Shown piece after piece: positions 1 to 64,000 of a DNA stretch of 64,000 nt. The notes below the pieces were generated by a model. It made no database searches and was not told the origin of the DNA. It saw only the letters and a list, made by a program, of their open reading frames with translations. The position numbers and the translations under genes are program-made. The stretch covers positions 1 through 64,000 of the forward strand of contig SADC01001205.1 in the NCBI GenBank assembly GCA_004194705.1, given 5' to 3'. Each line of letters starts with the position of its first letter. Position 1 is the stretch's first letter. The stretch comes from Ditylenchus dipsaci (Eukaryota; Nematoda; Chromadorea; Rhabditida; Anguinidae).

Positions 1-780
1 CTCTACTTCAATGTTGGCCAAATGAGCATTTTCTCTTCAAGTGTGGTTGATACAGCAAGCTGACAAGATGAACAGAGAATCAACGATCATAAAGTCTCTT
101 TATGGTTACTTTACTTGGTTTCTCAAATAAACGTTGACTATTTTAAACCGTTGCGTGTGATATATCATGTGATCCCGACCGGATTTACAAATTTAGAGAA
201 CCGTGTCATTGTTTGGCAGAAGTCTGGCATGATGAGAAGAGCACATTCGATTTTCTAGTCTATTAGAGTAAGTTGTAGAACGCCTCGATTTTTAAAAGTG
301 CGTCGACGTTCTGTGGTGTATTCTGCCTGAGACCAGCGCAAGGATTTGCACTATAAAGTGACTGCATTATGGAGTGCTCCCTTGCCAAACTGTCCAACTC
401 CAAGATTTCTCGTCGAAAATCATTCTCAAGTGATATATTTAATTGAGCAAAACTTTAGCAGTTGCCAGTGATGACATGAAATATTACACGAAATCGAAAA
501 ATAATAGACTGCAAGGTTACGAAACTTATGCAAGTTTTTAAATTATATTATGTGTACGTACACCCTTAACCGGTTTGATTTCCGTTTTAGGGACTCTTAC
601 CCACTGAAATCTCCAGAATCGTCGGTTGTCAGGTGATAATCTGACAACAACTCTTTGTAAGGCGCAAAGTCTTCAGGGTTTGAACTAGAATTCCGGACAA
701 CTTTAAACGCCTAGGTGGTGCTAACTAAATGGGAATGCCCGGAAGGAGGTACTCATCTCAATATAGTATTGGTATGGGCG
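1..780. other. No recognisable gene
   Basis: AT-rich sequence without a convincing reading frame, RNA gene or repeat array. No protein similarity could be recognised in any frame. It is the flank of the repeat cluster that starts at about 783. Confidence 0.5.
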
Positions 781-782
781 TG

Positions 783-840
783 CGGTCAATTCGTCTACAG
801 GTCAATTCGTCTACAGGTCAATTCGTCCACGGTCAATTTA
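783..840. repeat. Short tandem repeat, 16-base unit
   Basis: Three near-identical copies of GGTCAATTCGTCTACA followed by a degenerate fourth. The same words return in inverted order at about 2,465-2,505 (GATTGACTTGTAGACCAATTG). The array therefore looks like the outer part of the left inverted terminus of the foldback element that follows. Confidence 0.75.
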
Positions 841-1317
841 TCCACAAAATTATTTTCAAATTAATCATTTTTGTCAATTATTTTGAGTTTTAATTTGGTA
901 CCTTTCTAACAATTTATGAAATTTTTGAAGACAAAAAGTAAGGGTGGTATTAATTTTTGGCCATAAAATACTGAAAATTGGCCATAAAATATTTAATTTT
1001 TGGCCATAAACTCGACGTGGCATAAAATACTGAATTTGGCCATAAACTTTTGAATTTTGGCCATAAATTTTGAATTTTGGCCATAAACTTTTGAATTTTG
1101 ACTATAAACTCGAATTTGGCCATGAAATGCTTAATTTTGGCCATAATTATTGGGTATTGGCCATAAACTCGGGTTGGCTCTAGGTCAATTTGAATTCCGT
1201 CACCAGTTTTGCTGCGTTATATAACTGTGTTACACTTTTCATCCTTGCAAATTTGCATGTCTTCCGCATCAATATTAGAATTCTGTGTGTTTAGAACTAT
1301 CAAGCTCAACGAATACA

Positions 1318-1708
1318 ATGAAGTTCACCGTGATGTCGGCTCTCCTGATGCCTTTTTCAGTGTTGCTTGCGCTTTGGCACCTGGAGTCGCTATTCTAGGT
1401 GAGTGTCTTTGATTGACTGGTGGGTTCATGTTCTGACTAGGTCTATTTTTCAGTTGGCTAACAACATGTGCTCTACGCTCCGATTGCATTCAACTCCAGT
1501 GCTTTTCAAAGTAAGTTTATTCAATTGCAGGCGATTGTTCCAACTATCTCAATGGCCGTGGTTATGATCGTGCGTTCAGACTTGGCCTTCCGTTGATCAG
1601 TGAGTGCTTAAGTGACAAACTTGTTCTATTAACCCATTCTGTATTACAGTGTGCTCCTTCGAAAAAGTCTTCAGCCGAATTGACCTCCAGCAGAAGCAGC
1701 AGCAATGA
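1318..1708 (+). pseudogene. Small secreted peptide gene, copy 1 (frameshifted)
   Basis: This is the duplicate of the intact gene at 42,445-42,840. Exons are 1318-1398, then the acceptor after TTGCAG at about 1,531, then the last exon starting after TTACAG at about 1,650. The first exon is one base shorter than in the other copy (GTGTTGC against GTGGTTGC near 1,361), which puts the ATG-initiated signal peptide out of frame with the conserved downstream exons. Those exons still encode the Cys-containing region and a Gln/Lys-rich tail ending at TGA 1,706-1,708. No family was recognised. The one-base difference may be a real lesion or a sequencing error. Confidence 0.5.
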
Positions 1709-1719
1709 AAATTGGAGTA

Positions 1720-2500
1720 TTGTTTCCCTATCAACAAATTGTATTTCGATGTGATCTAATATCTGAATAAAATTGTTTTTTAGTACATCAGGTTTTTTGA
1801 GAATAACGTGTTGTTGTTTCTTTCCCGTGGTAATATTATTATTCTTTGTTATAAATTTTCGGCCGGCTGTCTTGGTCTTTTTTGCACTGCACTAGCTGTA
1901 TTCCAACCCTGGCTGAATGACGTGGTTAGTGTGTCTGCGAGAGTGAATTTATTAGAGTCTTTTTCCTGGAGTGGTAAATCATAGGTGAATTTCACAGAAG
2001 AGGGACCCAGGCTGTGATTCGGGGAAGTTCGATAAAAAATGCGTTTTAAAAAATGCTTAAGGAAAGTTTCTGGGTCTTTTTTCAAATAAAAACAATTTCT
2101 GAAAGGTTTGCAGGGCCGAAAAAACCAACCCACGATTGTTGGGCATCCTCCAGATGGCTCTTGAGATCTACTTACTTGAATTCGTGATATTTACCTGAGA
2201 AACAAGAAAGTAGGTGTGAAGAAAGGTTTGTAAAGAACAAAACTGGTTTCAACTTATCAACACCTGAGAAACTGAGGTAGTCTAAACTGAGGTACTCGAC
2301 CACCTCGGAGTGGATACCCAAGGTAGACCTACCAAGTACTAATTAGATATTGAGATTATGAATAGTCAAAACATCAATTTGATCATAACAAACCATTTCA
2401 GTACAAAAATTTTAAGTTTAATACTATAGTTCGTGCGACATTTGGAGGTGATAATACTTTGGTGGGCCGATTGACTTGTAGACCAATTGTAGACCAATGA
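1720..2500. other. Loop and spacer of foldback element, no gene
   Basis: Non-coding loop sequence downstream of the peptide gene. It contains an AATAAA at about 1,767 that could serve the peptide gene. Most of 1,906-2,500 is repeated at 42,930-43,440 and 44,186-44,740, marking it as part of the mobile or duplicated unit. Open frames on the minus strand here are not conserved as protein between copies. Confidence 0.5.
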
Positions 2501-2861
2501 CGTAGAGCCAACTTGAATTCAATATTTTATGGCCAAAATCCAATAATTTACGGCCAAATTCGGGATATCAAGGCCAAATTTAAGTTTATGGCCAGAATTC
2601 AAAGTTTATGGCCAAAATTCAATAATTTATGGCCAAAATTCATTTTTTTATGGCACGTCGAGTTTATGGCCAAAATTAAATATTTTATGGCCAATTTTCA
2701 GTATTTTATGGCCAGTTTTAAATATTATCCAAAAGTAAATTAAAAACAAGTTTATGAATACAAAAAAAATATATAAAAAAAAAATTGAATTTATTCAGTC
2801 CGGGCGGACCATTTTATAATCTTTTGTAAAAATCATGTTTAATCGTCTACTACGTACACAC

Positions 2862-3033
2862 TCATTTGATGACAACTCATTTGATCCCACTCATTTTGAT
2901 CCCACTCATTTAATCCCAACTCATTTGATCACAACTCATTTGATCCCACCTCATTTGATCCCACCTCATTTGATCCCAACTCATTTGATCACAACTCATT
3001 TAATCCCACCTCATTTGATCCCAATTTCAAAAA
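2862..3033 (+). repeat. CTCATTTGATCCC subrepeat array, left terminus
   Basis: About a dozen tandem units of CTCATTTGATCCCA with variants CCTCATTTGATCCCA and CTCATTTGATCACAA. The same array is duplicated at 43,810-43,976. Confidence 0.9.
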
Positions 3034-3128
3034 TTTGTATTTCAAAGTTTTTTGAAAGCATGATGGTCTTTACTTAAGGTTTATTTGGTAGAAAAATCTT
3101 TGTTATCGGTTTGGTTTTAGCAATATCG

Positions 3129-5017
3129 ATGGCTATAAACGTGGGTGATGCCTCGCTGATCGGTGAGCCTAACGAAGGTGAAAACATACCGTATCAACCA
3201 TCTGTTCAGGTAAAGAACCTTTGTTTTTTTTATTTATTGGGTACTTTAGGGGATTTTGTCTCTAACAAATCGAGGAAAGCAGTGCCTAATCGCAGGTGGC
3301 TATGAATTTGTGAAAAGCAGAGTAGTAAGCAATGGGACAATCTCAAACTGGCGCTGCATCAAGACGAGTAATTGCAACAGTACGGCGGAAACCATATTTG
3401 GGTCCATCGACGGTCTTTGCCTACTCAATCCTCACATCTGTATACAGAGTCCTAATGCCCATATGGTAATTTATCAGTGTTCCCTTTTCAAAACTATATG
3501 TATTCTTACAGCGTCGGAATGTCATAGCGAAGGTTAAAACTGCTGCAATCGCCAATTTTGTGTCTTCGTCTACTGCAATCGTGGTCTCAGAAAAAGCAGG
3601 CTTAACAGATGCTCAGCTTTTGTCGCTGCCGACAGATAAAGCCTTGCAAGATCGAGTTCTTCGTTAGAAGAAGCCAATTGGTTCCACCAGCGTTGATAAG
3701 TCAGTGAAGGAAATTGAATGGTTAGACTTTTTCACAAAAACAGAAAGCGGTGATCAATTTCTGAAGCACGATTCTAGGTAACTTTATACTTATCTTTGTA
3801 TCGCCCTGTCATCTAAATAAGTCACCAGAGAGTCTGAACCTGATATGCCAGTATTTTTCGTCTTCCTTTCTTCTTGCGGCCTGCGATTACTGCGTGAGAA
3901 TTCTCGGTGGGCGGTCGATGGCACTTTCTTTTGTGCTCCAAGAATTTCGTGCAGCTTTATACGGTCAACGTGTTCAAGGGAGAAACCACTCTGCCGTGTG
4001 TATACGCCTTGCTACCGGACAAGTCAGCTGAAACTTACTTGAGGATGTTTCGCGTTTTGAAAAATTTGGATCTACACCCAGAATCCGTAATGATGGGTTA
4101 GTTGTGCATTAACCTTTTATTTTTATATTTAGTGATCGTTCCAGATTTTGAACTTGCTGCTATCAATGTTTTGCATGAAATATTTGATGATTTCGCTTCC
4201 AATTTTTGCCTGTTCCATCTTTCTAAGAACGCTTTCGCGAATATGCAGGTTTGTGTTATTGATGCTGCTTCTGTTTAACATGCTCTCATACTAAATTCAG
4301 TCGAAACATCTTCACGGCGCTACAATAACGAAGATGCAAGAGCTTTGTTGAGATGTTTGCCCGCTTTGGCGTTTCTTCCTGTGCAAGATGTGGCTCTAGG
4401 TTTTGATGAGGTCAAAAATGCTTTGGTGGACTCTTCGATTTTTCGAGAACTGCAGTTGGGAAAACAATTTAAGAGGTGTGCAATTTTTATTGTATTTCTT
4501 TACTGAACAGCTGTTTTAGAATATCTGAGCTACTTTGAAAAAACGTATATTCGCCGTAAGTGCGTGGAGTCGAGGTGGAAGGGTTGTTTCCGCTTCTATA
4601 TTGGAACTGCAATTTTCGCTGCGCTGAATGGCTTGCCAAAAACTAACAATCACGTAGAAGGATGGCACAAAGGCTTCAATGAGCGCTTTCGCAAGGCCAA
4701 GATGAATCTGAGCCAATTCATTGTACGAGTCAAAGCCGAAGAAGAGAAAACGAGACAACTGGTCGTCAGGTATGTCATCCTATAAATCAGTCCTGAACAT
4801 TGTAAATTTTTTTTAATCATCTAGAGCAAGAGTGAATCCTGTTGAAGTGCTGCGCCAACCTCGTCGTCCAGAATATGACTATCGCGAAGCAAATATAAAA
4901 ATTTTGGTCCGTGGTTATCAGCCGTTACATCGAATGGAGTTCCTAAAAGCCGTGCAGCATCATCTGGCAAAGTTTCCAGTAGTTGAAGTGGGAGAAGAAG
5001 AAAATGAAAGATTCTGA
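3129..5017 (+). pseudogene. FLYWCH/MULE transposase gene, disrupted
   Basis: Eight exons can be placed: 3129-3209, 3250-3465, 3512-3777, 3829-4096, 4133-4248, 4301-4475, 4530-4769, 4825-5017. Exon 2 encodes a FLYWCH-like zinc finger (GGYEF, NWRCIKTSNC, then histidines). Exons 4-7 encode the MULE DDE core: WAVDGTFF holds the first Asp, PDFELAAINVLHEIF the second Asp followed by a CLFHL segment, and NNHVEGWHKGFNERF the conserved C-terminal motif with the Glu. The gene is broken by an in-frame TAG at 3,665-3,667, a one-base shift at about 3,940 just after the DGTF motif, and another at about 4,315. An AATAAA lies at about 5,090. The family assignment is firm; splice positions come from frame continuity. 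Confidence 0.75.
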
Positions 5018-5135
5018 GACTAATATGATGTTTTCCGTTTGTCACATTTATTTGTTCGTTACAATTGTTGAAAATCTCTTATTTTGTCAATAAAAAAATG
5101 CTTCTCTCCTGGTTGTGTGGGGTAAGTATGAAGTA

Positions 5136-5321
5136 CAGTCTACTCTCGTTAAACTGGCACTCCAATAAACTGGCACCCTCGATAAACTGGCACTTTGAAA
5201 AAGCCCTATTTGGCTGGCCGACAGAGAAATTAGGCAAAGTAACATCCCACTAAACTGGCACCCCGATAAACTGGCACCCCAGGCTGGTCCCCAGGGGTGC
5301 CAGTTTATCGAGAGTAGACTG
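5136..5321. mobile_element. Palindromic MITE with TA target duplication
   Basis: The ends CAGTCTACTCTCG and CGAGAGTAGACTG are perfect inverse complements, flanked by TA on both sides (5,134-5,135 and 5,322-5,323). The interior repeats words such as AAACTGGCAC. The TA duplication and CAGT ends suggest the Tc1/mariner/pogo superfamily. Relatives with CAGTCGA ends occur at 23,086, 31,401, 37,529 and elsewhere. Confidence 0.75.
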
Positions 5322-5633
5322 TACGGTCAATTAAATAAGGAATTTTCGGTCTTTATTATTCAGCGCTTACGAAAGCTATAAGTAACAACAGAGAGCCCAG
5401 AAAGAGTGTACCACCGATTGAACACAAAACTGATTGGATACAATATATCGAAGTATTCTAGCGTGGTTTATAGTAGTAATGGGATATTTGAGGTAAAAAA
5501 AATTATGAAATAAGCAGAAAAAAATCAATGCTACTAGGCGGATTCAAACCTTAGTACCAACTGGGGAACGACTGGACGATAAATTTGCCGGGGAATGAAT
5601 TTACCAGGGATGAATTTACTTAGTGCCGAAATT

Positions 5634-5873
5634 GGGATCAAATGAGTTGGGATCAAATGAGTTGGGATCAAATGAGGTGGGATCAAATGAGGTGGGATCA
5701 AATGAGTTGTGATCAAACGGGTTCGTACTCATTTGATCACAACTCATTTGATCCCACTCATTTGATCCCACTCATTTGATCACAACTCATTTGATCACAA
5801 CTCATTTGATCCCACCTCATTTGATCCCACCTCATTTGATCCCAACTCATTTGATCCCACCTCATTTGATCGC
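5634..5873. repeat. Head-to-head CTCATTTGATC arrays
   Basis: Inverted units (5,634-5,720) meet plus-oriented units (5,727-5,873) at GGGTTCGTACTC. The junction is where the right end of the MULE copy abuts the left end of the next element. Flanking sequence outside each array (TTCGGCACTAAGTAAATTC and its relatives) is also homologous among the termini at 5,560, 5,880 and 7,430. Confidence 0.85.
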
Positions 5874-6312
5874 AATTTCGGTACTGAGTCAATTTCCCCA
5901 GGTAAATTCATCCGACGAATTCAACCTCCAGTCAGCAGAACTGACTCAATACTGGGGTTTAAAACCTGTCTAGTATCAGTGAATTGTTGGTGTTTATTCT
6001 ATAATTTTTCGGGGTTAGTGAGGGTCGTGAAACCAACTTTGTGATCAGAAGCCTCAAAATACCATTATAGATAAGCTGTCTATCCGCTTATTCGTGACTT
6101 AATTTTAGATAAAAAAACCGATCTTCTTTGGTTTTTAATCTTAGGTTCGGTGCAGTTAACAAAAAATTGGTTCACTTCCGCATCTCATTACCCGAACCAT
6201 TGAAACTACACCTAAGCTCACACACGGAGTTTAGTTTGGTTTTGAAAATTAGAGGTGATTCAGACATTTTGCTAATTCAAACATTTCCTATGAACCAACC
6301 GCAGTTTTGCTG

Positions 6313-6632
6313 GATGCCCAATGTACCAACAAAACTAAGTGGTAGTCTATTTAAATCAACATTTTTTTTTGATTTTTGGGTTCCAAAACCTATTTTCCGC
6401 TATAAGTCGAACATTTTAAATATAGTTTGACAGCAGTAAAAAAACGTTTCGACATCATTTTCACAGTTCTTGTAAATCTTGCAAAACGTAACTATGTTAC
6501 TGTAAAACCGTCTTTCAATGCTCAAATTAGTGCAGAAAATAGGTTTTGGAACCAAAAAACGTAAAAAATAATTTTGATCCAAGTGGACGGTTACTTAGTT
6601 TTGTTGGCACATGGGACACCCACCAACTCTCT
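6313..6632. repeat. Inverted repeat, possible MITE
   Basis: About 110 bases at 6,313-6,425 (containing GTTCCAAAACCTATTTTC) reappear inverted at 6,520-6,632. The loop is about 95 bases. The two arms produce the mirrored open frames seen on both strands, which are therefore not genes. Confidence 0.75.
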
Positions 6633-6720
6633 TCACAACTCTCTTCAAGAAGCAAAAAATAATAATCTAAATATTTATTTCAACAGCACATTCAGCAAAA
6701 CAAGGAACATGGTGATGTAG

Positions 6721-7339
6721 TTATTCGACTTTCTCAACAGCACCAGTATGACGCAACTGAGAGGCGATGCGATCCAGATCCTTTCGGCCCTGAAAACGAA
6801 ATATTAATCAATTTTAGAATGTGAAAATTCATTTAGATACCTGCTTAGTCGACTTGCGACCACCATCAGGGCTCTTCTCAGCCCACTTCAAGCCCTCCAG
6901 GATTTGCAGAACCTTTCTGATGACGGATACCGAAGCCAAAGAGAAGTGATTGGGTGCAACACCACGGCGCTTGTTTTCTGCATACACCTTACGGAAAGCT
7001 CCAATGCCTGAGAACATCTAGCATTAAACCAAATCTTAAGCGGTTCGAAAAAAATTCCAACAAAAATTGTACACTTACCGGCTGGCGATCTGATGTAAAG
7101 ACGTCGAGCAATGCTGGCAGTGCGCAAATAGTACCAATCGGGATCAATAGGAGCCAATTCCTTGTTCTTGCCTAGCTTGACGACATCAGCTCACTCTGGA
7201 AGCTTGACCTAGCCGCTAAATTTAATAAATATATGAGGCTTCATTCCCATACAATAAAAAACCTCTTCTTCAAGAAACCGGCGAACTGCACGACAATTTC
7301 AGCTTGGTCCACATCATTGACGCTAGTCGGCTTGTCCAT
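6721..7339 (-). pseudogene. rps-19: 40S ribosomal protein S19 copy with two nonsense codons
   Basis: Four exons on the minus strand, 7263-7339, 7079-7215, 6841-7007 and 6721-6789, encode a 149-codon protein matching cytosolic ribosomal protein S19 end to end: an N-terminal TSVNDVDQAEIVVQFAGFLKK, then [20 protein letters not shown], then [28 protein letters not shown] and a C-terminal GRKDLDRIASQLR. RPS19 is usually about 145 residues, so length is normal. All splice sites keep frame, but exon 2 has TAG at 7,209-7,211 and TGA at 7,191-7,193; the family has a Lys in its GKxKxPEW motif at the first and the Trp at the second. S19 is essential for small-subunit maturation, so this copy is probably a pseudogene or a misread sequence. 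It lies between inverted CTCATTTGATC arrays. Confidence 0.85.
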
Positions 7340-7596
7340 GATACTTCGAGCAGATAGATGACTCGATTTTGCTAAAACTCGAAACAGGTAAACACGGAAA
7401 AAGGTTGTTGGTATAAGCCGTATTAAGCCGTATAAGCCGAGTAAAGGATGAATTCATCTAGGGATGAATTTGTCGGAAGTAAATTGACCTAGTACCAGAA
7501 TTGGGATCAAATGAGTTGGGATCAAATGAGGTGGATCAAATGAGGTGGGATCAAATGAGGTGGGATCAAATGAGTTGTGATCAAATGAGTTGTGAT

Positions 7597-8441
7597 CAGG
7601 GTGGTATACTCGACGATTACCTCAGCCATCAGCCTCAGCCTCAGCCGGCTGAGGTCTGAGAATTTTCCTCAGCCTCAGCCGTCAGCCGTGTCAAAATTTT
7701 TACCTCAGCCATCAGCCTCAGCCTCAGCCGGCTGAGGTCTGAAAATTTTCCTCAGCCTCAGCCGTCAGCCGTGCCAAAATTTTTACTTCAGCCATCAGCC
7801 TCAGCCGGCTGATGGCTGAGTTAACCTCAGCCGGCTGAGTTCGAGCTCAGCCGGCTGTAATATAAAACTATTAAAATTAACAATTTTATTGGTTTGTGTA
7901 TAAGTAGCCATAAAATAGACAAAGCTGGCTTTTGAGGTAAAATGACTTATGTTTGGTGAAAAAAAGTCTTTTTTGTGCGAATTTCAATTTTGTGAAATTA
8001 AATTCGTATTCTTCTATTTTGTTTTCAAAATGATGACACCATTAAGTAGCTGTGCGATTCTGGTTACTGATAAAGTATCAATTATTGCATAACGTCACGA
8101 AATGTAAAATAATAAGTTAAAGTTATGAACTGAATTACTTTTCTGACCCCCCTTATGCTTTGGTCCTGCTGTTTACAATTTTTTAAGAGAATGCAATAGA
8201 TATAATTTTGTAAGAAACCAGAATTGCAGCGCTACCTGATGGCATTATTACTATAAAAAATTGGAAATTTCAAAGCTTTTTAGACAAAAAGTAAAGTTTA
8301 AATTTTTTCTGTTAAGAAAATTTTAAAAAATTTTTCTGCCTCAGCCGTCAGCCGGGCCGAAATTTTTACCTCAGCCATCAGCCTCAGCCTCAGCCGGCTG
8401 AGGTCTGAGTTTAACCTCAGCCGGCTGAGGTTACCACCCTG
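7597..8441. mobile_element. Nonautonomous hAT-type element rich in CTCAGCC
   Basis: Terminal inverted repeats CAGGGTGGTA and TACCACCCTG are flanked by a perfect 8-base direct repeat GTTGTGAT (7,589-7,596 and 8,442-8,449), the hallmark of hAT transposition. The subterminal regions are dense repeats of CTCAGCC and the palindrome CAGCCGGCTG. The 845-base interior has no coding potential. The element landed in a CTCATTTGATC array whose unit itself contains GTTGTGAT, so the target repeat deserves caution, but position and length fit exactly. Confidence 0.75.
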
Positions 8442-8912
8442 GTTGTGATCAAATGAGTTGTGATCAAATGAGTGGGATCAAATGAGTGGGATCAAATGAG
8501 TTGTGATCAAATGAGTGTGTACGATCAAACGAGTTGGGATTAAATGAGTTGGGATCAAATGAGGTGGGATCAAATGAGTGGGATCAAATGAGTGGGATCA
8601 AATGAGTTGTGATCAAATGAGTGTGTACGATCAAACGAGTTGGGATTAAATGAGTTGGGATCAAATGAGTTGTGATCAAATGAGTGGGATCAAACGAGTG
8701 GGATCAAATGAGTTGTGATCAAATGAGTGTGTACGATCAAACGAGTTGGGATTAAATGAGTTGGGATCAAATGAGTTGGGATCAAATGAGGTGGGATCAA
8801 ATGAGGTGGGATCAAATGAGGTGGGATCAAATGAGTTGTGATCAAACGAGTTGGGATTAAATGAGTGGGATCAAATGAGTGGGATCAAATGAGTTGTGAT
8901 CAAATGAGTACG
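8442..8912 (-). repeat. Long inverted-orientation CTCATTTGATC array
   Basis: About 30 units of GGGATCAAATGAG with variants TTGTGATCAAATGAG, TGGGATTAAATGAG and GTGTGTACGATCAAACGAG. Higher-order repetition is visible: the GTGTGTACGATCAAACGAG variant recurs at about 8,513, 8,622 and 8,722, suggesting amplification of a composite unit. Confidence 0.9.
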
Positions 8913-8924
8913 AACCGTCTACTA

Positions 8925-9721
8925 AGTAACTTTTTTATTCTAAAAACGGGAAAAAACGCTGCTTTTTATCGTTCTCTACATAAAAAGTCAATTTCTTGAA
9001 GAATTTTTTTTACTAGAATTTGACCTAAATCTTGATCTGTCTTGGTAGCCCAAGACAAAAAGTCAAATTCTTGTCAAAACTTTTTTTAATTCAATTTTTA
9101 TGTGAGAAAACTTCAGAAAACAATGTGTTTATCGTTTTAAGGATAGGAAAATTTACCTTTCAAATTTTAAACTTCATTCACGGAAATTTTTAAACTTGAT
9201 TCACACTCACAGGCTAAATAAGTGCCAAAAATATAATGACATTGAACACATCAAGCCAGTAAATTTGTTTAAAAAGTGTAGCGTGAAATACATTTTAGCA
9301 TTTATAATTTTTGCACAAACTTTCAACATTTTTTTTGTTATAATAGGATATCATATCCATAGTTGCACGCTACCCAAAAGCAGCGCCAGTGCCGGCCATT
9401 TCTCAAAACCAGCGCCAGGACTTTCTGAAAATCGGCGCCAGCGCCCGGTTAACGTTTGATAATATCTATGGCTTTTTTAAATTTCAGTTTTTTTTATCGA
9501 AATGCTTATTGCTTGAAAAAGTATGACAAAATTGCTGTAGACACATTTTGAGAATTAAACAAGCTAATATGGTAGTTAATATTCCTTGAATATTGACTAT
9601 CATTGAATATTTTTGTCTAAAAATTCTTTTTTGGTGGAGCCGATGTTTCTTTCACATTTTCTGCTTTTGATAATTTCCAGTTTTCAGCTGTGATTATTTA
9701 TTGTCAGCATAAAGCAAACTC
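8925..9721. other. Intergenic, no recognisable gene
   Basis: AT-rich spacer upstream of the protease gene. A GC-rich patch at about 9,375-9,450 repeats GCGCCAG words in otherwise AT-rich sequence and resembles a fragment of a dispersed repeat. The open frame across it shows no protein-like features. Confidence 0.4.
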
Positions 9722-12700
9722 ATGACATTTTTTTGTTTCATTGTTATTTTAATAGTGTATTCTTGCAAAGCTGACTATCAGTTTCGTCCAGTTTCCCCAG
9801 AATATAATGAAAAGCTACAAAAATTTTGCAGTAACCCAGAGTTTGAAAGTGAGTTAGTGAAAATAACTATTTTACAAGAAATATTTTGCACCTTATGTAC
9901 TTTGGGGGGGGGGGGGGGGGGTGCGGTCGGTGGCACCGATTTTTTCAACAAAAATTTGTTTATATTTTCACATATTTATTATGATAATCATAATAATTCT
10001 GTTAACCGTCTATTAGTAACCATAGAAGCAATGTTGATTATGTTGAACATGGCCAATTCAATCACCATAATCAACTCGATCACGATTACACGAATAAACA
10101 CGAATCACGAATAAATTAAAAACTTAAAATTTTGGTGAAAAAATCGGTGACCACCCCCCCCCCCCTCCCCCCCGAAGTACATAAGGTCTGTTTTAAAAGA
10201 AGTCTTAAAAATTTAAAGCATAATTTATTTCTTTTTTTTCATATTGAATTAATTAGGTCATGATCGAGTGGTTCACGGTGAATATGCCCCTGTAAGCAAT
10301 AAACTTTAAAATGCACAACTTTTTTATTATTTCAAGGTAGGCAAGTATCCTTGGGCGGTGGTGCTGACCCAGCCAAAAAGTGATGTTTGCACTGAAGAGC
10401 TGTGTACTTACTGTGGTGGAACTCTGATCTCTAACAGACATATACTCACTGCAAGACATTGCTTAGAGTTAGTTCTTGTGAAATTAAATTTTCCTTAAAG
10501 GGGCATGCCCGACACGGAGATAAGGCGAGGAGAAGCACTTTTTTCCTTTCTCGATCAAGTTTTACATGCGTCCTCAACCAGATTTTTTAAGTTTTATGCC
10601 TGGTTTTTAAAAGTACTATCGGGTCACGAACATTAGATTTGACGCAAAACGAGTAAAAATGTAAGGATTCGAAAAAAATTCGCTGGTTCCCGCCATGACT
10701 TTTTGAAACGCACAGACATGCCCCTTTCAGACTAAAGATCTCTTATTGCCACTGAAAAAATATTTGTATCACATTATTCTCAATATACCTTGTCAAAGTC
10801 GGGGTAATATAGCATCGACAGCTAAATAGTAGAGGATTACAGACGGCGGTGAAATTTAATCGTGGGTCGCACGGTATACCAAAACATTGTTAGATCAAAC
10901 TGAGTTGAACCGCGTCTACAGAAATTCGGATAACGGTCTAGGAAAAAAGTTATGGATCAAATTTTTTGAAACACTCTATTAGACACGTGTTATTTTCATG
11001 CGATGATTTTTTTCAAACAGGTGTTTTAATTGGACATTTTTACAGTAATATTCACAGCTTTGAATCAGTGAGCATTTTTGTTGGAGGGGTCTGTTATGCT
11101 GCTCGAGGTCCTAATTGCTCTGTGGCAGATATGCAAAAGGTAGAAGTAGAGTTTGGAGCCTACGAAAAAAGAGAAGATGGCGATGAAGAGCCAAATTCAC
11201 CAGCTAAAACTCGAAACATGGGTCATGATATGGCCATTTTACAGTTGAAGCAAGACCTTGTTCAGCTAGCTGTTAGTCTAGATATCTCTAATACATTACT
11301 TTAAATTCTTGATTAAGGACGAAGGGGACAGTCCTGAATCCACCAGACCAGCTTGTATGCCTTTGGTTAAAGACAAAATACCACCTATCATGCACGTTTA
11401 TGGATGGGGGAGCACAGACGCCGAACCAAGTAAATCATTAGATTCAAAAGAAAGGTTGGTCACCACTTTTTAAGTCAATAAAACATGGCATAATTTAATC
11501 CAATGATTTCAAAGATGATTTTAAAAAATTAAAATCAATGAATAAAAATTATATTTTTTTGTAAAAATTCTCCAAAATAATCAGAATTATCCGAAAAACC
11601 TACAGTTGTTATTTTCAAAAATCTCCAAGTGCTGCACCACTAACACAAAATTCCGACGGTAAACACGCAAAAAGCAAATGTGAAAAATTGAAACTTTTTA
11701 GATCTTTGGGTAATATCCCAATATTCTTCTGACGCTCTTCAACGGCTTTCTTCAGATACACAGCAAGGCACAGGTAAGTTTAGTTCATAAATCATTTGTT
11801 TAAAAAAACACAGTACTTAATGTTGACTTGAAAAATGGCGTAACCTTTATTGAAGGAGCTTTTGAAAAAGTAAAATTTTTGGTAATAAATTTTTAATTTT
11901 TATTTAAAAAACAATAATTCTTCTTTTGAATTTTTAATGTAGCAGATTGATAAAGTTTTTTAGCGCAATAATGCTAAAAAATTAATCTTTGAGAGATGAA
12001 AGCTCTTTTCACGAACTAAAATAATTTCCAAAAGCTCTTTTAATAATTTCAGTTATTAAATTTTTGTTAATCGAAAAATATAGTCGTTACAATCTTTCAG
12101 TTATTGGCTCAGCCCATCTAATGGAAGTAGACTTGAAAGTGATGGATTTAGCTAATGATCCATTGACGCAGGACCCTGATTTCACAGCTGGCGGATATGC
12201 TCCATGTAATAGACTAAAGAGAGCCGCCAACTTGTGTGTTAGAAATTTTGGCGCTAGTAGCGAATACCTCCCCCCAAGAATCCGACCTTATAAAATTGCT
12301 GTGACTAACCTTGCAAACAACAAGTTTAGGCTTAGCCCTTAGGCTTGGGGTAGGCCAGCGTACGGAAGTTGTGACTAATAAAGAGTTTGCGCACATTTTC
12401 CGGGGTCTGGGACATAAATTTGGGAACTTTTTACTAAAGTAAAAAAGGTGAAAATCGTTAGGGGGGGGGGTATTCTCTACTAGGGTCGAAATTTTCTGTA
12501 TGCATGGCGCAGTGGATAAGCGTTAGTCTTTTTGGGCTTAAAATGGTGTGGAGGCTCGACCCCACTTGGCGGCACGGTAGTCATTTCGCCTTGTTTGACC
12601 AATATTTAGGGGTAATTAGGGTCGCTGATCTCGAATATGGCGTCCAAAAGTCGAATTACCCTTAGATGTTTGAAAGTAAGCCGAAATAACCAGCGTGCCA

Positions 12701-13224
12701 CCAGGTGAGGTCAAACCTATGAACAATAAAAAACAATAAAAAACAATAATGCTCATCCAGTGCGCCACACATACGCGAAATTCTTAGTCACACAGGTTGG
12801 CCACTCTCTTTAAATCTACCGTTTCTGTTTATTAGTAACAGTTTTTAGTGTGTTCTTCTGAGCGTCTATATTGCATGCATCCTGCCAATTTAACCACGAA
12901 AAAAGATGCAGCTGGAGTTGGAATTGATTTTTTTGAAGTAATTATTTGTTTTCTTAGGGAGACAGTGGAACAGGCATAATAGGACGAAAAGGCCCCCTTC
13001 ATTCTTTGTTTGGAATTACTGTTGCAGGAGCTGGAGATGATACTAAGTTCCCTTTAAATATTGGCTTGAGAACACAAGCTCTCTTATACGATATTTGCCA
13101 CTACACTGGAGTGTGTGTGGAAAGAGAATGGATTGGCAAAACTGATCCAGCCAAGGTTTCTGTGGATCTAACAAAAGCATTTTATGACCCTCTAAAAGCA
13201 ACTAATATAGAAGCTGATGATTAA
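9722..13224 (+). CDS. Secreted trypsin-like (S1 family) serine protease
   Basis: Eight exons keep frame: 9722-9848, 10257-10291, 10337-10467, 11046-11271, 11318-11429, 11702-11773, 12053-12237, 12958-13224 (384 residues). The N-terminus is a hydrophobic signal peptide (FFCFIVILIVYSCKA). RVVHG (about residues 46-50) is a zymogen-cleavage-like site. The triad is complete: His about 95 in LTARHC, Asp about 159 in GHDMAIL, Ser about 299 in CGDSGTG. YGWGS (about 200) is the usual S1 motif. Deviations are ARHC for AAHC and GDSGTG for GDSGGP, so specificity may be altered. An acidic insertion follows KREDGDEEP. The architecture recalls the divergent S1 proteases expanded in rhabditid nematodes. Introns 1, 3 and 7 carry MITEs. 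An AATAAA lies at 13,252. Confidence 0.8.
9890..10187. mobile_element. Palindromic MITE with poly-G/poly-C arms, in protease intron 1
   Basis: The ends ACCTTATGTACTT and AAGTACATAAGGT are inverted. They continue into a run of about 19 G on the left and a matching C-rich run on the right (10,152-10,174), then an inverted GGTGGCACCGATTTTTTC-like segment. The central loop is AT-rich. Confidence 0.7.
10497..10727. mobile_element. MITE of the AAAGGGGCATG family, in protease intron 3
   Basis: AAAGGGGCATGCC at the left end pairs with ACATGCCCCTTT at the right. Ends of the same family recur at about 24,983, 40,218, 40,617 and 45,110. Confidence 0.5.
12330..12490 (+). repeat. Dispersed repeat in protease intron 7
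   Basis: The segment from GTAGGCCAGCGTACGGAAG to the poly-G run and CTACTAGGGTC is homologous, in inverse orientation, to about 28,120-28,290. It is non-coding. Confidence 0.55.
12503..12573 (+). ncRNA. tRNA-like sequence (tRNA-derived repeat)
   Basis: TGGCGCAGTGGATAAGCG resembles an A box with D-arm, and GGCTCGACCCC a degenerate B box, about 50 bases apart as in tRNA genes. A clean anticodon arm or acceptor stem is not formed, so this is a tRNA-derived SINE-like remnant rather than a functional tRNA. Similar units lie at 21,665, 21,866 (inverted) and 28,694. Confidence 0.4.
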
Positions 13225-13636
13225 GAATGAAATTAAAATTGACTTGATTGGAAATAAAGCTTGTAAAAAAATTTTACATTTTTTGAAATTTATATTAGCA
13301 CTAGAAAATGTATACACGAGAGAAAGATCAATAGAATTAAAAAACTAACTCGTTAAAAAAAGGTGCGGATTTGAAATTTCAATTATTTGATCATATTTTA
13401 CTAGTGGACTGGACGGGATCCTGTGCACTGTGCACATGACTAGTTTTCATTGAATTTTCAAAAATACCGGATTTTAAAAATATCAGCACGACAAAAATTG
13501 TAGACCACCAGCCGAACAAACAAAAAAGTGAATTTCTCAAAAACCAACATTTTCGATAAGAGTTTCACTCGTTTTTACGGGGGAATAAAGAGGGAGTAGA
13601 GAAATAGAAAAGAGGTGATTAGGGCAATAAAACTGT

Positions 13637-13906
13637 TTACCGTATATTCTCGATTAGAAGGCCCCTCTCTAATAGAAGGCCCCTCTCTAATAGAAGGCCC
13701 CCCTTGAGGACCTATATATCAGCATAGAAAAAGAAATTCGCAAATCTGTTTTTCGCGTTTTCTTAGTTAGCACGAGCTCACCTGATTCCACTTTTAAAAT
13801 TTTAGTTGAGCACCCAAAAATCTCAAAATCGAAATATTTTTTTCCGACTTTTTTAGGGTTGAAAAATAGAAGGCCCGGGCCTTCTAATAGAGAATATACG
13901 GTATAC
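13637..13906. mobile_element. Palindromic MITE, TACCGTATATTC ends
   Basis: TACCGTATATTCTCGATTAG at the left and CTAATAGAGAATATACGGTA at the right are near-perfect inverse complements. AGAAGGCCCC words are repeated inside the left arm. Related degenerate copies lie at about 25,880-26,045 and 27,900-28,030. Confidence 0.75.
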
Positions 13907-13994
13907 ATGACTTCAAAGAGATCAAATTGTGTTATCTTTTTAAATTTATACCGTGAATAAAGTTATAGTTAAATTTTTTCAAATTAATTAATCA

Positions 13995-14415
13995 ATATTA
14001 GACATTGACCCTGTCTATAGTCGGGGTCAACTTTTAGGGTCAAAATTTTTTTTAATTGAAAAATTATTGTATTTTGACGTTTGTGACCCTAGGGCGACTT
14101 TTTGTACTCTACACGAAAATTCAGACAGTTATTTTTGAAGACAGTTATTTATTTTTGATTTTTAAAATTTCCACGTATGAAAATTGGTACGCAAAAAAGT
14201 TGAGCGGTCAACTTAGGGGTCAACATTTGCTAAAAAAAATTAGAGACAAGATTGCATGTTTCTGTTAAACCATCTTGTAGAGCTCAAAAAGTTGAGTGGG
14301 GGTCACAAATATTAGATTTGGGCACTTTCTCATCGAAAAATTGATATTTCAGCATTTTTGAAAAAAGTTTGCCCTTTAAAAGTTGAGGGGTCAAGTCGAA
14401 TGTGAACAGAGCCAT
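13995..14415. mobile_element. Inverted-repeat element with GGGTCAACTTTTAGGGTC words
   Basis: Left GGGGTCAACTTTTAGGGTCA and right AAAAGTTGAGGGGTCAAG are inverted, with shared internal words. A related element occupies the outer part of 21,220-21,640. Confidence 0.55.
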
Positions 14416-14517
14416 CCAATTTAAATTTTCCGTTTAATTTATACCGGCTACATGTAAATATTACAAGAGATCAAGAAATGGCACATTAAAAATCTGTGTT
14501 AAATCTTTTACCAAAAT

Positions 14518-17458
14518 TTATTTAAATTTTTTGATAGGTCTAAGACCAGAAGCATATATCCTCCAGTGGGCTCCATTTTTATAGGACGTGGAAAGTACCC
14601 ATATGCTCATCATTTTGCCCATATCACTTCTTTTTAGACTTTTTGTGTTGTCAATTATGGGGCCAAGCTCTTCAGAGTATCCAACAATTTGGTCTGGATC
14701 ATCTTGCGGCGTATTTGCAATATTGGTTATTTTTACAGAGGTGAACAGCTTAAGAATTTTTTGATTCAATTTGTGTTACAAATATAAATTACCTTTAAAA
14801 GGGAATTTTCACAGATGGCAGTTTGTAGCGTGGGAGTGGAGAGATGAGTAGCTTTGGTCATGAATACACGGTCTCCTATTTTGAAACGAAGGTTTACATG
14901 GTACCATTCACCTAGTTTGGGATCTGTTTGAAACCTCAAAATATGGATTTTTAATTAATTGTAACGTATTTTTTGAAAAAAAAACCTGTATCTATCAGTG
15001 TAAAATTTGGGATTAGACAGCTTTGTCTTAATAGCATAAAGCGTAATTGTACTCTCTTTGATGTAAACCACTACAGCATCTGTCTTGATTTCATCATCCT
15101 GAAAAATAAATTTAACAAAATTAGGAGCTAGTGTAATATACCCCACCCAAGAATTGAGGCTTAGGCTTTGGCTTAGGCTGTAATCTAAAGTTTAGGCTCA
15201 GGGCCTAGACATTACTAACAAGGACTTTTGTACAATTGTTTTCAAAAATGGTGGTTTTAGGTACCTTCCGAAAATTATGAGGGAGGTAATAATACACTAG
15301 CATCCCAAAAGGTGGTGTAACGGCACCGGTGCGGCACTGAACCGCACCGGCACCGGCCGGTAGAACTTTGCGGGAATTCGCGGGCGTCGGTGCCAGTGCA
15401 GATGCCGGTGCGGATGTTTCGAGATTTACATCACTGGTTCCGGATTCTTTTTTTTACAACAACCTAGAATTGTTTACCTGTACAGAAGTACTATTTTCTG
15501 TGCTTTTTGAGCACTCCATAGTTTCTGGACTAGATGTATTATTCAGGCTACTGCTATTTAAACTTTTTATGGGAGTAGAACTTTCGACTGGACTGATGCT
15601 CTAAAATAAAAAAAACGGGAGTCGAAACAAAAATAATGATCTCTTACTTGACGTTCTGCCTTTGCCTCTACCATGTCAGCTGGTTGAGCAGCTGGTTGAG
15701 CAGATAAAACCTCAGCCTTTGCTTTTGGACTCTTTTCTTTATTACCATTGCAAACCTTGATCACATTAGGGGAGCGAGCCTTAAACCTTTGCTCTTCTTC
15801 ATTATAGTCAACCTCCAAAGGTTTGTCTGAGCCTGACCTCATGGACCACCAATCAGAAGTGCCTTCTTCAGTTTTCATTTTTAGATTCCAGCCAGGCACA
15901 CTTATAACTTGTTCGCTGTTAATAAATTCCCATTTGTAGATTGACAGCTAAAAATAAATGATGTCCATTATCACAAAATCCAGCATTCAACCTTGATCTG
16001 GGGTTTTGTGGCTACCAAAACGATGCCTTTAGCTATAGAATTGACACAATACACATGGATTGGAACTGTTTTGCCAGAAAAATTTTGTCTAAAATATTTT
16101 GAGTGGAAAAAAAAAGAAAAGTTAGCAAAACTAACAGTGTAAAAAATTTGACGAAAGAACCAAGTTTGAGCTGAGAGTCATTGAGCAAAGGGTATTGACA
16201 GAGTCCGAATTCGGGGCAATAAATTTGACAAGCGTTGTTTTCATTGTCTATGGCCACAATCAAGCCTTTAGCTGTTTCCATGCCTTTTAAATTGCCTGAT
16301 GAGACCAGTGAAAGCTGAAAAAGGATGAAATGTTCAGCTATTTAGGTCAAATTGTAAAAAAATACCGTCTCAGAACCTTGCATGTACATAGAAGGGTTTG
16401 GATGCTCTCCTACTACCCACTTTACATCAAATTTTTCCATAATAGCTTGAAATGAAGGGCTAGGAAAAAACTCCATGCTAAAAGTATTACAGAGGGTCAG
16501 TAAATCAAAAAAAGCCCAAATATTTTCACAAACCAGACGAAAAAAGTTATTTTGTTCACAACTTTTCGAAATCTTCTTTTTGACATGACATATCTGCGAT
16601 TGATTCAGTTGGCTTAAATTTAATTTTTTTCTCACTCATAAGACTTTTTTGAGACTAATCTATACTAAAAATCTTTCTTCATATTCGTTTATTACCAGGC
16701 TAAATAGAGCAAACTCACTGTAGAAAAAATTTGGTGATTTTTTTAGCTTCTATATAGATAGTTGCAATCTCCAATCTGGGATAGAATGAAAAATAATTCA
16801 ATATATAACAAGATTTAGCTCAAATTTCTCGAGGTGATGCAAAACCGATTTTTATAACATAGCAAACGTGAAACTCCAAGTGCACTCCCCTCCCGCCCTG
16901 CCAAAGAGCATGAGTTCTCCAAGCGTATACCACCAAAGAGTACAATTTCTCTAACCAAATTTCGGTTAGAGAAAATTATACTCTTTGGGGGAGGTGCACT
17001 TGGGGTGCTGTCCCTTTAAAATTCTTACTAAGTAATCCAAATCATGTATATTCTCTCTTTGTCAAACTCATTGTGCACAAAGCAGCCCACTCGTCCGAAT
17101 CCAGGTGAATATCCAACCACATTGCGAAACTTAGAGTCCTTGAAGAAGACCAGAGGCACTTTTATCTAAAACTCTAAAATAGTAAAGAAAAAAATTTAAT
17201 TGATACTTGAAAGAAACCTCGAGCAAGCCATTTCGAATCCTAGTGTCACAAAGAGGTCTTTCTTTGAACATGAATTCCGTTTCCTCGCAAATCTCAAACC
17301 ATTCGCCTACTTTAGGCAGATTGAGCGGATCAGTATTTTCAGGATCAAGATTGGCTCTTTTTTTTCAAAATTTTTTGCTTCATGTTCAATGGACACCACA
17401 ACAACATCGAGCCATTGAAGTTGACATGTAGCAGCACATATACTTGTTTAACGGACAT
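14518..17458 (-). CDS. Repeat-module protein A (first member of tandem family)
   Basis: Ten exons: 17218-17458, 17029-17165, 16366-16477, 16136-16314, 15992-16088, 15648-15947, 15478-15600, 14986-15098, 14793-14934, 14518-14748; about 557 residues. Family not recognised. The protein alternates short strand-rich units, each with a VxVxx..D core, a GxW/GxF turn and a later GY..G...D..W motif: exon 1 (VLLHVNFNGSMLLWCP), exon 2 (GYSPGFGRVGCF), exon 4 (AKGLIVAIDNENNACQIYCP), exons 8-10 (IKTDAVVVYIK; LGEWYHVNL; VGYSEELGPIIDN; HWRIY). Small beta-barrel folds (OB, cold-shock or Tudor-like) are an inference from this pattern. Exon 7 is a Ser-rich linker. Exon 1 is 241 bases where paralogues have 228, with a one-base phase excess in the A run at about 17,356-17,367, so a frameshift or homopolymer error is present. 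Gene A has one copy of the C-terminal three-exon module; B and C have two. Confidence 0.7.
15296..15420. repeat. GC-rich low-complexity patch in gene A intron
   Basis: CACCGGTGCGG, CACCGGCACCGGCC and GTGCCGGTGCGG words form a GC-rich patch in an AT-rich intron (between exons 8 and 7 of gene A). It adjoins GGCTTAGGCT repeats at about 15,160. No coding content. Confidence 0.5.
16873..17012. mobile_element. Small palindromic MITE in gene A intron 2
   Basis: CCAAGTGCACTCCCCTCCC at the left pairs with GGGGGAGGTGCACTTGGGG at the right. The central CTCTAACCAAATTTCGGTTAGAG is itself palindromic and is flanked by inverted AAAGAGTA words. Confidence 0.75.
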
Positions 17459-18358
17459 CTTAAGTGGTAGCCAAACAATAAAGTAGTTTAGTTAAGTAAT
17501 TGTTTGTTAGAAATGCTACAAAATGGTTTTGTATTTATTACTAGATATGTGGAAAATGAGAAGAATGGGAATTGAGGGAACATTATTCATTTCAATAAGG
17601 GAGAAGTTAAACGATAAATAAATATTTAAATACATCAAGAGTTACGAGTGCCAAAATATTACTTAATTTTAAATACTACTTTGAAATAAAAAAAGTTGTC
17701 TTTTAACTAGAATTGTGGAAATTACCGGTAATATTATTGGTCATAATCTTTATTTTCAGGTCATATTCTGGTCATAACCTTTTTCATAATATTAAAGAAA
17801 AGTTTATCGATATATTTTTTTTTTTGCTTCAATGCCGACTTTCTTGCACTCCTAAACAAATCTCTTCAGTACCCTCAAATACTTTTATGCATTTACTAAA
17901 CTTTAAAGGCTTGTCCATATCCAGCTACCATCCAGTACCCTCTATCTGGATCCCCCAACGCAAAAATTCAAAACTTAGTCAAAGAGAATTAAAAAAACTG
18001 CCGTCCTCCACCTAAAAACATGTTATCTACACGTTTCAGCCCCTGGAACCAAAAAACAGAAATTTTCTGACACTTTCAAACGATCATAACATTTTTTGCA
18101 GGTCGAATTTTAAATTTCTGTAAAAGCACACCGATTCATTTACACTGACAATTTTTGGGTGAATAACTCGCTTGATCTCCCCTGTGTTATGGCCTCTGTG
18201 GATGGCCTCTGGCCATCTTAATTGACAGAGGGGACTAAGCGAAAATCGTGTTTTTGAAATTATATTTGTACAATATAGTTCTTTAAAATTAACTTTGTGA
18301 AAAGATGTTTACTTTTTTATTTTATGCACAAAAGAAAAAAATATATTCAACAAAATAT
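17459..18358. other. Intergenic, no recognisable gene
   Basis: AT-rich spacer between gene A and the 3' end of membrin. The plus-strand open frame at 17,713-18,015 is compositionally biased by T-rich runs and shows no family resemblance. Confidence 0.45.
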
Positions 18359-20192
18359 CTATCCTTTCCAATACCGATAGAAACAGTACATGAAAACTAA
18401 AAATACAACACATAATATGAGAAATATCAGCCAATCTTCCTCCAGACGTTTTTCGATCATTCTCAGCGTTGTGGTGGACAGACCGAGCTGAAAATTGTAA
18501 TTGCAAATGTTTTGTATTAGCTACAGCCAAGTCTCGAAATTTTTTATCTCTAAGGAGCATCGACAATTGATTTAAAAAGGAACCGACGACTGGAAGAATT
18601 TCGGAAAGGAATAAAAGGAACGAAGGGGCAAAAAACAATTTATATGCACTTTAACCAAGATCATTGTTTGGACTTTTCTGGCACAGAATCGAAAATCTCA
18701 ATTTATTAAAAAATATCTTTTTAGTAGGAGCAAAAGTAGCCTATCGGCGTCTCCATCGTGTTCGAATACCTATAAGTAGTTGGCTAACCATCTACTAATC
18801 TGGCTTAACTACCCATCCCCTGGCATATCTACCTATCCAACCTATTAGATAACACCTAACAACCTACTAAGATGCCATCGAGAAAAAAATTTATGTTGCC
18901 ACCAGGATTCTAACCTTCGAACTTTTTAATAGCAATTTCAAAATTCACCATAAATGGCTTGGTCACCCTGTCGTTTTTGTTACCTAAAATCGGAGGTTTT
19001 CACTGTTCTACACCGAAAATCGAAAACAGCGCTCTGTCACGCTCTTTGTATCAGCCATAGATGTCGATTAAAAGAAGATCTTGGAACGATAATAATCCTG
19101 GGCTGAGTTATAAAAAATAGAAAACGTGAGATCAAACTGTATAAAGGTATAAATTTTGGTTACGTTATCTTAAAAGAATTGAACGAAAGTTTCAAAATAT
19201 CGAGACTCTACTGTAATATATAATTTAAGCTTACCGTTTGACCAATATCTAAAACTTTTCTCTTCACTCCATGAAGACTAGCATGTTGAGAACGGAGAGA
19301 TCCAAGTATGGCAGTGCCCTGAGCTAGCAGGTCGTCCACAGCACCATGAGACTGTTTCATTTTATCATGAACCAAATACTCAGCATCATTAAAGTCTACA
19401 TGAGTATCGTTGGCTTTGAACCTAAAACAGAGGTTGTCGAAAAAAATTTGTTGCAAACTCTTAGGTCTTTTTTATTTTTTTCTTCTCTCAGTAACGGCAC
19501 TTTAGAGGTGGTTGTCAGGGGTGACGTTATAGAGTGATTCGAGTATATTACATTTTTAAGTTTTTTCTAACACTTTTACCCATGGCTCCCACATTTTAAA
19601 AAAAGGACATTTGCTCAAAATCAAGACATTTTTGGGATATTTTTCCAAAATTTGCTATTTTACCTAGTGCTTATTTCTCTTTTGATGCAGGAAAATAAGA
19701 TTTTGACTAAAAATTCCAACAAATAATTAGATTCGAAGTTCCAAAATAAGGAAAAACCTTATAAATAAAGACGTCTCGAAGCCCTGCTTTTACCCGAAAA
19801 AAAATAAAAGTACCTCCTTGTCAATAGTTCGTCTCGTTCAGCAGCTGCCCTCCATTTGCTGGTCATCTTAGCTTGCAACCCTAATACCGCCGAATCAACC
19901 CCATTGTAATCATATCTGAGCTGATCTAAGCGATACTTATAAGCTCTTCTTTGTGTGGGAGGCTCTTTTCCAACCAGATTGTAGATCTTATCCAAATTAG
20001 CTTTGACTGTTCTAAACAATGAACAAATAATTTAACTCTCCGTTAAATCATGGCCAAGACTTACACCATTTCTCTGCTTATATTTTGCAGTATTGGCTGC
20101 ATTTCACTCTCGTTTGTAGCCTTTTCAATCATGTTTAGATGAAAATGAAGCTGATGAACATCCTTGTTGGCTTGTTGAAACAGAGAATCCAT
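18359..20192 (-). CDS. memb-1: Membrin / GOSR2, Golgi Qb-SNARE
   Basis: Four exons, 20065-20192, 19814-20011, 19235-19421 and 18359-18487, join in frame to 213 residues, the usual length for membrin/GOSR2. The N-terminus is MDSLFQQANKDVHQL, followed by the Habc-type region (VTVKANLDKIYNLVGKEPP, YRLDQLRYDY). ELLTRRFKANDTHVDF leads into the SNARE helix, which reads VDDLLAQGTAILGSLRSQ then GVKRKVLDIGQT-LGLS. The C-terminus is a single membrane anchor (WLIFLILCVVFLVFMYCFY) ending RYWKG and TAG. Membrin is a Qb-SNARE acting in ER-to-Golgi and intra-Golgi vesicle fusion. The gene looks intact and is the clearest conserved single-copy gene here. The 750-base third intron (18,488-19,234) contains no recognisable gene. 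Confidence 0.93.
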
Positions 20193-21190
20193 ATTCACCT
20201 TGAAGTTAACACCTATAGCTAAAGATAATCAACGATAATTCCAAATCTACACTTTTCAAAATTTATAAAATTAAGTCTACTACACTTGGCATTCTGTAAT
20301 TTTTCAAACAAAATTTTATTGAATATTTTTTGGATGTTACCAGTTTGCAACTCTTTTTGCTGAGATTTTCTGGATTTTTCAGTTTGTGAGCAAAAGTCTG
20401 TTTCATCTCGATTTTTTGTGTTTCAGCCCAGCTTTTGCTATCCTTCCCATATTTATAATGTTTCGGCTGTTTGTTCACAGAATTTTTGCTTTTTTCACCC
20501 ATTTTGGGGCTGATTTTTGGAGAAATATACTGGTCATGTACATGGAAAAAAATTCCGAAACAGAAAATACTTTTCCATGAAACAGAAAAACAGCAAAAAC
20601 TGAGAAAAGCAGCAAAAATACACAAAAACATGCAAAAGAAGGCAAACACTTTCTTTATTCTTAATGTATTTTCAACAATGATTTTATTCCCAAAAGTCAA
20701 ATTCATGGTGATCAAATTCTATTTTTCAAGAGGAGGGTTTTAGCTCTACTTTTTAATTTTTTTAACTCAATAAAAAATACTGGTGGTCTAAAAGCTTTAT
20801 TTACAGCACTACTTTATATTGTTCACAAAACAAAAATAAATTGTTATCCATTACAAAATTAGACTATTACAAAAGCACTAGCTATTTAGGTTATCATAGA
20901 AAAACTTTCATAGTAACACTTCTCTAGCTCACACCTTACATCAGCTACTCCCACAGCTGACCCTGTAGCCAAGTTGTTTAGTAAAGTGTTACCGTGACGT
21001 ATTTTCAAAAATAAGACTAAGATTGGGTCATACAATTTATAAGTACCTTTTTAAAAGTATCGAAGAATTAAAAAGAAAAAATCTGCTAGTTCTAGCTCAT
21101 AGCTGACTCTAGTCTTCAAATGGCATATACAACAATTTTAAGTCAAAAAATCTTTTAATTTTTTGATCCAAATCTAGTTTTTTTTTCATT
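20193..21190. other. Intergenic, AT-rich, no supported gene
   Basis: Opposing open frames at 20,263-20,743 are composed of A/T-rich, Lys/Phe-rich codons on both strands with inverted-repeat character (CAGCAAAAA-type words also seen in the foldback arms at 48,290). They look like a degenerate repeat rather than coding sequence. Confidence 0.4.
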
Positions 21191-21664
21191 TAAAGGGGGG
21201 GGGGAAGCCATTGGCTGTGATCATAGTCGAGTTGACCCTCAACTTTTTAGGAGTCAACTTTTGTAAAAATTACTAAAATATCAATTTTTTGAAATAAAAG
21301 TGCCAAATATGATATTTTTGACCCCCCATCAACTTTTTGATGTCTACAAGATGGCTTTTACAGAAATTTGAAATCTTGTTTCTACAAAATTTTGAAAAAT
21401 GTTGACCTCAAATTGACCCCAGTTGACCCCTCAACTTTTTTTATCCTCAGATTTTTCTGCGTCGAATTTTAATAAATCACTCGGAAAAACTGCCTATATT
21501 TTTGTGTAGAGCTCAAAAAGTTGTTCTGGGGTCATGAATATCAAAATAAATAAATATTCAGAAAAATATTGACATTTTTTGAATTTAAGAAAAAGTTGAC
21601 CCTAAAAGTTGACCCCGAGCATGAACACCCCCATTTACGTTCGAGAAAGTGGCTTCCATGGCGC

Positions 21665-21735
21665 AGTGCGTAAGTGCTCACGTTTTTTGGCCTAAAATGG
21701 TGTTTTTTGGTGTTGCAGGTTCAGTCCCACGTAGT
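21665..21735 (+). ncRNA. tRNA-like unit, left arm
   Basis: CCATGGCGCAGTGCGTAAGTGC resembles an A box and GCAGGTTCAGTCCCAC a B box, with the spacing of a tRNA gene that has an extended variable region. The anticodon stem is not clean. Probably a tRNA-derived SINE head. Confidence 0.4.
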
Positions 21736-21865
21736 GGCACACTATTTTTTTTGGATTATTTGGCCAGTTTAGAGGTAATTTGGGTCGCTGATCCCGAATC
21801 TGGCGTCAAAAAGTCAAATTGCCTCTAAACTGGCCAAACAAGCCAAAAAAAATAGTGTGCCCCTA

Positions 21866-21952
21866 GTGGGATAGAACCTGCAACATTAAAAAAACAACAT
21901 TTAGGGCCAAAAAACGCGAGCACTTACGCACTGCGCCATGGAAGCCACTTTT
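21866..21952 (-). ncRNA. tRNA-like unit, right arm (inverted copy)
   Basis: Inverse-complement copy of the unit at 21,665: GTGGGATAGAACCTGC on the plus strand complements the B box, and GCACTTACGCACTGCGCCATGG complements the A box. The arms are close in sequence, so a transcript would fold into a long hairpin. Confidence 0.4.
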
Positions 21953-21999
21953 TCAAACTTAAATGGCTTAAGCCCCCCCCCCTTTAAACAGTAGCTATT

Positions 22000-22631
22000 G
22001 ACTAGAACTATTTGTACTTCTTTTACGTTTTAACAAAAAGCAAGATTAGAATTCAGACTTAGAAATTAAACCATTTAGGGGCAGAACTAGACAAAATTAA
22101 CACAGTTTTACAAATACAAACTAGAATTGTCAAAAATACACAAAAGGCTAACAGAATTAATCAAACAGATGCTGTGGAGAATTGCAAAAAATGCAACACA
22201 AGTTTTCTGCTTCACATGATTAGATATAAACAAACAGGTCGTTAGATAATAAGATTTTTTTAATTTTTTCGGGGGCTCTAGCATACAGTCCAGTTTGCTT
22301 TTTTACGGAAAATATTTTTTTGGCGCAGAAATAATTATTTAATAATAAAAAAACCACTTTTTGGCAGTCTATAGTCAAACCGCGGTTATATGAGACCCCA
22401 GGAGACCGTCTTCGGGCTGGCTTATAAGTAAGGTGTCAGCTGACTAAGAAATAAGAAGTATCTTATTGTAGCATTATCTAAATTTCAGTCCCTCCCCTTT
22501 TTCAATGCCATACTGTATGCTAGAGCCATTTTTGTCTTTTATTTTATTTTTTTTGTTTTTTTTCTTGTTATGGGGTACGTATAAATATTCTTCTGCGACA
22601 TTTACTGCTTTTCTCTTAGCTAAGACAGTTT
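22000..22631. other. 3' flank of gene B, duplicated behind gene C
   Basis: No gene. From about 22,140 (ACAGAATTAATCAAACAGATG) to the gene B stop, the sequence is homologous to 30,390-30,911 behind gene C. B and C therefore arose by a tandem duplication that included their 3' flanks. Confidence 0.65.
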
Positions 22632-25600
22632 TCACTGTCTGTACAAGTGCTGGTTGAAGATGCACCAGCTAGATCCATCTTTTGGCTTGCAGTGCTCAAC
22701 CCACACTTCTATGGTTCTGTGTGCTTGGTGAGGTCGCAACCACTCTGTGCTATCCAAAATAAGACCAAGATCTTCAGAATAACCACAAACAGATGAATAG
22801 TTCGGTCCTATTTTAGGTAATCTTTTGACCCTTACTTTGGTTTTTATCTAAAACTTGATAAATTAACCACTTAATTATCATACGGAATTTAAGGTTTTTA
22901 CCATCAAAAATTTGCCTTTGTCCACTTGTGTTCGCAACACAGGGTCTTTCAGCTGAAATCCCCCCGAGCAGTCTTTCTCAGAGTCCATCGTCAAATGGTA
23001 CCAGTCACCGATGCAGGGAATATTGTTGTCGCCAAACCTATATTTAAAATACTTTAAAAAGTAAACGAGAATAAATATTTGCATACAATCGACGCTCAAT
23101 TTAAGGGCATTCATGGGACCGGGGAAAAGTTCGTTCCCACCTAGGGTCCGACACTTTTTTCAGCCCGACTTTTCAAATCCGTTATGACAATTTAGTCCCA
23201 AATATCACAAGGATTCCGATTTTGCCGATTGTTTTTCAAAAATTCAAATTTTTTTCATATAAAAGGGTCCGATCCGATTTAAGGACAGGTGAAAGACCTA
23301 GGAGAGAACGAACTTCTGTCCTTAAATCGAGCGTTGACTGTATTTATTAATTCTTTTTTATAATCATTGATTATTTAAAAAACTAATAAATTTTTTAATT
23401 TGTGAGAAAGCAATATTTAACACTTACTCTGTAATGTTTACCCTAATCGAAGGATCAGTCAATTTGCTTCGAACGGCGTGAAAGGATACACTTGTAGGAG
23501 ATACAAACGTCACGACGGCGTTCACTTTAATCCCTTCATTCTGAAATAAAAATTCTGCTTGTTTTGCAAAGGTTAAAGAAATTAAAATTGATACATGGTT
23601 AGAGCCAAGCGGTCTATCATCACTGTTTTTACCCTGAAGGGATATATGGGATTGTGTCGTATTGGTGCTGCTGTCGGCACTATTTTCTACATTTTCTTCC
23701 GCTGCGCCAATAGCAGACCGCGATGCTTTATTTTCAGTTACCCGGATTCCAACTTTTTCCTTCCCATGGTCACATTCAGCAATTTTAGCATTAACATTAG
23801 GCGCGGTTGTCTGAAAATGATTTTTTACGTTAGAAAATACATTCCACTCTAGATATAAGGCCACCCTCAAAAGTTCGTTCCCGCCTAGGGTCCGACACTT
23901 TTTAGCTTTATTTTTGAAGTATTTTGTCGAAGCTGATTCTTCAGTCGGGCAAAATAGGGATCCTTACGACGTTTCGGATCAGACTGAAGATTCTGATGAT
24001 GTTTCGGATCAGACTGAAGATTCAGGTTTTGCAAAAGACTTCAAGAATAAAGTTGAAAAAAGTGTCGGACCCTAGGCGGGAACGAACTTTTGGGGGGCGA
24101 CCTTTTACCGAGAGTCGATCGTAGCATAAAACAATATTTTCAAAATTCCTTGCATCAGATAGCCAGGCCGTAATTGCGCTTGGTATCAAAGGAGCACTCG
24201 CCTTCTTTAAAGATTTTTGTTCACTTGCAAGCAAATCATAAAAGCAATTCGGTTGACCCTTATCTACATCACTTACAGCAATCTAAAAAAAACATTTGTA
24301 TTTTTTTAGATAAGATTCAGAAATACCCCGCTAGCGTTGTCTCTCTCTTCTTTATTCTGTTTTTCAACAGTAGAGCACTTTTGGACAGCCCTTTTAGAAC
24401 AGTTAGAGCGCTCACTAGATTTGAGCTGAGTGCTTCTTCGTGGAGGTTTCGGATTTTTAGAGAAAATACGCCAGTGAGCTCCATTCGTTGGGGCATTAGA
24501 CAGCACCCAGACATTGATAGTCTTTCCCAACTGACTTTTTTTCAAGCAGTTTTCGTTGTCAATGATGGGTCCGAGGTCGTCAGAATATCCGCAAATTTCA
24601 TCTGGGTCATCTTCATTGACAAAGGCTTCCACAACCTTGATGCGGGTATACAACTGCAATTGGTTTCTTGATTTTTTATATCATTTAACACCTAAGTGTA
24701 CCGTTATTAGCTGGGAGTTAAGTGGCATCGTCTTAAGTGTAGGTCTGTATAACTTCGCAATTATTTTTGAGTCTGGAAGGCTCACACGAAACCAATCACC
24801 CAAATGAGGATCTTCTTTAAACCTGTGAATTAAAATGAATTATGAGACTGTAAAGGGTAAGACTGTAAAATAAGACTGTAAAGGGTATCGGTCTTGTAAT
24901 TGTAAAAAAAAACAACATTTCGACCCTGTTTGGAAGAAAAGGGTAGTTTTAGTGCTTACTCAGTGCTTACTCCCAGTTTGAAGGGGCATGCTCGCGTGTT
25001 TTACAATCTGTCGCCGCCAATTTAAAATTTTTTCCGAATTATCCGAAAACGGAAATCGATCGGGCAAGGGTCTACTTATACAAATTTTCGGACACCATGT
25101 GGTTTTTTTATCGTAAATTTTACTTCTTCATGCGGTTTAAATTTTTTCTCACCTTGATTTAGCCACTGTGAATTTTCTGTACGGCAAATCGATTTTCAAA
25201 GCAAACAAACAGACGTCATTAGTTCTTAAATACACAACCACAGCATCAGTTTCAATGCATTCAATCTGAATATAAATTATTTCTTGCTTACAAGTTAGTC
25301 ACGAATCTACTTACTACACGTCCAAAGTTAGAAGGCGTTGCTTTTTTCTGAACAGTTTGATTTTGCACTGCCTCTTGAGCCCGTTCATCGTCGTTAGTTT
25401 CAAGTTTATCCGTTTTTTCCTTGACTAATTTTGGGCCAAGAGTCAGAGGAGTAAAGAAATTCAAGTGCTCTTCAGCTTCAGAAAGAACCTCTGTTACCTT
25501 TTCTTGGCTTTGGATTACAGGAATGCCATTGGAGAGTGTAAATCTCTGATCTTCATTGTCGTAAACTACACTTATTGGCTGACTGTAGTCGTACTGTTGC

Positions 25601-27655
25601 ACTTTTTCGCAGTCTTCTGGCATATTTTTAGCCAAATGTAGTTGTAGATCCCAGTTTGGCACATCAATCACTCCTTTTTCTGCGTTGTGCTCCCAGTTTT
25701 TGATGGATAACTACAAATAATTTTTTTAAAGGTGGGGCTTTTTTTTCTCTTTTTTAGAATATCAAAAAAAATACAGTTGACTATAGCTAAGATGTCATTA
25801 CTGTTATTTCTTTAACAGGGGCTCCAGAAATTATGTTTTTTCAGCAAACCTCGCTACCCTCTACTACCCCCCCCCCCTCCCCTCAAGGTCGATTACCATG
25901 CATCTTCTAATAAGGCACCACCTTATAAGAGGTGTTAAAAAATCAGGGCTAATAAGGCCAAAAAGGCATCTTCTAATAAGGCCCACCTCCAAAGAGGGGT
26001 TGAAAAAAAAAGGCCCCATAAGTCCTTATTAGAAGATATACGGTACACTAGAGATCCTACTAAGAAAGAATTATGACAAAACTCTTAAAACCAACTTTCA
26101 GCTTTGGTTCACAGGATGAAAGAGAGATTCCTTCTGCTAGAGATGCATTTTTTGAAATGTTATGTGCAGTCATCCAGCCAAAAGAGTTTTCTCTAAATTA
26201 AGATAATCATCAAGTAACAAAACCTAAAAGCCATGAATAAAATCGTTAGCATTTTCAATGGGCGATGTTTTCATTAGCCTTGGTTTCGATAAGAGAGAGC
26301 TTAAGCCCTAGCTGAATCGGATATTTTTTGCCTTCAGACCAAACAGTCTGATCTGAAAAATTGTAAGAATTCTGAGTTTTTAAAGACGTTTCAAAAAATT
26401 AGCATTTTTATTAGACTCGACGGTTTTATAAGGGTTATTTTTCGGCATATAACATTCTTTCATAAGTTACATAAGTTATGATGCCTTTTTCGTAAAGGCA
26501 AAATCGAATCCTGCTGATATGACACCCCTACTTTGGGGCAGTGATTTGTGACTCTCTGGCCCCGGCTCCGGCTGTGCTCTGGCTCCGATTACAAGCCAGA
26601 ACAGTTTCAAATTGAGAGCGCGGTGCCGAAGCAAATTTTTTTTAACTAAGATTTCAGAGCCAGAGAGAAAATAATGAAAATAGATCACTGCACTAGTGTG
26701 TCAAAAAAGAGGTATTTTAATTAAACTTTTATAATCTCGTAGAGATCCTTATAAAACACCCACATAGGTATGAAGTGGACAAATGACCCAACATTGAAAG
26801 CAGTTTTGTTGGTCAGTTGGTAATCGCACACTCCATGCTTAGGGTTATAGATGCTGCCAGTCTCATTGTCTTTGCTTACGACCACCCCATTAACAGATTG
26901 CATGCTATTCAAGTTGTTGGCCTGCAGGAATTCATCCTAAAAATTTTTGGTTTTCAGGTTTAATATATTCATCTTTGACGCTGATTTTATTGCCTTTTAG
27001 TTTTATCTTTAAAAAATTTGTTAAAAAAATTGATATCTAAGTTTAATAGCATACCTATTTACATTAAAAAATTACTATTTTTGATTTTAAAACGGGCAGT
27101 ATTGGCTGTGACGCTACGACCCACTCAACGTTGTATTTAGTCATTTGACCGCGTAGATGTTCGTCAGTTGAGTATTTCTCGCTAAAAGTGAAATTATTTA
27201 ATAATAACAAATAGTTTAGATAACTAACTAAGTAATCCAGGCCATATAAATCTGGTCTTTTTCAAACACCATTTCTTTATCAAAGCAACCCACACGGCCA
27301 AATCCAGGTGCATAACCTAAACCTATCAGCAACTTCGAGCTGCTGAAGAATACCACTGGAGCTCTAATCTGTAAATTGAATAAAATAACTCCAACTAAAA
27401 AATATATAAAAAATTGATGTAAAAAACCTGTAAAGTTCCATTGACAACTCGAAAATTGCATGTGGAGTCAGTTTTACTGATTTCACCAGTTTTTTGGCTA
27501 ATACATAGCCAGGTGCCAAGTACTAAGTCTTGGCCCGATATTTGATCTGCTTGTAGGCATCTGGACTGTTGTGTTGAAGGGCTCCAGATGAGAGCAGATT
27601 TGTCGTTATCGAATATGTGGACGATTACCCAAATATTGCTTGATGTCGTTGACAT
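22632..27655 (-). CDS. Repeat-module protein B (tandem family, two C-terminal modules)
   Basis: Fourteen exons: 27428-27655, 27229-27368, 27076-27181, 26764-26936, 26096-26192, 25315-25710, 25153-25265, 24702-24822, 24327-24653, 24154-24282, 23595-23810, 23428-23540, 22902-23037, 22632-22847; 2,511 bases, 836 residues, open throughout. Family not recognised. Exons 1-2 (VIVHIFDNDKSALIWSP; GYAPGFGRVGCF) and 4-5 (VVVSKDNETGSIYNPKHG; VGSFVHFIP) resemble repeated small beta-barrels (inference). Exons 7-9 form a module, ETDAVVVYLR / HLGDWFRVSLP / ICGYSDDLGPIIDN..VWVLSN..HWRIF, and exons 12-14 repeat it: IKVNAVVTFVS / IGDWYHLTM / VCGYSEDLGLILDS..VWVEHCK..WCIF. Exons 9-11 supply Ser/Lys-rich linkers. 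Exon 10 ends at a GC donor where gene C has GT. There is no signal peptide or membrane segment, so an intracellular, possibly nucleic-acid- or peptide-binding, role is likely but unproven. Confidence 0.75.
23086..23340. mobile_element. CAGTCGA-family MITE in gene B intron 12
   Basis: The ends CAATCGACGCTCAATTTAAG and CTTAAATCGAGCGTTGACTG are inverted, flanked by TA at 23,084-23,085 and 23,341-23,342. The interior has the family signature GTTCGTTCCCACCTAGGGTC. Confidence 0.7.
23860..24118. mobile_element. CAGTCGA-family MITE in gene B intron 10
   Basis: Inverted arms GTTCGTTCCCGCCTAGGGTC (about 23,873) and GACCCTAGGCGGGAACGAAC (about 24,067). The centre repeats GTTTCGGATCAGACTGAAGA twice in tandem. 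The outer ends are degraded. Confidence 0.65.
25880..26045. mobile_element. Degenerate palindromic MITE in gene B intron 5
   Basis: CATCTTCTAATAAGG at the left and CCTTATTAGAAGATATACGG at the right are inverted. It is related to the elements at 13,637 and 27,900. Confidence 0.55.
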
Positions 27656-29430
27656 TATATACTAGAATGTAGTATGGTTCAGCTAAAATTATATTTGGTT
27701 AGTCAGGTCATGAAAATTTACACGAAAACACATAAGTAACTAACTAGTAGCTGCTCGTAATAAACAATGCGGTAAAAACCTTTCGGAATCAATAAATATT
27801 TGTCTTTAAACGTGGTGCTTGGCATTTTTCGTTTTCAAATGACCTTTTTGAAAAAGCGACTAATTCGTGCTATTTTTTTTGGCTTTTTACTTCAATGAAT
27901 AAATACCATATTTTCTCCGAAGAGGCCCCTAATTTCGGACTTATGTCCTAAGAGGTGTTGAAAAATGAGGCCTCATTGAATCTTTTTAAAGATAATACGG
28001 TAAATTACTTATTACTAAATAATACGGTAAACATGAGCACAGAAGGCTCGCTTTTAATGTCATAGACACGTTTCCTATATTTTAATGCATTTTTAAAAAC
28101 CTATAGGATAAACGAAAATTTGACCCTAGTAGCGAATACCCCTACTCCCACCCAACCATCCTCACTTTTAAAAGTTGAGTAAAAAGTACCCAAATATATG
28201 TTCCAGACCCAGAAAAAGGTCATAACACATTTATTAGTCACAACTTCCGTAAGCTGGTCTAACTCTGAGCCTAAGGCCTAAACTTGTTGTTTGTAGGGAG
28301 GAGCTAAAAAAGCCGGACATTTTTTGCATATATATTTTATTTAAAATCGCTTTTAATCCTTTCAATTAATTTTAATTGTTTCTCAAAAATGAGAGGTTCG
28401 ACGAAAAAGTTGCCCTTCTAAAAAAATCCACGCCATTAAAAAAATTTTCCATAAAATTCTGCACCAGAAAGTCTTTGTCTTACAGTCAGGCTTTGGCGTG
28501 TTAAGAATCAAAAATCAAAAAGTAGACGCTGAAACAAAAACAAAAGAGCTCAGAACATCAAGCAATGACGCATAAACAAGCAATAGGCACAAAAAACATA
28601 AGCAAAATGGCAAAAATATGTAAATATGGCTTGAGAAACTATTGCTTTTAGAATCAACAGATTTTTGCACAGTTAAAAATATCAAGTTCATTGGTATGGC
28701 GCGGTGGTAACGGCGCAAACTCTATTTTTCATGACGCAGGTTTGATCCTCACCCGAAAAAATCTTTCTCAAGTCGAGATTTTTGCTCACGCTTCTTCTTC
28801 AGCGTGGTATCATGGTCATCTCATAACTTTGATTTAATCAACGTATCATCACCTTTTATGGTAATATTGCCTCAGTGGCCCAGTTTCCCTCAGAAGTCTC
28901 ACATGCTCTCCAAGAATATGCAAAACTAAAATTTACGTGATAGAGTCCTCAAGATCACACCCTGATAGAGTCGTTTTTTTTGTCCCTTGTAAAATATTCT
29001 TACTACTGAATTTCACAATTTTCAAAGTGTGATATCTCAACCAGGAAATTCTTTACAGGAAATTTGGCTCACTGACCAATAACAAGCCAGCTAATAGTTT
29101 TGACATATAAGATTCTTTGATAGGAGCAGGGTGGTCGTACCTTTCCCGTGTAGGTTAATCTACCAGGTTTCGAGTGTTTTGGTGACTTATATTCGCTCTA
29201 CCACAACATCCCATGAATTTTTAATTCAATTATCCGGTCTTCATACTCTTTGGATCTCAATCGCTACGACTTTTCCCTATTAACTTGCATCATGGACATG
29301 TTCCATCAAAAAAGAATGCAAATGTTGCAGTGTTGCATGCTCAAAATTTGTGATAAATCAGTATGCAACTTCAAATTTTAAAAATTTGCTTTTTTCCTTG
29401 CTTCGATTTTTTTTATCATGACGATGATTT
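27656..29430. other. Intergenic between B and C, dispersed repeats only
   Basis: Contains a degenerate TACGGTA-end MITE (27,900-28,030), a segment homologous to protease intron 7 (28,120-28,290), a tRNA-like unit (28,694-28,757) and AT-rich spacer. No gene was found. Confidence 0.5.
28694..28757 (+). ncRNA. tRNA-like unit
   Basis: GGCGCGGTGGTAACGGCGC resembles an A box and GCAGGTTTGATCCTC a B box. The intervening arm does not form a proper anticodon stem-loop. Likely a tRNA-derived repeat. Confidence 0.35.
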
Positions 29431-29436
29431 CATAGA

Positions 29437-30182
29437 CAATAAATGACGGTACTTATCCCTTTTACCCTCCACCCCCAAATTTTTGAAAAGTGACCCAACA
29501 ACATCTCCTAAGCTATTTTCTCTGCTTAATACGATCCAAGAAACATTTCTAAACAGTTCCCGATTTGAAAATTGGTTATTTTTTTTTCAAAAAATTTGAC
29601 TTCAACTCATGAAGGTCAGAAGGTCATTTTAGTCAGAAGGTCATTTTTTTAAGGTCATTTTTCGATTATTTTTACATTTTTCGGCTCAGTCTTAGGCAAG
29701 GGTAGGCGAGCGTATGTTAGGACGGACATAAAAATGGTTCTTGAAGAGAAAAAATAAGAAAAACATGTTTGACTATGTCCTATGTAAATTTTACTTTCCT
29801 AATATACGTTAGCCCACCCTTGCCTAAGCCTAAAGTCAAATGGTGGCAATAAGCCAAACGGCATTTTTATTTACTCATACATGTGCTGATCATAGTTTTT
29901 TCATGCGTTAGGCTCTACGAAGTAAAAGACATTCAAAGCTCATTACTTTTTCCTATATTTGACTAAAATTTAGTCAAACATGACCCTAAAATACCCTAAA
30001 AAGAGCATCTGGCTTTCGTGAGTTGAAGTAAAAAATTTTTGAAATTTTTTTACTTCTGAATCGGAAACTGTTTAGAAATGTTTCTTGGAACGTATTAAGC
30101 AGAAAAATAGCTTAAGACATGTTTTTGGGTCACTTTTAAAAAATTTGGGGGTGGAGGGTAAACGGGATAAGTACCTAAATGA
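29437..30182. mobile_element. Inverted-repeat element, about 0.75 kb
   Basis: The left arm (GGTACTTATCCC, TTTACCCTCCACCCCCAAAT, and on through AAACATTTCTAAACAGTT) is repeated inverted at 30,010-30,182. A second inverted pair inside (GGCAAGGGTAGGCGAGCGTA at about 29,694, CCCACCCTTGCCTAAGCC at about 29,813) marks a nested element. No coding. Confidence 0.7.
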
Positions 30183-30339
30183 CTATTTTTCGAAACCTTT
30201 TTTCGCTTTTTATCGTTTACAAAAAAATTAACCAAATATTATTTATTAAATAATTAGACATATTAAAAAATCATTAAATATTTCAAGTATTACACGATCT
30301 CTTATAGTTAAATTTGATCACTTTTTGTGCAGAACTAGA

Positions 30340-30911
30340 AAAGAGTAAATCAATTTGGCATATACTAACTAGAATTATAAAAAGAGACACAAAGGACCAA
30401 CAGAATTAATCAAACAGATGCTGTGGAGAATTGCAAAATTCAACATTTTTAACTTAAAATGTTTCTGCTGCACATTATTAGATATAAATAAGCAAGTCGT
30501 TAAATAAAAAGCATTGTTTTTATTTTTTCGGCTCTAGCATACAGTCAAATTTGCTTTTTTACGGACAATACTTTTCCCTGGCGCAAAACAAAACCATTTT
30601 CTGACAGTCTATTAGATGCAATATTAAAAAAATCTGCTTCTTTGAAGTTTTGCGCCAAAAAAAGTATTGTCTTTTTTCATTTGGTTCTAACTTTTTATAT
30701 AGCTTTTTTTGCACATATTTTTTTAAATTTTTGATTACAAGTATCTTATTATACCATTATCTAAATTTTAGTCCTTCCTCTTTTTCAATCCCATACTGTA
30801 TGCTAGAGCCATTTTTGTCTTTTTTTATTTTTTTTGTTTTTTTCTTGTTATGGGGTACGTATAAATATTCTTCTGCGACATTTACTTTTTTTGTCTTAGC
30901 TAAGACAGTTT
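30340..30911. other. 3' flank of gene C, homologous to the flank of B
   Basis: No gene. From about 30,390 it is homologous to 22,140-22,631, including CAAACAGATGCTGTGGAGAA and the region of the former C-terminal frame beyond the stop. Confidence 0.65.
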
Positions 30912-33900
30912 TCACTTTCTGTGCAGGCGCTCGTTGAAGATACACCAGCTAGATCCATCTCTTGGCTTGCAGTTCTGCACCCACACGTCAATAATTTTGT
31001 GTGCTTGATGAGGTTGCAAACACTCTGTGTTGTCCACAATTCGTCCAACATCCTCAGAGTAGCCACAAAAAGATGAACTCATCGAGGCTATTTTTGGCAA
31101 TCTTCTAATCATCACTTTTGTTCTGACCTAAAATTTCAATAATTAAAATAATTAATTGACATATTTTTTGCAAGATTCTTACCGACAGGAAATTTCCTCT
31201 GTCTACTCGTGTTGGCAACACAGGGTCTAGAAGAGGGACCCCACTGATATTTCGATAGTCTGTCTCAAAGTCCATCGTCAAATAGTACCAGTCACCCATA
31301 GAAGGCTTTTCGTTGTTGGCAAACCTTAAATAAAAATATATTTACCACAAAGATATTCTAATAGAAAAAAGCCTTTGAAATTTTTGAAATAACTTATTTA
31401 CAGTCGACTCTCCCGGCAACTTACACCCCAAAAGTTCGTTCCCGCCTAGGGTTCAACACTTTTTCACCCCAATTTTTAAATTTTTTTGTTAGGTCTGTTT
31501 TGACAGTCTAGTATTCCGAGTATTCCGATTTTGGTGACCGTTTTACACCAACTATAGATTTATTACTGTAAAAAAGAAAAACCGGCACCTGGTTTTTCAA
31601 CATTGATATAACGGCACCCTATTTGGTTATATCCTGTTATATCAAGTTTCTGATTTTTTAGAATAAAAAATCTTTGGTGTTTGAAAAACGATGAAGAAAA
31701 TTGGAGTTCTTGCAATTTTTGGGACCTTACTGTCAAAACAGACCTAAAAGAAATTTAAAAATTGGGTTAAAAAACTGTCGGACCCTAGGCGGGAACGAAC
31801 TTTTATGGCTTGTTCACGTTGTTAGAGTAAGAGTTCGGGTTTTTGGTTACGTGAAAACCTCTGATCCGAACTCTAACTCTAGGATGTTCATGTGCCTCGA
31901 GTTAGAGTTCGAGGTTGAACTTGAAGGTGTTCATGCATATAACTTGGATTCCTTTCTATTAAACTTCCCAAAAACTAACTTTTAGTGACTTTAGACGGCT
32001 CTGGGGTGAGATTCTGAGCGATCTAAGCTATATACATGTGCATTTTCGGGCTCGACCTTTAACTCTAGCTCGATGTACGTGAACACCGTCGAGTTAGAGT
32101 TCGGGTTTTTGAGTACATGAACACCTCTTACCCGAACTCTAACGCTAACTCAAACTCTAACAACGTGAACAAGCCATTAGGGGTGCCATTATGTAAAGGT
32201 TTGACTGTAAAACTTACTCTGCAATTTCCACTTTGATTGATGGATTGGTCAGCTTGCTTTGAACAGCATAGAAGGTGACATGTGTAAGAGATACATATGT
32301 CACTATCGCATTTACTTTGATTTCTCCATTCTGCAAAAAAAATCAGCTGAAGTTGCATAGTTAACGACATAAGTTTAATAAGTAGTACGTGTTTAGGAGA
32401 AACCAATCTATCAGTCTTGTTTTTATGTTCATGGGATATGTGTGGTCGGGTCGCATTAATTATATTTTCGGCACCTTTCTCTGCATATTCTTCTTCACAT
32501 TCCACAACTTTAGCCGTGACTTTAAAACTATCCTGAAAATAAATATGTTGGCTATTTCAAAAAATATAGAGTCATCGTGAAATAATTGGACAAAGATTTT
32601 TTTGGGGCAAAAAGACCCTTTTTGTGGTGCGAATTTTAAATTTGTTTGAATTTTGAATTTTGTAACTTTTTTTCTCAAAGTGATTACACTATCAGAGAGC
32701 CTTGTGATTCTAGTTTCTGGAGAAGTATCATTTATTGAATTATCTCTCAAAAACATAACACAAAAAGGTGAAACTACGAAGGAAATCAGAACAAAATTTG
32801 CTTAATACGTTTCAATTTTGTGTTACATTAATAAATAATACCTCTTCAAAAACTACAGTCGCAGGGCTACTTGATGGTGTAATCAGTTTAAAAAATTGAA
32901 AAATTTAAAGCTAATTAGAAAAAAATTAAAATTCGCACCGAAAAAATCTTTTGCCCTAAAAAAATCTTGTTCCGAAACGACAACACTTACATCAGACTGC
33001 AAATCAGTAGTTCTGTTTTTCGTCGACCTATTTTCTCCAATCTTCAAAGATTTTTCTTCGCTTTGAAGCACATCATAAAAGCAAGTGGGAGGACCTCTAT
33101 CTACATCAATTAGAGCCCGCTTAAAATTTAACATTGAAAAATTTTCAAAAATATGTATAAAATTACCCCACTAGCATCTACCAATTCTTCATTTTCTTTT
33201 TCACCAAAAGTAGAACACTTTTGGTTGGTACTTCTAGACGAAATGGACCGCTCATTGACTTTTTGCTGGATGCTTCTTTGAGGATCGGCAGTCGTAGATC
33301 TCAATTTTTCAGAGAAAATTCGCCAGTGAGCTCCATTTGTTGGGGCATTAGACAACACCCAGACATCGATAGTCTTTCCCAACTGACTTTTTTTCAAGCA
33401 GTTTTCGTTGTCAATGATGGGTCCGAGGTCGTCAGAATATCCGCAAATTTCATTTGGGTCATCTTCATTGACAAAGGCCTCCACAACCTTGATGCGGGTA
33501 TACAACTGTAATTGGTTTCTTGATTTTTAGTATTTGATTGTCGCCTGAGTGTACCCTTATTAGCTGGGAGTTAAGTGTCACCGTCTTCAGAGTAGGCTTG
33601 ACTAACTTTGCAATAACTTCTTGCTCTGGAAGGCTCACACGAAACCAATCACCCATATGAGGATCTTCTTTGAACCTATGAATGAAAATTAATTGTATTA
33701 GAAATCATTAAAGGGAGGGTGAAAGCTGTTAAGGAGATAGCCTCGACACGGAATGAGCTAACCAAGTTTTTTTTTTTCAATATGGTTTTCGAGCCATATT
33801 TTGCCGATAATTAAGTGTTGCGGCATGAAACAAACATGTGCAGAATTAAAAGTGGGATTAGAAACATCAATATCAGAATTTCTAATATTCTTTGAAAAGG

Positions 33901-36900
33901 GTCTTGAAATCGAAATGTAATGGCATACGAATCAACCTTTTTCGATGGTTTTTTTCTTTTTGATTTCCGTTTCAAAACTATTTTTGAAAAAGTTTGAAAA
34001 TTCTGATACTGATGCTTATCCAACTTTTAATTCTGCAAAAGTTTTTTTGATATCACAACACCCAGTTGTCGACAAAATAAGGATCAAAAATCAATTTGAA
34101 AAAAAAAACACAAAACTTGGATTAATTTTTTCGTGTCGAGACTATCTCTTTAACAGCTCTCACGTTCCATTTAAAAGACCATGCATTTTGTGCGCAGTGG
34201 AATGTGCAAAATTTTAATTGGCGGGAGACACTTCTCTTTGGTCTATCAGTGTACTCTTTCGAGTCATTTCGAATTGCTCGAAAGAGTACACTAGACGAAA
34301 GAGACGAGACGATAGACGAAAGAGAAGTGTCCCCAATTCAAATTTTGCACATTCCACTGCGCACAAAATGCATGGTCTTTTAAAAGCTTTGACTAACTGA
34401 CTGAAAAAACTGAGAATTGTATGATTTTTAATAAACGCCCGAGTTTATTTCCGCCATAACTTTTTGAATACGTGCCTTTCGACGATATCTTTCCGAACTA
34501 TACTTTTGTTCCCCTACTAAAACACTTTTCCCAATTAATTTTATATTCTCCTTTTTAAGTCTGGCAAAAATCTTCAAAAATCGAGCAACAAAAGCGTCGG
34601 ATTCAAGGCGGGAACGAACTTTACTAAAAGACAGTTTAAAAGACAGTAACTAAAAGACAGTTTTTTATTTTATAAATCCATTTGTTTACCCATTGTCTGT
34701 AACTATTCTCACCTTGCTTTATCCACTGCAAATTTCCGGTATTTCGGATCAGCTTCTAGAGCAAACAAAATGACATCATGAAGTCTTGTATACACAACCA
34801 CAGCATCAGTTTCAAAGTATTTAATCTGAATATGAAATATTTTTTTGTATACAAGTAGGTTAAGAAATTAAGAAGGTTTTACATTATCTGTTTTGTAATT
34901 CTGTTTCTGCACCGCTTCTTTAGTTATCCTGCAATCCTTTCTTCCAAGTTCATCTGTATTTTCCTTGACTAATTTTGGGCCAAGAGTCAGAGGAGTAAAA
35001 AAATTCAAGTGCTCTTCAACATCAAAAAGCACCTCTGTTGCCTTTTCTTGGCTTAGGATTATGGGAATGCCATTAAAGAGTGTAAATCTCTCGGTTTCAT
35101 TGTCGTAAACTACACTTATTGGCTGACTGTAGTCGTACTCTTGCAGTTTTTCGCAATCTTCTGGCATATTTTTAGCCAAATGTAGTTGTAGATCCCAGTT
35201 TGGCACATCAATCACTCCTTTTTCTGCGTCGTGCTCCCAGTTGTTGATGGATAACTAAATTTTTTTTTAAATAATGTTTTCTAATTTTATTGCAAGTGAG
35301 TGACAATCTGTAACAATTCCCTCTCTAGTATATAAAACTGTGAGAAACATGCTTTAGACATTTACAAGATTATAAGTGGTTACACAAGGAGGACCACGGG
35401 TCAAGGTTTTCCAGTTGAATAAGAGCTAGTTTATTGTTTACAAAATATTTTCATTATAAAATTTCGTAAAACCTTTAATTATCGCCCATACCTTTCCCTA
35501 GAAGAGATGATGAAAAATTATTGCTGCTTTTTCAGAACAAGGACTTATTTTAGAGGAACTACGGTTTGTAAATTATTTTTTCGCGTAAAAAATCGACATT
35601 GCCAATATCGGAGTTGGTTCTTTATTTAGCGCCGATGCTGAATCAACACTATTAAAATCAAACTGCCCGCTTATTGAACAAATGTGATTTCCGTGATTTC
35701 AGTATAGTCAATACTCCAATCAAGTTCGTTTCCGTCTTGGGCACTTTTTTACCTCGATTTTTGAAGTCTTTTGCCAAATGTGGTTCGTCAGTCTGGTCTG
35801 AAATATCAGAAAGATTCCGATTTTGCTAGTCATTTAAAAAGTGTTGGACTTCAGACAAGTGTTGGACCCAAGACGGGAACGAACTTGAATGGGTGCCGTA
35901 AAATCGAGACTTAACCGCAACGGCAACTGGTGATTCAAGTGGTAATTATGCTAATCGTCCACCGGAGGAAAACGTGTAACCAGCTTTTTAGCGGCGGATC
36001 GAGCTTATTTTTTCAGCGCTACTTTCTCTCAAGTATGTTTACTGCTCCTGAAAAAATCAGCTCGGTCCATTACGAAATAGGGGGTTATTCGATAAGCGGA
36101 CAATTAGCATAATTATGCTAAATGTCCGGTTGCCGACCGTAACAATTCCTCGGCAATAAACAAAAAGTGTCAAATTGCTGAAAATAAATGCATTGTTCAT
36201 CTCAGCAATGCAAAAAAAACTATTAAAACTAACTATAAGATCCGGTTCACATGAAAAAAGAGATATTCCTTGTGCCACCCATGTCGCTTCGGAAATGTTC
36301 AGTGGAGTAGTCCAGCCGAAAAAGTTTTTCCTAAATTTAGATTTTTATAAACCACTGAAATACGCACTTTGAAATATTTTGTGAAAAACTAACATAGGTA
36401 TGAAGTGAACAAATGATCCAACATTAAAAGCAGTTTTGTTGGTCAGTTGATAATCGCACTCGCCATGCTTAGGATTGTAGATGGAGCCAGTGCCAGTCTC
36501 ATTGTCTTTGCTTACAACTATACCAGTAACAGATTGCATGCCATTCAAGCTATTAGCTTGCAGGAATACATCCTACAACACGAAGTTTTGTTGTTTCTGT
36601 TTTTCTTGCTTATTCACTTTGTTTTTTATTTTATAATAACCTTTAAAAAAGTCGTTGAATTTTAGTGAAAACTGATATGTATGTGAAAAAATTACTATTT
36701 CTGATTTTGAAATGGGCACACTTGGCTGTGACTCTACCACCCATTCAACGCTGTATTTAGTCATTTGGCACTGTAGATGTTTGTCAGTTGAGTACTTATT
36801 GCTAAAGATAAAATACTTTTACCAAAAATAAAAGTAAAAAAAACCAACTAAGTAATCCAGGCCATATAAATCTGGTCTTTTTCAAGTGTCATTTCTTTTG

Positions 36901-37272
36901 CAAAGCAAATTACGCGACCGAATCCAGGTGCAAAGCCTAAATCTTTTGCCAGTTTTGAACTGCTGAAGAATACCACTGGAGCTTTGATCTACAAATTAAA
37001 TCACTTGAACTAAAAAACTTAGTGTTGGTACTGGTATAAAAAACCTGTAGAGTTCCATTAATAACTCGAAAACTGCACGTGGAATCAGTTAAATTGATTC
37101 CTCCAGTTTTTTGGCTAATACATAGCCAGTTGCCAAGTTTTAAGTCTTGGCCGGATATTTGATCTGCTTGTAGGCATCTGGACTGTTGTGTTGAGGGGCT
37201 CCATAGGAGAGCAGATTTGTCGTTATCGAATATGTGGACGATTACCCAAGGATTGCTTGATGTCGTTAACAT
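30912..37272 (-). CDS. Repeat-module protein C (tandem family, two C-terminal modules)
   Basis: Fourteen exons: 37045-37272, 36849-36988, 36696-36801, 36394-36572, 36234-36330, 34883-35254, 34713-34825, 33555-33675, 33167-33505, 32991-33119, 32389-32532, 32218-32330, 31183-31324, 30912-31127; 2,439 bases, 812 residues, no internal stop. It is the closest paralogue of B; exon lengths are identical for exons 1, 2, 3, 5, 7, 8, 10, 12 and 14. Readable motifs include VIVHIFDNDKSALLWSP, VVSKDNETGTGSIYNPKHG, FETDAVVVYTR, MGDWFRVSLP, ICGYSDDLGPIIDN and, in the second module, IKVNAIVTYVS, MGDWYYLTM and FCGYSEDVGRIVDN. Function unknown. Introns have collected several MITEs, some nested, while every exon stays open, which suggests selection on the protein. 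Linker exons 6, 9 and 11 vary most between B and C. Confidence 0.75.
31401..32207. mobile_element. CAGTCGA-family MITE in gene C intron 12, with nested insertion
   Basis: CAGTCGACTCTCCCGG begins after TA (31,399-31,400); the right end ..TTGACTG is followed by TA (32,208-32,209). GTTCGTTCCCGCCTAGGGTT and TCGGACCCTAGGCGGGAACG form the inner arms. A second element (31,806-32,176) is inserted in the right arm. Confidence 0.7.
31806..32176. mobile_element. Nested MITE with TTA target duplication (Harbinger-like)
   Basis: TGGCTTGTTCACGTTGTTAG at the left is an exact inverse complement of the right end. TTA lies on both sides (31,803-31,805 and 32,177-32,179), the 3-base target preference of PIF/Harbinger and Tourist-type MITEs. 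Inside, GAGTTAGAGTTCG words alternate on both strands. Confidence 0.75.
34171..34384. mobile_element. Near-perfect palindromic MITE in gene C intron 7
   Basis: AAAAGACCATGCATTTTGTG pairs with CACAAAATGCATGGTCTTTT, and the pairing continues through TGTGCAAAATTT and GAAAGAGTACAC to a short central loop. Diverged relatives occur at 38,480-38,665, about 40,355 and 45,290-45,330 (GCGCAGTGG words). Confidence 0.85.
35712..35895. mobile_element. CAGTCGA-family MITE, degenerate, in gene C intron 5
   Basis: Inverted AAGTTCGTTTCCGTCTTGGG (about 35,723) and CCCAAGACGGGAACGAACTT (about 35,866). Just downstream, TAGCATAATTATGCTA at about 36,105 is a perfect short palindrome of a separate repeat. Confidence 0.6.
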
Positions 37273-37526
37273 TTTATACTAGATTATGGTAGTAGTATGG
37301 GCTAGCTGAAATTTTATTTAATTAATCAAATCGTGATTTCTTTCACGAAAAACACATCAATAACGATTGCTGAGAAAAGTGATAAAAACAATTTCGGAGA
37401 TCAATAAATATAATTTTTCAAATGTGCTGCTTGGCGTTCCTCTTCTATATTATATTTTTTTAGAAAACTGCCCCGAAAACTGCTCAATTCATAATGGTAA
37501 AATGTGCAGTCTAAAAATTTTCGGGG
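37273..37526. other. Presumed upstream region of gene C
   Basis: About 250 bases between the gene C start codon and the next MITE. A core promoter cannot be identified with confidence. Gene B has a homologous upstream stretch (27,656-27,850), as expected for duplicated promoters. Confidence 0.35.
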
Positions 37527-37528
37527 TA

Positions 37529-37954
37529 CAGTCGAGTCCCGCTAACCCGGCACCCCAAAAAGTTCGTTCCCGCCTTGGGTCCGACACTTTTTTTAACCCA
37601 ATTTTCGAAGTATTTTTTCAATTGTGTTTTTACAGTCTGATAGCAAATATCGTCAGGATTCCGATTTTGCCGATCGTTTTTCAAAAACCTAATATTTTTG
37701 GCTCTAAAAGACCAAAACTCCGCTAACCCGGCACCATATTTTTAAAAAGGGTGCCGGGTTAGCGGGGTTTTGGTCTTTTAGAGCCAAAAATATTAGGTTT
37801 TTGAAAAACGATCGGCAAATCGGAATCCTGACGATATTTGCTATCAGACTGTAAAAACACAATTAAAAAAATACTTCGAAAATTGGGTTAAAAAAAGTGT
37901 CGGACCCAAGGCGGGAACGAACTTTTTGGGGTGCCGGGTTAGCGGACTCGACTG
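37529..37954. mobile_element. Full-length palindromic MITE, CAGTCGAGTCCCGCTAACCC ends
   Basis: A 426-base almost perfect palindrome flanked by TA (37,527-37,528 and 37,955-37,956). The arms carry the family signature GTTCGTTCCCGCCTTGGGTC and GCTAACCCGGCACC words at both ends and at the centre. The best-preserved copy of the family in the window. Confidence 0.85.
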
Positions 37955-37961
37955 TATAGAC

Positions 37962-38315
37962 GTTTGGCGAATATGAAACTTTTTTCAAATTCGCGAAACG
38001 TTTGGCGAATTTGAAACTCAATGGAGATACTATGGAGATACTTATTTAGACATATCAAGGGTATTTGGCTGAATGTGATGGCCAAAGTCCAGCATATTCC
38101 ACATTGCAAGGGTCAGGGGTTAACACATGTATGTACCCCTATCCCTTGCAATGTGGAGTGTGCTGGTCTTTGGCCGCGAAGCGGCCAAATACCCTTAATA
38201 TGTCTAAATAAGTATCTCCATATATACCCTTAGAGATATTTTACTCTTTTGAGTTTCAAATTCGAGAAACGTTTCTCGAAAATGAAAAAAGTTTCATATT
38301 CGCCAAACGTCTATG
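37962..38315. mobile_element. Palindromic element with AGACGTTTGGCGAATATGAA ends
   Basis: The left end and the right end TTCATATTCGCCAAACGTCT are inverted. A nested inner palindrome runs GTATTTGGC..CATTGCAAGGG to its complement around 38,090-38,200, with TCTCCAT/ATGGAGA on either side. Confidence 0.75.
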
Positions 38316-38479
38316 CACCAAAATTTACCTTTAAAATGAAAATTACATTTTAATAAAGATCACTAATTTTATCAGTTAAAAATAATTTATTAGTTAAAAT
38401 TAAATAAAATAATTTATGAGAACAAACGATTCAAATGAAAATTGCATTCCTTCTTTTTATTAGTATAGAGCCTATTATT

Positions 38480-38665
38480 AAAGGTTTTGCGCCCAGCGGC
38501 ATGTCATGAAATTTGATTTGGTGAGAGCAGTTCTCTATCGTCTTGCAGGTTACTCTTTTGAGTTTCTTCGAACGACTGCAAAGAGTACAGTGTGAGACCA
38601 AAGAGAGCTGTCCCTCACCAATTCAAATTTTGCACATGCCACTGCGAGCAAAAACCATGGTACTT
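38480..38665. mobile_element. Palindromic MITE of the GCGCAGTGG family
   Basis: GCGCCCAGCGGCATGTCATG..AAATTTGAT pairs with AATTCAAATTTTGCACATGCC..ACTGCGAGC. The central arms hold TACTCTTTTGAG and GCAAAGAGTA. Confidence 0.6.
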
Positions 38666-38849
38666 TAAAAAGGGGTTTGTAAAATTTTTCGCTAAGGTAT
38701 TTGATCAATAATATTGAAGCCATAACTTGGAAGCATATATATACAACGTGAATAAAAAAACTTTACCTTTTAAAAAAATTGGTGTTCGTGACCCCTTGTT
38801 TTATCGATTTTTCCAGGAAAATCGGTGACATTGTTTAAGCTATCTGGGA

Positions 38850-39400
38850 GCTACCTGAGGTTAAGAAAAACACGGACAAACTTTGAACCACTTTTTAAAT
38901 AAAAAATATTATTTCATATATAAAAATCTGAATATACACTTTTGTAGCACAACTCTTACTCTTTTAAATGATATTTTAAATGATTCCGGATAATTTTGGA
39001 TAATCATCAGTTCGCTCCTACCACTTGCTAGGTCATTTTGAGAACTTGACGAGAATTTTTTATTATTTTGACCGGCCGAAAGTTGGATTAAGGTTTTGCT
39101 TTAACAACATTTTCACACCATGTTGTAGCGCAATTCAAGAGCTGAAAGCCTTGAGACATGGACTTTTGAAAAAAAAAAAGAATTTCTGCAAAGGGAAGAA
39201 AATTCGAAAAATTAAAAAAACTTGGATTTTTGTCATTTAGCGTTATGACTTTAGTGACGCGTTATCTCCGAACCAAACTTTTGACGACAATTTCTCAAAA
39301 TGACCTAGCAAGTGTTCGGAGCCGAATTCTGACTTTTCTAATATATTTAAAATATATATTTTTTTAACTAAAATGAGCTCAAAGTTTGTCCGGGAACTAT
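38850..39400. mobile_element. Inverted-repeat element with ACGGACAAACTTTGA ends
   Basis: GGACAAACTTTGAACC at the left and GAGCTCAAAGTTTGTCCG at the right are inverted, as are CTTGCTAGGTCATTTTGAGA (about 39,024) and TCTCAAAATGACCTAGCAAG (about 39,293). The plus-strand open frame inside is spurious. Confidence 0.6.
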
Positions 39401-40610
39401 TGTTACACCAGGTATATTAAGATCATGATTTTTTTTTGCTAAAATAAATTTGAGACTATTGATCGGTAAGGTACGAAATGAAATAAATAATAAACTGCTG
39501 TTTATCTCTTTAGTATTCTCTATACTCTTATAGTGCACATAGATATAACAAAAAAAATCATTAGACTTGGAAGGGATTTATATAAGCAATTGAAATCTAA
39601 AGCGCAGTTTTTTATCTCACATTCCAAGGCCAAGCCCTACTCCAAGACTGTTTGGATCTAATGCAGATATTAGCTGGCTGGCTGAATTATTTGGCTGTTG
39701 ATTCGACAACTGCTCAGTCGGATAAACTCGCTCACTGCTAATCTATTAGTAATAAAGGGAACTCTATAGTGTCAAACACAATATCAATCGATTTAACGAA
39801 AGATAATTCAAAGTTGCAAAGAACTTTTATAAAAAGTGCTAAGAATCCATACATGCTAAGAATCCATCCAAAAAATTCTGCGATCTGACTTTTACAGTCA
39901 ACGATCCTAAAAAGGACGCTTCATGGGGGAGGGGGATTTGACGGCGGAAAATCCGACGGTGGAAAATTTGGCGGCGGATAATTTGGCGAGATCGTACCTC
40001 CAGTGGGGATCTAACCGACGACCAATTTTTTGCAGTCCGCCGCCTCTATTTCTTCTATCTCTTTTTTTCCTATATCCGACTAGGCCACCGATGCTATTAT
40101 TGAAAAAAGTGTTTTTGATTACTTATTCCCCGCAGGGTACTCAACTAAAATTTATTTTAAAATAATTCTCAGAATTGACCTGGTACCCGCCTTTCGAAAT
40201 ATTTCCATTGGCGACGAGCATGCCCCTTTAATCACTTTCCGACATTTTTTCGTCATTTGCTGTGTGAAAAAAACAAGTCAAAACACCTAAATTTGCATGC
40301 GAGTGTCAAAAACTGATACTTTTTGCAAGTAACATGCTAAATACGATTTTCGGGCGCAGCGGTATTTCGACAATTTGAATTAGCAAGGGACTATCATACT
40401 CTTTTGAGTACATTCAAACCTCGATATCGAAACACTTCAATATAGAAAGCGGTGGTTATGGACGCTGATCACCAGCTGACCATCCAATATAGTGACACGC
40501 CACGGGCGATGTTTGACTGCAGTTAAAAAAATTTAACGGCTTAAAAGATTACACTGCTAGACAAAAAGATATTGTCCGGACTATACTACACACTGTGTGC
40601 CTAGCTAACC
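39400..40610. other. Intergenic, no recognisable gene
   Basis: AT-rich spacer with a short GGCGG-rich patch (39,925-39,985) and a CATGCCCC MITE end at about 40,218. The open frame at 39,923-40,165 covers the low-complexity patch and is not supported as a gene. Confidence 0.45.
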
Positions 40611-40738
40611 TCTTTTGAAGGGGCATACCAGCGCGTTACACGGTCAATTTCAAATTTGCAAAAGGCATGGGGACCAGCCATATTCAAACGAGAATTATTT
40701 TTAAATGCAAATTTGTTATTCTGTAAAGGCTCAAATTG

Positions 40739-41565
40739 TTTTACCCCGCCAAATTACTGATTTACCCCGCCAAATTATTTTTTTACCCCGCCAAATTTGA
40801 ATTTTGAGCAAAATACTCGTTTACCCCGCCAAATTACTGATTTACCCCGCCAAATTTGAATTTACCCCGCCAAATTTGAATTTTCGGTGAAATACTGCAG
40901 TAAATTTTGCGGGAATTCAGATTTTATAGTCAAAAATGACTTGGATCGCTCAAAATCCCACCCCGAGTGGCCAGAAGCCCCTGAAAGTTGGTTTTTGGGG
41001 GTTTACTAAAGGGCGGTAAACTTTTTGCGAAAAATCGATTGAGCGGATCAGATTTCGGGTCCGATGGGCTCAATCGCTCAGGATTCCACCCTTAACCATT
41101 CTCAACCATCTTAAACCACCCTAAACCATCCCAAACTGCTCCAGACCAGTATCTAACTACCCTAAATCAGTGCTTACGTTGGTTTAAGATGGTTGAGAAT
41201 GGTTAAGGTGGAATCCTGAGCGAATGAGCCCATCGGACCCGAAATCTGATCCGCTCAATCGATTTTTCGCAAAAAGTTTACCGCCCTTTAGTAAACCCCA
41301 AAAAACCAACTTTCAGGGGCTTCTGGCCACTCGGGGGTGGGATTTTGAGCGATCCAAGTCATTTTTGACTATAAAATCTGAATTCCCGCAAAATTTACTG
41401 CAATATTTGACTAAAAATTTGAATTTGGCGGGGTAAATTCAAATTTGGCGGGGTAAATCAGTAATTTGGCGGGGTAAACGAGTATTTTGCTCAAAATTCA
41501 AATTTGGCGGGTAAAAAAATAATTTGGCGGGTAAATCAGTAATTTGGCGGGGTAAATTAGTTACA
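40739..41565. mobile_element. Foldback element with TTTACCCCGCCAAATT subrepeat termini
   Basis: An array of TTTACCCCGCCAAATTTGAA variants (40,739-40,880) is mirrored by the inverted array (41,415-41,560). The inner arms are also inverted (TCAAAAATGACTTGGATCGC and complement; GGGCGGTAAACTTTTTGCG and complement), so the whole 0.8 kb is a palindrome centred near 41,150. No coding. Confidence 0.85.
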
Positions 41566-41621
41566 GCCATTCTGTAAAGAACAATACGTTATGAAAAGCA
41601 CACTTTTAGTCTAGTAACATG

Positions 41622-42075
41622 GGTAGCTCAGTGGTAACCAGTGCAGAGAACTCGTACCTGGCTCGTACTTGGCTCGTACTTGATACTTTGTATTTTCGTT
41701 TTAAAAATTCTTCTTTTTTCTAAAAAATTTTTTTGGCAGCCAGCTTCAGGACATTCACAGCTAACTATTTACATAAAAATACACTGGTTTTAAGATTAAA
41801 AAAATACAAAATATCAGCACTTTTAATGCAAGTACGAGCACTCGTACTTGTGCTCGTACTTGCCTTGAAAACGAAAAAATTTTGCACTTTTTAATCTTGA
41901 AACCGGTGTATGGAGTATTGTTTCCCTATAACAAGCGTACTTTATAAAAAGGTAGCTGTGAATGTCTTAAATCTGCCTATAAAAAAATATTTAAGAAAAA
42001 AGATTAATTTTAAAAACAAAAAATACAAAGTATCAAGTACGAGCCAAGTACGAGTTCCCTGCACTGGTGGTAAGT
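41622..42075. repeat. Inverted repeat containing a tRNA-like A box
   Basis: GGTAGCTCAGTGGTAACCAG (41,624) and following ..GCTCGTACTTGATACTTTG recur inverted at about 41,985-42,075. The first part resembles a tRNA A box; a B-box-like TCGAGTTCGATTCC lies at about 42,112-42,125, outside the right arm. It is interpreted as a tRNA-derived repeat converted into a hairpin. Confidence 0.5.
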
Positions 42076-42133
42076 TACCACTGGTAACGTGCTGATGTTG
42101 TCCTAACATGGTCGAGTTCGATTCCAACACGAG

Positions 42134-43690
42134 GTGGTATTTATTTTTGGCCTTAAAATACTGAAAATTGGCCATAAAATATTTAATTTTGGCCATAAAA
42201 TTTTGAATTTTGGCCATAAACTTTTGAATTTCGACTATAAACTCGAATTTGTCCATAAAATGCTGAATTTTGGCCATAAATTATTGGGTATTGGCCATAA
42301 ACTCGGGTTGGCTCTAGGTCAATTGAATTCCATCACCAGTTTTGCTCGTTATATAACTGTCTTACACTTTTCATCCTTGCAAATTTGCATGTCTTCCGCG
42401 TCAATGTTAGAATTCTGTGTGTTTAGAATTATCAAGCTCAACGAATGAAAAGGAAGTTCACCGTGATGTCGGCTCTCCTGATGCCTTTTTCAGTGGTTGC
42501 TTGCGCTTTGGCACCTGGATTCGCTATTATAGGTGAGTGTCTTTGATTGACTGGTGATTCATGTTCTGACTAGGTCTATTTTTCAGTTGGCTAACAACAT
42601 GTGCTCTACGTTCCGATTGCATCAACTCCAGTGCTTTTCAAAGTAAGTTAATTCAATTACAGGCGATTGCTTTAACTATCTCAATGGCCGTGGTTATAAT
42701 CGTGCGTTCAGACTTGGCTTTCCGTTGATCAGTGAGTGCTTAAGTGACAAACTTGTTCTATTAACCCATTCTGTATTACAGTGTGCTCCTTCGAAAAAGT
42801 CTTCAGCCGAATTGACCTCCAGCAGAAGCAGCAGCAATGAAAATGGAGTATTGTTTCCCTATAACAAGTGTACTTCGATGCGATGATCTGAATAAAATTG
42901 TTTTTAGTACATCAGGTTTTTTGAGCATACCGTGAATTTCACAGAAAAGGGAGCCAGACTGTAATTCGTGGAACTTCGATAATAAATGCGTTTTAAAAAA
43001 ATGCTTAAGGAAAGTTTCTGGAAATTTTTCAAATAAAAAAATATCTGAAAGGTTTCCAGGGCCGAAAAACTAACCCACGATTGTTGGGCATCCTCCAAAT
43101 GGCTCTTGAGATCTACTTACTTGAATTCGTGATATTTACCTGAGAAACAAGAAAGTAGGTGTGAAGAAAGGTTTGTAAAGAACAAAACCTGGTTTCAACT
43201 TATCAACACCTGAGAAACTGAGGTAGTCTAAACTGAGGTACTCGACCACCTCGGAGTGGATACCCAAGGTAGACCTACCCAAGTACTAATTAGATATTGA
43301 GATTATGAATAGTCAAAACATCAATTTGATCATAACAAACCATTTCAGTACAAAATTTTAAGTTTAATACTATAGTTCGTGCGACATTTGGAGGTGATAA
43401 TACTTTGGTGGGCCGATTGACTTGTAGACCAATTGTAGACCAATGACGTAGAGCCAACTTGAATTCAATATTTTATGGCCAAAATCCAATAATTTACGGC
43501 CAAAATTCGGGATATCAAGGCCAAATTTAAGTTTATGGCCAGAATTCAAAAGTTTATGGCCAAAATTCAATAATTTATGGCCAAAATTCATTATTTTATG
43601 GCCACGTCGAGTTTATGGCCAAAATTAAATATTTTATGGCCAATTTTCAGTATTTTATGGCCAGTTTTAAATATTATCCAAAAGTAAATT
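42134..43690. mobile_element. Foldback element with TTTATGGCC termini, copy 2
   Basis: Second copy of 949-2742: inverted-orientation array at 42,148-42,305, loop with intact peptide gene, plus-orientation array at 43,464-43,672. Sequence identity with copy 1 is high across arms and loop, with small indels. Confidence 0.7.
42445..42840 (+). CDS. Small secreted peptide gene, intact copy
   Basis: Exons 42445-42532, 42663-42731 and 42782-42840 join in frame to 71 residues. The N-terminus MKRKFTVMSALLMPFSVVAC is a good signal peptide; the mature part reads DCFNYLNGRGYNRAFRLGFP and ends in a Gln/Lys-rich tail (IDLQQKQQQ, then TGA). Using an additional GT-AG segment at about 42,587-42,641 as an exon would introduce a stop, so the longer intron is preferred. 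No family was recognised. The gene is the only cargo of a foldback element that exists in at least two copies; copy 1 has a one-base break. Confidence 0.5.
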
Positions 43691-43809
43691 AAAAAACAAG
43701 TTTATGAATACAAAAAAAATATATAAAAAAAATATTGAATTTATTCAGTCCGGGGGCGGACCATTTTATAATCTTTTGTAAAAATCATGTTTAATCGTCT
43801 ACTACGTAC

Positions 43810-43976
43810 ACACTCATTTGATGACAACTCATTTGATCCCACTCATTTGATCCCACTCATTTAATCCCAACTCATTTGATCACAACTCATTTGATCCCAC
43901 CTCATTTGATCCCACCTCATTTGATCCCAACTCATTTGATCACAACTCATTTAATCCCACCTCATTTGATCCCAAT
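43810..43976 (+). repeat. CTCATTTGATCCC array, duplicated copy
   Basis: Segmental duplicate of 2,862-3,033 together with the flanking AATCGTCTACTACGTACACA. Confidence 0.9.
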
Positions 43977-44078
43977 TTCAAAAATTTGTATTTCAAAGTT
44001 TTTGAAAGCATGATGGTCTTTACTTAAGTTTTATTTGGTAGAAAAATCTTTGTTATCGGTTTGGTTTTAGCAATATCG

Positions 44079-44159
44079 ATGGCTATAAACGTGGGTGATG
44101 CCTCGCTGATCGGTGAGCCTAACGAAGGTGAAAACATACCGTATCAACCATCTGTTCAG
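44079..44159 (+). pseudogene. FLYWCH/MULE transposase, first exon only
   Basis: Identical in protein sequence to exon 1 of the gene at 3,129 (MAINVGDASLIGEPNEGENI..). About 25 bases after the donor the sequence jumps to a copy of 1,906 onward (ATGGCTGAATGACGTGG), so the rest of the transposase is missing. The junction is at about 44,185. Confidence 0.75.
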
Positions 44160-44185
44160 GTAAAGAACCTTTGTTTTATTTATTT

Positions 44186-44985
44186 ATGGCTGAATGACGT
44201 GGTTAGTGTGTCTGCGAGAGTGAATTTATTAGAGTCTTTTTCCTGGAGTGGTAAATCATAGGTGAATTTCACAGAAGAGGGACCCAGGCTGTGATTCGGG
44301 GAAGTTCGATAAAAAATGCGTTTTAAAAAATGCTTAAGGAAAGTTTCTGGGTCTTTTTTCAAATAAAACAATTTCTGAAAGGTTTGCAGGCCGAAAAACC
44401 AACCCACGATTGTTGGGCATCCTCCAGATGGCTCTTGAGATCTACTTACTTGAATTCATGATATTTACCTGAGAAACAAAGAAGTAGGTGTAAAGAAAGG
44501 TTTGTAAAGAGCAAAACTTGGTTTCAACTTATCAACACCTGAGAAACTGAGGTAGTATATAATTTGGGGTCGACCACCTCGGAGTGGATACCTACCAAAG
44601 TACTAATTAGATATTGAGATTATGAATAGTCAAACATCATTTTGATCATAACAAACCATTTCAGTGCAAAATTTTATGTTTAATAATATAGTTAGTGCGA
44701 CATTTGGAGGTGATAATACTTTGGTGGCCGATTGACTTGTAGACCAATGACGTAAAGCCAACTCGAGTTCAATATTTTATGGCCAAAATCTAATAATTTA
44801 CAGCCAAAATTCGGTATATGAAGGCCAAATTTAAGTTTATGGCCAGAATTCAAAAGTTTATGGCTAAAATTCAAAAATTTATGGCCAAAATGCAGTATTT
44901 TATGGCCACGTCGAGTTTATGGCCAAAATTAAATATTTTATGGCCAATTTTCAGTATTTTATGGCCAGTTTTAAATATTATCCCC
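44186..44985. repeat. Third, partial copy of the TTTATGGCC element (right half)
   Basis: Homologous to 1,906-2,735, ending in the TTTATGGCC array at 44,770-44,980. It directly follows the truncated transposase exon, so it marks a rearrangement between tandem or nested copies. Confidence 0.8.
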
Positions 44986-45115
44986 AACACGATGTATAGC
45001 TTCTTGCATAAAATGACAAATTTGCATTTAAAAATAATTCTCGTTTGAATATGGCTGGTCCCCGCCTTTTGCGAATTTGAAATTGCCCGTGTAACGCGCT
45101 GGTATGCCCCTTTAA

Positions 45116-45579
45116 GGCCAGAAAACACGTTTTAGTAAAAAAAACTATTCTCATAAATGTCTTTACGGCCCCTCAAAACATGTTATCTATCGTTTTCAGG
45201 GCTTAAAATGGCCTTTAAAGTGTTTTGAGCCGATCATTGGGCAAGGCACACAGGGTGTAGTCCGGCCGTAGTCCGGGCCAATTCAAAAATCTGTCGATTC
45301 CACTGCGCCCAAAATCGATGGTCTTTAAAGCAAAGTTATTATTTTTCAGACCTCTGCTTCTGAATCTTTTTATACAGCTTTTTATAGTACTGTTTGGCTT
45401 TTGTTTTTTCGATTACAAAGACGCTATGGTTACAAAGACGCTAAGGGCTAGCTAAGCTGTTCACCTTTTTTTAATCAAAACTTTTGCCTGTCTATAATTT
45501 ATAGAGATTGGATTGTATGCCACAGCCTGTCTTTCTTGTTATGGGAAACCTATTTATGTTTAACTTCGACTCAGAATTT
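45116..45579. other. Spacer at the 3' end of gene D
   Basis: No gene. Contains degraded GCGCAGTGG-family MITE sequence at about 45,290-45,330 and AT-rich sequence. Confidence 0.4.
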
Positions 45580-46189
45580 TCAGCTTTGCTTAGTTTGGTA
45601 TAGTCTGTACAAGCGACGGTTTAAGATGCACCAGCTAGATCCATGTCTTGGCTTGCAGTGCTGAACCCACAGATCTATCACTTTGTCAATCTGATCAGGC
45701 CGCAGCCAGTCCGAATTGTCCACAATGGGTCCAAGATCTTCTGAGTAGCCACAAATAGATGAGTTCATAGAGGCCATTTTTGGCAATGTTGTGATCTTCA
45801 CTTTGGTTTTGATCTAAAGAATCACGAATAAATATCCATCCATTTTCACATCAGCTAAGTAAAGCCTATATTTTTCTTGGAACGCATAGAATGATGTGTA
45901 GAAAATGCATTTCAGATTGTTTTTTTTTTGTTAAAAAGTTTGTCTTTTTTAAAGGACGGTGGGAGGTCCCACGGTCTTTGAACGCAGCGGCATTTCCGAA
46001 ATTCGAATTGCCCGGGGACACTTTTTTATTCCAAAAATATTTTTTATCATTCAAAATCAGTAGCTCATGTCCAGGATTATCTTTGAATTGGTATGAGTAA
46101 TTATGGTGTAGTGAAAGTAGGCTCAGCCGTCCGATCTGGCAATGACAAGCAACGTTGGGCTCGACTTGAGTAAAAGTCAAGGATTAATG

Positions 46190-46263
46190 GCCCCTTAATA
46201 GCTCAGCGGTAGAGTGGCGGATGCCGGTGAAACTTGTCGTAGGTTCGATTCCTACTCGGGGCA
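46190..46263 (+). tRNA. tRNA-like sequence or tRNA pseudogene
   Basis: GCCCCTT at the 5' end pairs with GGGGC at the 3' end for five pairs, then two mismatches. TAGCTCAGCGGTAGAGTGG is a good A box and D-arm; GTAGG-TTCGATT-CCTAC is a perfect T arm and B box. The anticodon arm does not form a regular 5-bp stem with a 7-base loop, so the anticodon cannot be read with confidence. It is flanked by inverted AAAGTCAAGGA / TCCTTGACTTTTG words, as if carried in a hairpin repeat. It lies in an intron of gene D. Confidence 0.5.
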
Positions 46264-46619
46264 TCACATTTTCCTTGACTTTTGCTGGTAGCACAGGTTT
46301 CGATTTCATCGATCTTATGAACTTCTGAGACGCTGATTTCATGTTTCCACCTGCGTGTCCCTGGAGTATGCAGCTCGTAAAAAAGCATGGCAGTTCATCA
46401 TCTGCATTATCAAAAGTTGTTGTGTCGGACCGGGTCGGTCCTGGGGAAAAAGGTTAAAGTGTAAGGAGGTTGTAATTTCTTGTAATCTCTATATCGTATT
46501 TGGCATGTGTGGGATCTGGATGTAATTTTTCTTGCGTTTTTTCAACAAACTCTCTAAAAATCTTTCCGTGCGCAAGATCTTAGCTATCTTTTAAAAAGAA
46601 GACTGCTTCGATATCGATT

Positions 46620-46753
46620 TAACTCGATTTAACGGCACCCAAAAATAGACCGATTTGGTCAGCATTGACTAAGCTTTAGTCAAAGTGAACCCTCGATTTA
46701 ACGGCACCCCGGACCGGTCCCTAGGGGTGCCGTTAAATCGAGGGTCGACTGTA
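46620..46753. mobile_element. CAGTCGA-family MITE fragment in gene D intron
   Basis: GATTTAACGGCACCCC and GGGGTGCCGTTAAATCGAGGG are inverted; the right end GGGTCGACTGTA matches family ends. The left end is degraded. Confidence 0.6.
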
Positions 46754-48270
46754 TCTTTAAATTGCTTGCCATAAGTTTTCCTTTGCTCACTCGGCTTTTC
46801 AACACAGGTTCTTGTAGAGGGATTCCAGTCATATTGCGATAGTCTTTCTCAGAGCTCATCGTTAAGTGAAACCAGTCACCCATGCAGGGAATTTTGTTCT
46901 CGCCAAACCTTAATTAAAATGAACAAATCATTTTTCCCTTGAAAAAAAAGGTTTTCAAGCATACTTTGAAATACTTCTGTTGATGCACGGGTTGGTCAGC
47001 TTGCTTTGAACAGCATAGAAAAGACAGTGGTGGAAGACACAAACGTCACGACTGCGTTTGCTTTGATGGTCTTATTCTACGAAGTGAATTTAATTTTTAA
47101 AGTTTTATAAAAGTATAAAAACTTATACTTTATCTGAGATGATTGAAGGTGAGTTTGATTCGGCGTTGCAAGCAGAATTATGGGCACTTTCTTTTGTATT
47201 TTTTACTTTTTGGCATGGCATTCCATTTGTGAGTGTTTTGGGAGTGACTGTAATCACCCCTCCTGGTGACAAACTGTAGCTCAAACTGAAATATATTGTA
47301 TGATTATAAAACTGCTGATGTGCTGGTTTTTCGTTAAAGCTTTTCAGTGAAATCAATATTTATATTGAATTTAAAGTTGGTTTTCTTAACACTAATTTAC
47401 GCTGGTGTAATATATCACAAACTATCACCTCCTCTCCCAATCGGTAGGATCGTATACCCTCTTTCCCAATTTTTTACTTAGGCCTAAGTCTGCAGGCAAG
47501 GTGACCAACTTGCCACTTTTATGTGGCATTTGCAACCTTTTTAAAAAATTAAAAGTGGTATTTTTGTAATCTTTTTGTCATCATTCAATCATTTGCTTAA
47601 AATTCCGCTTTCTGTAAAATTTTGCCATTTTTTTTGAAAATTTGAGTTGGTCACCCCACCCGTAAACTTAGCCTTGGGTTTAAGATCAGGGCTTTGCAAT
47701 TAGCAACAAAGGCCGTTGCATAACTTTTTTAAGTGGTGGTTTTAAGTGCTCTTTAAATTTTTTTATAGATGGTGGGTTATTATTATACGAGACTCACTTT
47801 TTAGGGGAGGAGGGTTTTGTAAGGCAGTAGCGTCGATAATTTTCTAATCTTAAATAATAAAAATAGCGAATGTTATAGAAAAATTTGTATTCAACTTGTA
47901 GGTTCTACATCGGACAGAAAAAAAGCTTTGTAAATATTAACAACATCAATTTATCTGCGTACAGGCTAGACTGCGCTGTACTTATTCCACTAGTACGCAT
48001 GGAGAAGATATTATTTGCACGGCTTACTTTATCATCTTTGGCCACTACTTCTAGTAATTCACTCTAAAAAAATATGAATAATGAAGATATTTTTGACAAT
48101 TTGCTTACTTTTGATTTCTTACCAGCTCTTTGTTGGTTTATAATTGGAGTGTGTGACGTGTTTTCAGTTTTCGGAGCACCCTAAAGACGAGGATCAGAAT
48201 ACTGTGGATGATTTATCTGTGTAAAAGTAGCTTGGAGGTAGGGGAGCGAGTCGGTCTATCGAAGTAGCAC

Positions 48271-50566
48271 ATGGAACGCAAAAGCGGCAAAACGACAAGA
48301 AAACGGCAAAATTCCCTTGGCGTTTCGTTTTTTCAAGAACGGCAAAAAAACGGCAAAATTTCTCGAGAGAAAATTTTGCCGTTTTTTTATTCATTTTGCT
48401 GTTTTTTGCCGTTTTCAAAGTTTCGACATCAAGCGCTTATGTTTGCTGGTTTTTAATGTCTCTGATCCATATTTTATCGAGAATTAACACTTTCAGACCT
48501 TCCATACACTAATCATCAACACAACCAGCAATATTCAAACGGTTAAATCGAAAAAGAATGCTAATAAAACAATTAATATTAACCTGGAGCATGGGATTTT
48601 CATTGTCTTCCTGTTCTCACGCATTTTAATTTATAATCACATAAACACATATTTATTTTTAAGCAAATTTCAATGCTCGATCAATGCTCCGATGATTCAA
48701 GTTGGACAGAAGCTTCAGCTGGGCCAGCAAGACTGCAAATGATATGAATCAGCTAGTAGGATGATGGTATGCTGGTGGGCTCTAACCTTCCTTCAGTTTT
48801 ACAGCTTTATACCTCAAGAACAACAGTAATTACTTGCGGTTCAGGTTCTCAAGTCAGGTAGATTTTTCTTTTGCGAACAATTTACAATGTAACTGCAAAC
48901 TGCCTGACAAAGTCACAAGCAAATGTAAACTCGAAATCATGACGTGGCCACACACGTACATTTTGAGAAACCTCTTGACTTTGTCGACTGTATGTGGTTA
49001 CAGTGTCACTTTCTATGTGCCTTCGTGCTCCACCCCAAGACAGTATGGCTAGGCCTAAGTAACATAACTGTCGGATCACGTTAACTTGTATACAAGAGGC
49101 TGCCTAGCGAAAGTGGTTATAAGCCACATACTATTTACCGTAATCACCTGCAGAATTTCATATTACTAATTTTCAGGTACAACGGGTCCTATTCAGGTAT
49201 CATGTTCTTATTATGAAAAATTCTCTTATGGTTTTTTGTGGATCAGCAATTCAGTTCATGAACGAACGTCCGCTCTTGTGTCTAAATTGTTCAGATCTTG
49301 CTATATGATACTCAGGTAGTCGCTATATTAGTCACTTTATGGGACACTAAAATCAAGACAGCCGAGTACTGTACTATAGAGGACTAGATTTCTGTGAACA
49401 AACGTCAGAGACCTGAACAATTTAGACACAGGAGCGGACGTTCGTTCATGACCTGAATTGCTGATCGATAAAAGACAGCAAAGGAAAATTTTATACACGA
49501 GAATAAGATACCTGAATGACCCATTGTACCTGAAAATTATTGATTTAGATTCAGCGGATGACCAAATGGTGAAATAGTATGCGGCTTATAACCACTTTCG
49601 CTAGGCAGCCTCTTGTATCAAGTTAACGCACTCCGACAGATACACACAGGCCTAGCCATACTGTCATGGTCATGGAGCACGAAGGCACATAGAAAGTGGC
49701 ACCTCGACCACATACATACCGACAAAGCACAGATTTTTCAACAGATCAAAATATACGTGTTAGACAATACCTTGAGTTTGGTGACTTTGTCAGGTGGTAT
49801 GCAGTCTCATTGCATGCTCAAAAAAGTAAAAATTGTTCTCAAAAGTATAATTTACCTGACGGAGAACCTGAAACACAACTAATTACTGTTGTTCTTGAGT
49901 TATAAAGCTGTAAAAGTAAATGAAGGTTAGAGCTCACCAGCATTCGCTTGTCCAACTATTCATGTCCTTTGCAGTCTTGCTGGCCCAGCTGAAGCTTGCA
50001 TCCAACTTGAATCATTGGAATTTGCTTAAAAATAAATATGTGTGTATGTGATTATAAATTAAAATGCGTGAGAACAGGAAGACAATGAAAATCCCATGCT
50101 CCAGGTTAATATTAATTGTTTTATTAGCATTCTTTTTCGATTTAACCGTTTGAATATTACTGGTTGTGTTGATGATTAGTGTATGGAAGGTCTGAAAGTG
50201 TTAATTCTCGATAAAATATGGATCAGAGACATTAAAAATAGGGTTGCTGAAAAAGATATATGTCCGGACATTTATGGACATATGTCCGGACATTTATGGA
50301 TATATGTCCTGCAAAATTCATAAATGTCCGGACATATGTCCATAAATGTCCGGACATATATCTTTTTCAGCAACCCTAATTAAAAACCAGCAAAACATAA
50401 GCGCTTGATGTCGAAACTTTGAAAACGGCAAAAAACAGCAAAATGAATAAAAAAACGGCAAAATTTTCTCTCGAGAAATTTTGCCGTTTTTTTGCCGTTC
50501 TCAAAATTAATTCTTTTTTAAAAATTTTTGCCGTTTTCTTGTCGTTTTGCCGCTTTTGCGTTCCAT
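48271..50566. mobile_element. 2.3-kb foldback element with 10-bp target duplication
   Basis: The left end ATGGAACGCAAAAGCGGC is the exact inverse complement of the right end. The direct repeat GAAGTAGCAC flanks it (48,261-48,270 and 50,567-50,576). Arms of about 1.1 kb pair almost to the centre near 49,375: for example GATCCATATTTTATCGAGAA (48,465) against its complement at about 50,205-50,225, and the GAACGAACGTCCGCTC pair at 49,260 and 49,435. No transposase or long frame exists. Very long inverted repeats with a 9-11-bp duplication fit a foldback or MULE-like nonautonomous element. It sits in intron 9 of gene D. Confidence 0.85.
50239..50378. mobile_element. 140-bp hAT MITE nested in the foldback arm
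   Basis: Ends TAGGGTTGCTGAAAAAGATA and its complement, interior of ATGTCCGGACAT palindromes. An 8-base duplication ATTAAAAA lies at 50,231-50,238 and 50,379-50,386. The opposite foldback arm (about 48,450-48,465) preserves the uninterrupted site GACATTAAAAACCAGC in inverse orientation, proving insertion after the arms formed. Confidence 0.9.
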
Positions 50567-50609
50567 GAAGTAGCACCAATTTTTTTGGCGTAAAGTCATA
50601 CAACTCTCC

Positions 50610-51010
50610 CGGCAACCAAACACCCAAAAAGTTCGTTCCCGCCTAGGGTCCGACACTTTTTTTACCTCAACTTTTGAGGTTTCTTTTCCGAACCGGATTT
50701 GTCAGTCTAGTCGGAAATATTGCAAGGATTTTGATTATGCAGATCGTTTTTGCATAAGACTACAATATTGGTGTTTTGAAGCGGAACTTTTCCTATCTAA
50801 AACAGGTGTACGTCATAGGGAGAGTTCCGCTTCAAAACACCAATATTATCGTCTTTTTGCAAAAACTATCGGCAAAATCAGAATCTTTGCGATATTCTCC
50901 ACTAGACTGACAAATCAGGTTCGGAAAAAAACACCAAAAATCAAGGTGAAAAAAGTGTTGAACCCTAGGCGGGAACGAACTTTTGGGGTGTACGTTGCCG
51001 GGAAAGTCGA
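50610..51010. mobile_element. CAGTCGA-family MITE in gene D intron 9
   Basis: Inverted arms GTTCGTTCCCGCCTAGGGTC (about 50,631) and CCCTAGGCGGGAACGAACTT (about 50,964), with TGAAGCGGAAC / GTTCCGCTTCA near the centre. The right end is GTCGACTGTA. Confidence 0.7.
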
Positions 51011-53235
51011 CTGTACAAAGTTGGAAGGTTTTGTTAACGAGTTTTAAAAAAACCTTAGAAATATCTTTCAAGTCTTCAGTCTTTTGTTGCCTAGCATTAA
51101 GGCCGCAGCTAGGCCGCAAATCAGACTGTCTTTGAGGTTTGGATTTCTCAGAGAAAATACGCCAGTGAGCTCCATTGATTTCAGCTGTGGACAGCACCCA
51201 TACATCGATTGTTTTTCCTAGTTGATATTTTTTCAAAATTTTTGCATTGTCGATGATGGGGCCAAGATGGTCAGAGTGTCCACACAGTTCATTCCCCTCA
51301 ACAAAGTCATCAAGAACCTTCATTCGAGTGTGTAGCTGCAACAAGTTGCTTTTTATTTGTTTGAATTTTGCTTAAATCTACTTTAATAAGTTCCTTGCTG
51401 ATTGGTACTGTCTTCAGCACTGGCTCATTTACTTTTCTTACAATCTCGCAGGTTGGAAGACTTATTCGAAACCAATCACCCACATAAGGTTCTACTTCAA
51501 ACCTGTAAATATAAACAATAAAAAATTCGAAGCACCGTATATATTCCAACAAAGCCCTATAGGCTTTTCTGCGATTTTTTCAATAAATTGATAATTTTGA
51601 CACTCAGATTCTAAAAATTATTCTGTTAATTGGGTTTTCTAGCTCTTGAACTGCACTACAACATAGTGCTTAAATCTATCCAGTTTTATCTTCTGATCAA
51701 TTCAAATTTTAAAAGCTTTTATTGATTTTTTTACTATTTGCTCATTTTATATGTCTATGTTTGTCAGTTCTTTAAACACTCTGACTCCTAAGCGTGACTT
51801 TTGGGACTCCTGACTCAGAATTTCACGCTGGACACGATGGTGTTTCGGTTTTTAAAAGCTTCGACAAAACGATTGAAAAATACATATACATTTATTCATT
51901 AAAATGTAAAATAAATAAAAAGTTATTACTATTTTTCGTAATTTCGTGCCTATACAATAAATAAAAAACTTCAAGTTTTCAAAGGACTCTAGCCGAACTT
52001 TTCTGCCGAAGATTTTTTAGACCATTAGTACCATCGTGTTCAGCGTGTAATTCTGAGTCAGAAGTTAATAAAAAATTTAGGTGTAATAAAACTAATGTTG
52101 ATAGCTCATTTGAAACCCCATATCACGGGCTTGCTAACAGTATATATTTTGCCTAGGTGCGCGTTTAAGTTTTTTTTGAAGAAGGCTTCTGAAAAAGCTG
52201 ACAATTAATGACCAACTAATGACCAACCCAATATATTCTTCTGGTACTGTACTTGTTGAGAAATAAACCCCCTCCCACCCAAACATCAAAAAATATTTGC
52301 CTTGGCCCCCCTGACGTTTTTGTAAAAATTAAGGCTTAGATTTAGCAAGAACAGTGCCATTCTTCTTACCTTGATTTAGCCATTGTAAATTTTTTAGCAG
52401 GTAAATCAGTTCTCAAAGCAAACAAGACGATATTATTAGATCTTAAAAGCACAACGACGGCGTCAGTCTCAGAGGTTTTATTCTAAAGATAAAAATAATT
52501 TTCGGGTGCATAAAATCTTTCAACACATACATCATTCGAAACCACTTGGCTTGTTTGTCGGTGATTCTGTTTTGGCACGACCACTTTAGTCGTCTCAGCA
52601 TCTTTTTTCAATGGTCCACTTTTGTTTTCATTGACAGGCTGTGAGCCAAGACTCAGAGACGAGTACAAATTTAAGTCATCTTCATCTTCAGACAGCTCTT
52701 CTTTTCCTTGTATTGGTTGCGAAGGATTGGAAGGTCACCGGGAAGTGTGAATTTTTTGGCCTTTTTATCATAAACCACAGCTAATGGTTGGCTGTAGTCT
52801 AGTAAATCTTTGAAGCTCACAGAAATAAAGTTAAATGTAAGACCCCAGTCTGGCGCACAGACCACATTTCTTTGGTCGTTGTAATTCCAGTTGCTGATAG
52901 ACAACTAAATGCATTTGAATTACTTAGGATGTTAGGCTCTGAAAAATTATAAAACAAACTTTTATATCTGGTTTGGTGGACAACAGAGAAACACTGTGTG
53001 CGAGAGACGATGTTTTGAAAATGTTAAGTGCGGTCATACATCCAAATAAGTCTTCCCTGAAGAAAATTCAATTTGATTCTTTTTTGGGTGTTTATACTGT
53101 TTACGAGGACACCCCTATTTCCTTTTTTTTGCTTTTTGGCACTATAAAATAGGCTTAAAGCATTTTATACAGGTCATCCGGATAAAGGAAAAGAACCGAC
53201 ACCCCTATTCGACTTGAAGCCTTCTTCTCCCCACC

Positions 53236-53388
53236 AATGTTTTCAAAAAGTAGTATGAAAATGACAGAATGAGAATTCACAAAATGAGAATGAGAATCTA
53301 GTCAAAATTTGACTAGATTGTCGTTCTCATTTTGTGAATTCTCATTCTGACATTTTCATACTCATTTTGAAAACGCTGCTCCCCACTG
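53236..53388. mobile_element. Palindromic MITE in gene D intron
   Basis: The arm ATGAAAATGACAGAATGAGA..ATTCACAAAATGAGAA pairs with its complement through GACTAGATT..TTCTCATTTTGTGAAT to TTTTCATACTC. Almost perfect hairpin. Confidence 0.75.
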
Positions 53389-54555
53389 GAGTGTATTTAG
53401 GCTTAGGCAAGTGCTGGAGCGTGAGAACATACAGTCGTCGCTCGATTTAAACGACACCCCAAAAAGTTCATTCCCGCACAGGTGCCGACACCTTTTTCAG
53501 CACGATTTGCACAGCTGACAGGCACATAACTTTTCGTTGAAAAGCGCATCAAATTCCGCATCTAATTTACACTTTAACAAAAAAGCAGTTTGGAAGAAGG
53601 ATATAATAAAAATAAGAAAAAAATAAAATTTGAAAATAAATTCGTAAACATTGCCTGTCTTCAAGTGGTCATAACTTTTACAAAGAAACCATTTTTCAAA
53701 TTTTTATTACAGATTAGGGTTCCCGAGGGAGGAAGGGGCTTAAAAGGCAAAAAAAACTAAAAAAAGGCTAAAAAATCCTTACGGGCGGGGCTATAGCCCG
53801 GCTAGCCCGCTCGTCAGGTCCCTGGATACGCCTATGCGTACAGCATAAGTACATTTTTGCGGAAAAACTAACATAGGTATGAAGTGCACAAAAGATCCAA
53901 CATTAAAAGCAGTTTTGCTGGTGAGTTGGTAATCGCACACTCCATGCTTAGGGTTATAGATGCTGCCAGTGCCAGTCTCATTGTCTTTGCTTACAACTAC
54001 TCCACTAACAGATTGCATGCCATTTAGACTGTTGGCTTGTAGGAATGCATTCTAAAAATGTGAAAAAAATGACTTTCACTAACTTTTAATTATTTATGTA
54101 AAAAAATTATGTACGTATTGAGATTAGACCACAAAACATACTAATTCTGACTGCAAAATAGAAATTATCGGTTGCGACTGCACCACCCATTCTGCGTTAA
54201 TCTTAGCTATTTGGCGTCGAAAAGCTGTGTTAGTTGAATGCTTTTTGCTGAAAATTTTCAATTTTTTAATGACAAGGAGTTTAGACAACTAACTAAGTGA
54301 TCCAGGCCATATAAATATGGTCTTTTTCAAACATCATTTCTTTGTCAAAGCAACCTACACGGCCAAATCCAGGTGCAAAGCATAATTCTTCAGACAAGAA
54401 GACAACAGGAACTCTGACCTACAAATTTTAATATAAAAAAAGATTGAAATCACTAAGAGCTGAGTGAAGCTCAAGACGTTTTTAGTTTAAATCAAACATT
54501 AGGCGTGTTTCTCTGCAAAATGGGGAGTCGCCTACTGATACCGTATATTTCCTAT

Positions 54556-55623
54556 TGTAAGGACTCGCCCGAACGTTAACAACCAGCTTTTGTCCTAACC
54601 AGATTTAGTGTTCATAGAGAACACAATATAGGGACAATTAACCAGTATTATATTTGAATTCAAACTAGCTTTGGTCTTAACCAGAATTAACTGCACCAGG
54701 AGCAGTCTTGACAAAACTGTATCATATATTTATTTCTGGTTTAGTTGATGTCAAGCTGCTCGAGTTTCCACTCCTCTAAGAAGGTTAGTAGTATTTTTAG
54801 TCATGGCTCTAGTGTAACCAGTCATAGTCATGGCGCAAGCCAGATTTCATACCAGGCTCAAACGAGCAAAATACAGGAAGCTATTCAGCTATTGCTCTCT
54901 AGTGGCATTAATCCTGACCAGATTTCAAAGCTCATGAGTAAGGCCAAGCCGACTCGTAAGCGACCAGGGTTATCACTTGAATTGGTCGATGACCTTGACG
55001 ATCCAGATTTCTCCACTAGTATTAAATTCGGCGTAAAAGCTCATACCAGTCTTTCTGCCCCTGGTGATCATACTAGGGGTCTAACCAGTTCCAAGGCTCT
55101 CCGCTCCATGACGTCCATCGCCTCAAGCTCGCGCTCCCGCTGTGCCGGTGAAACAAGCAAGTCTCTCTGGGTGGTGCCTGCCGTGGTCAAGCCAGCTAAG
55201 GAAATCAGCGACCAGTCTTCTGCCTTCCAGCAAGTTCTCCCAGTGTCTATTCAGCCAGTGGTCCAATGCTCTTCGGTGCTTGATGGGGATGTCCAATCGC
55301 GTATCTCTGTCCGTGCTGATGACCAGAATGCCGCTCCTGTCTGGCTCCAGTGGATGAATGACCAGTCTTCCTCTCTCTCTCCAGCCTCAGTCAAGCCAGT
55401 GGTCCTTGGATCTTCAGTTCTTGGTGGTCATGTCCAATCGCGTATCTCCACCCGTCCTGCTGACAAGTTCCGCTTCAATGCTGTGGTTGCTAAAGAAGAG
55501 GAAGTGTCTCCAGAATCTCTTTCGTCAGAATCCATTGTACCAGTCTTGTCTTTGTATTGTGGTAACCAGACTGTGGTCGCTGGTTCCTCCGGCTTGCCAT
55601 GGTGCACCAATAAAATACCCAGT
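54556..55623 (+). repeat. 5' long direct terminal repeat
   Basis: 1,068 bases starting TGTAAGG, containing the start of the 330-codon frame. Identical to the 3' copy except for a TA (about 54,723), one G in GGGG (about 55,288), one C (about 55,470) and a few substitutions. Confidence 0.8.
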
Positions 55624-55740
55624 CGAGACATGTCCTTTGTTCTTACTGGTAGCACCATGGATGAGTACGGAAGGGCCAGGAGACAATTTACCCAGTATTT
55701 GATCAACCAGATCGCAAGAAGGAACCAGATATTGCTATAA
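54748..55740 (+). CDS. Ser-rich protein starting in the terminal repeat
   Basis: 330 residues from ATG 54,748. Family not recognised. The N-terminus is Ser/His-rich (SSCSSFHSSKKVSSIFSHGS), followed by IQEAIQLLLSSGINPDQISK, which looks helical, and an acidic patch (LVDDLDDPDF). A segment of roughly 40 residues is repeated (QPVVQCSSVLDGDVQSRIS and KPVVLGSSVLGGHVQSRIS). The frame begins in the 5' terminal repeat and runs 117 bases past its end. The 3' repeat copy has a one-base deletion that truncates the frame at 62,098. Codon content is shaped by ACCAG words. It could be the N-terminal part of Gag or an accessory protein. Confidence 0.55.
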   Translation: MSSCSSFHSSKKVSSIFSHGSSVTSHSHGASQISYQAQTSKIQEAIQLLLSSGINPDQISKLMSKAKPTRKRPGLSLELVDDLDDPDFSTSIKFGVKAHTSLSAPGDHTRGLTSSKALRSMTSIASSSRSRCAGETSKSLWVVPAVVKPAKEISDQSSAFQQVLPVSIQPVVQCSSVLDGDVQSRISVRADDQNAAPVWLQWMNDQSSSLSPASVKPVVLGSSVLGGHVQSRISTRPADKFRFNAVVAKEEEVSPESLSSESIVPVLSLYCGNQTVVAGSSGLPWCTNKIPSRDMSFVLTGSTMDEYGRARRQFTQYLINQIARRNQILL

Positions 55741-57103
55741 ATCTTCCGATTGATAACCAGAATTCTCTAAATACCCAGCTTTTTAAACTAAACCAGGTCT
55801 TTGCTCCTCGTTTGCAAACCAGTTCCGCCGGGTCGGTCACTGTACAAAAGGACCCGGATAAGCGAATTGTTTCTGAGATTAAGAGTGAAGATGAAACCAG
55901 CATTATTTCTGCAAGAACCAGTGTTGAGTTTGGTAACCAGGAGGGATATGTGACTCCTTTACGGACTCCAGATCCCTCATCTAATTATTCTCTTTTCTCT
56001 AACGGCTCTGCGAATCTAACTTTGTCTTTCAGGAGGGGAACTTCGTGGCACGCTTGACACTCAAGACCCGCTACTTTTTGGAAAACGGGGCTCTAGTGGT
56101 TCCAGCCGGTGTTCTTTCGCTCTCGAGGCTCCGCGCAAATCTAGCTTTGAGGGTCAAACCAGTGCGAACGAATCAAGCAGAATTGGAACCAGCTTTACTT
56201 TAGAGGATGATTTCATCATCAAATCTAAAGACCAGAATAAGAAAAAGGTGACCAGCATTAAGAAATCTGAGCCGGGTTTATTCCTGACTAAAGATATTGA
56301 CCAGACTGTAAGGGGATAACCAGATTGGGCGACGGTTATATGGTAAATTAACTGTGCTCGAAACCAGAATGACCAGGGATATGGCTAAGATAACCAGAGA
56401 TTTAGGTGAGATAACCAGAAAGTTGGACATTCAAGCATCTCTGCTCGTTCAGCAAAACCAGTATATGAGCAATACTCAAAAACAAGTAACAGTCTTTCCA
56501 CCAGTGTGAATATTCAGTCTGGGGTGATCGAGGACTTCGAGGAGCGAATAGTCGATTGCCATCAGTACACTGATATTCAGCTGGCTAACCAGAATTTAGG
56601 CAAATTGCGATCGGATCTTGAGCTGACCAGAATTCACGTCAACAAGCATTCGGAGTTCTTGATGGCTCAGCAACAAGAAGTGATTTGGGTCAAGAATGCT
56701 GTCCAGGATTACATCAAGCGACCAGTCTTCCGTCAGCATGTCAAGGAACCTGATGGACCTCTAACCAGCTTTGCAGTGGTATCCAGCTTTGAAGAAACCG
56801 CGAAAGAGGTTAGTACACCAGATTTAATTACGTTCTCTGTAGATGTACTCAAGCCAGTATTGTGGATGAAAGTCAGCTTGATCCACATGACCAGTCGTTG
56901 TTGGGTAACCAGATTTTGAAAGAACCGGATAAGGTTACTGACCAGATACATTCTCCATCTGATGACTTGGATAAGGTCAGAGAATGGTTGAATGACACCA
57001 GTAATCTAAACCAGATTCAAGCTGAAAGGAGTCAGCAAACCAGCTCTTTAATGTCGAGAGGGACGGTTACCAGAATTTTGAGCAGGATTATGAAGGCCTG
57101 TAT
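55741..57103 (+). other. Element interior with shifting short frames
   Basis: Plus-strand frames 55,812-56,057, 56,506-56,919 and 56,862-57,107 are protein-like in patches (for example VIEDFEERIVDCHQY and LGKLRSDLELTRIHVNKHSE, coiled-coil-like) but change frame repeatedly. They are probably one coding region broken by indels, or a spliced region whose introns were not resolved. Confidence 0.4.
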
Positions 57104-58911
57104 ATGATGCAAACCAGAAATATCCCCATGTTCAGTGGTGAAGCGGGTCAGGACTTTGACAAGTGGCTCCAACAATTCGAGAATAAGATCGATGGGTATA
57201 GTGAGCGGATGTCTGAGAAGATGAAACTCGCTAGGCTCAAAGATAACCTCGAAGGGTTGGCCTACGACTCAATTCATGACCTGACTGCCCAGAACGCTAT
57301 CCAGAATTACAGTGAGGCTATCCAGAAGTTAAGATCTCTCACAGATACGGAAATGATTCGTATGAGAGCAAGCCAGGAGTTGGATAAAACCAGACAATTA
57401 AAGAACCAGTCCGTTTTGGAATTCTACTACCAGATTGCGGAGCTAACCAGAAAAGCCTACAAGGGCGAACAACCAGATAGGATTAGGGAGCGGATTTTAG
57501 AGCACTGAAGAAGCGCTATCTCCGGATCTTCTCTACGAGCTTCGCCGTGAACCAGCCTGGTGTGATTCCGATCTCGAAAGCTTCGTCAAAGCAGCCCAGA
57601 AGGAAGAAGAACGCCAGCGCCTGGATGAGCGGGAGAAGCCAGCATTGGGGTCCCAGATTAAGGACATCTTCGTAGGTGTTTTAAATGAACACTCTCTAAT
57701 CGGAACAGTGCTTCGGCCGTTTCCTCTAACCAGAATTTAGATGATCATACCAGAAATAGGGATAAGAATCCTCCAACCAGAATTCGGACAGAAGTAGTTC
57801 TCCTACCAGTACTTCTCCGACCAGACATCGAGATGATTTGGCGACAAAAGAGTCTCGTTTTCAGACCAGCCTAAAGGGATTTTGAAGGATAACCAGTATA
57901 ACCAGATAGATATCGTGATAACCAGTATTCTCCACAGTTAATCAGTCTGCTCAGCCTCCTGTAGTTGTGGTTAATCCTGTGGTGGATTATCATGATCACT
58001 TGTACAGGGCGCTGGACAGAGATGGTTATTATCATTCACCAGCTAGAGAGGATTTGGTCGCCAAATTCTCATATCCGGTGTCATAGGTGCAACCAGTTTG
58101 ACACTATGCAAGGTCGTGTAGGGGTCGGCAGTTTATTCCGTTTAGGGAATACAACAAGATAGGACATAACCATAGGGACTATAACCAGCATAACCCGAAT
58201 TATAATCAATTTAGTGGTTACAACCAGAATTATCAAGAAGAGTCGTTCTATCGTCCACGCAGGGGAAGCATGTTTGGTGCAAACTTTCGTGGAACCAGAG
58301 GGTACGATAACCAGTCGAATTTTCGTAGAGTGCTTGGTCTAGGCGCCAATGATCAAGCACACCAGAAGGCGCATCAACCAGATTTCGTTCCATTCAAGGT
58401 GATGCAAGAAGCTCTGCAGCGCAAGGATATGGAATGGGAACGACGATACCAGGATTCTATGCGACCAGCTGAAAACGACTTTGGGGATTTCGAATCAAAA
58501 GTCGACAACCAGGAGGTAGGTGCTAACCAGAATTTTACCTCTTTGCGAAAAGATGACCAGAATCAACCAGTAGATGAAACGGTGCATAGCATAACCAGAA
58601 TTCAGAACCAGAAGGAGTCAATGCTTTTAGAGGAAATAAAACACCTCAAAGAAGCATTGAACTTCCAGATTGCGCGGTACCAGAAGGTGGATGATTGTGA
58701 ACATCCGGAACCAGATGCTACTCTGAGTGTCAATCATCACTCAGATAGCATAGAGCACCAGTTTTTTCTGTTTTTGAGCAGGACTAACCAGTCTTATAAC
58801 CAGATTGCTGAACGCGATAACCAGGGCTTCAGGCCAGTGGCTACTACTTGGGTAGCAGTCAAACCAGAGAAGGTATTGGCTAATAGAGAAACCAGTTTTA
58901 AGGGCGATTGA
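57104..58911 (+). pseudogene. Retrotransposon Gag-like region, frameshifted
   Basis: The first frame (57,104-57,508) matches the pattern of retrotransposon Gag: IPMFSGEAGQDFDKWLQQFE, then helical LKDNLEGLAYDSIHDL and SVLEFYYQIAELTRKAY. It shifts by one base at about 57,503 into ALSPDLLYELRREPAWCDSD and an acidic/basic helix (FVKAAQKEEERQRLDE). Further on, at about 58,080-58,115, the four zinc ligands of a retroviral-type CX2CX4HX4C knuckle are readable only across a one-base shift. The frame 58,270-58,911 is Asn/Gln/Arg-rich and then coiled-coil-like. Gag packages element RNA into particles. The breaks suggest decay or base-call errors. Confidence 0.55.
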
Positions 58912-59019
58912 TAACCAGCTTATTACTACCAGTTTTCCGACCGCAAGGAAGGACTACCCAGTTTCGTTGCTCCATATGGACAATAACCAGGAAGATGGTG
59001 TCTCTGATACGATCTTCAA

Positions 59020-59639
59020 TTCAGCCAGCAGAATGTGGCAGTTGAGCTAACCAGACTTTTAATTACTATCATACCAGATACTTCAACACCAGTTGCTGTG
59101 GTTTGTGCATATCGTACTGATATGTTCTTTCTGCAGGAAAAATTGCAACCAGAATTAAAGGAGAATCGAGTGACAGTCTCATACTTTGCTGAGCTGCCTC
59201 CTCGAAACTCACCAGTCGTTGTGTTTGTAACCAGTAGGACGAATGGTAACCAGCCTCAAACGTTGTATGACGTAACCAGCGTTATTAAACCAGTCTTTCA
59301 TACTTTAAGTCATGCCAGTCAGGGATTGTTCATCATTGGTGACATGACCTATTTAACCAGAATTGTGACTTTTTTCTCGAGTCTTTGAAGGAAGTCGCCA
59401 GCATTGCTCAACCAGTTCGTGCCGTCGACTACATCTCGGCGATCAAACCAGCTTTTGGAGAAAACAAGCAACCAGTCCAGCGATCTGATGATGGGATGCT
59501 TCAGTTCAATGGTGCTTCACTCCAGGCTCAGTGTGCTGTCCAGAATCTCTTCGATGCTACCAAACCAGTGCCGTTTCCTACGGAAGTCGTTGACGAGCCG
59601 ATGGATGATAACCAGGAGGTGGAACAGAACCAGGCTTGA
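59020..59639 (+). pseudogene. SF1 helicase-like fragment inside the element
   Basis: Residues encoded from about 59,026 resemble the C-terminal RecA-like domain of Upf1/MOV10-type superfamily 1 helicases: QNVAVELTRLLITII, PVAVVCAYRTDMFFLQEKL (the VVTPYRxQ-like motif), VTVSYFAELPP..VVVFVTSRT (position of the DxFQGxE..VxSxVR motifs), then LSHASQGLFIIGDMTYL (the NVALTRAxxxLxIxG-like motif). The invariant catalytic Gln/Glu and Arg residues of motifs V-VI are not preserved as expected, so activity is unlikely. The frame ends at 59,388; 59,385-59,639 is a second frame ending in acidic VVDEPMDDNQEVEQNQA. It could also be a chance resemblance in a divergent element protein. Confidence 0.4.
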
Positions 59640-61299
59640 GTCTTTGTAAGTCTCTCTCAATACCAGTCTTCTAAACTAGCATTTCTTACCAGCTTTTCTT
59701 AACTAGCTTTCTATTTTTCACCAGTCTTTGGGCGAAAGCCTTATAGTACCAGCTTTGGGATTATCTGATCCTAAGTTTTTGTGAGTGCTAACCAGATTTG
59801 GGAGCAGGCATACCAGTTAATGCTCACTACCAGATGCTAGCCAGTGCGAGTGCTAACGATGTCAAAGTTAGCCAACTACATACCAGATTAATTGGGGTTT
59901 AACTTTACCAGATTTTCTGTACCATTGGCAGATGGTAAGTTCTGAAGTGACCCAAGGTTTTGGACACTGTCTTAAGTAGGGGTAGGAGTAAAAAGAATAA
60001 AAAGAAAAAAAAAATAACCAGTAGGGCTAGAGCGCAGTAACCAGAACTGGGTAACACCAGCTGGTTTTAAAGAAAACAGCTAGACTGTGCTCTAGTCATT
60101 TTTATTGTCTGAGAGCATAGTGCTGACCAGTTGCCGTGGCATAGGGGGGGATCCGTCGTCAAGCAGCCGCCTTCGCTTCGCTATCTCCGTCGTCTTCTGC
60201 TGTGGACCAAATAGCCTTCTGTGCCAGTCAAATTTCTGCTGCCAGCCTTCAAATCAATTGCTCCAGCCAGTGCTCCTGCTATCCAGTGGGCCATGCCTCC
60301 AGAGTGTCCCAGCTGATGTCTAGCCAGTGTTCAAATGCCTTGGATGGAATCAGCCAGCTATCTGCAACCAGCCTTGATCTCCAAGAAGAATACCAGCTGA
60401 TGCGAGCAAGTGGACAAAGCCAAACAAGTCAAAGCAAATCGCCGTCCAGCTCAAGTCCTATCAATATCTCCTCTGTCGAGTGCACCAGTCTCTGTGGCCA
60501 GCTTCTTTCTCCAGTCTCAGCTATATCCAGTGGCCAGCGCAAATATCAAACCAGCAGTGGAGCGTCTCTATCAGCAGCAATCTATCAGTCTTGTGGCCAG
60601 CCTTCTCAGACCAGCAGCAGTACAAGCCAGTCTCAAGCCAAGCAAGCCTTCTATCAGTCCAGATCCCCTTCAACGGTAGCTGGTAAGCGCTCTCGTGTGT
60701 GACCAGTTGTAAACTCCTGCTTCGAAAATGGGATAGCTGTTTGGAATCTTGGGGAATGGATGCGCAAGCCAGATGTCAGGAAGTGCAGGAGAAAAAGTAG
60801 GTTAGAACCAATTAATTATCAACCAGATTTGACTTGACTAGGGGACTCTCATGTCTGGCCAGTCTTACAGTCATACATACCAGTGGTGGCAAGGGTGATA
60901 GGGAAACCCGTGTCATCTGATAACCAGGGAGAAACCGGTGGCGAGGGTGATAGGAAAATTTTAATAACCAGTAGTTGACATACATACCAGCTTTCTAAAC
61001 CAGATAGCTTGTAGGGTGTGCTCTCCTACTGGTGGCTAACACTTTATAGGGTGGTAGGCTGCCGTTAATACCGGTAGAGTTAGCGCAACCAGATTTACAA
61101 ACCAGTCTTCTGATTACTGCTACCCAGTCTTTAGGTGTCTACATCTCATACCAGCTTTTCAAACCAGGCAAGTGTCCCTATATCAGGTCGTCGGTGGCAA
61201 TTGGCGTTCCTGGTGTAAGGACTCTTGCGAAAAGTCGGGAGTCTTTTCGCCTTTCGTCGGTCAGACGGTGCGGGGTCGCACCTGGTGGCTGGTGATAGG
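59640..61299 (+). other. Element 3' interior, ACCAG-rich, mostly non-coding
   Basis: Contains one Ser/Gln-rich open frame (60,202-60,702, no ATG at its start), dominated by CCAG words, which does not look like a conserved protein. A partial copy of the terminal-repeat start (TGTAAGGACTC) lies at about 61,215, 85 bases before the 3' repeat. No clear polypurine tract. Confidence 0.45.
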
Positions 61300-62363
61300 T
61301 GTAAGGACTCGCCCGAACGTTAACAACCAGCTTTTGTCCTAACCAGATTTAGTGTTCATAGAGAACACAATATAGGGACAATTAACCAGTATTATATTTG
61401 AATTCAAACTAGCTTTGGTCTTAACCAGAATTAACTGCACCAGGAGCAGTCTTGACAAAACTGTATCATATTTATTTCTGGTTTAGTTGATGTCAAGCTG
61501 CTCGAGTTTCCACTCCTCTAAGAAGGTTAGTAGTATTTTTAGTCATGGCTCTAGTGTAACCAGTCATAGTCATGGCGCAAGCCAGATTTCATACCAGGCT
61601 CAAACGAGCAAAATACAGGAAGCTATTCAGCTATTGCTCTCTAGTGGCATTAATCCTGACCAGATTTCAAAGCTCATGAGTAAGGCCAAGCCGACTCGTA
61701 AGCGACCAGGGTTATCACTTGAATTGGTCGATGACCTTGACGATCCAGATTTCTCCACTAGTATTAAATTCGGCGTAAAAGCTCATACCAGTCTTTCTGC
61801 CCCTGGTGATCATACTAGGGGTCTAACCAGTTCCAAGGCTCTCCGCTCCATGACGTCCATCGCCTCAAGCTCGCGCTCCCGCTGTGCCGGTGAAACAAGC
61901 AAGTCTCTCTGGGTGGTGCCTGCCGTGGTCAAGCCAGCTAAGGAAATCAGCGACCAGTCTTCTGCCTTCCAGCAAGTTCTCCCAGTGTCTATTCAGCCAG
62001 TGGTCCAATGCTCTTCGGTGCTTGATGGGATGTCCAATCGCGTATCTCTGTCCGTGCTGATGACCAGAATGCCGCTCCTGTCTGGCTCCAGTGGATGAAT
62101 GACCAGTCTTCCTCTCTCTCTCCAGCCTCAGTCAAGCCAGTGGTCCTTGGATCTTCAGTTCTTGGTGGTCATGTCCAATCGCGTATCTCCACCCGTCCTG
62201 CTGACAAGTTCGCTTCAATGCTGTGGTTGCTAAAGAAGAGGAAGTGTCTCCAGAATCTCTTTCGTCAGAATCCATTGTACCAGTCTTGTCTTTGTATTGT
62301 GGTAACCAGACTGTGGTCGCTGGTTCCTCCGGCTTGCCATGGTGCACTAATAAAATACCCAGT
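61300..62363 (+). repeat. 3' long direct terminal repeat
   Basis: 1,064 bases, nearly identical to 54,556-55,623. The loss of one G at about 62,028 truncates the internal frame at 62,098. Confidence 0.8.
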
Positions 62364-62724
62364 ATGAGAACTTCTGTTGTTCTTACTCTACTAGACCCCC
62401 CTCCCCCTAAATTCAAAGGGCCACCCTAAATTTTGTTGGTTTTTATGATTTTTAGGCTTAGGCTTTAGGTAAGGGTAGGCAATTAATTTTGCTTTCACCC
62501 ACTATTGCAACCCCTGATTGTCACATCAGGCCCGTTTACAATGAGTGTAGACCTTAGTGTGTGATTTGGCGTTTTTAACGCGGGAAGAGCTGTATTTTTT
62601 CTTGACTGAAATTTCTTTCTGTTTGTACCATCTGGTAGCTCTTAGAAATTCAGAGCTTTAAAATGTGTTATTTACAAGCAACATCTTATAAAAAGAATTG
62701 CGGTAAAAATGCTTAGGTCCGCAC

Positions 62725-63012
62725 TCAGATCGACACTCGGGTCGACACTCTGTCGCTAAAAGTCTCGACCATGTTTTTGAAAACATCAAAGTTAAACATT
62801 TTCTCTGCATTCCCGTCCAAAGTGATTCCTCTAACCTTGATCACTTCTCTTATGGCCCCAGTGTCCAAATGTCTCATGCGGAGCGCATACTGCTTGGGGC
62901 CTGCTGACTCTGACTCCGATTCTGTAAGCTCCGGCTCTTCTGCTACTAAAGTTTCAGAAAGATTTGAACACCTGCTTCCGGTGAAAAAAAATTTTATATA
63001 GAAAAAATTCAC
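62725..63012 (-). pseudogene. B-family DNA polymerase C-terminal fragment
   Basis: The minus-strand frame contains AGPKQYALRMRH, IREVIKVRGITLDGNA and MFNFDVFKNMVETF in order. This series (GPKxYA, KxxGITL, NFDxxKxMV) is the conserved C-terminal signature of protein-primed B-family polymerases of Polintons and relatives. It stops near the left terminal repeat. All catalytic motifs (DFxSLYPS, KxxxNSxYG, DTD) are upstream and missing here, so it is a remnant. Confidence 0.6.
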
Positions 63013-63031
63013 TAACCTTTTATGTTTACAG

Positions 63032-63517
63032 GGAGAGCCTGCTTCTTATGGTACTGGATATGTAATAGTATATGTCCCGGACCAGAGAGATTCTAAGTCA
63101 GCTATTATTTACGCTGGAATTTCTGGCCATAGCGCTAAAAGTGAAAGACAAGCTTCGCAGCAATGGTCAAATCGCTTATTTACGCATGCCAAAAGCCACT
63201 TGTTCCAAAAATACAAGGAGATAAAATTTTACAAGGTGCTTGAACGAGCATCCATTGTTGCCATCCGCCATTGGGAGTTTTCAACAATATATGCCAAAAG
63301 TATAATTGCTTAAGAAAGCATATATAACCTTTCATTTTTAGACCTAATCGATTCAACTGTCACACAATACCCCATGGATAGGCCTTACAATGAAGATTAT
63401 TACCTAGAGTTAAGAAACAATGAATATCCATTGCAGTATCTAGATACAGAAACCATAACACCACAGCAAGCAAACGAATGGATGTCTAAAGCTTACGCAG
63501 AAATATTTGTGCATTGA
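63032..63517 (+). CDS. GIY-YIG-like endonuclease, possibly 5'-truncated
   Basis: Exons 63032-63299 and 63342-63517 join in frame (A|GTATAATT donor, TTTTTAG acceptor) and end at TGA 63,515-63,517. Residues YGTGYVIVYVP then IIYAGISGHS, followed by QWSNRLFTHAKSH and VLERASIVAIRHWEF, match the order GIY, YIG, R..H and a later conserved Glu of GIY-YIG nucleases, which cut DNA with one metal ion. An upstream exon 62771-62923 could splice in frame (donor GTAAGC, phase 0), but it lies antisense to the polymerase fragment and is doubtful. GIY-YIG nucleases are known in some virophage- and Polinton-type elements. The fold assignment is by motif only. Confidence 0.5.
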
Positions 63518-64000
63518 AAAAAATACTCCTATTGTGAAAAGAGTAAGAAAGAGTGATATATTTAAAGTGATATATTTTCGAGTGTGGTCCTGGGAGCGGA
63601 CTTGAGCATTTTTACCTCAATTTTTTTTATCAGATGTTGCTTGTCAATAGCTCATTTTAGAGCCCTGAATTTCAGATACCAGATGGTACCAACAGAAAAA
63701 AGTTTCAGTGAAGAAAAAAAGCACAGCTCTTCCCGCGTTTTAAAACACGCCAAATCTCACACTGAGGTTTACACTCATTGTAAACGTGCTTTCAGGGTCA
63801 TTTAATCTCTTAATTTTCTCTGTGTAAATGAAAAACCTGAAAAGTTCCATTGATAACTCTGAGACTGAATGTGGAGCCAGTAATATTGATTTCACCAGTT
63901 TCATGGTTGATATCAAGCCAGTCTCGAGCTCCAAGTTTTGTCTAGTAATATCAACTGCTTCTAGCCGTTGTGACTGCTGTGTTGAAGGGCTCCAGATTAG

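Follow-up and report, generated by a model that had tools for sequence, protein, structure and literature searches.

What could fill a transposon with copies of a single pentamer, on one strand and in every reading frame? The question is posed by the window, a stretch of 64,000 nucleotides of Ditylenchus dipsaci DNA, in which an initial annotation had reported a segment crowded with ACCAG, naming particle packaging, protection from small-RNA silencing, splicing control or a directed mutational process as possible causes. The main point is that the pentamers differ between related elements, rather than ACCAG alone. The reading favoured here, at a probability of roughly 0.43, is that a clade of Ty3/gypsy type carries dispersed tags on its single-stranded RNA, which a cognate reader, probably the clade's own Gag, would recognise for self-packaging.

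The saturated element of the window

Judged by its sequence, the crowded segment is an LTR retrotransposon of D. dipsaci with a gag-like frame and no recognised pol, spanning 54556..62386 of the plus strand, on which all features below lie. The two LTRs are 98.9% identical over 1092 columns. The 5' LTR (54556..55646, 1091 bp) is placed by alignment to its partner, with borders taken from the sequence, and the 3' LTR (61300..62386, 1087 bp) by the same alignment; each contains 16 ACCAG. Sequence comparison places a primer-binding-site-like (PBS-like) stretch directly after the 5' LTR (55647..55660). A gag-like open frame (57026..57508) matches Pfam PNMA (E 3.9e-5, below the curated cut-off), as does the frame of the related element L068 (6.3e-6, over the cut-off); within it, about 57118-57388, where relatives align, is free of ACCAG. 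A zinc-knuckle-like pattern, seen by eye at 58060..58115, is split across two reading frames, and a pattern scan for CCHC knuckles finds no intact match in the window and intact ones in L068 and two further relatives (L069 and L033). The PDB sequence search with the knuckle frame gave weak matches only. For pol, none of the nine frames of the element that were tested has a match, and none of the 150 RVT_1 matches listed falls in it. Further downstream lie a helicase-like domain (AAA_12, C-terminal part, 59008..59388; Pfam E 1.1e-4, below the curated cut-off) and a saturated 3' part (59650..61280). A 24-mer spanning the junction of the internal region and the 3' LTR (61284..61307) has 31 exact copies in the genome, the reversed pattern none.

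The reported saturation is confirmed: the element holds 152 ACCAG on the sense strand, against 9.5 +/- 3.0 (maximum 18) in 200 dinucleotide-preserving shuffles. The 55.5 kb of host sequence in the same window show only a mild excess (ACCAG 50 vs 34.6 +/- 5.4, shuffle maximum 50; CTGGT 44 vs 36.2). The nine copies noted earlier are all present, starting at 57729, 57749, 57776, 57805, 57820, 57865, 57892, 57901 and 57921. Frame independence also holds, with positions modulo 3 of 62/45/45, and the presence of ACCAG in the LTRs as well as in every frame bears out the view that it is not a protein repeat. Saturation of non-coding parts finds support in the 29 ACCAG within the 1631 bp of the 3' part, although an open frame of 185 amino acids with no Pfam match lies inside it (60145-60702). 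The motif had been said to begin and end with the element, and it does so (first ACCAG at 54582, last at 62305, next at 63081), but the element itself ends at 62386, not 62363. Likewise, CTGGT is rare relative to ACCAG, but its 14 copies are above chance (7.8 +/- 2.8 in shuffles), not below. Six of these lie in the two LTRs, seven are internal and one, by subtraction, falls at the LTR/PBS junction; the internal copies at 61282 and 61289 are within the conserved stretch preceding the 3' LTR. The absence of fixed spacing is borne out (the largest interval is 276), but spacings below 10 nt are avoided, with 2 found where 15.2 are expected, and the same depletion occurs in 6/6 elements. ACCAG is often preceded by A and followed by T at +7 and +8; the A content of the element is 27.5%. 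Off-dialect words are raised too (TCCAG 27 vs 14.2, GCCAG 29 vs 9.5 in shuffles).

Pentamer dialects among related elements

The search for other ACCAG-saturated elements that had been suggested does find them in the genome, together with relatives carrying other pentamers, which the initial annotation had missed. In the dinucleotide shuffles run for this comparison, the 152 ACCAG of the window element stand against 9.8. TCCAG is found 158 times in L068 (14.1 in such shuffles), 165 times in L069 (18.3) and 56 times in 3 kb of L071 (5.1), with one antisense copy in each case. CCCAG is found 58 times in 3 kb of L070 (5.5), with no antisense copy. CCAG is constant across dialects, and the first base and the flanks are specific to the lineage. 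In L068, the first base of NCCAG is T at 158 sites, A at 9, C at 5 and G at 11, the last three at shuffle level. G stands at +6 in 69% of sites in L069 vs 7% in L068, and the off-dialect NCCAG sites of L069 share this G, as near-cognate sites would. Across 37 loci, some of them overlapping, the top NCCAG word is ACCAG in 27, TCCAG in 8 and CCCAG in 2, with the A dialect over-sampled because both source searches started from an ACCAG element; 33/37 have at least 12 NCCAG in their best 1 kb. The CCCAG dialect is known from one contig only (C160) and all dialect data come from one genome; among the loci examined, no fourth (G) dialect was found. Other pentamers top three family loci: in L021 and L026 these words adjoin the NCCAG part and are taken as likely satellite repeats, and in L027 the stretch 2001-3000, beside one rich in TCCAG, is densely filled with GCTCC.

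By its protein matches, L068 is a gag-pol element of Ty3/gypsy type (RVT_1 1e-25, RT_RNaseH_2 5e-33; rve 5e-5 and Asp_protease_2 1.5e-4, both below cut-off). Its zinc knuckle (zf-CCHC, 2.7e-4) is over the cut-off and that of L069 (zf-CCHC_6, 2.6e-4) under it. L069 also has a pair of direct LTRs (95.5% identity). Its PBS-like stretch after the LTR is identical to that of the window. One idea tried was that NCCA mimics the tRNA primer, as discriminator base plus CCA; it is rejected because this same PBS-like sequence serves an A-dialect and a T-dialect element. Saturation was found in 0/30 other reverse-transcriptase loci sampled. RT relatives were rejected as carriers on the case of L059, whose reverse transcriptase (RT) is 48% identical to that of L068 over 252 amino acids and which is unsaturated over 3.5 kb. 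Scans of viral contigs and one scan of genome contigs returned no relatives. A protein search with RT-RNaseH listed 122 proteins, the best with 43% identity over half of the query, and one with gag returned a single protein, P0121 of D. dipsaci.

The dialects bear on who reads the motif. SRSF2-like readers recognise CCNG or GGNG. The fourth base of the pentamer is nearly always A (in L068, TCCAG 158, TCCTG 4, TCCGG 3 and TCCCG 1), and splicing control through such a reader is disfavoured for that reason; the candidate of an SRSF2-type exonic splicing enhancer, which should show CCNG degeneracy, was rejected. More generally, one or several host RNA-binding proteins with a CCAG core, acting as splicing repressor, export factor or licence against small-RNA silencing, might have led the elements to evolve dense sites. 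The CCAG core shared by all three dialects favours this, the sense-strand bias and frame independence are compatible with it, and a precedent is the proposed tuning of L1 sequence to the host protein SAFB (PMC10901741). It is nevertheless unlikely: a host reader predicts one shared motif, yet L068 is near-exclusive for T, the flanks vary by element, as the +6 G illustrates, the CCNG degeneracy of an SRSF2-type reader is not seen, and the motif is absent from the 30 other RT loci sampled.

A second alternative keeps the reader within the element but assigns the role to a helicase-like protein or another product than Gag, serving RNA remodelling, replication or counter-silencing. In eight places, the window among them, a helicase-like match precedes the conserved 3'-LTR junction by 1.8-2.1 kb, and in a ninth (C1186) by 3.5 kb; such matches accompany A-, T- and C-dialect elements (the window, L078 and L070 at 5505-5839, respectively). 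The match, however, is to a C-terminal fragment only, under the Pfam cut-off, and PDB sequence searches with this piece found nothing; moreover, the 25 helicase matches do not include the contig (C1325) of L069, an element that is saturated all the same. We consider a reader of this kind distinctly improbable.

Probable selection on nucleotides and the proposed self-recognition tag

In the coding parts of L068, the motif exceeds codon-shuffle controls in gag (25 vs 8.9), RT (18 vs 4.4), RT-RNaseH (27 vs 7.6) and integrase (10 vs 2.4), with sites in all three frames. Codon bias, a protein repeat, a tandem repeat or an assembly artefact could claim the ACCAG copies that read Asn-Gln in one frame, but the use of all frames and the LTRs, this control and the occurrence on many contigs refute such explanations, leaving them a negligible chance.

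In the gag tree the dialects need two changes, the minimum for three labels, and the result is the same with NCCAG sites masked. Some homologous sites in the gag alignment are respelled between dialects and several keep the old spelling, the window retaining TCCAG at two columns, for example. In 12/12 copy comparisons, mismatches are less frequent at motif positions than elsewhere (P<0.05 in 7/12). These comparisons weigh on the earlier suggestion of a directed mutational process, here widened to copying, by which error-prone reverse transcription, editing or biased conversion would write the pentamer without selection. Indifference to frame would suit it, as would the scarcity of last-base neighbours in the window element, as if converted (ACCAC 0, ACCAT 3 and ACCAA 4, vs 6.3, 6.6 and 9.0 at the host rate). 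We know of no editing that makes a whole pentamer, which argues against it. At motif sites the alignments of relatives show substitutions for the most part, along with some indels; copies conserve their motif positions, and lineage-specific dialects and flanks would require a separate process in each lineage. The suggestion is kept, at a low probability.

Folding gives less guidance. In 4/4 elements (3 shuffles per element), the motif on the sense strand is unpaired more often than the same motif in shuffled surroundings, but the test hardly separates the strands, because antisense motifs also gain slightly in 4/4 (0.047 vs 0.034; 0.054 vs 0.052; 0.057 vs 0.050; 0.027 vs 0.021). This, and the saturation of the LTRs, would accord with binding sites on double-stranded DNA or chromatin for promoter, nucleosome or heterochromatin control. 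A DNA-binding protein offers no obvious cause for the near-total orientation bias (158:1 and 165:1 over 8 kb, 58:0 over 3 kb), which makes such sites very improbable. The analogy once drawn with A/T clusters of nematode germline genes is probably a poor fit. These clusters (PATC) are A/T runs with a period of about 10 bp; the motif, judged on its own features, is built around CCAG, keeps to one strand and shows no fixed spacing.

The proposal of a bound nucleic-acid motif is partly supported and, with a predicted reader, is the best reading of a pattern that is nucleotide-level, frame-independent and bounded by the element. Of the options offered initially, packaging, with its presumed reader, fits best because the motif has lineage-specific dialects within one genome. 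Under the favoured reading, the clade would write NCCAG plus flanks (N being A, T or C depending on the lineage) along its RNA, at intervals of about 50 nt. These sites would be bound on sense RNA by a protein whose footprint is at least about 10 nt, most likely the element's own Gag with its single CCHC knuckle. The purpose would be self-recognition, that is, preferential coating and packaging of the element's own RNA among rival elements. Respelling of sites (T to A, T to C) would follow a shift in the specificity of the reader. The window element and L069, which have gag and no recognised pol, retain a tag. A link between knuckle and dialect is not supported, because knuckles differ even between elements of the same dialect and that of the window is frame-split. 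Also counting against the favoured reading are the excess of CTGGT, TCCAG and GCCAG in the window element, the sites of the gag alignment that were left unrespelled, and the reliance on a single contig for the C dialect and on a single genome throughout. Somewhat more tentative is a full self/non-self code, in which each lineage's pentamer is read by its own Gag, rivals are barred from shared particles, and dialects shift only by coupled evolution of the reader and some 150 sites.

Significance and known systems

If correct, selection has written an identity tag along the whole length of a transposon RNA, coding parts included, and nucleotide-level selection would have moulded protein sequence to an extreme degree. 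Such a tag would explain in a tractable way how LTR elements select their own RNA, suggest a means by which elements lacking pol may remain mobile, and possess dialects resembling those of bacterial DNA uptake sequences. A single protein and a few RNA oligos would then suffice to test the question directly. Among the matches listed from the open-access PMC literature, no title or abstract opening describes such a motif in LTR elements, and the accessible text of a paper on D. dipsaci transposons (PMC11118728) has 0 occurrences of 'motif'.

The window element and L069 resemble Ty3/gypsy elements in their LTRs and PBS-like site, and their relative L068 does so in its matches to a CCHC-knuckle gag, protease, RT, RNase H and integrase; the saturating pentamer and the helicase-like domain before the 3' LTR set the group apart. 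The dispersed packaging signals of RNA viruses are described as sequence-structure elements (PMC6281560), those of HBV having the motif core in a stem-loop (PMC5431903, PMC7612645). A short motif in many copies across the genomic RNA is likewise seen here, on the DNA copy. In the viruses, by these accounts, the many short shared motifs are read by a structural protein, whereas here about 150 near-invariant pentamers with lineage dialects occupy an LTR retrotransposon and would be read by a predicted partner. L1 elements bound by SAFB similarly appear to have sequence tuned to an RNA-binding protein, but there an adenosine-rich composition of the coding sequence meets a host repressor (PMC10901741), and here a discrete pentamer differs between co-resident elements. 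The DNA uptake sequence dialects of Neisseriaceae, as reported (PMC3630211), also consist of a short repeated word with a required core and lineage variants that follow phylogeny and serve self-recognition, although they concern bacterial DNA and transformation rather than transposon RNA, and share no common descent with the tags proposed here.

Anatomy of the ACCAG-saturated element

The LTR retrotransposon of the window is bounded by a 5' LTR (54556-55646, + strand) and a 3' LTR (61300-62386, + strand) that are 98.9% identical. The initial annotation had proposed saturation with ACCAG, and counting bears this out: 54556-62363 holds 152 copies against 9.5 ± 3.0 in 200 dinucleotide-preserving shuffles (maximum 18), including all nine copies named there. 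As claimed, ACCAG saturation starts and stops with the element (first copy 54582, last 62305). The supposed rarity of CTGGT holds only relative to ACCAG (14 vs 152), as 14 exceeds the shuffle expectation of 7.8. The 55.5 kb of host sequence in the window show a slight ACCAG excess (50 vs 34.6 ± 5.4 expected). Within the element, GCCAG (29 vs 9.5) and TCCAG (27 vs 14.2) are also raised and are perhaps weak sites or relics. ACCAG is preferentially preceded by A and followed by T at +7 and +8. It is absent from 57118-57388 (largest spacing, 276), a gag stretch in which we read the motif as overridden by protein constraint.

Between the LTRs lie a gag-like frame (57026-57508; PNMA match below cut-off) and a helicase-like AAA_12 fragment (59008-59388, + strand; profile match below cut-off). 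No pol is recognised in the nine frames of the element tested, and none of the 150 RVT_1 matches listed falls within it. By eye, a knuckle-like pattern is divided between two frames; the related loci L068, L069 and L033 each carry a single CCHC knuckle. A 24-mer across the junction before the 3' LTR (61284-61307), common to elements saturated with ACCAG and with TCCAG, occurs 31 times in the genome as an exact match (0 for the reversed pattern). A helicase-like match precedes it by 1.8-2.1 kb in eight places (the window and contigs C186, C1308, C68, C862, C1332, C160 and C1185) and by 3.5 kb in C1186.

The window also contains arrays that face each other, built of units of about 20-21 bp whose cores resemble GGCCATAAA (956-1169, 2516-2726, 42138-42305, 43461-43663, 44768-44979), one pair of arms being separated by 1.4 kb, and a second set with another core, CCCCGCCAAAT (40740-40876, 41406-41561). 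Both sets resemble the subterminal repeats found in DNA transposons. Tandem arrays of 15 bp (ACTCATTTGATCCCA and complement) occur in both orientations (2860-3024, 5632-5875, 7501-7598, 8442-8909, 43812-43975). Elsewhere, the genome bears a nematode mark, SL1-like genes, partly in tandem arrays; all 50 among the matches listed fall below the family cut-off. Such arrays occupy C351 at about 6.6-19.4 kb (period about 1.08 kb) and C409 at about 50-60 kb (period about 1.17 kb).

Dialects in related elements

DNA relatives of the gag region (L027-L036, 66-78% identity) contain little ACCAG (between 0 and 7 copies in a locus, whichever strand is counted) and are saturated with TCCAG (L029-L035, part of L027) or CCCAG (L028, L036). 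L027 shares an exact 220-residue stretch with the D. dipsaci UniRef protein P0121, which identifies the host as Ditylenchus dipsaci. The CCAG core is constant, and the first base defines three dialects, A, T and C. TCCAG reaches 158 copies in the gag-pol element L068 (14.1 in shuffles; antisense 1), 165 in the 7.85-kb LTR element L069 on C1325 (18.3; antisense 1), where it is bounded by the LTRs, and 56 in 3 kb of L071 (5.1; antisense 1); CCCAG reaches 58 in 3 kb of L070 (5.5; antisense 0). Antisense counts over whole loci, flanks included, are 2 in L033 and 6 in L034. L078, from C862, is rich in TCCAG (13 in 1 kb vs 1.9), and the helicase-like match of C160 (225004-225338) falls inside the CCCAG part of L070. 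In L070, the stretch 6501-7000 is rich in TCCAG (8 copies, with 1 of CCCAG) and is flanked by CCCAG-rich segments that run in opposite orientations; it may be a T-dialect element nested there. In L068, which lies on C68, the 10 kb examined carry 6-13 TCCAG per 500 bp everywhere beyond position 1500, in the frames of gag, RT, RNase H and integrase alike. Judged from the places of the helicase-like match and the 24-mer on C68, which was read to 90.5 kb, the whole element probably extends over ~15 kb, starting at about 82 kb and ending past 96 kb, and has the helicase-like domain close to its 3' LTR.

The commonest NCCAG word is ACCAG in 27, TCCAG in 8 and CCCAG in 2 of 37 partly overlapping loci (four weak: L002, L003, L005, L021), the A dialect being over-sampled because both searches began from the ACCAG element. 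In L021, L026 and L027, another word is the top pentamer overall. Dense AAGCC (L026, 1-1500) and ATCCG (L021, 2001-2500), both on the reverse complement and beside element fragments, are taken as satellite repeats; GCTCC is dense in L027 2001-3000, adjoining an element fragment. NCCAG saturation occurs in none of 30 RVT_1 loci examined of the 150 matches listed (ratio at most 5.3, reached with 7 copies; no locus above 11 copies), including L059, with an RT 48% identical to the L068 RT.

The first base is almost always T in L068 (158 copies; 9 with A, 5 with C and 11 with G, these three at shuffle level), and flanks differ: G occupies +6 in 69% of L069 motifs vs 7% in L068, and likewise at off-dialect L069 sites (GCCAG 40, CCCAG 15, ACCAG 10; 57%, 67% and 60%). 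Some homologous sites are respelled in a gag alignment of nine elements. At one column the window has GCCAG and C160 has CCCAG, against TCCAG in the remaining seven; another has ACCAG, CCCAG and seven rows without a motif. Other columns are not respelled, the window retaining TCCAG at two and three TCCAG elements sharing ACCAG at one. On an unrooted gag tree (14 rows), the three labels require 2 changes, the minimum possible, also with NCCAG sites masked; the A-dialect group is a single clade (100/99), the C dialect is a single row, and near-copies favour clustering. As the tree is unrooted, T is no more than the likely ancestral dialect. A tie between dialect and primer tRNA is ruled out, since the A-dialect window element and T-dialect L069 have the same PBS-like sequence (window 55647-55660).

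Probable selection, strand and the putative reader

Selection is the better-supported account of the pentamer; a mutational process may instead have written it. Motif sites, which occupy all three frames of L068, arose mostly by substitution, with some indels. When protein and codons are kept (500 shuffles per frame set), TCCAG in L068 still exceeds expectation in gag (25 vs 8.9), RT (18 vs 4.4), RT-RNaseH (27 vs 7.6) and integrase (10 vs 2.4), with no shuffle reaching the observed count. Mismatches are less frequent at motif positions than elsewhere in 12/12 ACCAG copies compared with the window (7 at P<0.05; near-identical C146 and C1236 amount to about one independent comparison), in 7/7 comparisons of the saturated 3' part, 59650-61280 (2 at P<0.05), and in 4/4 of the gag core (0 at P<0.05). 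Intact motifs are retained above other 5-mers in 12/12 rows and above permuted 5-mers in 10/12, the exceptions having n=15 and 2.

A protein that reads double-stranded DNA would not be expected to produce the sense:antisense bias seen (158:1, 165:1, 58:0). In local folding, sense motifs are more unpaired than in shuffled surroundings in 4/4 elements (0.200 vs 0.138; 0.142 vs 0.102; 0.193 vs 0.119; 0.234 vs 0.151), which favours their single-stranded display, but weakly, because antisense motifs gain as well, by smaller absolute amounts (0.047 vs 0.034; 0.054 vs 0.052; 0.057 vs 0.050; 0.027 vs 0.021). Spacings below 10 nt are depleted in 6/6 elements, which fits a protein footprint of that size; part of the depletion may come from biased flanks.

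The best-supported reading, drawn from DNA copies in one genome, is that the motif would be a single-stranded RNA tag under selection, read by a putative cognate protein. The coexistence of dialects in this genome, their fit to the gag phylogeny and the occurrence of elements that have gag and tag while no pol is recognised in them suggest the element's own Gag as reader and self-packaging as use; a host protein or the helicase-like protein may read the tag instead. The titles and abstract openings listed in searches of open-access papers mention neither a saturating pentamer nor dialects for LTR elements. The closest kinds include the packaging signals that RNA viruses carry dispersed over their genomes (PMC6281560), the DUS dialects of bacteria (PMC3630211) and the SAFB-bound L1 sequence (PMC10901741).
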